DNA of 39,163 nt from contig CALURI010000018.1 in NCBI GenBank assembly GCA_944323135.1, positions 1 to 39,163 on the forward strand, written 5' to 3'. Below are positions 1 through 39,163 of the stretch, piece after piece. A model generated the notes under the pieces. That model did no database searches. It was not told the origin of the DNA and was given only the letters and a program-made list of their open reading frames with translations. The first letter of the stretch is position 1. Each line of letters begins with the position of its first letter. The position numbers and the translations under genes were made by a program. Origin of the DNA: Candidatus Gastranaerophilales bacterium (GTDB lineage Bacteria > Cyanobacteriota > Vampirovibrionia > Gastranaerophilales > Gastranaerophilaceae).

Positions 1-74
<74 letters not shown>

Positions 75-135
75 ATAACATCAGCAAAATTAAATGTAAC
101 ATGAACATTTTTTAAAATCAAGAGTTTATTACACA

Positions 136-167
136 AAAAAGGAACGGATTTTTTTCCGTCCCTTTTT
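136..167 (-). terminator. Intrinsic terminator after hsp20
   Basis: An inverted repeat pairs AAAAAGG-ACGGA with TCCGT-CCTTTTT, with one internal mismatch. On the minus strand it ends in a run of T and lies just after the hsp20 stop. The arms are A/T-flanked on both sides, so it could also work on the plus strand. Confidence 0.8.
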
Positions 168-186
168 ATATCTGTTTAATTAACTA

Positions 187-642
187 TTATTTTACTGATA
201 GTTTCTTTTTTACATCTTTTTCTGCATATCTTTTTGGTGCATGAACTTTTAATACACCATGTTCTAATTTTGCTTCTGTTTTATCAACATCTATTTCATC
301 TGGGAAATAAACTGTTCTTGAAAATTCCCCATATCTAAATTCTGATTTTTTATAAGATTTTTCATCTTCTAATTTTTCTTCTTCTTTTTTGGCATTAATT
401 ACTATATAATTTTTATCTATGTCAATATCTAAATCTTCCTTTTTTACTCCGGGAAGTTCTGCTTTAACTTCATAATCTCGACCTTTATCCGAAATTTCTA
501 CAGGCATTGAAAATTTATCCATATCTTCCCAATAAGCTGCCTCTGGAAAATAACTGTCAAAATGTCTGTTTAATAAAGAACTTATTTCATCATTTACAGT
601 TCTTATAAAGTTTTCCGGTGCTTTTCTAACTAAAAATTTCAT
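187..642 (-). CDS. Small heat shock protein (Hsp20/alpha-crystallin family)
   Basis: This is an ATP-independent chaperone expected to hold unfolding proteins in the cytoplasm until ClpB or other chaperones refold them. The 151-residue product has a short N-terminal arm, an alpha-crystallin domain from about residue 45 with the motif AELPGVKKEDL, the late strand signature GVLKV, and a C-terminal LSV that could serve as the family's I-x-I/V oligomer tail. I chose the ATG at 642 rather than the in-frame GTG at 654, because GAAAGGGAG lies 11 bases before the ATG but abuts the GTG. It stands alone, with a terminator on its 3' side. The clpB gene in the same window is a likely functional partner. 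Family assignment is firm. Confidence 0.93.
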   Translation of the reverse strand: MKFLVRKAPENFIRTVNDEISSLLNRHFDSYFPEAAYWEDMDKFSMPVEISDKGRDYEVKAELPGVKKEDLDIDIDKNYIVINAKKEEEKLEDEKSYKKSEFRYGEFSRTVYFPDEIDVDKTEAKLEHGVLKVHAPKRYAEKDVKKKLSVK

Positions 643-668
643 TTTATCTAACACTCCCTTTCAATAAA

Positions 669-750
669 CTTTTTTTTAACTACATGTATATTATTACTCT
701 TTTTTGCTTGATTTCTGTTTTTTTAACTAAATTTTAACAATTACTCTTCC
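669..750 (-). promoter_or_regulatory. Imperfect 47-bp direct duplication upstream of hsp20
   Basis: On the minus strand two blocks both begin AAGAGTAAT and end TAGTTAAAAAAA, offset by 47 bp. The gene-proximal block holds a TAATAT hexamer about 40 bp before the start codon, a candidate -10. No CIRCE element was seen. A role in heat-shock control is only a guess. Confidence 0.35.
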
Positions 751-793
751 TGTCTTTATCTTGTTCGCGAAAGCGATGAATGTAAAAGAATTG

Positions 794-799
794 TAATAT
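794..799 (+). promoter_or_regulatory. -10 element of the XRE gene, leaderless geometry
   Basis: TAATAT ends six bases before the ATG at 806, and no Shine-Dalgarno sequence is present. A palindromic TCGC-GAAA-GCGA at 765-776 lies just upstream and could be an operator. No good -35 is visible. Confidence 0.45.
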
Positions 800-805
800 T
801 ATAAA

Positions 806-1069
806 ATGCATAATGATAAACGTAAAAATTTAATAATGAAAACTCTTGGAAAAAATATTAAAAAATTAAGAGGCGAAAAAAGTCAATTTTTATTAGCAAG
901 TGAAAATGATATATCAGTTTCAATAATCAGCACTGTAGAAAGAGGTATTAAAGATCCACAATTTACAACATTATACAAAATTGCAGAAGCTCTTAATATT
1001 AAAACATGGGAATTGGTTAAATTAGTTGAAGAACAATTACCAAAAGGATTTTCACTTATTGATAAATAA
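806..1069 (+). CDS. Small XRE/Cro-C1-type transcriptional regulator
   Basis: This 87-residue protein is essentially one lambda-repressor-like helix-turn-helix domain, from about residue 12 to 67. It has the usual order of helices: a LGKNIKKLRGEK start, a degenerate second helix, recognition helix region SIISTVERG, then LYKIAEALNIK. The short tail carries no recognisable ligand or dimer domain. There is no Shine-Dalgarno sequence before the ATG, but a -10-like TAATAT ends six bases upstream, so the message may be leaderless. It lies divergent from hsp20, with about 160 bp between them, so regulation of hsp20 or itself is possible but unproven. The family is firm and the target is unknown. Confidence 0.8.
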   Translation: MHNDKRKNLIMKTLGKNIKKLRGEKSQFLLASENDISVSIISTVERGIKDPQFTTLYKIAEALNIKTWELVKLVEEQLPKGFSLIDK

Positions 1070-1154
1070 TTTATAAAATTTTTTTTGCAATTTCATTTTT
1101 TTATAACAAAAAAATTCATGTCTGATTTTTATTTTAATATTACTTAAAATAATA

Positions 1155-1183
1155 TTGAGCCTGCGTGCTTAAAATTATATAAT
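1155..1183 (+). promoter_or_regulatory. Sigma-70 type promoter of prs
   Basis: TTGAGC at 1155-1160 is followed by a 17-base spacer and a perfect TATAAT at 1178-1183. The predicted transcript starts near 1190 and has a leader of roughly 29 bases, which includes the AAAGGA ribosome binding site of prs. Confidence 0.8.
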
Positions 1184-1218
1184 TATATTGCATCAAAAAG
1201 AATTTGAAAGGAATCAGA

Positions 1219-2232
1219 ATGGTTGCAGAAATGACATTCCCTCAGTTAGACAAAAAAATTAACCCGACTCATGACATTAAATTATTCGCAGGGCGTGCTA
1301 ACACAAAACTTGCTCAAGAAATTGCAGATTACTTGGGTACATCAATCGGACCTATGGTTGTTAAAAATTTTGCTGACGGTGAAATTTATGTTCAGGTTAA
1401 AGAAAGTGTCAGAGGAGATGACGTTTTTATTATCCAACCTCTATGCAATCCGGTAAATGAAAATTTAATGGAACTTTTAATAATAATTGATGCATTTAAA
1501 CGTGCAAGTGCAAAAACTATTACTGCTGTTATTCCATATTACGGTTACGCAAGACAAGACAGAAAGACTTCAGGACGTGAAGCTATTACTGCTAAACTTG
1601 TTGCAGATTTACTTACTACAGCAGGTGCTGACAGAGTTCTTGCTGTGGACTTACACACAGGGCAAATTCAAGGATTTTTTAATATTCTTGTTGACCACAT
1701 TTTTGCAACATCAATCCTTACAAATTATATTAAAAGTTTAAATATTAATCCTGAGGATATGGTTGCTGTAAGCCCTGATACCGGCGGAGTTCAAAGAACA
1801 AGACATTTTTCAAAATCAATTGGTTGTGCTCTGGCAATTATTGATAAACGACGTGACAAACACAATGAAGCTATTGCATCACATGTCATCGGAGATGTTA
1901 AAGGAAAAATTTGTGTAATGTTTGATGATATTATAGATACAGCAGGAACGATTTGTGAAGCTTCTAAACTTCTTGAAAAAGAAGGAGCTAAAGATATATA
2001 TGTATGCGCAGTTCATCCTGTATTTTCAGGGCCTGCAATCGAAAGACTTGAAAATGCTCCGATTAAGGAATGTATTGTAACAAACACAATACCTTTAGAT
2101 ATGGAAAAAATGCCTTCAAAAATTAAACAACTTTCAGTAGCTCCTCTTTTAGGTACTGCTATTGCAAGAATTCATGATGACGAATCTGTAAGTTCATTGT
2201 TTGGGTTTGAAAAAGAAATGCAAGTTCAATAA
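1219..2232 (+). CDS. prs: Ribose-phosphate pyrophosphokinase (PRPP synthase)
   Basis: It transfers pyrophosphate from ATP to ribose 5-phosphate, giving PRPP for purine, pyrimidine, NAD, histidine and tryptophan synthesis in the cytoplasm. The 338-residue length is close to the roughly 310-320 of class I enzymes, with a slightly longer N-terminus. Visible signatures are KNFADGEIYVQ, the YYGYARQDRK flexible-loop region, the metal-binding VDLHTGQIQGFF, and the PRPP-binding loop DDIIDTAGT. The start is the ATG at 1219, because AAAGGA lies six bases before it; an upstream in-frame TTG at 1204 is rejected. It has its own promoter. Its TAA stop codon lies inside the first unit of a 62-bp tandem repeat, which is unusual. 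Confidence 0.97.
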   Translation: MVAEMTFPQLDKKINPTHDIKLFAGRANTKLAQEIADYLGTSIGPMVVKNFADGEIYVQVKESVRGDDVFIIQPLCNPVNENLMELLIIIDAFKRASAKTITAVIPYYGYARQDRKTSGREAITAKLVADLLTTAGADRVLAVDLHTGQIQGFFNILVDHIFATSILTNYIKSLNINPEDMVAVSPDTGGVQRTRHFSKSIGCALAIIDKRRDKHNEAIASHVIGDVKGKICVMFDDIIDTAGTICEASKLLEKEGAKDIYVCAVHPVFSGPAIERLENAPIKECIVTNTIPLDMEKMPSKIKQLSVAPLLGTAIARIHDDESVSSLFGFEKEMQVQ

Positions 2233-2460
2233 GCGTGCCGCTTAACCCACCATACGGTTATGCAATAAATTTATTTTGTCTTAGTTAAAAATAAGCGTGC
2301 CGCTTAACCCACCATACGGTTATGCAATAAATTTATTTTGTCTTAGTTAAAAATAAGCGTGCCGCTTAACCCACCACACAAGCTATCAACAGATTTATTT
2401 TGTCATAATTGAAAATAAGCAGCTGCTTAACCAAACAACAGACTTACCTTATTTAAAATA
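2228..2460 (+). repeat. Tandem array of a 62-bp repeat (four units) at the prs 3' end
   Basis: Units begin at 2228, 2290, 2352 and 2414, an exact 62-bp period. Units 1 and 2 are identical, unit 3 diverges in its second half, and unit 4 is degenerate and incomplete. Each unit opens with AATAAGC, then a small hairpin (AAGCG-TGC-CGCTT in units 1-3, the changed but still self-complementary AAGCAGCTGCTT in unit 4), then AACCCACCA (lost in unit 4) and an AT-rich tail with TTATTTTGTC. The prs stop codon TAA is bases 3-5 of unit 1. Related copies lie after ffh and before tRNA-Ser. Confidence 0.93.
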
Positions 2461-2477
2461 AATGACTTTTATTACAT

Positions 2478-2508
2478 AAAAAAAAGCCATTCTTTAGTAA
2501 GAACGGCT
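2478..2508 (-). terminator. Intrinsic terminator of the clpB transcript
   Basis: On the minus strand AGCCGTTCTT pairs with AAGAATGGCT around loop ACTA, with one mismatch. Seven T follow directly. It lies about 120 bases after the clpB stop and is the first good terminator of that operon. Confidence 0.88.
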
Positions 2509-2553
2509 ACCAGACTTGGGGAGGAGGTATGAAAAACATATTAGTTTTTCATA
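2478..2553 (-). ncRNA. Candidate small RNA from the clpB 3' region
   Basis: Read on the minus strand, a 10-bp stem-loop (2528-2553, six-base loop) is followed by an unpaired stretch containing ACCTCCTCCCC (2518-2528), then a terminator hairpin and T run. A hairpin, a C-rich strand complementary to Shine-Dalgarno sequences and a terminator together resemble bacterial trans-acting sRNAs. It could be processed from the clpB message or made from its own promoter; none was identified. It may equally be a plain 3' untranslated region. Confidence 0.4.
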
Positions 2554-2628
2554 TCTAATAATTTTTTATACGGAACAAAAATTTAAAAACTTTTTTATTT
2601 TGTTAAAATCTCATCTAAATGGTGTATA

Positions 2629-5292
2629 TTACTTTTTTTGAAAAACCAAATTTTTATTTTGGTAATCTAACAAAATCTTATCACCTTTAACAAATTCACC
2701 TTCCAAAATTTTCATTGACATAGGGATTTCGACAAGTTGTCTTATTACACGTTTTAAAGGTCTTGCGCCATATAGAGGCTCATAACCCTCATTTGCAAGA
2801 AAATCTTTTGCATTTTGAGTTATTTCAAGCTCAATATCTTGATCTGCCAAACGCTTTTTAAGTGAATTTGTTTGAATATCGACAATTCCTGTAAGTTCTT
2901 TAAGAGTCAGTGCATCAAACATTATTATTTCATCAATTCTGTTTAAAAATTCGGGTTTAAATTTTTGTTTTAAAGCTTGATTAAGTTGTTCTTTTTTCTC
3001 ATCTTCTGACAAATTTTTATCAAGGATTATTTCACTTCCGAGGTTGCTTGTCATAATTATTACGGTATTTTTAAAATCAACAAGTCTTCCTTGACCGTCT
3101 GTAAGACGTCCGTCATCAAACATTTGAAGCATTAGATTGAAAATATCCGGATGAGCTTTTTCAACTTCATCAAACAATACAACAGAATAAGGTTTACGTC
3201 TGACGGCTTCTGTCAATTGACCGCCTTCTTCATACCCTACATATCCGGCAGTTGTCCCTACAAGTCTTGAGATTGCTGATTTTTCCATAAATTCAGACAT
3301 ATCTACACGTACAAGAGCATCTTCATTATTAAATAAAATATATGCAAGAGTTTTTCCGAGTTCAGTTTTCCCGACACCTGTAGGCCCAAGGAAAAGAAAT
3401 GTTCCGATAGGACGTTTAGGGTCACGCAATCCGGAACGGGATAAACGGATTGCGTTTGCAATTTTTGTCACCGCTGCATTTTGTCCGATTACACGTTCAT
3501 GCATTATTTTTTCCATATCTATTAATTTTTTTGATTCATCTTCCATCAAACGTGTAACAGGAATCCCTGTCCATTTAGCCACAATTGTTGCTACATCATC
3601 TTCATCAACTTCTTCTTTTAATAGACGTTTTTTTCCGGACTGCATCTGAATTTCTTTCAATTTCTTTTCCATATCCAGCATTTGGCTGTATTTTGCTTCA
3701 AGAGAAGCAGACATTGTCGGATTTTTCTTATTTAACTCTATTTGAGCTTTTAATTTTTCAATATTACGTTTTACAGTAGCATAAGAGTCAATAAATTTCT
3801 TTTCTTTCAACCATTGATCTTTAAGTTTATTTATTTTTAATTCTAAATCAGATATTTTTTTTGAAATTTTCTCAAGTTTTTTCTGAGAATCACAATCATC
3901 TTCTTTTTCAAGAGCTTTTTTATTCAATTCAAGCTGCATTTTTTCCCTTATGAAACCATCAATTTCTTCAGGCATTGTATCAATTTCAATTCGCAATGCA
4001 GATGCTGCTTCATCTAGCAAATCAATTGCTTTATCAGGTAAATGCCTATCTGCTATATATCTTTGAGAAAGTTTAACAGCTGCTACAATCGCGTTATCAG
4101 TTATTTTTACACCATGATAACCTTCATATTTATCCTTAAGCCCGCGAAGAATTGTAATTGTTGTATCAATAGACGGCTCATCTGTTACAACCGGTTGAAA
4201 ACGTCTTTCCATCGCTTTATCTTTTTCTATATACTGACGATATTCATCAATTGTAGTTGCTCCGATAACTCTTATTCCACCTCTTGCAAGCATTGGTTTT
4301 AAAAGATTGCCTGCATCTGCAGATCCTTCTGATGAACCCGCACCCATAATTGTATGGATTTCATCAATAAAAAGCATCAAATCATCTGACTTTTCTTCTA
4401 TACCTTTAAGAACAGCTTTAAGACGCTCCTCAAATTCCCCTCTGTATGATGCTCCGGCAAGTAATGCCCCTAAATCAAGAGATAAAATTTTGTCATTCCT
4501 CAAACTTTCAGGCACATCTCCGGATACAATTCGTTGTGCTAAACCTTCGACAACTGCAGTTTTTCCGACACCTGATTCTCCTATTATTACAGGATTGTTT
4601 TTTGAACGTCTGTTTAAAATTTGTATTGTACGACGTATTTCTTTGTCTCTGCCTATTACAGGATCAAGTTTATTCTGTTTTGCAAGCTCTGTTAAATCAG
4701 TTGTGTATTTCAAAAGAGCTTCATTTTTCTTATCTTCTTTTTGAGAGGAAACTTTAGATAATTTACTTTGAGAAGAAGATGCACAAGCGTTAGTTTGCGG
4801 GCTTTGTGAATCTGAAGAAACCTCTGAATCATCTTGAGTTTCTTCAACATTTACAATATTATTAACTTCTTCAGTCATATTTTCATAAAGTTCAAGCCTG
4901 TTTATACCTGCTTGTTCCCATAAATGATTTAAAGTTCTGTTATCAATCCTAAATAAAGCCAACATCAAATGTTCTATACTAACCTGTTCATCACCGTGTT
5001 TTTCGGCTTCTTCCTGAGCTACTTTCATTAAAACAATAGTTTCTGTTGAAAATCTTACATCTGAAAACTTCCCGCGTGCGAAATATGCTCGTTTTGAAAC
5101 ATAATTATTTAATCTGTCAACAATTTCAGGATTATCTAATCCCACTCTTTCCAAAAGAATTTTTGGCAAATCGTTCTGATCTAACATTAACGCAAGCATT
5201 AAATGTTCCGGAGCAAGTTCCGGATAATTACGTGCCACTACAATTGATTTTGCTGATTTTATAATAGCCTGAACATGGTCTGTTAAAAGCAT
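2629..5292 (-). CDS. clpB: Hsp100 disaggregase ClpB
   Basis: This AAA+ ATPase pulls polypeptides out of aggregates, working with the DnaK system and small heat shock proteins. The 887 residues give the ClpB order: N-terminal Clp repeats (about 1-145), a serine-rich linker, a first AAA domain with Walker A GESGVGKT and Walker B LMLFIDEIHT, a long coiled-coil middle domain rich in Lys/Glu/Leu, a second AAA domain with GPTGVGKT and VVLFDEVEKAH, and the C-terminal sensor region GARPLKRVI. The first Walker A has Ser where the usual form has Pro. The start is the ATG at 5292, seven bases after GAGGG; the ORF runs upstream to 5349 without a ribosome site. It is the last gene after nrnA, yihY and the aldolase. 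ClpC is less likely given the middle domain. Confidence 0.93.
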   Translation of the reverse strand: MLLTDHVQAIIKSAKSIVVARNYPELAPEHLMLALMLDQNDLPKILLERVGLDNPEIVDRLNNYVSKRAYFARGKFSDVRFSTETIVLMKVAQEEAEKHGDEQVSIEHLMLALFRIDNRTLNHLWEQAGINRLELYENMTEEVNNIVNVEETQDDSEVSSDSQSPQTNACASSSQSKLSKVSSQKEDKKNEALLKYTTDLTELAKQNKLDPVIGRDKEIRRTIQILNRRSKNNPVIIGESGVGKTAVVEGLAQRIVSGDVPESLRNDKILSLDLGALLAGASYRGEFEERLKAVLKGIEEKSDDLMLFIDEIHTIMGAGSSEGSADAGNLLKPMLARGGIRVIGATTIDEYRQYIEKDKAMERRFQPVVTDEPSIDTTITILRGLKDKYEGYHGVKITDNAIVAAVKLSQRYIADRHLPDKAIDLLDEAASALRIEIDTMPEEIDGFIREKMQLELNKKALEKEDDCDSQKKLEKISKKISDLELKINKLKDQWLKEKKFIDSYATVKRNIEKLKAQIELNKKNPTMSASLEAKYSQMLDMEKKLKEIQMQSGKKRLLKEEVDEDDVATIVAKWTGIPVTRLMEDESKKLIDMEKIMHERVIGQNAAVTKIANAIRLSRSGLRDPKRPIGTFLFLGPTGVGKTELGKTLAYILFNNEDALVRVDMSEFMEKSAISRLVGTTAGYVGYEEGGQLTEAVRRKPYSVVLFDEVEKAHPDIFNLMLQMFDDGRLTDGQGRLVDFKNTVIIMTSNLGSEIILDKNLSEDEKKEQLNQALKQKFKPEFLNRIDEIIMFDALTLKELTGIVDIQTNSLKKRLADQDIELEITQNAKDFLANEGYEPLYGARPLKRVIRQLVEIPMSMKILEGEFVKGDKILLDYQNKNLVFQKK

Positions 5293-5372
5293 TTGATAAC
5301 CCTCTTTTTTTAAAAAAATTATAAATGCTTCATTTATTTTAAGCATCATACGATTGCTTGACTTAATCTTAA

Positions 5373-6125
5373 TTAAGGATGAACATTGGCAAGACCGCTG
5401 ATTAAAGAATTATAATTATAACCCCAAAAATTCTTTTTATATAAATCAAGATAATAACGTTTTATTAAATCCAAATAAAAAGAATTGTCTTTATCTAAAT
5501 ATTTTAAAAGAATTTCTACAGGCAAATTTCCACCGCCTCGTCCCATACCGAAAGCAGTTGCATCAACACTGTATGCTCCAAGCTCAATTGCTTTAATAGT
5601 ATTTGTAAATGCAAGCTGTAAATTATTATGTGCATGAAAACTTATACGCTCAAACCCGCAATCCTGAAGATTTTTATAAACCATTTCAACATCACAAGGC
5701 ATAAAAGCTCCAAAACTGTCTGCAAAATATATTGAAGTCAAAATCCCTTTATCATCCCAATTTTCTAAAAGCTTATATTCATCAAATTTATCAGCCGTCA
5801 TAAGATGAAGGAAAACTTCAAATCCCTGATTTTTAAAATCAACAACAGCATCAATTGCAGTCCTAATCTGATTAGGATAACAAGCCACCCTCACAAAATC
5901 AGCTTTTTTAGATACGGGATGTATATCTTTTGCATCAACCATTACACCAATTTTAAGTTTATCCGACTTATTTTTTATACATTCAGGCATTCTATAACCA
6001 GCTTCAAAATAATCAATTCCTGAATTCTCTGCCGTTTTTAATGTTTTTAATATACACTCGTCAGAAAAATCCCACTTATTAAGATGTCCGCCATCTCTAA
6101 CAGTACAATCTAAAATCTTTGTCAT
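5373..6125 (-). CDS. HMGL-like DRE-TIM metallolyase (4-hydroxy-2-oxovalerate aldolase-like)
   Basis: The 250-residue protein is a TIM barrel of the HMG-CoA lyase-like family. It opens with LDCTVRDGGH, which carries the family's Arg-Asp metal/substrate motif, and has the metal-binding HAHNN near residue 167. The glycine-rich GMGRGGGNLP at about 212-221 is the barrel-end loop. It ends near SGLANVHP and so lacks the C-terminal communication domain of full MhpE/DmpG aldolases (about 340 residues). It probably belongs to the shorter aldolase-like group whose substrate is uncertain. It starts two bases after the yihY stop, so the two are surely co-transcribed. No dehydrogenase partner is adjacent. 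Family is firm; the specific reaction is unknown. Confidence 0.72.
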   Translation of the reverse strand: MTKILDCTVRDGGHLNKWDFSDECILKTLKTAENSGIDYFEAGYRMPECIKNKSDKLKIGVMVDAKDIHPVSKKADFVRVACYPNQIRTAIDAVVDFKNQGFEVFLHLMTADKFDEYKLLENWDDKGILTSIYFADSFGAFMPCDVEMVYKNLQDCGFERISFHAHNNLQLAFTNTIKAIELGAYSVDATAFGMGRGGGNLPVEILLKYLDKDNSFYLDLIKRYYLDLYKKNFWGYNYNSLISGLANVHP

Positions 6126-6127
6126 AA

Positions 6128-7078
6128 TTAGCCCGCTTTATTTTCATCTGTATCATCAGATTTTTTTACAACCTTATTAACAATTTTATCAATAACAGAA
6201 AGCTTTGCAAAATCATCTCTGATTTCTTGAGCCTTGCGTTCCAACTGGTTATAAACCTGTGAATTTATTTCCGCACCTACCAATATCAAAACAGAAGTAT
6301 AATACAACCATACCATTAATACGGCAAATGCCCCGATTGTACCATAAACCATATTATATGTTTTTAAATTGTTAACATAAACGGAAAAACCCCAAGAACC
6401 TACTAACCACAAAGTTACAAAGAACCAAGTTCCAGGAATTGCACTTTTTCTCTTAAACCTGTCATTCCCCCTTAAATCAGGCAGTATATAATAACTTAAA
6501 AATGCCATTAAATATAATGCCGCAAAAGCTACAGGCCAGCGTAGAGTTAAAAGCGTAATCGCAACACCTGCGGACATGTGAAAATGGTTAACCATTAAAT
6601 TTATAATAGCTTTACCAAATACAATAAGGTTTATACTTAAAAACATTACCATAATATCTACAAAAACCATTAACAAAGATAAAGCACGTGTATATACAAA
6701 ATTTCTTGTCTCAGTTACCTTATAAGCTCTGTTCATACCTTTAAGAACAACAGCAACAGCATTTGTAGACAATACTAAAGTTACGCAGAAACCTATAATA
6801 GCCATTATACGTCCATGAGAAAAAATCATAGCTTCAGATAAAACTGTTTTAATCAAATCCATAGCCTGCTGAGGCATAAATGTTGCCAAAAATCTTAATA
6901 TAGGCTCCATCATATCTTTATTGCCCATCCAGCCAAAAATAGCAGTTAAAAATAGCATAAAAGGGAATATTCCTATAACCATCATAAAACCCATTTCTGC
7001 GGCCATACCGTAAAAATCATTCTTTATAACAGATATAATTAATCTTTTTACACCTCTTACAAAAGCTTTAAATTCCAC
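6128..7078 (-). CDS. YihY/BrkB family inner membrane protein
   Basis: The 316-residue protein has about six hydrophobic segments (near residues 25-50, 90-112, 135-155, 175-200, 215-235 and 245-268) and the family's typical start, an amphipathic stretch leading into NDFYGMAAEMGFMMV. It also has the conserved tail TIGAFAVLMVWLYYTSVLILVGAEIN, in parts. The charged C-terminus (KAQEIRDDF to the end) should be cytoplasmic. Early literature called this family ribonuclease BN, which was an error; its transport or structural role is unknown. The start codon is GTG, with AAAGG nine bases upstream overlapping the nrnA stop. It lies 12 bases after nrnA and 2 before the aldolase gene. Confidence 0.88.
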   Translation of the reverse strand: MEFKAFVRGVKRLIISVIKNDFYGMAAEMGFMMVIGIFPFMLFLTAIFGWMGNKDMMEPILRFLATFMPQQAMDLIKTVLSEAMIFSHGRIMAIIGFCVTLVLSTNAVAVVLKGMNRAYKVTETRNFVYTRALSLLMVFVDIMVMFLSINLIVFGKAIINLMVNHFHMSAGVAITLLTLRWPVAFAALYLMAFLSYYILPDLRGNDRFKRKSAIPGTWFFVTLWLVGSWGFSVYVNNLKTYNMVYGTIGAFAVLMVWLYYTSVLILVGAEINSQVYNQLERKAQEIRDDFAKLSVIDKIVNKVVKKSDDTDENKAG

Positions 7079-7090
7079 TTTTTTAAACCT

Positions 7091-8056
7091 TTAAATATCC
7101 CTTTTTTTTATTTCATTAATTATTTTTTTTGCAGCTTCTTCTACAGGAGCTTTTATAGTACATCCTGCAGCAAATTTATGACCGCCGCCTCCAAAAACTT
7201 CACAAATTTCTGCAACATCTGCAAATTTACTGCGCATGGAAATTTTTGTTCCGCCTGATTTCATTTCTTTAGCGACAAAAGCAACCCTTGTAGTAACAAT
7301 TGCACGCAATTTTTCTGTCAAACCCTCCATACAATCATCACCTGCGGAGAATTTTTCCATATCTTTTTTATAAACAAGTGTATAAGCAATTTTGTCATCT
7401 TCAAGAAATTTTGCTTTGCTTATACAATGAGATTGGAACATTACAAGGGTTTTAGAATCTGATTCATAAACTTTTTTATAAATATCAGAAGGATTTACTC
7501 CGATTTCTACAAGCTTTGATGCTGCTTCAAAAGTCGAAGGTTTTGTATTATCAAACCTAAAAGAACCTGTATCTGTTAAAATCGCCGTATACAAACAAAT
7601 TGCTGTATCAAGATTTATTTTCCAATCCATATTCTGAAAACAATTCAACAAAACTTCACCTGTCGAACTTGCATCAGCATTTATAAAATTCAAATCAGCA
7701 TAACTGTTATTTGTCTTATGATGGTCAATATTTACCGTAAATTTTGACTTTTCAAAAAGGATTTGAGCATCGCAAATCCTTTCAATTGAAGCGACATCAA
7801 CATTTATAACAAGATCATATTCTCTTGATTTGTCAACATCTTCAACAGATTTAACTTCACTTAAATGCGGAAGATATGAATATACATCAGGGATTTTAGA
7901 AATTGCAATCATATCACATTTTTTCTTAAATTTTTCTAAAATTGCAGAATACAATCCGCACATCGAACCTAATGTATCACCGTCAGGGTTAACGTGTGAA
8001 GTTATCAATATATTTTTGGATGATTTTATGATATCATTTAATTTAGAACAATCCAT
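7091..8056 (-). CDS. nrnA: DHH-family oligoribonuclease / pAp phosphatase (NrnA)
   Basis: The 321-residue protein degrades very short RNA fragments and can dephosphorylate 3'-phosphoadenosine 5'-phosphate, linking RNA turnover and sulfur metabolism. The DHH domain shows SHVNPDGDTLGS (metal motif), VINVDVASIERI, and the name-giving IDHHKTNN. The C-terminal DHHA1 domain carries GGGGHKFAAGC, which binds the substrate phosphate. Length matches the family. There is no ribosome binding site. Instead TTGAAA, 16 bases and TAACAT precede the ATG by six bases, so the mRNA is probably leaderless. It heads the nrnA-yihY-aldolase-clpB run and diverges from dciA. Confidence 0.92.
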   Translation of the reverse strand: MDCSKLNDIIKSSKNILITSHVNPDGDTLGSMCGLYSAILEKFKKKCDMIAISKIPDVYSYLPHLSEVKSVEDVDKSREYDLVINVDVASIERICDAQILFEKSKFTVNIDHHKTNNSYADLNFINADASSTGEVLLNCFQNMDWKINLDTAICLYTAILTDTGSFRFDNTKPSTFEAASKLVEIGVNPSDIYKKVYESDSKTLVMFQSHCISKAKFLEDDKIAYTLVYKKDMEKFSAGDDCMEGLTEKLRAIVTTRVAFVAKEMKSGGTKISMRSKFADVAEICEVFGGGGHKFAAGCTIKAPVEEAAKKIINEIKKRDI

Positions 8057-8062
8057 TTTTTA

Positions 8063-8090
8063 ATGTTAACACAAAAAAGTTCGGTTTCAA
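8063..8090 (-). promoter_or_regulatory. Leaderless-type promoter of nrnA
   Basis: On the minus strand TTGAAA (8085-8090), a 16-base spacer and TAACAT (8063-8068) end six bases before the nrnA ATG. The -35 reaches to within two bases of the divergent dciA start codon, so the two genes compete for the same short region. Confidence 0.6.
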
Positions 8091-8091
8091 A

Positions 8092-8421
8092 ATGAAAAAG
8101 GTTCTCTATACAGATTTTGTAACAACTGAATCGCTTGTTGAAGAATTACTCGGGAAAAAAGAGATTAAAAAAGCAATAACACGCAATAATCTCTACAAAT
8201 TTTGGGGTAAAATTGCCGGTGAAAAATTTGCAAAAAAATCAAAACCTTATTCCATGATAGCAGGCGGAATAATGGTTATAGCCTGCGAAAATCCAATTGT
8301 AGCACAAGAATTAACCTTAAGAAAAACCCAGCTTCTTGTTAAATTTGAACCGTATTTGAAATCCTTAAAATTAAATGTGAAAGATTTAAAATTTGATTCA
8401 AAAAAATGGACAACAGAATAG
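8092..8421 (+). CDS. dciA: DciA-like protein (DUF721), probable DnaB helicase loader
   Basis: DciA is the ancestral bacterial operator of the replicative helicase, found where DnaC or DnaI is absent. The 109-residue protein has the DUF721 pattern: LYKFWGKIAGEKFAKKSKP, then a glycine turn and a strand (AGGIMVIACENPIVAQEL), then a leucine-rich helix RKTQLLVKFEPYL. It is shorter than many family members and consists of little beyond this domain. Primase is encoded 3.3 kb away. No ribosome site is evident before its ATG. It diverges from nrnA and converges with the flavoprotein gene across a 13-bp perfect hairpin. The function is inferred from the family, not from a catalytic residue. Confidence 0.72.
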   Translation: MKKVLYTDFVTTESLVEELLGKKEIKKAITRNNLYKFWGKIAGEKFAKKSKPYSMIAGGIMVIACENPIVAQELTLRKTQLLVKFEPYLKSLKLNVKDLKFDSKKWTTE

Positions 8422-8444
8422 CCCTTATTAAAATAAGGGCTATT
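8417..8444. terminator. Bidirectional hairpin between dciA and the flavoprotein gene
   Basis: Two perfect 13-bp arms, AATAGCCCTTATT and its complement, are separated by two bases. The dciA stop codon is inside the first arm. There is only an AT-rich stretch after it rather than a strong T run, so the termination function is likely but not certain. Confidence 0.65.
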
Positions 8445-8466
8445 AATTATAATTTTTAAATACGTT

Positions 8467-10116
8467 TTACACTGACTGTAAATATGAACAAACTTTTTTC
8501 ATATTTAATTGTGAATTATTTTTAATCAATTGTTTATAAAGTTCAATTCCGCCCATAAATGAATAAACATTATTAAATCCGTTTTGCATCAATATCCTTG
8601 ACGCACAATAACTTGTATAACCTGTATTACAGAACAGAATTATTTTTTTATTTTGAGGGAATTCCCCGAGTCTGTTTCTTATTTCACTGATAGGAATATT
8701 AAAGGCTCCGTCAATAGTTTCTTTATTATAAGCATCAGACATTCTTACATCTACCAAATAAGAATTTTCATCTAATTCTTCAAAAAATACCGGTTTTACA
8801 AAACCTCTTAAAATATTATCAGCATTCATTCCTAAAGTGTTAACAGGATCTTTTGCGGAAGAATATGGCGGAGCATAACACAATTCACTATCCAACATGT
8901 CTTGAACAGTTCCTTCATTACGCATAATCGATGAAATAACATCAATCCTTTTTTCAACACCGTCAAAACCAACAGCCTGAGCTCCATATATTTTTCCCTC
9001 TTTACTAAACAATAATTTATAAAGAGTTTGAGTTGCTTTAGGATAATATCCTGCATGAGAACGTCCGTATATTAAAGTTTTACAATAAGAAATTTGCTTG
9101 CTTTTTAACTGTTTTTCATTATTCCCTACACTTGCGCAGGTTAAATCAAAAATCTTAACAACAGATGAACCTTGTGAATTTTTATACTCAGAATTTATTC
9201 CGCATAAATTATCCGCAATAATTCTTCCCTGTCTGTTTGCAGGACCGGCAAGAGGAATTAGAGTATTATTATCAAACACAAAATCTTTAACCTCTACACT
9301 GTCACCTCCGGCATAAATATTCTCATCAGAGGTCTGCATAAATTCATTTACTACAATACCTCTGTTTGTTTTTAATCCGGCTTTTTTCGCAAGTTCTATT
9401 TCTGGTTTCACGCCTACAGACATTACAACAAAATCATATTCCAGCTCTCTGCCTGAATTTAGAATTATTTTATCCCCATTAAAAGCTTTGACACCGTCAG
9501 ATAATACTAAATTAATTCCTTTACTTCTCATTTCATTTTGCACAACAGCAACAATCTCTTCATCAACAGGAGCAAGAACTTGATTTCCCATTTCAACAAG
9601 ACTTACATCTAAACCTTTTTCAATTAAATTTTCAGCCATTTCAATACCGATAAATCCACCACCGATGACAACAGCTTTTTTCGCATTATTTATCTGTATA
9701 AAATCTTTAATATTATCAGCATCTTTTAATGTTCTCACAGTAAATACCTTACTTATATCCATACCCTTAAAATTCGGGATTACAGGACTAGCCCCCAATG
9801 CTAAAACCAATTTGTCATATCTTAATATTTCACCGTTTTTTAAAGTAACTGTTTTTTCATCTCTATCAATACTTATAACTTCACTGTTAAGTCTTACATC
9901 GATATTAAACCAGCTCTTAAACTTTTGCGGATTAGAAACAAGCATTTGTGCTCTGTCATTTATAACATCCGAAATATAATAAGGAAGACCACAATTTGCA
10001 ATAGAAATCTCATTTGTTTTTTCTAATATGGTAATATGTGCATCTTCATTTAATCTTCTTAATCTTGCACCACAGCTTGCACCTGATGCTCCTCCTCCGA
10101 CAATAATAATATTCAT
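8467..10116 (-). CDS. CoA-disulfide reductase / rhodanese fusion (FAD-dependent)
   Basis: The 549-residue enzyme is predicted to use NAD(P)H to reduce CoA disulfide or CoA-bound polysulfide. It has an FAD-binding start MNIIIVGGGASGA, the single redox cysteine at Cys42 in NCGLPYY as in CoA-disulfide reductases, an NAD-binding motif VVIGGGFIGIEMAE, a second FAD motif IYAGGDSVEV, a dimerisation domain, and a C-terminal rhodanese domain with its own cysteine (Cys496, LFCNTGY). This CoADR-RHD layout is known from Bacillus and from Shewanella polysulfide reductase. I chose the ATG at 10116 because TGAGGA precedes it and the dinucleotide fold begins there; 32 further upstream codons are not plausible. 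It has its own strong promoter. A plain NADH oxidase is a less likely alternative. Confidence 0.87.
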   Translation of the reverse strand: MNIIIVGGGASGASCGARLRRLNEDAHITILEKTNEISIANCGLPYYISDVINDRAQMLVSNPQKFKSWFNIDVRLNSEVISIDRDEKTVTLKNGEILRYDKLVLALGASPVIPNFKGMDISKVFTVRTLKDADNIKDFIQINNAKKAVVIGGGFIGIEMAENLIEKGLDVSLVEMGNQVLAPVDEEIVAVVQNEMRSKGINLVLSDGVKAFNGDKIILNSGRELEYDFVVMSVGVKPEIELAKKAGLKTNRGIVVNEFMQTSDENIYAGGDSVEVKDFVFDNNTLIPLAGPANRQGRIIADNLCGINSEYKNSQGSSVVKIFDLTCASVGNNEKQLKSKQISYCKTLIYGRSHAGYYPKATQTLYKLLFSKEGKIYGAQAVGFDGVEKRIDVISSIMRNEGTVQDMLDSELCYAPPYSSAKDPVNTLGMNADNILRGFVKPVFFEELDENSYLVDVRMSDAYNKETIDGAFNIPISEIRNRLGEFPQNKKIILFCNTGYTSYCASRILMQNGFNNVYSFMGGIELYKQLIKNNSQLNMKKVCSYLQSV

Positions 10117-10147
10117 AAAACTAATCCTCATTCTAAATTGAAATATC

Positions 10148-10176
10148 AGAATATTACAATTATTATCCGTTGTCAA
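10148..10176 (-). promoter_or_regulatory. Strong sigma-70 promoter of the CoA-disulfide reductase gene
   Basis: A consensus TTGACA (10171-10176), 17 bases and TATTCT (10148-10153) lie on the minus strand. The -35 sits in the palindrome CGTTGACAACG, a possible operator. The leader is about 25 bases long and contains the TGAGGA ribosome site. Confidence 0.78.
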
Positions 10177-10208
10177 CGAATTTAAAAATAAATTAACTAG
10201 AGTAAAAT

Positions 10209-11636
10209 TCACTTATCATTTTTTAACGGTAAAGTAAAAATAACTTTTGTAAATTTATCAGGAATACTTTCAAATTTTATAGTTCCATTATGAGCGGAAA
10301 TAATTTGTTTTGATATATACAAACCTAAACCTATATTAATACTTTTAGTTTCTTTTGCGTAAGAAACAAATTTTTCAAAAATATCTTCCGAATTTTGTGT
10401 TTTAACACCAAAGCCAAAATTTTTAATCGAAAATATTAAATTCTTTTTATTCCCGGAAATATTTACAACAATCTCACTATTTTTAAAACTATATTTTATA
10501 GCATTGGTTAATAGGTTGTGTATAACTCTTTTTATCTCATTATAATCAAAATAAATTGTATCAATTTTAGTTTCATAAGAAATTTTTATAACAATATTTC
10601 TTTCGGAAGCTGAATATTTAACCTGCTCACAACATCCCGTAACAAGTTTTTTAAATGAATTAAACTGTTTGTTTATTTTTATTTTACCGTTTTCATATTT
10701 ATATTTATTTAAAATATTTACGACTAAATCTTCAAGATATTCTGTCGAATTTAAAACATTTTGTAAAATTTCTTTCTGATTTTCATTTATATCCCCAAAT
10801 GAATTATTTAATAACATTTTTAATGCTGATTTTTCCGCTTGAACAGGCCCTTTCATATCATGTGTAATCATTGCCAGATATGTATCTGATTCTTTAAAAC
10901 GATTTGAATTTTCTTTACAAGCATTCAATAAACTGCATATTTGGGATTTTACAACTTTTACATTAAAAGGTTTTTCTATATAAATATACGAACCCAAATT
11001 AAAACCCTTAATTTTATTTTCAGCATCAGATAGGGCTGAAATAAATATTATCGGAGTATCATGGTTTAATTTACTTTTCTGCATAATTTCAGCAAGCTCA
11101 TATCCTGACATTTCAGGCATCATAATATCTAAAAGAGCCAAATCAAATTTTTCATGTTCAATTACTGCGGCAGCTTCTTTAGGCTTGAGATAAACACTTA
11201 AATTTAAACCAAAAGACTTGAGCATTTCTTTAAGCAAATCAGTATTAAAGGGATTATCGTCCACAATCATAACTTTTAATCCCTTTATATTTTCATATTT
11301 ATTATCAACAGAATGTTTATTATTATTTTTCTCTTTAAAACTGTTATTTTTGATAAAATCGTTTATAATTTCTTTCCGAACAGGATATTCAATAACATTT
11401 TTTGCACCGCATATATTAGCATTCAAAACATTTTGTCTTGAAATATCCTTTGTAGCAAGCCAAACTTCAAGATCAGAATTCACACTGCAGAAATTTTTAA
11501 TATCATTTATATCTTTAAAATCCGTTTTAATAATACAGAGCCTTTTATCCTCAAGACCTTTAACATTTTCAAGCTCTTTTACATTATTCACAAAAACGAT
11601 ATCTTGAGCACCAGGTAAGGATAAGAGGTTTTTCAT
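10209..11636 (-). CDS. Receiver-first histidine kinase with an extra N-terminal pseudo-receiver
   Basis: The 475-residue soluble signalling protein has no membrane segment. Residues 1-100 look like a degenerate receiver (alternating strands, late EYPVR) without a clear phosphoacceptor. Residues 119-237 form a true receiver with IVDDN, Asp170 in LALLDIMMPEMSG and Lys222 in EKPF. Residues 253-315 are a HisKA dimerisation domain with His259 in MITHDMKGP. Residues 340-470 are a HATPase domain with N-box Asn378, a G2 box GLGLYIS, and a G1 box NFGFG in which the usual adenine-contacting Asp is Asn406. The expected autophosphorylation activity may therefore be weak. Its promoter places the start about eight bases after the -10, so it is probably leaderless. 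No separate cognate regulator is adjacent. Confidence 0.83.
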   Translation of the reverse strand: MKNLLSLPGAQDIVFVNNVKELENVKGLEDKRLCIIKTDFKDINDIKNFCSVNSDLEVWLATKDISRQNVLNANICGAKNVIEYPVRKEIINDFIKNNSFKEKNNNKHSVDNKYENIKGLKVMIVDDNPFNTDLLKEMLKSFGLNLSVYLKPKEAAAVIEHEKFDLALLDIMMPEMSGYELAEIMQKSKLNHDTPIIFISALSDAENKIKGFNLGSYIYIEKPFNVKVVKSQICSLLNACKENSNRFKESDTYLAMITHDMKGPVQAEKSALKMLLNNSFGDINENQKEILQNVLNSTEYLEDLVVNILNKYKYENGKIKINKQFNSFKKLVTGCCEQVKYSASERNIVIKISYETKIDTIYFDYNEIKRVIHNLLTNAIKYSFKNSEIVVNISGNKKNLIFSIKNFGFGVKTQNSEDIFEKFVSYAKETKSINIGLGLYISKQIISAHNGTIKFESIPDKFTKVIFTLPLKNDK

Positions 11637-11644
11637 AATTACTA

Positions 11645-11672
11645 ACTATAATTATGGAATTTATGAAATCAA
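11645..11672 (-). promoter_or_regulatory. Leaderless-type promoter of the histidine kinase gene
   Basis: TTGATT (11667-11672), 16 bases and TATAGT (11645-11650) are read on the minus strand. The hexamer ends eight bases before the ATG, and there is no Shine-Dalgarno sequence. It is back to back with the dnaG promoter. Confidence 0.6.
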
Positions 11673-11692
11673 TTACCTAATGAGCTATATTT

Positions 11693-11721
11693 TTGATTTA
11701 TGTTTGTGTTAATGCTAAACT
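11693..11721 (+). promoter_or_regulatory. Leaderless-type promoter of the dnaG-rpoD operon
   Basis: TTGATT (11693-11698), 17 bases and TAAACT (11716-11721) with an extended TGC before it. The hexamer ends six bases before the dnaG ATG. No ribosome binding site is present. Confidence 0.62.
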
Positions 11722-11727
11722 AAAATT

Positions 11728-13611
11728 ATGGCTAGTACAATCGAAGAATTGGTATCACAAATTAAAGACCGCCTTGATATTGTAGATGTAGTACAAGAAC
11801 GTGTAATTTTAAAGAAAAACGGCGGGCATTATTGGGGTTTATGTCCATTCCATAAAGAAAAAACTCCTTCTTTTTCAGTCAACCCGAATTTAGGGATATA
11901 TAAATGTTTTGGCTGCGGAGAAGGCGGTGATGCCCTTACATTTATAATGAAGACTCAAAATAAAGAGTTTATTGAAGTTATACGTGAACTTGCAGACAGA
12001 TTCGGGCTTGAAATGCCTAAAAATTTTCATAAATCCGAATCCAAAGAGCTAAAAGAAGAAATGATTAAAGCCTGCACAAAAGCAGCAGAATTTTATAACT
12101 TACGCTTGTTGAAAGATAAAGAACCCGAAACAACTGAAGTATTGGAATATTTAAGCGGGCGCGGAATTACAAAAGATATAATAGAAAAATATCACATCGG
12201 ACTTGCTCCTAAAGCTTTTGCAACTTTTTATAAAAAGTTCAGAAACGAATTTTCGGAAAATGTAATGGAAAAAGCAGGTCTTATAATTAAGACTCGGGAA
12301 GGTGATGAATATATTGACCGTTTCAGAAACCGCGTAATAATTCCGATACAAAATGAATTTGGAGAATTTGTAGCATTCGGAGCCAGAGCTATTGAAAAAG
12401 ACCAAACTCCAAAATACTTAAATTCTTCAGATTCGCTAATTTATAATAAAAGTAAACTGCTTTACGGACTTTACACTGCCAAAGACGCAATAAAAAATGA
12501 AGACAGTGTTATATTAATGGAAGGTTATTTTGATGTAATTTCAGCTCAGGCTCATGGAATTGAAAATGCTGTTGCATCATGCGGAACTTCATTAACAGCC
12601 GATCACATCAAACTCCTTTCAAGATATACAACATCAAGAAGAATTTATCTTTCTTTTGATACGGATTCTGCGGGACAAAAAGCAACAAAAAGAAATGCCG
12701 AACTTATTAAAGAAGCATTTTCAGGTCTTGGGAATATTAAACAATTTGATGAAAGTTATATTTCCACAACCGATGATAAATATTCTTGTGAAATCAGAGT
12801 TATTGCCCCGCCTGAAGGCAAAGATCCTGATGAATTTATTCGCTCAGTTGGTGCAGAAAGTTACAAAGAATACATGAAGCATGCTCCTTTGTTAATAGAT
12901 TTTCAACTTAACGCAATTTTGAAAGAAAAACCGATTACACCGATTGAAAAAACTAAAACAGTTAAAGAAATTATTCCGCTTTTACTTGAAATTAAAAATA
13001 AAATTATTCAATCAGAATACGTAAAAATGATAGCAGATACCCTGCAAATAGATGAAAATGCACTATTTAGCGAACTAAAAGCAACTCAAAAATCTCAAGA
13101 ACTTAAAAAACCTGATTTAGAACGTATTGTTAAGAAAAATGTATCAATTTCAGAAAAAGCGCAAAAAAATTTATTGAGCGTTTTTCTTGTAACAGACAAT
13201 CACTTCTCATTTGAACAAATCAGGCAAATGATAGATAACACGGTATTTACGGACGAAACGTTAATAAATGTAAAATCTACAATTGACAAATTAACTTGTA
13301 CCGTAAATAATGTGAAAGAATTAATTGAAAAATTATATACAACATACGCTAACCAACCGGATACTCAAAAAATTATTACAGATTTGATAAGTATCTCAGA
13401 AACATTCCAAAACCTGGATGACAATGATTTTTTAACCGTCATAAGGGAAAATATAAACAAAATCAGCGAATGTCAAACTAAAAAAGAACAGGAAAAAATC
13501 AGAAATTTATATAAAAGCGCAAATGATAATGACACAGAAGCCCTGAAAATTCAAATGCAGCTTAGAGATAAGATAAATAATAGATTAAAATTGGAGAAAA
13601 TGAATGAGTAA
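11728..13611 (+). CDS. dnaG: DNA primase DnaG
   Basis: It synthesises RNA primers at the replication fork in partnership with DnaB helicase. The 627-residue protein has the CHC2 zinc ribbon with Cys39, His42, Cys60 and Cys63 ([18 protein letters not shown]), a catalytic core, a TOPRIM region with ILMEGYFDV and [10 protein letters not shown], and a helical C-terminal part that would contact DnaB. A stretch of about 25 residues after the TOPRIM acidic motifs (roughly 330-360) looks like a lineage insertion. The start is the only sensible one and is preceded by a -10 rather than a ribosome site. It overlaps rpoD by eight bases, so primase and sigma factor are translated from one transcript, as in the classic macromolecular synthesis operon without rpsU. 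Confidence 0.97.
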
Positions 13612-14704
13612 AAAAAGACAAAGCAGCTCCTCTATTGTAAGTATTATGGATGATGAAAATCTTGACTTGCATGATATCGAAGATGATGTTACCCTATCCG
13701 CTGACTCAGACAGCGTAAATTATATGAACATGGATATTAGTACTGACAATATCGAAGATATTGTTACAGAAAAAATTGAGAACAAAGCAGCTCTTGAAGA
13801 TATTTACATGATTAACAGAAATGAAGACCCTTCTGAAAATGATTTGGAAATTACAAAGGGTATTGCTGTTGATGATCCGGTAAGATTATATTTAAGAGAA
13901 ATCGGAAGAATTAAACTATTATCTGCAAATGAAGAAATTGAACTTGCAAGAAAAATTCTTGAAGGCGGAACGCCGGGTGCTATTGCAAAAAGAAAACTTG
14001 TTCAGGCAAACTTACGCTTGGTTGTAAGTATCGCAAAGAAATATGTCGGACGCGGAATGCTTTTCTTAGACCTTATTCAAGAAGGCAATTTAGGCTTAAT
14101 CCGTGCAGCAGAAAAATTTGATCATGAAAGAGGTTTCAAATTCTCTACTTATGCAACTTGGTGGATTAGACAAGCTATTACAAGAGCAATTGCAGATCAG
14201 GCAAGAACAATTCGTATTCCTGTTCACATGGTAGAAACAATTAATAAATTGAAAAAAGTTACAAGACGTTTAGCTCAAGAACTTTCAAGAAAACCTACCG
14301 AAGATGAACTTGCTATTGAAATGAATGTTTCAATACCAAAACTTCGTGAAATAATTAAAATCGCTCAAGAACCTTTGTCTTTAGAAACTCCAATAGGTAA
14401 AGAAGAAGATTCTCGTTTAGGTGATTTTATTGAAGACAAAGAAGCAGATGCTCCTATTAAAACAGTAGCATCAGAATTGTTAAGAGAAGACTTAGCAGAA
14501 GTTCTTTGTACTTTATCTCCAAGAGAACGTGATGTATTAAGATTACGTTTCGGTATGGACGACGGTCGTCAAAGAACATTAGAAGAAGTAGGTCAATTGT
14601 TTGGTGTTACTCGTGAACGTATCAGACAAATTGAAGCTAAAGCTCTCAGAAAGCTTCGTCACCCCAACAGAAGTAAACGATTAAGAGAATATGTAGAATC
14701 ATAA
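13604..14704 (+). CDS. rpoD: Primary sigma factor (RpoD/SigA)
   Basis: It directs RNA polymerase to housekeeping promoters, consistent with the TTGACA/TATAAT-like sites seen throughout the window. The 366 residues include an acidic, poorly conserved N-terminus (1-85) in place of a full region 1.1, then region 1.2 ([12 protein letters not shown]), region 2 with [20 protein letters not shown] and [13 protein letters not shown], region 3, and region 4 with [14 protein letters not shown] and the recognition helix [14 protein letters not shown]. The ATG at 13604 has GGAG seven bases upstream, inside the end of dnaG, so translation is coupled. A perfect terminator follows the stop. Confidence 0.97.
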
Positions 14705-14708
14705 ATTT

Positions 14709-14736
14709 AAAAAAGCTCTCAATTGAGAGCTTTTTT
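14709..14736. terminator. Intrinsic terminator of dnaG-rpoD
   Basis: A perfect palindrome: six A, GCTCTC, loop AATT, GAGAGC, six T. It lies four bases after the rpoD stop and is symmetric, so it could act in both directions. Confidence 0.92.
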
Positions 14737-14755
14737 AATAATTAACAATAAATAA

Positions 14756-14784
14756 AAAGACCGATTGGCAAAAAATCGGTCTTT
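14756..14784. terminator. Second terminator, serving the minus-strand gene
   Basis: An 11-bp stem, AAAGACCGATT with its complement, surrounds a seven-base loop. On the minus strand a T run follows it, 37 bases past the end of the 146-residue hypothetical gene. Confidence 0.88.
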
Positions 14785-14821
14785 AAATTAAGTGTGAGTA
14801 AATGTGTATATTTATAAGCAG

Positions 14822-15260
14822 TTATACTAATGCATCCAAAAATTCTGTAACACCAACGGAAGTTTCATTGCCTAAAGGTTTATCCATGTATTTTGCAAGT
14901 TTATTTGGATCAACACCTTTAATATTTGCCATTGCATAAGCTGCAAAATTATCTTCAGGTTCGATTCCCTGCAATTCGTCTAACTTAGCCATAAATGGTG
15001 TATTAAAATATTGTTCAATTCTTTTTTGTGTTGCAGCTTCAGATTTATCAACTTTTGATAATTGAACTCCCCAAATCTGAGCAGCCGTTGCATCAAGTGC
15101 ACTTGCCTCAACTTTTTCAGTTCCTTTAAAATTAATAACAGGTTTTGCACTTTCTGCTTTTTCTTCTTTGCCAGCTTTTTTCGCATTTAATGCTTCATAA
15201 TAAGCTTTTAATGCTTCTAAATTTTGGTTGTTACCGCCGTTTCCGTTAACTTTTGTCATT
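14822..15260 (-). CDS. Hypothetical protein with an INFKG motif
   Basis: I do not recognise this 146-residue protein. It is hydrophilic and starts with an Asn/Gly-rich stretch (TKVNGNGGNNQN), followed by a Lys/Glu/Ala-rich helix and then VINFKGTEKV near residue 44. The C-terminal half is helical (QKRIEQYFNTPFMAKLDEL and so on). There is no signal peptide, membrane segment or cysteine. The start is the ATG at 15260, because AAAGGAG precedes it by nine bases; the ORF extends 16 codons further to 15310. The other unknown protein at 38282-38599 carries a similar INFG motif. It is transcribed alone, with terminators behind it and a 400-bp control region in front. Confidence 0.6.
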
Positions 15261-15660
15261 TCCGTTTTCTCCTTTGTTAACCTATTTGCATATTGCATAA
15301 GGTTATTCATTTACTCACAATATCTGTATCGGTCATGTTTTTAATAAACTTTAACTAAAAAGCATAATTTACAGATATTTGTAACATATTTTAACAATAC
15401 TCTTATCTCTTAGGTTTTCCTGTTTAATTGATTTCCATATTTATATAAAGTATTTTTGTATTTAAAAATTGCGTCAATAATATATATTTTTTACATATTA
15501 TGTTACAAATGTTTACATTCACAAGATTGCATAATTTTACTAATTATATGCGATATACCTGAAATATATACTTTTGGCTAGTAGTAAAAATATATCGTTT
15601 TGCTAATATTAAAAGTAGTAAGAGAGCAATTTTTAAAAAAAAAAAGATGACTCAGGGAAT
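15261..15660. promoter_or_regulatory. 400-bp divergent control region with a 12-bp inverted repeat
   Basis: This AT-rich gap separates two divergent genes and holds no ORF. ATTTGTAACATA at 15377-15388 recurs as its exact complement at 15499-15510, about 110 bp away. Such paired sites could bind a regulator by looping, possibly the LuxR-type protein encoded next door. No confident -35/-10 pair was found. Confidence 0.4.
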
Positions 15661-15891
15661 ATGAAACAGAAAACAAAGGGATTGACTGAAAGAGAACTTG
15701 AAGTCTTAAAATTAGTTATTCTTGGATATAACAACAAAACAATTGGGAAAAAATTATTCATTACAAATCACACGGTAAAAGCTCATTTAACCCAAATATA
15801 TAAAAAACTTGGGGTTACAAATAGAACTGCTGCAGCGATTAAAGCTAAAGATAATAATATTATTCCTCCTCAAGACTCAGAACAGCCATAA
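15661..15891 (+). CDS. Single-domain LuxR/GerE-type DNA-binding protein
   Basis: The 76 residues are almost entirely a LuxR-type helix-turn-helix: [19 protein letters not shown], then the scaffold and recognition helices [19 protein letters not shown], then NRTAAAIKA. There is no receiver or ligand-binding domain, so it is a stand-alone GerE-type regulator or the remnant of a larger one. The start is the only ATG, with AGGGA close upstream. The last 32 bases overlap the end of lepA on the other strand. Targets are unknown; the inverted repeat in its long upstream region suggests autoregulation. Confidence 0.82.
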
Positions 15892-17662
15892 AAGCTTCTT
15901 GAGGAACTTCTACTCGTCCGACAGATTTCATGCGTTTTTTACCTTTCTTTTGTTTTTCCAAAAGCTTTCTCTTACGCGAAATATCACCGCCGTAACATTT
16001 GTCTAATACGTTTTTGCGCATAGCTTTAATATTTGTTCTTGCAATAACGCGTCCACCGATTGCAGCCTGAATAGGGACTTCAAAAAGCTGACGCGGAATA
16101 ATATCCTTTAACTTTGCAGTAAGTTTTTGACCTACATAAAAAGCACTGTCTTCATGGCAGATAACAGAAAGTGCATCCACAACTTCTCCGGCAAGCATAA
16201 TATCTAATTTTACAAGTTTAGAACGCTTGTAATCTTTAAATTCATAATCCATGCTTGCATAACCTTTTGTACGTGATTTCAACTGGTCATAAAAATCAGT
16301 TATAACTTCACTAAGTGGAATTTCATATTCCAAACTTGCACGAACTTTATCAATATAAGACATATTTTTGAAAATTCCGCGTTTTGTTTGAGCCAAATCC
16401 ATTAAAGTTCCGACATAATCATTCGGCGCAATAATTTGAACTTTTACATAAGGTTCTTCAATATAATCTCGGACTTGAGCCGGAGGAAGATTTGCTGGGT
16501 TGTCAATTTCCACCATTTCACCATTTGTTTTGTACACATGATAAACTACTGAAGGTGCTGTGGTAACAATTGAAAGTCCATATTCACGTTCCAAACGTTC
16601 TTGAGCAATTTCCATATGCAGCATACCCAAAAAACCGCATCTAAAACCAAATCCCAAAGCAGTTGAAGTTTCCGGTTCAAAAGTTATGCTGCTGTCATTA
16701 AGCTTTAATTTTTCCAAAGCTTCTTTTAAATCACCATAATCATCATTATCAACAGGATACATACCTGAAAATACCATTGGTAAAGCTTCTTTATATCCAG
16801 GTAAAGGCTCTTTTGCAGGGTTTTCAACAGATGTAAGCGTATCTCCGACAAAACGAGTTAATTCTTTTATGGAACCGGCAAAATAACCTACATCCCCGCA
16901 AACCAATTCATTAACCTGAATTCTTGAAGGTGTCTGATACCCAAGTTCTACTACATCATATTCTTTTCCTGATGCCATAAATTTAACTTTTTCACCGAGT
17001 TTAATTTTTCCGTCCATAATCTTGAAAAAGCAAAGAGTACCTAAATACTGATCATAAGCACTATCAAAAACAAGTGCTCTCAAAGGTTTATCAGAATTAT
17101 CAACAGGCGGAGGAATTAAATCAACAACAGCCTCTAATACATCATCAATTCCAATTCCTGCTTTAGCACTTACAGGAATTGCTAAAGACGCATCAATTCC
17201 CAAAACTTCTTCAATTTCTTCTTTTACACGTTCAACATCAGCCGATGGCAAATCAATTTTATTAATTACAGGAATAATCTCTAAATTTTGCTCAATTGCA
17301 AGATAAACATTTGCAAGTGTTTGAGCTTCCACACCCTGAGTAGCATCAACGATTAATAATGCTCCTTCGCAGGCAGCTAAAGAACGTGAAACTTCATAAG
17401 AAAAATCAACATGTCCCGGTGTATCTATAAGGTTTAAAATATAATTTTTACCATCTTTAGCTGTATAATTCATTCTTGCAGAATTTAACTTAATCGTAAT
17501 TCCGCGCTCACGTTCAATATCCATAGAATCCATAATCTGATTCTGCATATCACGCTCGGCAACCGTACCTGTTTTTTCAAGTAATCTGTCAGCAAGTGTA
17601 GATTTGCCATGGTCTATGTGGGCAATTATACAAAAATTTCTTACATTATCTCTGTATTTCAT
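15860..17662 (-). CDS. lepA: Elongation factor 4 (LepA), ribosome back-translocase GTPase
   Basis: LepA is a translational GTPase that acts on stalled or initiating ribosomes. The 600-residue length matches the family exactly. It opens [19 protein letters not shown] (G1 P-loop), with the switch II region [14 protein letters not shown], the G4 motif NKID, then domain II, EF-G-like domains III and V ([18 protein letters not shown]), and the LepA-specific C-terminal domain with a basic tail ([14 protein letters not shown]). TATAAT ends seven bases before the ATG and no ribosome site is present, so the mRNA is probably leaderless. It runs in the same direction as tdk, 56 bases behind it, and its 3' end overlaps the LuxR-type gene. 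Confidence 0.98.
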
Positions 17663-17669
17663 AATTTTT

Positions 17670-17698
17670 ATTATATTAGAAACACAAGCAAGTTACAA
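17670..17698 (-). promoter_or_regulatory. Leaderless-type promoter of lepA
   Basis: TTGTAA (17693-17698), 17 bases and a perfect TATAAT (17670-17675) are read on the minus strand. The hexamer ends seven bases before the lepA ATG. Confidence 0.72.
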
Positions 17699-17718
17699 CA
17701 CAGAAGAGTATAAACATT

Positions 17719-18339
17719 TTATTTTACAAAATTTAAAACCTTAAATCCGCGTTTTTTCTTTTCCAATTCTATATCAGGCAACTCATAACACTTTATACAA
17801 CGTGCTTCATAAGTTTCATCACCGCCAATCATAATTAGCGGAGAATTTTTATCTGCCGGTTTTCCGTCAATAAGACGTTGAGTTCTGGTTGCATTTTCAC
17901 AGCCACATTTCATACATACAGCATGTAATTTATCAACTTTTGTTGCAATACACATTAATTCAGGCATACTGCCGAACGGCTCAGCTTTAAAATCAAGTTC
18001 CAAACCTGTTCCGATAACTTTTTTGCCTTCATCCATAAGTTTTGAAATAACTTTTACAATATTACTGTCAAAAAACTGAAGCTCATCTATTGCAATAACT
18101 TCATCTTCAGGTTTTACAATACTCATAATTTGGATAGAATGTTTAACTTTAATAGCATCCAGCCAAAGTCCGTTTCTCGATTCAATATAATCACCTTTCG
18201 AACGGGTATCAATATCAGGTGAAATAACTTTAACTTTTCTTTTTGCAATAATCGAACGCCTTACACGTCTTAAAAGTTCTTCTGTTTTTCCGCAGCTCAT
18301 CGGCCCTGTTATTAACTCAAACGAATATCCAAAATCCAT
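17719..18339 (-). CDS. tdk: Thymidine kinase (type II)
   Basis: It phosphorylates thymidine (and deoxyuridine) with ATP in the salvage route to dTTP. The 206-residue protein has the P-loop GPMSCGKTEELLRR at about residues 12-25, Walker B IAIDELQFF, and the C-terminal zinc-binding pairs VCMKCG and CIKCYE, which form the lasso domain. Length matches the bacterial/vaccinia-type family. A GATAGT hexamer ends six bases before the ATG, but no -35 fits, so the promoter is unclear. The next gene, lepA, has its own promoter. Confidence 0.95.
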   Translation of the reverse strand: MDFGYSFELITGPMSCGKTEELLRRVRRSIIAKRKVKVISPDIDTRSKGDYIESRNGLWLDAIKVKHSIQIMSIVKPEDEVIAIDELQFFDSNIVKVISKLMDEGKKVIGTGLELDFKAEPFGSMPELMCIATKVDKLHAVCMKCGCENATRTQRLIDGKPADKNSPLIMIGGDETYEARCIKCYELPDIELEKKKRGFKVLNFVK

Positions 18340-18417
18340 AATTTAACTATCTTCCCAAAACTATTATTATATCTGACAAATTAATTATACATCTTTGAAA
18401 AAAATTTTAAAAGTAAA

Positions 18418-19215
18418 TTAATGTAAAATTTTATCACGTAATTTTTTCAATCCTGCGCCGTAAAAATACCTTAATTGTTCAGGAAAATTCTCTTGAATGT
18501 CAATCATATACATATCATGAACTATAAAAGCTTTTATTAAAAATAAAATTTCTGAATTTTTTGTCCAAATTACTTCAGGTATTTCATTTTTTAATGGCAT
18601 AGTTAAACCGAAAAGTCCTTCTGTATTGTCAATACATAAGAAGAGAAATTTCCCGTTAAAATAATGTTCCAGCATTCTAATACCTAAATGCTGAAATGAT
18701 TTTCCAAAATTACATACAAAATTGTCATATTTAACTATTTTTACATCTAACCCCCTGTTATAAGCATCTAACAAATGAGGTTCCAAATACTTGAAATCTT
18801 GTGAAAATAACGCAATAAATATATTTTTTTGAGCACTTTTAATAATTTCCTCTATTTTATCAATAATTTTTGACCTTCCGTTAATTGAAAGTATTGGCTC
18901 TGTGTAATTTTCTTCCTTTATATCAGGAAGTTTTTTTTCAAGGAAATTTATTGTTGAATCAATTTTTCTTTTATAACGTTTTGTAAGCTCTTTTGGCTTT
19001 ATAGGAGTGTAAGTTACGGGTTTTGTGTTTGAAGGAATTACAATATGCATACTTTCAAGCACTTTTAAAGTATCATAGGCTCTTGATTGCGGAATATTTG
19101 CCAATTTTGCAATTTCATATCCGGTTGCAGGAAATTTTTTCAATAACGCAATATAAACCTTCGATTGATACTCATTAAGCCCTATTTCTTTAAGTTTTTC
19201 AACAATCTCGTCCAT
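18418..19215 (-). CDS. TrmB-family transcriptional regulator
   Basis: The 265-residue protein has an N-terminal winged helix-turn-helix of the TrmB type (LKEIGLNEYQSKVYIALL, then ATGYEIAKLANIPQSRAYDTL, in parts). It continues into the coiled linker YKRKIDSTINFLEKKLPDI and a C-terminal phospholipase-D-like fold without the HKD catalytic motif (LSINGRSKIIDKIEEII). TrmB regulators usually bind sugars, but the effector here is unknown. TTGCCT, 17 bases and TAAACT lie six bases before the ATG with no ribosome site. The promoter borders the 154-bp repeat array. Confidence 0.85.
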   Translation of the reverse strand: MDEIVEKLKEIGLNEYQSKVYIALLKKFPATGYEIAKLANIPQSRAYDTLKVLESMHIVIPSNTKPVTYTPIKPKELTKRYKRKIDSTINFLEKKLPDIKEENYTEPILSINGRSKIIDKIEEIIKSAQKNIFIALFSQDFKYLEPHLLDAYNRGLDVKIVKYDNFVCNFGKSFQHLGIRMLEHYFNGKFLFLCIDNTEGLFGLTMPLKNEIPEVIWTKNSEILFLIKAFIVHDMYMIDIQENFPEQLRYFYGAGLKKLRDKILH

Positions 19216-19221
19216 AAAATG

Positions 19222-19250
19222 AGTTTAGCTGAATTTTAAATTTTAGGCAA
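19222..19250 (-). promoter_or_regulatory. Leaderless-type promoter of the TrmB-family gene
   Basis: TTGCCT (19245-19250), 17 bases and TAAACT (19222-19227) are read on the minus strand. The hexamer ends six bases before the ATG. It lies at the edge of the 154-bp repeat. Confidence 0.5.
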
Positions 19251-19254
19251 GTTT

Positions 19255-19617
19255 TTTCGTTAACTTATTAAAGCGGTTTATAGAATAATCGTAGACGTGG
19301 TAAACAGATGCGAGGGTTAAGATTTAAGAGGTTTAGGCAAGTTTAGAAGAAAATACCCGAGCGCGTTAATTATTCAAAGCGGCTGGACAAAAATTATGAA
19401 AAAGATTTTTCGCATAACTTATTAAAGCGGTTTATAGAACAATTGTAGGCGTGGTAAAAAGGTGCGAGGGTTAAGATTTAAGAGGTTTAGGCAAGTTTAG
19501 AAGAAAATACCCGAGCGCGTTAATTATTCAAAGCGGCTGGACAAAAATTATGAAAAAGATTTTTCGCATAACTTATTAAAAGCGGTTTGTAAAACAATCG
19601 TAGGCGTGGTAAATTAA
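19255..19617 (-). repeat. 154-bp tandem repeat, two full units and a partial third
   Basis: AACTTATTAAA starts units at 19262, 19416 and 19570, an exact 154-bp period. The two full units differ at only about five positions, all in the first 60 bp. The third stops after about 48 bp at the stop codon of the Xer gene. Each unit ends with a palindrome around GAAAAAGATTTTTC. The G+C content is above that of the surroundings in places (CCCGAGCGCG). It fills the whole 398-bp gap, and no ORF or RNA gene was recognised in it. Confidence 0.93.
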
Positions 19618-20528
19618 GCGCGGGGATGGGTTTCGTTATAAACTTCTTTCAAATGTTGTGTAGAAACATGAGTATAAATTTGTGTATTTGAAATACTTGC
19701 ATGCCCCAACAGTTCCTGCACTACCCTTAAATCTGCACCGTTTTCAATCAAATGTGTCGCAAAGCTGTGTCGAAAAACGTGAGGGGTAACATGCTTTGGC
19801 AAATTAATTTTTTCTACAACATCATTAATAACATTTCTTACAGTTTTTGTCTGTAGCCTGTAACCCGTATTATTTATAAAAACAGGAGAATCTTCACTTG
19901 TATCAGGCACAGGAAATCCTTTCGGGATAAGTCCTCTTGCAGTTTCTATATAACGTTCAAGAAAACTTTTAGCTCTGTCAGTTACCAAAATTATTCTTTC
20001 TTTAGCTCCTTTCCCAAAAACTCTTATTTCATTATGTTCAAGATTTAAATCTCCAAAATTAAGCCCTGAAAGTTCGGAAATTCTCATTCCTGTCGCCCAT
20101 AAAAGTTCGAGAATCGTTCTGTTTCTATAACCTGCAGGGGTTTCAATTTTAATATTATTCAAAATCTGTTCCACTTCATCAGGAGTTAGAAATTTAGGTA
20201 AAGATTTCGGTCTTTTAGGGGTATTAAGATTTATTGCCGGATTTGAATCCACTCTTTTTTCTCTATATAAATATTTGTAAAAAGTTCTTAACGAAGCAAT
20301 TTTTCGGGCAACAGTCGTTTTTTTATAATTAAATTTTTGAATAAAATGTAAATATTCTCTAACCTTTTGAAAAGTTACATTTTCACAAGATTCCCCGTCC
20401 ATCCATATAAGAAAACTCAAAATATCAGAACAATAGGCTTTTGCTGTATGTTTTGAAAAGTTTTTTTCAGCTATTATATATGATTTGAAATCTTCTAAGT
20501 CCTGTTTTGAATTATTATCAATACTCAT
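19614..20528 (-). CDS. Xer-type tyrosine recombinase
   Basis: The 304-residue protein is expected to resolve chromosome dimers at dif together with FtsK. It has an N-terminal SAM-like core-binding domain (KNFSKHTAKAYCSDI) and a catalytic domain with Arg in ATGMRISELSGL, the HVFRHSFATHLIENGADLR block (His, Arg), LLGHASISNTQIYTH (His and the Tyr nucleophile), giving a complete R-K-H-R-H-Y set. Length equals that of XerC/XerD. Which of the two it is cannot be told here, and it may be the only Xer protein. It is not beside a tRNA or mobile genes, so a phage integrase is unlikely. Its stop codon is where a 154-bp tandem repeat begins. Confidence 0.9.
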   Translation of the reverse strand: MSIDNNSKQDLEDFKSYIIAEKNFSKHTAKAYCSDILSFLIWMDGESCENVTFQKVREYLHFIQKFNYKKTTVARKIASLRTFYKYLYREKRVDSNPAINLNTPKRPKSLPKFLTPDEVEQILNNIKIETPAGYRNRTILELLWATGMRISELSGLNFGDLNLEHNEIRVFGKGAKERIILVTDRAKSFLERYIETARGLIPKGFPVPDTSEDSPVFINNTGYRLQTKTVRNVINDVVEKINLPKHVTPHVFRHSFATHLIENGADLRVVQELLGHASISNTQIYTHVSTQHLKEVYNETHPRA

Positions 20529-20576
20529 AAAGTTTCTTATTGCCTTTAATATACTTTTTCTACTGCGTTTATATTA

Positions 20577-20605
20577 TTGCTTTTTTATGTAGACTATTAT
20601 ACAAT
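20577..20605 (+). promoter_or_regulatory. Promoter of the TPR protein gene
   Basis: TTGCTT (20577-20582), 17 bases and TACAAT (20600-20605). The leader would be about 43 bases, ending in a strong GCAGGAG ribosome site. Confidence 0.6.
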
Positions 20606-20655
20606 ATTTTTAAAAGAATTAAAATAATTAATTATTAAATCCTGCAGGAGAAATT

Positions 20656-22512
20656 ATGAATTATAAAAAATTAATAGTATCATCTATTGTCGTTATGGCA
20701 GCCTTGTCTACTACTCAAGTAAATGCAAAAGAATTGCAGGCTCAGGTACAAAAAAATACCGCAAATAAGGCTAAGACTGTCCAATCTGCACCTGTAAAAT
20801 CCTCAACACAGGTTTATCCTGAAATATCTAAACTTATTGAATACAATCACTGTGCTCAAGCAGATGAAAAAATTAGAGAACTTTTAAATTTAAAGCCTAA
20901 TGACATCAATCTTTTAGCATTGAGAACAGTTTCTATGGCAAAACAACACAAACTAGATCCTGCACAACAAGAATTAGATAAACTTTTAAAACAATATCCT
21001 AAAAATCCTACATTACATTACGCTCAAGGTTTAGTATATTTACAAAGAACCACATCTTCAGATGTTGCATATATTAAAAATACAAAAGGCTTAATAAATA
21101 ATGCAATAAGAGAATTTGTAAATGCAGTAAATTTAAACAGCAAATATTATGAAGTATACAATGCAATGGGTGTTGCAACATTGAAACTTGGTAATAAAAA
21201 TGATGCAATGGATTTGTTTAATACTGCTCTTAAAATTAATCCTTCCTTTGCAACAGCATACGATAATATTGGTGTTGTCGAAATGATGAATGGAAATCTT
21301 GATTCGGCTGAAAATTATTTTATGAAAGCAATGAAATATAACAGCCATAACCCAACAGCCTGGTATCACATGGCACAGGTAGAAACTCGCAGGGGGAATT
21401 ATTCAAAAGCATTAACATGGGTAAACCACTCTGTGCATGTAAATCCGAATTCTTCACCTGCCTTAACTTTACAAGGTGAATTGTATTTGAAACAAGGTAA
21501 CCAAGCAGCAGCAATCAATTCTTTCAAAAAAGCACAAATAGTAAAACCTGAAAATTCACGACCATATTTGAATCTTGCAACAATATATGAAAATCGTGCT
21601 GATGAAGAATTTGCAATGGAACAGATAAAAACTGCAATAGCTATTAATCCTAATTACAAAGAAGGTAAATTAAGAATAGCTAATATGGCTCTTCATATTA
21701 AAAAATATGATCAAGCTCTTGATTATTATTCAAAACTTGTCGGAGATTCCGATTATAATGATGAAGCAATTATCGGTCTTGCAAATACATATTATGAAAT
21801 GGCAAAAGAACGCGGGAATAATGAAGGTATAACTACCAATAGGGAAGTTTATCTTGCTTATGACTATATAAATCAAGCAATTGAAAAATGCCCTGAAGAT
21901 TTGAAACTTCACCTCGCAAAATTGAAACTTGCAAGACTTGTTCACCAAGAACCTTTATCCAGAGACAGCTTGAATTATATAATTCAAGCAGCAGGCAACA
22001 ACCTCATGGACAGCGTAATCAAAGGTGAAGCTTATCTTGCAATGGGCAGAGAAAAAGATGCTGTTTATACTTTTGAAAATGCAATCAATTTCTCAAATTC
22101 AGTTGATGATGATTTATATCTTGCAGAAATTCTTGTACACAACAAACAATTCAGGACCGCAAGATTAGCTTTACAAAAAGCCCTGACAAAAGATCCTGAC
22201 AACATTATTGCTAAAAACGGAATTGCATATATCAACCTTTGTGAAACTAAATCAAATGAATTCTTTGATATTGCACAACGAGAATACCAACAAAATAACT
22301 ATGCTACAGCAATTGAATATTGCAACCGTGCAATCGACTTTTATCATAACAGTGCACAAATTGCTAAGCTGAAAGCTATGTCATACGAAAAAGAATTAAA
22401 TTACAGAGGTGCAATAAAATACTATCAACAGTATCTTGCTATGAACCCTAACGCTGCCGATAAAGCTGATATCAACAAAAAAATTGAAAAATTTAAAACA
22501 AAAGCAAAATAA
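20656..22512 (+). CDS. Secreted tetratricopeptide-repeat protein
   Basis: The 618-residue protein starts with a Sec signal peptide (MNYKKLIVSSIVVMAALS, probable cleavage after VNA) and then carries about twelve TPR units, for example AMGVATLKLGNKNDAMDLF, AYDNIGVVEMMNGNLDSA and AWYHMAQVETRRGNYSKAL. The spacing is the usual 34 residues. There is no catalytic domain or membrane anchor, so it should be a periplasmic or envelope scaffold for protein assembly. GCAGGAG lies five bases before the ATG. A small gene follows after eight bases and is probably co-transcribed. The precise role is unknown. Confidence 0.85.
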   Translation: MNYKKLIVSSIVVMAALSTTQVNAKELQAQVQKNTANKAKTVQSAPVKSSTQVYPEISKLIEYNHCAQADEKIRELLNLKPNDINLLALRTVSMAKQHKLDPAQQELDKLLKQYPKNPTLHYAQGLVYLQRTTSSDVAYIKNTKGLINNAIREFVNAVNLNSKYYEVYNAMGVATLKLGNKNDAMDLFNTALKINPSFATAYDNIGVVEMMNGNLDSAENYFMKAMKYNSHNPTAWYHMAQVETRRGNYSKALTWVNHSVHVNPNSSPALTLQGELYLKQGNQAAAINSFKKAQIVKPENSRPYLNLATIYENRADEEFAMEQIKTAIAINPNYKEGKLRIANMALHIKKYDQALDYYSKLVGDSDYNDEAIIGLANTYYEMAKERGNNEGITTNREVYLAYDYINQAIEKCPEDLKLHLAKLKLARLVHQEPLSRDSLNYIIQAAGNNLMDSVIKGEAYLAMGREKDAVYTFENAINFSNSVDDDLYLAEILVHNKQFRTARLALQKALTKDPDNIIAKNGIAYINLCETKSNEFFDIAQREYQQNNYATAIEYCNRAIDFYHNSAQIAKLKAMSYEKELNYRGAIKYYQQYLAMNPNAADKADINKKIEKFKTKAK

Positions 22513-22520
22513 TACCAGAC

Positions 22521-22781
22521 ATGAAAAACAAATTCGATATTCGAAAGACATTTGAAATATTTTTGAGAGAGCCCATCAGTATATTAACTGAAGGGCTGTT
22601 TCAACTTGTAAATATAGAAAACAATATATTTAGCCAAAAACCTTATGTAAACGTTGATTTTGTAAATAAAAAGACTCAAATTACCGTTGTAAACAGTGAA
22701 AAAATGTATAATTTATTCCAAAAAGTTCTGTTTAAACAAAGGTTAAAAGAACAAAAAGAAAAAATTATAAGCAAAAATTAA
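22521..22781 (+). CDS. Small hypothetical protein downstream of the TPR gene
   Basis: I do not recognise this 86-residue protein. It has a basic N-terminus, a predicted amphipathic segment (FLREPISILTEGLFQLVNIEN), a beta-like stretch YVNVDFVNKKTQITVVN and a highly charged helix at the end (KQRLKEQKEKIISKN). There is no signal peptide. It begins eight bases after the TPR stop without a clear ribosome site, so it probably depends on translational coupling. The tail is convergent with the next gene, with only 16 bases between them. Confidence 0.55.
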   Translation: MKNKFDIRKTFEIFLREPISILTEGLFQLVNIENNIFSQKPYVNVDFVNKKTQITVVNSEKMYNLFQKVLFKQRLKEQKEKIISKN

Positions 22782-22797
22782 TTATCATGTCTTTAAA

Positions 22798-23445
22798 CTA
22801 CCGTATATTTTCAAATTTTAATTGATTTCTATATAAATTATCAATTAATTTAGCAATATCTTCTTTATCTTTCTTTTCAGGCAATTTTATATTGTCATAA
22901 GATCTTGTTAATATTTTAGCCGGTTCAACAGGTTTATATTCAAGATTTTTATTATTAATCCAGCTTGTAACTTTTTGAGTTTCAGGATCAATTTTTTTGA
23001 TTATACTGACAGTTTTTCCGTCCCGTTTATAAATAGATATAGTAACAATATTACCAGTTTCAGTATCGTATTCTTGAATTGACGAAATTTTTGTTTCATC
23101 TTTAATATTAAAATTTATAGTACGAACTTTTTTACCTGAATTTATATCATATTCATCAATTGATTTATACAAAACATAATTAACAGTCCTTATTTTTTTT
23201 CCTGATTTTCTGTCATATTCATCAATTGAACGAATTTTTTTATCGTTAAAATAATCATAATGAGTTGTTTTTACTCTTGAACCTGTTGTAACATCAATTT
23301 CAATAACTCTGTCAATTGATTTTCCATTTTTACGATATATAATTTCTTCTCTTGTTTCAGGATGCATATTTGAATAAAGAAGTTTCAAATGTTTATCTTC
23401 TTTTTTTTCAGGAAACGCTTGATGGATTGCCATTAATAAATTCAT
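22798..23445 (-). CDS. Hypothetical protein with repeated [IDEYD-x-SGKK-hydrophobic] units
   Basis: The 215-residue protein is built from degenerate units of about 17-24 residues: VIEIDVTTGSRVKTTHY, SIDEYDRKSGKKIRTVNY, SIDEYDINSGKKVRTINF, SIQEYDTETGNIVTISIY and IKKIDPETQKVTSWI. Each gives two short beta strands around a D-x-x-[ST]-G turn. The pattern resembles DUF2963-type or MORN-like repeats. The N-terminus (MNLLMAIHQAFPEKKED) is not a convincing signal peptide. AGGAG lies six bases before the ATG. It stands alone. A surface or protein-interaction role is a guess. Confidence 0.6.
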   Translation of the reverse strand: MNLLMAIHQAFPEKKEDKHLKLLYSNMHPETREEIIYRKNGKSIDRVIEIDVTTGSRVKTTHYDYFNDKKIRSIDEYDRKSGKKIRTVNYVLYKSIDEYDINSGKKVRTINFNIKDETKISSIQEYDTETGNIVTISIYKRDGKTVSIIKKIDPETQKVTSWINNKNLEYKPVEPAKILTRSYDNIKLPEKKDKEDIAKLIDNLYRNQLKFENIR

Positions 23446-23559
23446 AAATTTCTCCTACATATATAATACATGATAAAATAATTTTTACTATTTTATGTAA
23501 AGTATTATACACAATTAACATTTTCAAAATATTACCCTGTCAGGTATAATAATAATATA

Positions 23560-23901
23560 TTAACCTCTTTTTTGTAAAAGTTTCAAGAAAGTTTTGTAAT
23601 CAGTTCCCCAGCTTGCCATAGCATTTAAAACAGGAGCAAGGCTATAACCAACATCCGACAAAGTATATTCAACACGAGGCGGAACCTCTGAAAATACTTT
23701 TCTTATAACAAGTCCGTCATCTTCCATAGAACGAAGGTTTGTCGTCAAAACTTTTTGAGATATTCCACTACAAGTTTTTTTTAATTCTCCAAAGCGTTTT
23801 GTCCCATTTAACAAATCTCTTATTATTAAAATTTTCCATTTTTCCCCAATTAATTTTAAAGTAGTTTCAACAGGACATTTTGGCAAATCTTTAAGTTCCA
23901 T
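23560..23901 (-). CDS. HxlR-family winged-helix transcriptional regulator
   Basis: The 113-residue protein matches the HxlR/MarR-like fold: CPVETTLKLIGEKWKILIIRDL, then the recognition region RFGELKKTCSGISQKVLTTNL, the wing (EVPPRVEYTLSDVG) and a C-terminal dimer helix. Cys9 in the CPV motif is the conserved cysteine that can sense oxidants or aldehydes in this family. The promoter has a consensus -35 and a -10 lying inside a perfect 15-bp inverted repeat that ends three bases before the ATG, so it almost certainly represses itself. No target gene is adjacent in the same direction; the next gene upstream is pit. Confidence 0.9.
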   Translation of the reverse strand: MELKDLPKCPVETTLKLIGEKWKILIIRDLLNGTKRFGELKKTCSGISQKVLTTNLRSMEDDGLVIRKVFSEVPPRVEYTLSDVGYSLAPVLNAMASWGTDYKTFLKLLQKRG

Positions 23902-23904
23902 AAT

Positions 23905-23959
23905 AAAATCACCTATAGTTTATAAATGATACTATAGGTGATTTTAAAGTATTTGTCAA
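23905..23959 (-). promoter_or_regulatory. hxlR promoter with a perfect 15-bp operator
   Basis: On the minus strand TTGACA (23954-23959), 17 bases and TATAGT (23931-23936) form a near-consensus promoter. Two perfect arms, AAAATCACCTATAGT and its complement, at 23905-23919 and 23931-23945 with an 11-base spacer, cover the -10, the start site and the AGGTG ribosome site. A dimer bound here would block transcription and translation. Confidence 0.85.
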
Positions 23960-23963
23960 ATCA

Positions 23964-24980
23964 TTAAAATATTTTGTAAATTAAATAATAAATTACTGAT
24001 GAAATAATCATACAAGCAGGAATTGTTACAATCCATGCAATTACAATATTTCCAACAATTCTCCACTTAACTGCATGAGCGTGGAATGTAGAACCAACAC
24101 CCATAATAGCAGTTGAAATAACATGGGTTGTACTTAAAGGAATCCCGAAATGTGAAGCTGTCAAAATTAAACCTGCTGCAGAAGTTTCGGCAGCAAATCC
24201 ATGTATCGGTTTCAATTTAATTATTTTATGTCCCATAGTCTTGATAATCTTCCAACCACCGTTCATCGTACCTGCAGCCATAGTAAGCGCACAAGTAATA
24301 ATTACAAAAAGAGGAATTTCAAATTCACCGGAAGGGCTTTTATGCAAAACACCTCCTGCTAAAAGAGCAAGAGTTATAATCCCCATAGTTTTTTGTGCAT
24401 CATTCGAACCATGACTTAAAGCCATTAATCCGGAAGAAATAAGCTGTAATTTTCTAAATTGTTTATTTACTGTTTGGGGGTTTTCTCTCAAAATAAGAAT
24501 AAACCAAGCAATCAAAAGCATTAAGGTAAACCCTACACAGAATCCCAAAACAGGAGATGTAAACATCGGGATTATAACTTTATCCATAAGAGTGCCCAAA
24601 TGTACAACACTTGGTCCTGCCTTTACAATTGCAGCTCCCAAAAGACCTCCGATAAGAGCATGCGATGAACTTGAAGGAAGACCTAATAACCAGGTAAACA
24701 AATTCCAAATAACAGCAGCCAAAAGTGCACAAAAAATTACGGTTAATGTAATCATATCAGCATTAACAATTCCGGCACCGATAGTTTTTGCAACGTGAGT
24801 TCCAGTCAAAGCTCCCACAAATTCCAAACTTGCACCAAAAAGAACAGCCTGTTTCGGGGATAAAACTTTTGTTGAAACAACTGTTGCAATAGCATTTGCA
24901 CAGTCATGAAAACCATTTATAAATTCAAATGCTAGAGCTACTAATACTACAGCTATTAAAATAAAAATTGTTATTGACAT
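23964..24980 (-). CDS. pit: Inorganic phosphate transporter, PiT family
   Basis: The 338-residue integral membrane protein is a phosphate symporter. It carries both inverted halves of the PiT signature: FEFINGFHDCANAIATVVST near the N-terminus and LMALSHGSNDAQKTMGIITL in the second half. About nine to ten hydrophobic segments can be counted. Length is slightly under the typical 340-500 residues because the central cytoplasmic loop is short. It starts 13 bases after a DUF47 PhoU-like gene, the common bacterial arrangement in which the PhoU-like protein restrains the transporter. A palindrome lies in front of the pair. Confidence 0.93.
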   Translation of the reverse strand: MSITIFILIAVVLVALAFEFINGFHDCANAIATVVSTKVLSPKQAVLFGASLEFVGALTGTHVAKTIGAGIVNADMITLTVIFCALLAAVIWNLFTWLLGLPSSSSHALIGGLLGAAIVKAGPSVVHLGTLMDKVIIPMFTSPVLGFCVGFTLMLLIAWFILILRENPQTVNKQFRKLQLISSGLMALSHGSNDAQKTMGIITLALLAGGVLHKSPSGEFEIPLFVIITCALTMAAGTMNGGWKIIKTMGHKIIKLKPIHGFAAETSAAGLILTASHFGIPLSTTHVISTAIMGVGSTFHAHAVKWRIVGNIVIAWIVTIPACMIISSVIYYLIYKIF

Positions 24981-24993
24981 ACTTCCAAATTCC

Positions 24994-25635
24994 CTATGAC
25001 TGTTTCAAAACTACATTCAAGATAGTATCAGTTACATAGAAACAAGCATCAAATGCGTTTTCTATCTCTTTATACATATCTCTCAATTTAATAACGTCAA
25101 GGGCCTCATATTTACCTGAAAATAAATTTCCCATAGCACGTCTGTGAATTTCATCACCATGAGATTCTATTTCTTTCATTTCAATATTCAACTTTGTAAT
25201 TTTTTCAACATCTGAAACTTTTTTAAATAATTTTATAATTTCAGCCAGCTTGTCTGTTGCTTGAACCAAAGTTAAAGCCTGTTCTTTCATTTCTTCAGTG
25301 TAATTATTTAATCTGTACACTTCCAAATTCAAGCAGGCTTTTACTATTTTTTTAGTAATTTTATTAAGTTGAACGGCAATAATTTGTATATCTTCTCTTT
25401 CAATAGGAGTTATAAAACTTTTATTGAGTTGTTTTAAAACTGCTTTATATGATAATTTACCTTTTTTCTTATATTTAAGAGCCTTTTCTTTATATTCATC
25501 ATTCAAATGATCATGCATAATTTTATCGTATAATCTCGCGGTTTTCTGACAAATCTCTGCACTGTCCTGAAAATAAGTAAAGAACATTTTATCTTCAGGA
25601 GGCATAATATATGACATCAAATTAAATTTTGGCAT
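24994..25635 (-). CDS. PhoU-like protein (DUF47), partner of PiT
   Basis: The 213-residue protein is an all-helical PhoU-like molecule (DUF47, TIGR00153 type). The N-terminus has PPEDKMFFTYFQDSAEICQ, as in the family, and the C-terminus ends with DVIKLRDMYKEIENAFDACF, the helix with acidic metal-binding residues. No signal or membrane segment is present. Related proteins negatively control the PiT transporter encoded next to them. AAAGG lies ten bases before the ATG. The upstream gap of 130 bp contains a strong inverted repeat. Confidence 0.9.
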   Translation of the reverse strand: MPKFNLMSYIMPPEDKMFFTYFQDSAEICQKTARLYDKIMHDHLNDEYKEKALKYKKKGKLSYKAVLKQLNKSFITPIEREDIQIIAVQLNKITKKIVKACLNLEVYRLNNYTEEMKEQALTLVQATDKLAEIIKLFKKVSDVEKITKLNIEMKEIESHGDEIHRRAMGNLFSGKYEALDVIKLRDMYKEIENAFDACFYVTDTILNVVLKQS

Positions 25636-25705
25636 AAATTCCGTACCTTTCTTTTGTGTTTAAATACACACGCCAAGCATACTTTAAAAACAGTGTTTTG
25701 AAAAG

Positions 25706-25730
25706 TTATATTTACAAATTGTAAATATAA
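25706..25730 (-). promoter_or_regulatory. Palindromic site before the DUF47-pit operon
   Basis: TTATATTTACA, three bases, then its exact complement, TGTAAATATAA. It lies 71 bases before the DUF47 start and 42 bases after the end of the CDF gene. No T run follows, so an operator fits better than a terminator. It does not match a Pho box that I know. Confidence 0.5.
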
Positions 25731-25771
25731 AACTTAAAATAAATTAAATTCTAAAAATAATAAAAAATTTT

Positions 25772-26665
25772 TTATATTTTATTTTTTGCATTTTCACATT
25801 CAGGTTCTGCATGAATCATTATCGTAACATGCCCGAGTTTTTGCCTAATTAACTCTTCCATGTCATCACAAATTGTATGGCAATTTTCGATTGTCATATC
25901 TTTTGGAAAAAGCATTGTTAATTCAATATCTGTTGAAGGACCGCAACGGCGAGCTTTCAGGTTTTTAAAATCAAGTGTATAATCACTTTTATAAGAATGT
26001 ATTATTTCTTCTATTGATTTCAAATCTTCAGCAGGCAATGAACCGTCAAGCAGATTATTTAAAGTTTCTTTTGAAATCGAAAATCCTGCTTTCAGAATAA
26101 ATAAAGCGACAAGAATTGCAATTATAGGGTCTAAAACATATATTCCGGTAACTTTTATCAAAACCAAACCAACCATTACACCGAGAGATGAATATATATC
26201 AGTTCTTAAATGTTCTCCATCTGCAAAAAGAGAAATTGAATTTGATTTTTCAGCAACCTTAAAAAGCACACTGCTAACAATAAAATTGGCTATAACAGCA
26301 AAAAGCATAACACCAATACCCAGTGTAGCATCAACCTCAAAAGGTTTATGCATAAATAATTTTTTACAGGCTTCATAAATAATATAAAAAGCCGCAAATA
26401 TTATTAATCCGCCTTCAATAAATCCGGACATATCTTCATATTTTCCATGTCCAAAAGGATGTTCACTATCGGCAGGTTCTGATGATTTCATAACAGCAAA
26501 AAAAGTTAAAACAGATGCTAAAAAATCACTTAGTGAATGTATGGCTTCAGAAATTATACTTATTGAACCCGAAATCACACCTGCTATAAGTTTTAAAATA
26601 ATGATTACGGCGTTTGAAGTTATTGATAACCCTGCCGCTAATTTTTTTTCTGTAATTATATTCAT
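25772..26665 (-). CDS. Cation diffusion facilitator family transporter
   Basis: The 297-residue protein exports divalent metal ions (zinc, iron, manganese or others). It has six transmembrane segments, the HxxxD metal sites HSLSD in helix 2 and HLRTD in helix 5, the family's EHPFGHGKYED loop, and a cytoplasmic C-terminal ferredoxin-like domain with VTIMIHAEPE. Metal specificity cannot be read from the sequence; HD-HD sites are most often zinc or iron/manganese. The start overlaps the alkD-like stop by four bases (ATGA), so the two are translationally coupled. Confidence 0.93.
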   Translation of the reverse strand: MNIITEKKLAAGLSITSNAVIIILKLIAGVISGSISIISEAIHSLSDFLASVLTFFAVMKSSEPADSEHPFGHGKYEDMSGFIEGGLIIFAAFYIIYEACKKLFMHKPFEVDATLGIGVMLFAVIANFIVSSVLFKVAEKSNSISLFADGEHLRTDIYSSLGVMVGLVLIKVTGIYVLDPIIAILVALFILKAGFSISKETLNNLLDGSLPAEDLKSIEEIIHSYKSDYTLDFKNLKARRCGPSTDIELTMLFPKDMTIENCHTICDDMEELIRQKLGHVTIMIHAEPECENAKNKI

Positions 26666-27342
26666 TTTCTTTTCATATATTTTAGCATAGTTTTAACATC
26701 TTTTTCAACTCTATATGATTCACATATTTTTTGAATACTTTTATTAAACGTCCAATTATCAAGATGTGATTTTTTCAAATATTCATGCGTTTTTTGCGGA
26801 AATTTAATATAACATATTGAAAGCGCCCAAGCTACAGACATTTTTGAATAATACCTTTCATCTTTAAAATTGTCGATTAAGTCTAAGATTTTATCAATAT
26901 ATTTTTCTTCAATAAAATGAGATAAAAGCATAACATAACCAAAACGAAGGTCATATTCTTTATCTGATTTAAAATATGGTTGTATAAATTCCCATACTAA
27001 TTCTTTATTCTGATTTGTAAATTTAAGACTGTTGCAAAAACTGTCACATACAGCCCAGTTGTCAATTTTAGGAACAAAGTTTTTTACATATTCAAGAATT
27101 TTTTCAGGCTTTGTTCTAATTATTCCGATAACCATTCCTTGAAGCATAACTTCTTCCATAAACGTACATTTTGGCTGATTTACAAAATCTTTCCAATCTT
27201 CATTTTTATATATTTCTTTTGCGATTTTTCTTAAAACAGGTAATCTTACCCCAATCACATTATCAATATTCGGAATTAGTGAGGCTGAAAAGTTTTTATA
27301 ATCAGTTTCTGCTTTTTCAAGAAGTTTAGCTTTTATATCCAT
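26662..27342 (-). CDS. AlkD-like DNA alkylation repair protein (HEAT-like)
   Basis: The 226-residue all-helical protein matches the DNA alkylation repair (ALK/AlkD) family, glycosylases that remove 3-methyladenine and 7-methylguanine. Typical features are GVRLPVLRKIAKEI near residue 31, the MEEVMLQGMVIG helix, IDNWAVCDSFCNSL near residue 92 (the Trp-Asp pair), LRFGYVMLLSHF and YYSKMSVAWALS. Some members have lost catalysis, so activity is inferred. A TAAAAT hexamer with an extended TGC ends six bases before the ATG, and there is no ribosome site. It is translationally coupled to the CDF gene, an odd functional pairing. Confidence 0.85.
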   Translation of the reverse strand: MDIKAKLLEKAETDYKNFSASLIPNIDNVIGVRLPVLRKIAKEIYKNEDWKDFVNQPKCTFMEEVMLQGMVIGIIRTKPEKILEYVKNFVPKIDNWAVCDSFCNSLKFTNQNKELVWEFIQPYFKSDKEYDLRFGYVMLLSHFIEEKYIDKILDLIDNFKDERYYSKMSVAWALSICYIKFPQKTHEYLKKSHLDNWTFNKSIQKICESYRVEKDVKTMLKYMKRK

Positions 27343-27378
27343 AGCTTGATTTTAGCATAAATTAAAAATTTATTATTT

Positions 27379-27699
27379 CTAATCAACAAACACCCAATGT
27401 AAACCATAAGCAGCTTCTTTTCTTTTGTTGCATACTTCTTTAATTCTATTATATGCATCATAGCTGGAAGAAACCCCTTTTTTAATTAACATATCATTAG
27501 CATCTTTTGCATTTTCAAAAATTTCTCCTGTTTCGATACATTTAACTTTTTTAGGTTTGTTTTTAAAAGACTGATAAGGTTTAATAATATTTTTAATTGT
27601 AATGAACAAATCTTTACTTACTCTATATGTTTCTGAATTTTTTTCATTTATTGTTAATCTGATAATATAAGGTGTTTTGCTAATTTTTTTGTTTGTCAT
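27379..27699 (-). CDS. Small NUMOD-like DNA-binding protein
   Basis: The 106-residue basic protein has the pattern VKCIETGEIFENAKDANDM, then a KEVCNKRKEAAYGLHWVFV ending. This is like the NUMOD1 helix-turn-helix modules (hCvetge.f.S..eAa...) followed by the short strand GyhW found in HNH homing endonucleases. No nuclease domain is attached, so it is a stand-alone module or the remnant of one. AAGGA precedes the ATG by about seven bases. It is divergent from an XRE regulator across a 135-bp gap with palindromes, an arrangement reminiscent of a small phage control region. Confidence 0.6.
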   Translation of the reverse strand: MTNKKISKTPYIIRLTINEKNSETYRVSKDLFITIKNIIKPYQSFKNKPKKVKCIETGEIFENAKDANDMLIKKGVSSSYDAYNRIKEVCNKRKEAAYGLHWVFVD

Positions 27700-27762
27700 A
27701 ATAATTTCCTTTATAGTTGCTATACATTTAACATTTATAATAATACACCAAATATTTAAATT

Positions 27763-27794
27763 TATACGTTTAACGTATATATACTACGCTAAAC
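27763..27794. promoter_or_regulatory. Overlapping palindromic operators between the NUMOD-like and XRE genes
   Basis: A perfect TATACGT-TTA-ACGTATA (27763-27779) overlaps a wider inverted repeat with arms GTTTAACGTA (27768-27777) and TACGCTAAAC (27785-27794), one mismatch, seven-base spacer. Its position in the divergent gap suits binding by the XRE protein. Confidence 0.65.
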
Positions 27795-27834
27795 AAAGTG
27801 GTGATTGATAGAAAAATAACATAATATATTTAGT

Positions 27835-28170
27835 ATGGATGGTAATAATATAAAAAAGATTTTTGGTTCATCTGTTCAAGAAATAAGGAAAGCTAATGGT
27901 ATAACTCAAGAAAAATTAGCAGAACTTATTGGTAAAGATAAGAATACAATCAATCGGATAGAAACAGGTATCAATTTTGTGACTGGTGAAACTTATGCTG
28001 ATTTATGTAATGTATTAAATGTCCATCCAAGTATTTTAATGACACAAAAACCTGTATTTCTTTTGCAGGAACATATAAATTATAGAAATGAAATTAATCA
28101 ATTACTAAAAACTTTTCCTCCAGAAAAATTGAAAGATATATATAATATTTTATTAGCAATGAGTAAATAA
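27835..28170 (+). CDS. XRE-family transcriptional regulator
   Basis: The 111-residue protein starts with a Cro/C1-type helix-turn-helix (VQEIRKANGITQEKLAELIG, then KNTINRIETG) across about residues 10-68. It continues into a short helical tail (EHINYRNEINQLLKTFPPEKLKDIYNILL, in parts) that probably dimerises. A TAATAT ends seven bases before the ATG, with no ribosome site, so the message is likely leaderless. Palindromic operators lie between it and the divergent NUMOD-like gene. It ends ten bases before the convergent ispF stop. Confidence 0.88.
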   Translation: MDGNNIKKIFGSSVQEIRKANGITQEKLAELIGKDKNTINRIETGINFVTGETYADLCNVLNVHPSILMTQKPVFLLQEHINYRNEINQLLKTFPPEKLKDIYNILLAMSK

Positions 28171-28180
28171 TTAATTTAGT

Positions 28181-28657
28181 TTATACTTTTTTTAAAAGCG
28201 CGACAGCGTGAGCTTCTATTGCAAGTTCTTGGCCTACTGCGTCCATTTTTTCATTTGTTTTTGCTTTTATTGAAATTCTGTCAGGAGATACGGAAAGTAT
28301 TTGACATAAAACTTCTTTCATCTTAGGAATATATGGCATCATTTTAGGTTGTTGAGCGATAATATTGCTGTCAAGATTTTCAATTACATATTTTTTCCCT
28401 TTAATAAGCTCATATACATCTTTTAAAAGTTTTGTACTATCAGCATCTTTATAAAGTTCATCAGTATCAGGGAAAAGTGTTCCGATATCAGACAGTGCAA
28501 GAGCCCCAAGCATTGCATCTATTACTGCATGGATTAAAACATCTGCATCAGAATGTCCTAAAAGCCCTTTTTCATGGGTAATTTTAACCCCGCCGATTAT
28601 CAAATCTCTGCCTTCGGTTAGTTTGTGAATATCATATCCCAGTCCTATTTTATACAT
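28181..28657 (-). CDS. ispF: 2-C-methyl-D-erythritol 2,4-cyclodiphosphate synthase
   Basis: The enzyme cyclises CDP-methylerythritol 2-phosphate in the MEP pathway for isoprenoids, releasing CMP, and works as a trimer in the cytoplasm. The 158-residue length is typical. The zinc ligands Asp and His are in GYDIHKL and the later His in LIHAVIDAM. The family signature GHSDADVLIHAVIDAMLGA is present, as is KAKTNEKMDAVGQ near the C-terminus. AGAGG lies about 12 bases before the ATG. No other MEP gene is in the window. Confidence 0.97.
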   Translation of the reverse strand: MYKIGLGYDIHKLTEGRDLIIGGVKITHEKGLLGHSDADVLIHAVIDAMLGALALSDIGTLFPDTDELYKDADSTKLLKDVYELIKGKKYVIENLDSNIIAQQPKMMPYIPKMKEVLCQILSVSPDRISIKAKTNEKMDAVGQELAIEAHAVALLKKV

Positions 28658-28713
28658 AATATTTTTTTACCTCTTAGAAATTTTATAAATAATATTATAT
28701 ATTTATTTATAAA

Positions 28714-29517
28714 TTAATAACAAAATTTTTCAATAGCTTTTACAAAACCGTCATTTTCTACTGTGTCAGTAATATAATCAGCACATTCTTTTAATTCAGG
28801 AGTCCCGTTGCCCATTGCAACCTTAATCCCTCCTGCTTTCAAAAGCTCAATATCATTATTTTGATCACCTATTGTTAATATTTCATCTTTTTTTAAGCCC
28901 CATTTTTTAGCTAAAAATTCTACTCCAAGTGATTTTTTAGCTTGCGAACTGCCTATTTCGCAAAAATAAGGAGTTGATTTAACAATATATAATTGCGGAA
29001 ATTTGTCCTGCAATTCTCTTACCCAACCTGTAACTCTTTCCGCATCATTATAATCTATTGCAAGAATTTTATTAACATCTTTTATTTCCAAATCATCAAA
29101 TGAACATACTTTATATGATACAAATTTACCGTCAGTGTATTTTTTTACGAAATCATTGTCTTTTTCTACATATAATTTATCATCAATATATAAATTTATA
29201 TGAATATTATTATCTCTTGCCCATTTAATAATTTTTTTCGCCAATCCTGAATCCAAATTTTGCTGGTACAGTGTTCGTCCGTCATAATCTTTAATTAATC
29301 CGCCTTGGTATGAAACTACAGGAGTCTTAAGTCCCAATTCATCTGTTATATGATGAGTTGCGCAATGCATTCTGCCTGTTACAAGCACTACTTTAATATC
29401 ATTTTTGCAAAGATTTTTGATACAATTTTTCACTCCGTCAGAAAAACCCGTATCCCATTTTACAATTGTTCCGTCAATATCTGTTGCAACCATTTTAATT
29501 CTTTTTTCAGCGGGCAT
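28714..29517 (-). CDS. Cof-type HAD-superfamily phosphatase
   Basis: The 267-residue protein has HAD motif I, VATDIDGTIVKWD, motif II VLVTGR, a large cap domain of the Cof/IIB type, motif III Lys in KKSLGVEFLAKKWG, and motif IV IGDQNNDIELL. Members dephosphorylate sugar phosphates, flavin mononucleotide or pyridoxal phosphate; the substrate is not identifiable here. The gene starts three bases after the NUDIX stop, so both are on one transcript. Confidence 0.92.
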   Translation of the reverse strand: MPAEKRIKMVATDIDGTIVKWDTGFSDGVKNCIKNLCKNDIKVVLVTGRMHCATHHITDELGLKTPVVSYQGGLIKDYDGRTLYQQNLDSGLAKKIIKWARDNNIHINLYIDDKLYVEKDNDFVKKYTDGKFVSYKVCSFDDLEIKDVNKILAIDYNDAERVTGWVRELQDKFPQLYIVKSTPYFCEIGSSQAKKSLGVEFLAKKWGLKKDEILTIGDQNNDIELLKAGGIKVAMGNGTPELKECADYITDTVENDGFVKAIEKFCY

Positions 29518-29520
29518 AAT

Positions 29521-30048
29521 TTATCCTTTAATTTGAGCTCTCATTAATGCGCAAAGAGTTTTTGCGTCATTAATTTCGCCTTTATCAACCATTTTTAAAA
29601 CGTCATCATATTTGTACTCTAATGCCTGAATGATTTCACCTTCATCAGGGTGACAGTGAGTATATTCTAAATCTTCAGCCATATATAAATAAAGTTTTTC
29701 ATCACTATACCCTGGTGATGTATAAACATAGCCTAAATCAGTCCATTTATTTGCGCAATAACCTGTTTCTTCTTCCAATTCACGTTTTGCAGCTTCAAAC
29801 GGATTTTCTCCCACTTCAAGTTTTCCTGCAGGAAGTTCATACAAAACTTCTTTCATCGGATAACGAAACTGCTTAACTAAAAGAATTTTATCTCCTTTTT
29901 TAGCTAAAATTACGACACCGCCTGAATGTTTTACCACTTCTCTAAAACTTTCTTTCCCTGTTGAAAGTTCAATTTTATCCTTATAAAGTTTTACAACTCT
30001 TCCTTCAAAAATAAGTTCCGAATTAATTGTTTTTTCCGTAAATTCCAT
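29521..30048 (-). CDS. NUDIX hydrolase, probable ADP-ribose pyrophosphatase
   Basis: The 175-residue enzyme hydrolyses a nucleoside diphosphate linked to another group. It has the NUDIX box starting at GKLEVGENPFEAAKRELEEE with TGY after it. A Pro-rich turn follows (VYTSPGYSDEKLYLYMAEDL), the pattern typical of ADP-ribose pyrophosphatases. Length matches NudF-type enzymes. There is no ribosome site; a TAATAT ends six bases before the ATG, though its -35 is poor. It is followed at three bases by the HAD phosphatase gene. Confidence 0.9.
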   Translation of the reverse strand: MEFTEKTINSELIFEGRVVKLYKDKIELSTGKESFREVVKHSGGVVILAKKGDKILLVKQFRYPMKEVLYELPAGKLEVGENPFEAAKRELEEETGYCANKWTDLGYVYTSPGYSDEKLYLYMAEDLEYTHCHPDEGEIIQALEYKYDDVLKMVDKGEINDAKTLCALMRAQIKG

Positions 30049-30101
30049 ATTTAAATATTAACATGAAAAGGAATTAAGTCTAATATTTAATAAAATAGTA
30101 C

Positions 30102-30857
30102 TTAATCGCATTTAGATTTACTCCAATCCAAATTATTGCAATGCAAATAATCCATGTTTTCATTTTGGATTATCCACCTTGTACAGGCATATCCGTTATT
30201 TCTATTTCCAAATGCATTAATATTACATAAAGACGACATTATATAACTTTCACCTAAATCCGGAGAAATAGAATTAGCAGTTATAGAAAAATAAAAGATA
30301 TCTTTTCCTGTTGTATTAGGGCGATTTTCTATCCCGTTAATATCGACAGCAAAATTTCCGCATTTTTCTTTTTCTTTACAATTGATATTACTTATCCAAC
30401 CTCCAAATAAAGTCATACCATTAGTTAAAGTTATAAAAGAATATGAGTTTAAATCAATATTTCTTACCTCTCCGCTTAATGAATAAAGTTCTGCCGGTTT
30501 TTTACAACTTGAATCTGATGCTTTACATCTGGTCAAAACTTTTAAATAAGGAATTAATCTTTCCCAAAAAATATCCTGATTATCTCTGCCGGAATCATTT
30601 TGGATATTATTACCTGAATCATCAGTTACAAAAGTAGAACTTTGTGAAAACCATGAATTTATCTCTTCACCATCTTTCCTTGCTAAAGTATATGCTTGAT
30701 TTAAAATGGATAATGCAGTTTTTACTTTGGTTACAGTTACTTTTTCTTTGTATTTTTGGATTAATGAAGGCATTGTCATTGCGGCTACTACCCCAATAAT
30801 ACCAAGTGTAATAAGTACTTCTGCCAATGTAAAACCATATTTATTTTTATTACCCAT
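30102..30857 (-). CDS. Type IV prepilin-like / pseudopilin protein A
   Basis: The 251-residue protein has a short basic leader ending in Gly, then FTLAEVLITLGIIGVVAA, a class III signal for a prepilin peptidase, with the Glu at +5. The hydrophobic helix continues into an amphipathic coil (QKYKEKVTVTKVKTALSIL). The C-terminal globular domain has a cysteine-rich region and the block VDINGIENRPNTTGKDIFYF, shared with the second prepilin in this window, and an ending CTRW...MDY-like segment. AAAGG precedes the ATG by seven bases. A divergent small HTH gene lies 118 bp upstream. It could be a pilus tip, minor pilin or secretion pseudopilin; assembly genes are not in the window. Confidence 0.85.
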   Translation of the reverse strand: MGNKNKYGFTLAEVLITLGIIGVVAAMTMPSLIQKYKEKVTVTKVKTALSILNQAYTLARKDGEEINSWFSQSSTFVTDDSGNNIQNDSGRDNQDIFWERLIPYLKVLTRCKASDSSCKKPAELYSLSGEVRNIDLNSYSFITLTNGMTLFGGWISNINCKEKEKCGNFAVDINGIENRPNTTGKDIFYFSITANSISPDLGESYIMSSLCNINAFGNRNNGYACTRWIIQNENMDYLHCNNLDWSKSKCD

Positions 30858-30928
30858 ATATTAACCTTTCTGCAGTATTCTACATATAACTACTTAAATA
30901 ATAGTATAATTGCTTGTATATGAGTAAT

Positions 30929-30957
30929 ATATTAATCAATTTAACGAGAATTGTCAA
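30929..30957 (-). promoter_or_regulatory. Promoter of prepilin gene A
   Basis: On the minus strand TTGACA (30952-30957), 17 bases and TAATAT (30929-30934) form a near-consensus promoter with a leader of about 65 bases. The -35 lies within TACTTGACAAT, a sequence repeated exactly at the second prepilin gene. Confidence 0.75.
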
Positions 30958-30969
30958 GTAACATATAAT
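30941..30969 (+). promoter_or_regulatory. Leaderless-type promoter of small HTH gene A
   Basis: TTAACG (30941-30946), 17 bases and a perfect TATAAT (30964-30969) end six bases before the ATG at 30976. It overlaps the divergent prepilin promoter, so the two genes cannot be transcribed freely at the same time. Confidence 0.65.
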
Positions 30970-30975
30970 CATAAA

Positions 30976-31188
30976 ATGAAAGCAAGAAATAAAATAAAAT
31001 CTTTAATTGCCCTACGGTGTCTTACTATAACAAAACTTGCAATGTTAATGAAAGAAAAAACAGGTAAACCTTATACATTCAAAAGTTTAACCGGAAAACT
31101 CCAAAGAGGTACTCTTTCATTGGATGAAGCATATATAATTGCAGATTTGTTGGGATATGAACTTGAATTTATTGACAAAATGAAATAA
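30976..31188 (+). CDS. Small HTH protein A, divergent from prepilin A
   Basis: The 70-residue basic protein is a minimal helix-turn-helix: LIALRCLTITKLAMLMKEK, then the recognition helix and GTLSLDEAYIIADLLGYEL. It shares SLxxLTxKLxxGT and the LGY ending with the 77-residue protein at 36470, and both sit opposite a prepilin gene. It has no other domain. Its -10 hexamer ends six bases before the ATG, there is no ribosome site, and its promoter overlaps that of the prepilin, so control of the prepilin and of itself is likely. Its stop codon is directly adjacent to the convergent HEAT-like gene's stop. Confidence 0.72.
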   Translation: MKARNKIKSLIALRCLTITKLAMLMKEKTGKPYTFKSLTGKLQRGTLSLDEAYIIADLLGYELEFIDKMK

Positions 31189-32352
31189 TCATAAAGCTCT
31201 TATTATTGCCTTAATATTTATGTCAGTAACTTTTAATAATGCAATAGTTCTTGCCGTTTCATCAAAGCTACCAAGCTTTTTTAGAACTTCAGCAGTTTTT
31301 AATATAATTGTTTGATTATTTGATTTTAAAAGTTCACGTATAGCCAAAATATCTTTTGCATAATCAAGAGCTGTAAATACAAATGCGCTGTCTTCTTTTA
31401 ATTCTTCATCTATATATTTTTCTAAATTTTTCTTATTTACGCTTTTCAATAATTTTTTTATATCTTGAATTTCATTTTTTGTATTTTTATCTTCATCAAA
31501 AAGATATTCATCATTCTCTGTAAGAATTTCAAATTTTTCTTGAGCATTAAGAATCACTATCGCATATTTGCTATCATCATAATTATTTATAAGTTTTTCA
31601 AAAACTTCAAAAAGCTCAAAATCAAATACTAAAGAAAGCGGTAAAATTTCTCCAAGCCCGTTAATAATATAATTAATTATGAGCAAAGCATCTTCATAAG
31701 ATTTTTCAATTAAATCGAACAAATTTTCAAGATACGGAATTTCACCTGCTATATTTTCAGGCATTGCGGAGTTTTTCATTGTATCAATAATTGCAGGAAC
31801 AGCGGATTTATCTCCGTATGCAACAAGAAATTTTACAGCAGAAAGTTCATCAAAGTCATCTCCGCAGTGTAATTTTGCAATTGCAACATTATAAGCTTCC
31901 CTGTCATTCCATTGAGAAAGTGCATAAGCACAATTTTGAGCGAGATATTCATTTTCAGAATATGCATTAATTCGTAAAAAATCATGTGCCAAAGGATCTT
32001 GAATTTTAGCAAAATATTTTGCGGCATAAATTTTTTCTTCATCAGTTCCGTTTTCAAACTTGTCAAGCAAAATATCCGTCAAATCTTCATCAGCATATTT
32101 TACGAAAGCAGAAACAATTACATCTTCATAAAAAGGTGAATAATATTTGATAAATTCAATCAAATTACGATAATTACTTTCATTAATTTCTTTTGCAATT
32201 CTTTGTGCGACATTATCTTTTACAAAATCAAACAAAAAACTATCATTATCAATGAGTTCTTTAAAAAGTTTAGTATCACAATCATTGATAAGGTGTTTTG
32301 CAACGGCTTCATAGCCGAATTTACCCGTAAGTTTTTTCAAATTTTCAGACAT
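31189..32352 (-). CDS. HEAT-repeat-like helical protein
   Basis: The 387-residue protein is made of helix pairs of about 30-40 residues resembling HEAT repeats (TDEEKIYAAKYFAKIQDPLA, EYLAQNCAYALSQWNDREA, ELSAVKFLVAYGDKSAVPA, LILKTAEVLKKLGSFDE-like). It has no signal or membrane segment and no catalytic motif, so a scaffolding role is the most one can say. The first residues (MSENLKKLTGKFGYEAVAKH) are typical of a soluble protein. It lies 34 bases after the SLOG-fold gene and runs the same way. Confidence 0.65.
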   Translation of the reverse strand: MSENLKKLTGKFGYEAVAKHLINDCDTKLFKELIDNDSFLFDFVKDNVAQRIAKEINESNYRNLIEFIKYYSPFYEDVIVSAFVKYADEDLTDILLDKFENGTDEEKIYAAKYFAKIQDPLAHDFLRINAYSENEYLAQNCAYALSQWNDREAYNVAIAKLHCGDDFDELSAVKFLVAYGDKSAVPAIIDTMKNSAMPENIAGEIPYLENLFDLIEKSYEDALLIINYIINGLGEILPLSLVFDFELFEVFEKLINNYDDSKYAIVILNAQEKFEILTENDEYLFDEDKNTKNEIQDIKKLLKSVNKKNLEKYIDEELKEDSAFVFTALDYAKDILAIRELLKSNNQTIILKTAEVLKKLGSFDETARTIALLKVTDINIKAIIRAL

Positions 32353-32386
32353 ATAAATAGATTTCCGTAAAAAATGGGCTTAAATA

Positions 32387-32989
32387 TTAATCCAAATAGA
32401 ATACAGTAATAACTTTATGCCCTTCTTCAGCATATTGAACAGCATTATGTAAAGTTTTACTTGTATGTGACAAGAAACAAATTAATTGGTTACAATCATC
32501 AATAATTTCTCTGTTGCAAACACGAGAAGCATCCGCAAGAGTCATCATAGCTCTATCCGGATGTTCAACAATATTCGGAACACCAATAAGTTGATTTTGA
32601 ACATCAGACGGTTGTTGACCGATTGTTTGAGGTAAAATAACTTTTAATTTATCAGGATTAGCCTTCATTGCACCTCTTATTGCAGCTGCGTTTGTTCCTG
32701 AAGAACCTCCTGATGTAATAATTGTATTGCCTTGCATCACAAGTGCCGTAGTTAAAGTTTCAATCATTTGCTGATGAGTAATAGGAAGATTACGACTTCC
32801 GATTATTGCAATTCTTTTTGCTGACTGCTGAATTGTAGCCAATTCCATTGCAAGTTCATCAACTGTATCAGGTGAATCTGACGCCACTGTATCCATATCA
32901 TCATCAATAGGCACTACAATTGAATTTTGTTTTTCTTTATTTTCGTCTTCAGATCCCATAAATACTTTCATATCGTCAGTTTTCACCAT
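32387..32989 (-). CDS. SLOG-fold protein of cyanobacterial type ('DNA recombination-mediator protein A')
   Basis: The 200-residue protein has a disordered acidic N-terminus (about 1-45) followed by a Rossmann-like SLOG domain: LATIQQSAKRIAIIGSRN, then THQQMIETLTTALVMQGN, TIITSGGSSGTNAAAIRG and KVILPQTIGQQPSDVQN. It ends with HKVITVFYLD. From memory this matches a short protein conserved in cyanobacteria that is named after DprA but lacks DprA's other domains. Its true function is unknown; the fold usually binds nucleotides or their derivatives. I chose the ATG at 32989, four bases after GTGAG; an in-frame GTG at 32998 is possible. It is divergent from the PcrA-like helicase, which also suggests a DNA role. 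Confidence 0.7.
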   Translation of the reverse strand: MVKTDDMKVFMGSEDENKEKQNSIVVPIDDDMDTVASDSPDTVDELAMELATIQQSAKRIAIIGSRNLPITHQQMIETLTTALVMQGNTIITSGGSSGTNAAAIRGAMKANPDKLKVILPQTIGQQPSDVQNQLIGVPNIVEHPDRAMMTLADASRVCNREIIDDCNQLICFLSHTSKTLHNAVQYAEEGHKVITVFYLD

Positions 32990-33071
32990 TTTTCTCACTT
33001 TCTGATTGCAATCTTTACGTTTTTAGTTTATGCTGATTATATCACAAAAATTTGATTTTGGGAATAGGGAT

Positions 33072-35609
33072 ATGGAAAATATATTGGAGAATCTTAACAA
33101 AGAGCAGAGAGATGCTGTTCAAACCGTACAAGGTCCATTACTTGTACTTGCAGGGGCAGGCAGTGGAAAAACTAAATTACTTACCTCAAGAATTGCTTAT
33201 TTAATACAAAACGGTGTAAGGCCAAGAAATATTTTAGCAGTTACATTTACCAACAAGGCAGCCAAAGAGATGAAAGAACGTCTCGGAAATATTTTGGGTG
33301 AAAATGTTGTTAAATATATGTGGGTAGGGACTTTCCACGGAATTTGCGGGAGAATTTTAAGAGAAAATATTGAAAATTACAGTTTCCAATCCGGCAAAAG
33401 GTTAGACAAAAATTTTTCTATTTATGATGAAACTGACAGTAATGCAGTAATTAAACAGGCTATAAAAAAATTAAACCTTGATGATAAAGTATATCAGCCA
33501 AAACTTGTAAAAGCAGTAATATCCAATGCAAAAAACAAAATGCAAGATGCCTATACATTTGCAACTTTTGCAAGAGATTTCAAATCACAAAAAATTGCAT
33601 CTATTTATGAAGAATATGAAAATGCTTTAAACAATAACAATGCAATTGATTTTGACGATATGCTTATGCTAACCGTAAAACTTCTTGAACAATGCAAAGA
33701 CGTTCGTCAATTGTATTATGACAGATTTCAACATATTCTTGTAGATGAGTTTCAGGATACAAACATGGCTCAATACAAACTTATTAATATGTTATACACA
33801 AATCTCGAACAGGATATTCCTGATGAACGTTCATTATGCGTAGTTGGTGATGTTGACCAGTCAATTTATAGTTGGCGTGGTGCTGATTACACTATCATTT
33901 TAAACTTCCAAAAAGATTTTAAAAAGACAAAACTAATTAAACTGGAACAAAATTACCGCTCAACTGCTAATATTTTGAATGTTGCAAACGCAATTATCGA
34001 AAACAATACAGAGCGTGTAGATAAAGTTCTTTATTCAAACAAAGGCGAAGGCGAGCTTATTGATTACTTTGAAGCTCAAGACGAAGCTGATGAAGCAAAC
34101 TTTATTGCAAGCAGAATAAAACAGGATTCAGGCGGAGATTATAACCGCTATGCAATTCTCTATCGTACAAATTCCCAATCCCGAGCCCTTGAAGAAGCAT
34201 GCATGGCAGCAGGAATTCCATACAGAATTTACGGCGGATTAAAATTTTATGACCGTAAAGAAATTAAAGATATAATCGCTTATTTAAAATTAATCTACAA
34301 CCCTGATGATTCACAAAGTTTCAGACGTATAGTAAACGTTCCGAAACGTGCAATAGGTGATACTACAATCAAAAATCTTGCAGATTTTGCAGATAAAGAA
34401 GATATAAGCCTTTTCCAAGCCTGCCAAAGAATAGAAGAAGCAGTAGAAATCCCTCCAAGAACACGTTCTAAACTAAAAGATTTTTCACAGTTAATTTTAA
34501 AATTTAAAGATGCTGTTACTTCATACACTTTGCAGGAGTTTGTAACTCTTGTTATAGAAAAAACAAGATATTTAGCAGAATTGCAGTCTCAAAACACTCC
34601 TGAAAGTGAAGCGGATATTGAAAACTTGCAGGAATTGGTAAATGTAGCCGGTGAATTTGTCCCTGAAGAATCTGATAATGCCTTAGGTGAATTTTTACAA
34701 CAAGTAGCACTTGTTTCAGACCTTGACGGAATGGACGATATTTCCAACAACGTAACCTTGATGACTCTTCACTCTGCAAAAGGTCTGGAATTCCCTGTAG
34801 TATTTTTAGCAGGCTGTGATGAAGGTGTATTCCCTCATCAAAGAACCTTCAATATTCCGTCAGAAATGGAAGAAGAACGCCGTTTGATGTACGTAGGTGT
34901 AACCCGTGCGGAAGAAAAATTATATCTTACATCAGCCAAACGCCGTCAGATGTGGGGTGAATATAAATATTACAACCCTTCAAGATTTATTGAAGAAATA
35001 CCCCGCCAATTGTTAAATTCTATAGGATTTGAAGGCTCAACAAGCGGAACTTCAACATTCCAAAATGCTGTATCAAAAGCTAGAACTGGAAAATCTGATT
35101 TTTTATATTCTGCAGCTCAATCAGATAGTTATGGGTATGTAAAACCGTCTTCAGGCTTTGGCAGAGGTTTTGTTGCACCTACAAGAGGACTTGCAACAGG
35201 CAATTCTCTAAGCGACAGACAAAAACAAAATTCAACCTATATTAATAAACAACCGCAAAGAACTCCATCACGCACAATTCTTGTAAAATCAAAAGAAAAT
35301 AAACAACGTGATGAAGAAAGGGTAAAAGAATTTTTTAAAGACAATGCGATAAAACGTATGCTCGAAGAAAAGAAGCAAAAAGAACTGATGCAGCAGCAAG
35401 CAGAAGCAGAACGTCAAAAGAAAATGGAAACAACAACCCCCATTGAATATGTATTTAATGAAGGTGAAAGAGTTTTCCATGACAAGCTCGGTATAGGTCA
35501 TATCAAAGAAGTTACCCAAATCGGAGACAGCATGATGTACACAATCGATTTTGGCCGTCAGGGAGTAAAAGCAATGGATGCAGCTTATGCAAAATTGAAA
35601 AAATTCTAA
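33072..35609 (+). CDS. pcrA: UvrD/PcrA-type DNA helicase (superfamily 1)
   Basis: The 845-residue ATP-dependent 3'-5' helicase unwinds DNA during repair and removes blocks to replication. Motifs in order are LNKEQRDAVQ (Q motif), Walker A AGAGSGKT, Ia TFTNKAAKEM, II VDEFQDTN, III VGDVDQSIYSWRGAD, IV EQNYRST, V LHSAKGLEFPVVFLAGCDEG and VI VGVTRAEEKLYLTSA. The C-terminal tail (basic coil, then VFHDKLGIGHIKEVTQIG) is the Tudor-like RNA polymerase-binding domain of PcrA. I chose the ATG at 33072, which follows GGGAATAGGGAT and starts like other family members; the ORF begins 14 codons earlier. Its stop overlaps the convergent prepilin gene by three bases. Confidence 0.95.
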   Translation: MENILENLNKEQRDAVQTVQGPLLVLAGAGSGKTKLLTSRIAYLIQNGVRPRNILAVTFTNKAAKEMKERLGNILGENVVKYMWVGTFHGICGRILRENIENYSFQSGKRLDKNFSIYDETDSNAVIKQAIKKLNLDDKVYQPKLVKAVISNAKNKMQDAYTFATFARDFKSQKIASIYEEYENALNNNNAIDFDDMLMLTVKLLEQCKDVRQLYYDRFQHILVDEFQDTNMAQYKLINMLYTNLEQDIPDERSLCVVGDVDQSIYSWRGADYTIILNFQKDFKKTKLIKLEQNYRSTANILNVANAIIENNTERVDKVLYSNKGEGELIDYFEAQDEADEANFIASRIKQDSGGDYNRYAILYRTNSQSRALEEACMAAGIPYRIYGGLKFYDRKEIKDIIAYLKLIYNPDDSQSFRRIVNVPKRAIGDTTIKNLADFADKEDISLFQACQRIEEAVEIPPRTRSKLKDFSQLILKFKDAVTSYTLQEFVTLVIEKTRYLAELQSQNTPESEADIENLQELVNVAGEFVPEESDNALGEFLQQVALVSDLDGMDDISNNVTLMTLHSAKGLEFPVVFLAGCDEGVFPHQRTFNIPSEMEEERRLMYVGVTRAEEKLYLTSAKRRQMWGEYKYYNPSRFIEEIPRQLLNSIGFEGSTSGTSTFQNAVSKARTGKSDFLYSAAQSDSYGYVKPSSGFGRGFVAPTRGLATGNSLSDRQKQNSTYINKQPQRTPSRTILVKSKENKQRDEERVKEFFKDNAIKRMLEEKKQKELMQQQAEAERQKKMETTTPIEYVFNEGERVFHDKLGIGHIKEVTQIGDSMMYTIDFGRQGVKAMDAAYAKLKKF

Positions 35610-36373
35610 TAATCCATAACCCAGCCATTTTCCATTAATCTTGCCGTACAACCTGAACCTAATGAGACTTCTGTTGTAGAACATTTTAAATCCCACTTCC
35701 CTGTGGTTTTCCAATAATCATTTGAATTTCCGTTTGCATATACCATTCCCGCTCTTGGATATATTGAAGAAGAACTATCATCACATTTTATATGCCAATA
35801 AAAAACATCTCTACCCCAAGTATTTGGAGCTTTATCTCCATTTACATCAACTATTAGACGCCCCCAATAATTAACATTTCTGTCCATCATTATATTCATT
35901 TTCATACCATTTTTCAAAAATAACCAATAATCTTCTATATTTCCATCGCCGGAATTCGATGATTTCAAATATTTAATGAAACATTTTTTATCAGAAGAAT
36001 CATTACAAACATAATTTCCTGTAATTTCAATATATTTACCTAAAGTTTGCGGAAGGTAACTCGTATATGCTTCATTATCATCCTGCGGGTAGTTTGAAAT
36101 AAAACTTGTTGAACATATATCTGTTACTTCCTCATCTGCAGCCATTTTATTAAAAATTCCGCTTAATAAAGCATAAGCTTGTTTTGCTTGTTGCTCAAGT
36201 ACTTTTTTTTGATAATTTGCAATTAATGAAGGCATTGTCATTGCAGCAACAATTCCAATAATACCAAGCGTAATTAAAACTTCTGCAAGAGTAAAAGCTG
36301 ATTTATATAAATTACACTGTAAATAAACATTTATTTTATTTTGCAAAAAATTTAAAAATATTTTCTTCATCAT
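35606..36373 (-). CDS. Type IV prepilin-like / pseudopilin protein B
   Basis: The 255-residue protein is a paralogue of the prepilin at 30102-30857. The FTLAEVLITLGIIGIVAA helix is nearly identical, and the C-terminal half shares VDVNGDKAPNTWGRDVFYW and a CTARLMENGWVMDY ending with it. Its leader is long (about 26 residues) and ends with Ala rather than Gly before the cleavage site (YKSA then FTLAE), which may slow processing. Cysteines are partly conserved between the two. AGGG lies about nine bases before the ATG. A divergent small HTH gene lies upstream, with the same promoter geometry as at the first copy. Confidence 0.83.
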   Translation of the reverse strand: MMKKIFLNFLQNKINVYLQCNLYKSAFTLAEVLITLGIIGIVAAMTMPSLIANYQKKVLEQQAKQAYALLSGIFNKMAADEEVTDICSTSFISNYPQDDNEAYTSYLPQTLGKYIEITGNYVCNDSSDKKCFIKYLKSSNSGDGNIEDYWLFLKNGMKMNIMMDRNVNYWGRLIVDVNGDKAPNTWGRDVFYWHIKCDDSSSSIYPRAGMVYANGNSNDYWKTTGKWDLKCSTTEVSLGSGCTARLMENGWVMDY

Positions 36374-36415
36374 ATTTTCAAACCCTATAATAACAATATC
36401 TAATTATATAGTTAG

Positions 36416-36444
36416 ATAATACAAGTATACGATTAGATTGTCAA
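36416..36444 (-). promoter_or_regulatory. Promoter of prepilin gene B, with ATCTAAT repeats
   Basis: On the minus strand TTGACA (36439-36444), 17 bases and TATTAT (36416-36421), in TACTTGACAAT as at copy A. Three ATCTAA/TTAGAT sites in both orientations (from about 36398 to 36438) lie over and around the -10 and could be operator half-sites for the small HTH protein. Confidence 0.75.
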
Positions 36445-36457
36445 GTATTTGTCAATA

Positions 36458-36463
36458 TATAGT
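36458..36463 (+). promoter_or_regulatory. -10 element of small HTH gene B, leaderless geometry
   Basis: TATAGT ends six bases before the ATG at 36470, exactly as at copy A. There is no Shine-Dalgarno sequence and no clear -35 at 17 bases. Confidence 0.5.
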
Positions 36464-36469
36464 AATGTA

Positions 36470-36703
36470 ATGAAAAACGAATATATTTTGTCAAAAGATA
36501 ATATCAGAAATACAATAAAACTTTTAACAACCTTTGAAGGGAAAACTCTTACAAGATTAAAAGTTGATATCAATCACAAATATAATAAAACAGATTCTTT
36601 AGAAAATTTAACAAACAAACTCCGTAACGGTACTATAAAAGTAAGTGAACTGTTAGAAGTTTTTGATATTTTAGGATATGACGTTGTTGTAAAAAAGAAA
36701 TAA
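36470..36703 (+). CDS. Small HTH protein B, divergent from prepilin B
   Basis: The 77-residue protein is homologous to the one at 30976: an N-terminal helix pair (IRNTIKLLTTFEGKTLTRLK) then DSLENLTNKLRNGTIKVSEL and LEVFDILGYDVVV. Both are small basic helix-turn-helix proteins opposite a prepilin. I chose the ATG at 36470, which a -10 precedes by six bases, rather than the upstream in-frame TTG at 36449. It ends near a 62-bp repeat array that lies between it and ffh. Confidence 0.68.
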   Translation: MKNEYILSKDNIRNTIKLLTTFEGKTLTRLKVDINHKYNKTDSLENLTNKLRNGTIKVSELLEVFDILGYDVVVKKK

Positions 36704-36762
36704 ATTAATTTCTATTTTATTTTATCTGAATATATAGTTTTTGATTAATGGGTGGAATTTTT

Positions 36763-36833
36763 CGCTAATGTTTAGCTAAGACAAAATAGGTTCATACAAA
36801 ACCTGTTTGGCGGGTAAAACGGCACGCTTTATT
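36763..36833 (-). repeat. 62-bp repeat copies at the ffh 3' end (one good, one degenerate)
   Basis: On the minus strand the ffh stop codon TAA falls inside AAATAAAGCGTGCCG, followed by TACCCGCCA and an AT-rich tail ending TATTTTGTCTTAGCTAAA, the same order as the prs array. A second, degenerate start (ATTAGCG, then CCACCCA) is exactly 62 bp further on. The hairpin of the first copy still pairs, using one G-T pair. Confidence 0.82.
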
Positions 36834-38262
36834 TGAAACGTCGCATCATTTTCATAGCTTTATTCATAGCGTGTTTGCCAAGTTTTCCTTTGAAACCGCC
36901 AAGACCGCCCATGTTACCCATTTTACTCATATCAGGCATTCCTCCGCCCATTTTGCCGAACATACCTTTCATATCAGACATGCCTTTCATCATCATGCGC
37001 ATTGCATCAAACTGTTTTATATATGAATTTATTTCAGCCAAATCCATGCCGCAGCCTTTTGCAATACGTTTTTTACGACTTGTGTTCAACAAATCAGGAT
37101 TTGCACGTTCTTCAGGTGTCATACTTGAGATAAAAACTTCCATTCTCTTGAATTGTTTTTCTCCCTCATGAGAAATTTTATCTCTGTCATCTTTTCCTAT
37201 ACCTAATCCCGGAAGCATGCCGAGTAAATTGCCCATAGAACCGAATGCCTGCATCTGCTTTTGCATTTTTAGAAAATCATTGTAAGAAAAATTATTCTTA
37301 CTCATTTTTTCTTCCAGTTCAAGAGCCTGTTTTTCATCAAAAACTTCCTGAGCACGTTCAACAAGTGAAACAATATCACCCATTCCTAAAATACGAGTTG
37401 CCATACGTTCAGGATAAAAATCTTCCAATGCATTAAGTTTTTCGCCAGTACCTGTCAATTTTACAGGTTTTCCCGTACAATAAACAACACTTAATGCAGC
37501 ACCGCCGCGGCTGTCACCGTCAAGCTTTGTTAAAACAAGACCTGTAAGACCTAACTGTGCATCAAAGTTTTCAGCAACATTAACAGCTTCTTGACCGGTC
37601 ATCGAATCAATTACAAGGAGTTTTTCTGCCGGATGGAAAATTCTGTCGATTAAAAGAAGTTCCGCCATCATATCCGTGTCAATTTGTAAACGTCCTGCGG
37701 TATCTAAAATAAGCGTATTAAATCCGTTCTGGTTAGCATAATCGATTGCCCCGCGCACAATTTGTTGAACATCTTTGCAATCAGGAATTGTAAAAACTTC
37801 GTTATCAATTTCTTTCCCAAGTGTTTGTAACTGAGAAATTGCAGCGGGTCTATAGACATCACAAGCTACAAGAAGCGGTTTTCTGCCTTCTTTTTTTAAT
37901 TTAACTGCAAGTTTGGCAGATGATGTTGTCTTACCTGAACCTTGAAGTCCAAGCATCATTATCAAATTTGGATTACCTGAAAAATCAAGAGGTTTCTGTT
38001 CTTTTCCCAAAAGATTAACAAGTTCGTCATTAACAATTTTAATTAATTGCTGGGAAGGATTTACACCCTCTAAAACTTTTTCACCTTCTGCTTTATCTTT
38101 AATAGAAGAAATAAAAGCTTTAACAACACGTAAATTTACATCAGCGTCTAAAAATGCACGTCTGATTTCACGTAAAGCTTCCTGCATATTTTCTGCAGTA
38201 AGTTCTTTCCCTCCGGTTTTCCCAATAATTTCCTGTAATTTTTCACTTAAACTATCAAACAT
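36829..38262 (-). CDS. ffh: Signal recognition particle GTPase (Ffh/SRP54)
   Basis: It binds the 4.5S RNA and signal sequences of nascent inner-membrane proteins and docks with FtsY. The 477-residue protein has the N domain, then G domain motifs GLQGSGKTTSSAKLA (G1), DVYRPAA, LDTAGRLQ (G3) and TKLDGDSRGGAALS (G4), followed by a Met-rich M domain that binds the RNA and ends in a Gly/Met/Lys tail (GGMPDMSKMGNMGGLGG). TATAAT ends six bases before the ATG with no ribosome site, so it is probably leaderless. The stop codon lies within a 62-bp repeat unit. Confidence 0.98.
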   Translation of the reverse strand: MFDSLSEKLQEIIGKTGGKELTAENMQEALREIRRAFLDADVNLRVVKAFISSIKDKAEGEKVLEGVNPSQQLIKIVNDELVNLLGKEQKPLDFSGNPNLIMMLGLQGSGKTTSSAKLAVKLKKEGRKPLLVACDVYRPAAISQLQTLGKEIDNEVFTIPDCKDVQQIVRGAIDYANQNGFNTLILDTAGRLQIDTDMMAELLLIDRIFHPAEKLLVIDSMTGQEAVNVAENFDAQLGLTGLVLTKLDGDSRGGAALSVVYCTGKPVKLTGTGEKLNALEDFYPERMATRILGMGDIVSLVERAQEVFDEKQALELEEKMSKNNFSYNDFLKMQKQMQAFGSMGNLLGMLPGLGIGKDDRDKISHEGEKQFKRMEVFISSMTPEERANPDLLNTSRKKRIAKGCGMDLAEINSYIKQFDAMRMMMKGMSDMKGMFGKMGGGMPDMSKMGNMGGLGGFKGKLGKHAMNKAMKMMRRFK

Positions 38263-38268
38263 ATTTGA

Positions 38269-38274
38269 ATTATA
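38269..38274 (-). promoter_or_regulatory. -10 element of ffh, leaderless geometry
   Basis: A perfect TATAAT on the minus strand ends six bases before the ffh ATG. The expected -35 position does not match the consensus, and the site lies just after the stop of the upstream small gene. Confidence 0.6.
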
Positions 38275-38281
38275 TCACAAA

Positions 38282-38599
38282 TTAATCTTCGATATTATCA
38301 AAATTCATGTTAGTTTTAATTTTATGATCATGATTGTCTTTATATTTTTGATAAAGAAGCCATGCCGGTATAGAAATAGGGAATGTAAGAATTGTAGCAA
38401 CACCTAAAAGACCTTTTTTAAACCCAGGTTTGTTATTTGGATCAGGATTATCCGGTGCATTTATATCAAGCCCGTAATCTTCTCCGATACCAAAATTAAT
38501 TTTATCAGAAATATTATCTGCATTATTTTGTAAAAATGATTTTGAATTATTCGTTAAATATTTTCTAACATTTGATGATGTAATAGCTTGTATATGCAT
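38282..38599 (-). CDS. Hypothetical small protein with an INFG motif and one hydrophobic segment
   Basis: I do not recognise this 105-residue protein. It has a Ser/Asn-rich N-terminus, the motif KINFGIGEDYG near residue 33, an Asp/Pro/Asn-rich linker (APDNPDPNNKP), one likely membrane segment (LLGVATILTFPISIPAWLLY) and a charged tail. The INFG motif recalls the other unknown protein at 14822-15260. AAGGA lies six bases before the ATG. It precedes ffh by 20 bases in the same direction but ffh appears to have its own -10. The 480-bp gap behind its start holds an sRNA candidate, repeats and tRNA-Ser. Confidence 0.6.
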   Translation of the reverse strand: MHIQAITSSNVRKYLTNNSKSFLQNNADNISDKINFGIGEDYGLDINAPDNPDPNNKPGFKKGLLGVATILTFPISIPAWLLYQKYKDNHDHKIKTNMNFDNIED

Positions 38600-38769
38600 A
38601 ATGCTTCCTTAAAAAAACTTACTTTTCCATGCATTATAAGTCGAAAAATCCTAATTTATGCTACTTTTATAGCAAAATTTTTACATTATTTTACAAATTT
38701 TAAACAGAGAAATAAAACATCATACATTTTTATGATTTCATTTAAGATTTGGTTTGCTAATATATAACC

Positions 38770-38845
38770 ATACTCCTTAGAGAACTAAGATACACATATC
38801 CCTAATCAACAGCTATGCACTTCTAATGTACATAGCTTTTTTTTT
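38770..38845 (+). ncRNA. Candidate small RNA of about 76 nt
   Basis: An extended -10 (TGC then TAATAT, 38758-38763) lies 7 bases before the expected start at about 38770. The transcript would hold a stem CTTAG-AGAA-CTAAG, an unpaired stretch with TATCCCTAATC, and the terminator at 38811-38845. No ORF of note is inside. It does not match any RNA family I recognise (6S, tmRNA, SRP RNA and RNase P are excluded by size and fold). Confidence 0.5.
38811..38845 (+). terminator. Intrinsic terminator of the candidate small RNA
   Basis: AGCTATG pairs with CATAGCT (with two more pairs inside after one mismatch), followed by eight T beyond the stem. This is a strong terminator for the plus strand; no protein gene ends just before it. 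Confidence 0.88.
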
Positions 38846-38960
38846 GAAACGTAGCCGTTTCATCCACCAATCAGATTATAGAACAAATTTTAAAAGTCTA
38901 AACTAAAGAGGAGCGTCCCGCTACACCCACCACTTATGATTTGCGTGAATTTAGAAAAGA
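38846..38960 (+). repeat. Two diverged 62-63-bp repeat copies before tRNA-Ser
   Basis: GAAACG-TAGC-CGTTTC followed by ATCCACCA, and 63 bp later AGCG-TCC-CGCT followed by ACACCCACCA. Both have the order hairpin then [A/C]CCACCA seen in the prs and ffh arrays. The first copy starts right after the T run of the sRNA terminator. The hairpin stem sequences differ but stay complementary. Confidence 0.75.
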
Positions 38961-39076
38961 GTGTAGATGCTTAAGCTGACAATCAAATTTTATACGTAAA
39001 CTAGGATTTTATTTTTATATCTGCTTGACAAAGCATATTTATCAAATACAATTGAAATACATCCGAACAACTGTAT

Positions 39077-39163
39077 GGAGGAGTGCCAGAGCGGTTGATT
39101 GGAGCAGTCTTGAAAACTGTCGTACGTTCACGCGTACCGTGGGTTCGAATCCCACCTCCTCCT
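39077..39163 (+). tRNA. tRNA-Ser (anticodon TGA)
   Basis: The 87-base sequence gives a 7-bp acceptor stem (GGAGGAG with CTCCTCC), an anticodon stem around CTTGAAA, a long variable arm with stem GTACG/CGTAC as expected for serine, and a T arm with loop TTCGAAT. The discriminator is T instead of the G found in nearly all bacterial serine tRNAs. The window ends at this base, so any encoded CCA cannot be seen. Confidence 0.93.

Follow-up and report, generated by a model that had tools for sequence, protein, structure and literature searches.

Promoters placed on the start codon mark a predicted leaderless gene class beside Shine-Dalgarno genes in a gut Gastranaerophilales bacterium

Many genes of this member of the Gastranaerophilales (gut Melainabacteria) carry no Shine-Dalgarno (SD) sequence and have a -10 hexamer in a nearly fixed position directly before the start codon. 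We conclude that these are very probably sigma-70-type promoters which start transcription on the A of the ATG, giving leaderless mRNAs beside a normal SD system. Counted from the start codon, the hexamer spans -12 to -7, just where a -10 box canonically lies upstream of +1. A T precedes the ATG at -1, and the A would serve as the initiating +1 base; the mRNA would open with 5'-AUG and have neither leader nor SD, ribosomes would bind the 5'-terminal AUG directly, as described for leaderless mRNAs, and the SD system would run in parallel in the same genome.

The genome comprises 1.95 Mb in 34 contigs at 31% GC, and the window analysed here is the entire contig 18 (39,163 nucleotides). The analysis covered 1.57 Mb (80%) of the genome, taken stretch by stretch, in which 1,609 genes were predicted by a dicodon model that chose start codons blind to promoter and ribosome-site information. 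The gene finder was home-made and part of the starts are probably wrong, an error expected to blur a peak at 6 bases rather than create one. Across the 1,592 starts that entered the distance spectrum, 70 genes have an exact TATAAT whose last base is 6 bases from the start codon and 17 have one at 7 bases, against a background mean of 7.2 per distance at spacers 8–44 (p = 5e-44 for distance 6); with the window left out (1,553 genes), the counts are 68 and 16. A preliminary description of the window had staked its case on such a genome-wide peak at 6, 7 or 8 bases. Such a peak exists, with a sharp maximum at 6 and a lesser one at 7, while spacer 8 is not enriched genome-wide (25 observed vs 62 expected with a looser -10 motif, TAnnnT with at least 4 of 6 matches to TATAAT).

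This looser motif also separates the two kinds of genes. Among 621 genes without SD it is found at spacer 6 in 144 and at spacer 7 in 52 (196/621 together), as opposed to one gene at each spacer among those with an SD of at least 5 nt (2/556). The SD class and the -10-at-ATG class are thus almost mutually exclusive, bearing out the earlier proposal that two initiation modes exist side by side. The assembly itself did not yield the 16S 3' end; in genomes of the same genus this end carries an intact anti-SD, GGATCACCTCCTTTCT, and SD initiation can therefore be taken as intact.

A two-motif mixture model assigned 18% of genes to the leaderless class, 65% to SD and 16% to neither. These sizes are soft, as Markov-generated upstream regions also attract sizeable weights. 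In the latter, however, the weights are scattered over spacers, and the evidence therefore lies in the peak at 6–7 rather than in the raw mixing fraction. Spacers 6–7 take 84% of the class weight, though the model permitted 3–13. Leaderless genes at these two spacers make up ~15% of genes in the model and a strict motif count minus background gives ~10%, which puts the class at about 10–15% of genes, or roughly one in eight.

The anatomy of the class is that of a promoter. Its learned -10 matrix reads TAtaaT, and TTGACA (5/6 matches) lies 16, 17 or 18 bp 5' of the -10 in 7, 20 and 4 genes, respectively, with about one gene at other spacings. An extended -10, TRTG, is seen at -17 to -14, and a T-rich patch is present directly upstream of it, at -19 to -17. 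A T occupies -1 in 81% of the class vs 48% of SD genes (p = 2e-18), and adjoins the ATG in spacer-6 and spacer-7 genes alike, evidence for a start site fixed on the ATG itself. This bears on the strongest alternative, namely that the promoters are real and the transcripts near-leaderless, with leaders of 1–5 nt. Many bacterial start sites shift by a base or two and spacer-7 genes do exist; yet a spacer of 6, where the peak lies, is the discriminator length of canonical promoters, and whether the spacer is 6 or 7, the T at -1 and the A at +1 keep the initiator at the ATG, so that we regard such short leaders as unlikely, though leaders of 1–3 nt may occur.

Gene context points the same way. An upstream gene on the same strand lies within 25 bp for 6% of the class vs 30% of SD genes (p = 5e-15), as expected of genes that head their transcription units, and where the upstream gene is divergently oriented the gap has a median of 102 vs 147.5 bp (p = 3e-12), falling to 41 bp in the seven head-to-head pairs in which both genes belong to the class. 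Together with the -35 at 17 bp, the extended -10 and the T at -1, this depletion from operons and these shorter gaps fit leaderless transcription. They also weigh heavily against the idea that the element, A/T-rich, no more than 13 bases from the start codon and in the place of an SD, is no promoter at all and acts in translation, as an S1-binding or Bacteroidetes-type non-canonical ribosome site. Such a signal would be equally useful inside operons, where the class is depleted, and would account neither for the shorter divergent gaps nor for a TATAAT held rigidly at one or two distances, a -35 at 16–18 bp and an extended -10. A Bacteroidetes-type site also serves operon-internal genes and is no promoter, which is the reverse of what we find, and we consider a translation signal highly improbable.

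ATG is the start codon in 96% of the class vs 92% of SD genes (p = 0.03), a difference suggestive of translation from a 5'-terminal AUG. A small second residue (A, G, S, T, C, P or V) is found in 18% of the class vs 33% of SD genes (p = 2e-5), perhaps because the initiator methionine is removed less often or because expression is lower; the class also has fewer genes with C at +5. Among non-operonic genes with a prepilin-like N-terminus, 0/23 belong to the class (p = 0.04).

Within the window, the looser -10 stands at spacer 6 or 7 in 12 of 39 testable genes, compared to 3.0 expected when it is counted at spacers 8–44 (p = 2.6e-5), and the mixture model places 11 genes in the class (posterior 0.79–0.99; Table 1). 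These include nrnA, dnaG, lepA, the TrmB gene, the AlkD-like gene and ffh, all listed as leaderless in the preliminary description, which had also correctly read an exact TATAAT before lepA, ffh and the small gene at 30976. Positions 8063–8090, from which that description had set out, are exactly the minus-strand promoter of nrnA. Its inclusion of the histidine kinase is unsupported, relying as it does on distance 8. Four small HTH/XRE genes had been counted as leaderless; Pfam recognises HTH_3 in those at 806 and 27835, and the genes at 30976 and 36470, if these were meant, are without a Pfam HTH hit. The NUDIX gene at 30048 belongs to the class, though absent from the earlier list. Clear ribosome sites had been ascribed to prs, the TPR gene, hxlR and hsp20: the first three have SD matches, while hsp20, with the putative site GAAAGGGA ahead of a GTG start, is ambiguous (SD posterior 0.10).

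Table 1. Predicted leaderless-type promoters and associated features in the window
Feature	Position	Strand	Placement	Basis or remark
-10 TAACAT of nrnA	8063..8068	-	6 bases before ATG (8056)	posterior 0.92
-35 TTGAAA of nrnA	8085..8090	-	16-bp spacer to -10	5/6 matches
nrnA coding region, predicted leaderless	7091..8056	-		Pfam DHH, DHHA1
-10 TAATAT of HTH_3 gene at 806	794..799	+	6 bases	Pfam, mixture model
-10 TAAACT of dnaG (11728)	11716..11721	+	6 bases	mixture model
-35 TTGATT of dnaG	11693..11698	+	17 bp from -10	
-10 TATAAT of lepA (17662)	17670..17675	-	7 bases	kept across family
-35-like TTGTAA of lepA	17693..17698	-	17 bp from -10	
-10 TAAACT of TrmB-like regulator (19215)	19222..19227	-	6 bases	mixture model
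-35 TTGCCT of TrmB-like regulator	19245..19250	-	17 bp from -10	
-10 TAAAAT with extended TATGC, AlkD-like gene (27342)	27349..27354	-	6 bases	Pfam, mixture model
-10 TAATAT of HTH_3 gene at 27835	27822..27827	+	7 bases	posterior 0.79; Pfam
-10 TAATAT of NUDIX gene (30048)	30055..30060	-	6 bases	Pfam, mixture model
-10 TATAAT of small gene at 30976	30964..30969	+	6 bases	mixture model
-10 TATAGT of small gene at 36470	36458..36463	+	6 bases	posterior 0.80
-10 TATAAT with extended TGTG, ffh (38262)	38269..38274	-	6 bases	mixture model
TATAGT before histidine kinase (11636)	11645..11650	-	8 bases	posterior 0.16; unsupported

As to what kinds of genes are leaderless, regulators and core translation and replication genes had both been singled out. 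Core genes of this kind are indeed present in the window (lepA, ffh, dnaG), with no enrichment of core translation/replication genes established. An excess of regulators had to be dropped, since Pfam tallies show no more HTH proteins than in the SD class (Cro/C1-type HTH_3 in 7/148 leaderless-class vs 5/147 SD-class proteins, no difference). The same tallies hint at a GTPase bias; the motif filter used, too strict, caught one protein.

Several further features of the window may be recorded. The divergent genes nrnA and dciA (DUF721, start 8092) have 35 bp between their start codons (8057–8091), and the nrnA -35 ends one base short of the dciA start codon. The nrnA promoter fills this gap, and any dciA promoter would therefore overlap it or sit within nrnA. 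Upstream of hxlR (23901), a few bases from its ATG, lies a 16-bp hairpin, AAAATCACCTATAGT ... ACTATAGGTGATTTT (23902–23945, minus strand; -19.5 kcal/mol, z -5.2), with an SD-like AGGTGA in its 3' arm; it could be either an HxlR operator palindrome or a hairpin hiding the SD. Positions 22798–23445 encode a protein with DUF2963 repeats. Both ends of the contig carry tRNA genes (1–74 and 39077–39163), so that the assembly breaks in tRNA-bearing sequence, perhaps repeats.

The box before lepA is conserved among relatives. Matches to lepA came from Gastranaerophilales/Melainabacteria assemblies at 86–93% identity, and a perfect TATAAT stands 6–7 bases before the start in 30 of 36 family sequences, a set that includes identical or near-identical pairs and is not one of independent observations. 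The TATAAT-bearing upstream regions have no SD match. In three of the remainder TATAAT lies at 9–10 bases and in three it is absent; these last three have a TAA just 5' of the ATG, as if lepA there followed directly behind an upstream gene. The region from -45 to -23 and the discriminator vary while TATAAT stays. Bases -21 to -18 are T-rich and belong to the most strongly conserved stretches of the lepA promoters. Such hexamers are frequent at 31% GC (~4% of genes per distance by chance), but with 12 window genes where 3 are expected, a genome-wide peak of the significance given above, and an N-terminus of lepA conserved across the family along with its TATAAT, an origin in AT-rich chance or wrong start-codon calls has a negligible probability.

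Where other Gastranaerophilales were compared around lepA, class genes with co-linear N-termini fall into the class again in 13 of 17 cases, several of which are lepA itself, and none of the 17 orthologs has a clear SD; a dnaG ortholog in a relative is likewise in the leaderless class. The proportion is 5/9 in a genome of another genus (G001) and 1/7 in one of another family (G253), and switches occur in the reverse direction too, as 3 of 10 SD genes belong to the leaderless class in the relatives' lepA neighbourhoods. Position-resolved spectra show the same peak in other Gastranaerophilales lepA neighbourhoods, in G001 and in G275, and a weaker one in G253; for the farther families, ~90–120 kb was read from each and the counts are too small for a peak by themselves. 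Firmicutes stretches lack the peak at the ATG in such spectra.

To follow the signal across the Cyanobacteriota we used a crude whole-genome measure, the count of TATAAT-N6-ATG over that of TATAAT-N9-ATG (N6/N9). The ratio is 2.35 in the own genus (18 genomes summed), and the excess runs almost throughout the family. Within the order, families f2 and f42 give 1.7–1.9 and four others (f38–f41) about 1.0–1.1, little or no excess. Further families gave 1.53 in f3, 2.20 in f6, 3.6 in f14, 4.0 in f10 and, on few counts, 3.0 in f13. The photosystem genes psbA/psbD are missing from the sampled genomes of f2, f3, f6, f10, f13 and f14, as well as from those of f4, where N6/N9 is 1.17 on few counts. Well-sampled photosynthetic families (f11, f12, f19, f20, f21, f28) range from 0.95 to 1.15, f21 having a slight excess (1.15, p = 0.04), and small photosynthetic families scatter from 0.2 to 2.5, none significantly. 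A clean split, with the signal in all non-photosynthetic lineages and in no photosynthetic one, is ruled out by f38–f41, f4 and f21; the leaderless mode is common in non-photosynthetic lineages and not universal. Tentatively, and with the balance of our judgement against it, leaderless initiation might be a gene-specific conserved trait of the non-photosynthetic branches, with genes such as lepA leaderless across many genera, that was largely lost toward the oxygenic cyanobacteria and in some Gastranaerophilales families.

If the class is leaderless as we propose, start-codon calling can be sharpened across a large, mostly uncultured group of gut bacteria, and the genes concerned are predicted to escape leader-based regulation. 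As a translation factor predicted to be leaderless family-wide, lepA offers a concrete test gene. The cyanobacterial phylum would then hold two contrasting start systems, a mixture of leaderless and SD initiation in the gut relatives vs a weak, unexplained pattern in the oxygenic members, and the gain or loss of leaderless initiation could be studied within one phylum.

Our literature search found no report of leaderless genes for Melainabacteria or Vampirovibrio. In oxygenic cyanobacteria, start sites at most 10 nt from start codons have likewise been mapped, but they are few: 19 start sites were judged leaderless in Synechococcus elongatus UTEX 2973 (PMC6091082), and 6–8% of primary start sites lie within 10 nt of the start codon in Prochlorococcus MED4 (PMC5607370). 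GeneMarkS-2 (Lomsadze et al. 2018) predicts leaderless transcription and, in the summary given in PMC9581028, Cyanobacteria exemplify a weak upstream pattern of unknown mechanism, which sets the present genome apart. The closest parallel are the TA-led genes of Zheng et al. 2011, which exceed 20% in Actinobacteria and Deinococcus-Thermus (PMC3160421) and resemble the class described here in having TANNNT ~12 bp before the start, no SD, and SD-led genes in the same genome. The first T of our -10 lies at -12 (spacer 6) or, less often, at -13 (spacer 7), close to the ~12 bp of TA-led genes. In the same survey, many Cyanobacteria genomes had neither SD-led nor leaderless genes (PMC3160421), whereas the present genome, at 31% GC and likewise from the cyanobacterial phylum, uses both. 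Leaderless genes of this anatomy are therefore already known in bacteria (PMC3160421, PMC9581028); what is new is their heavy use in this clade.
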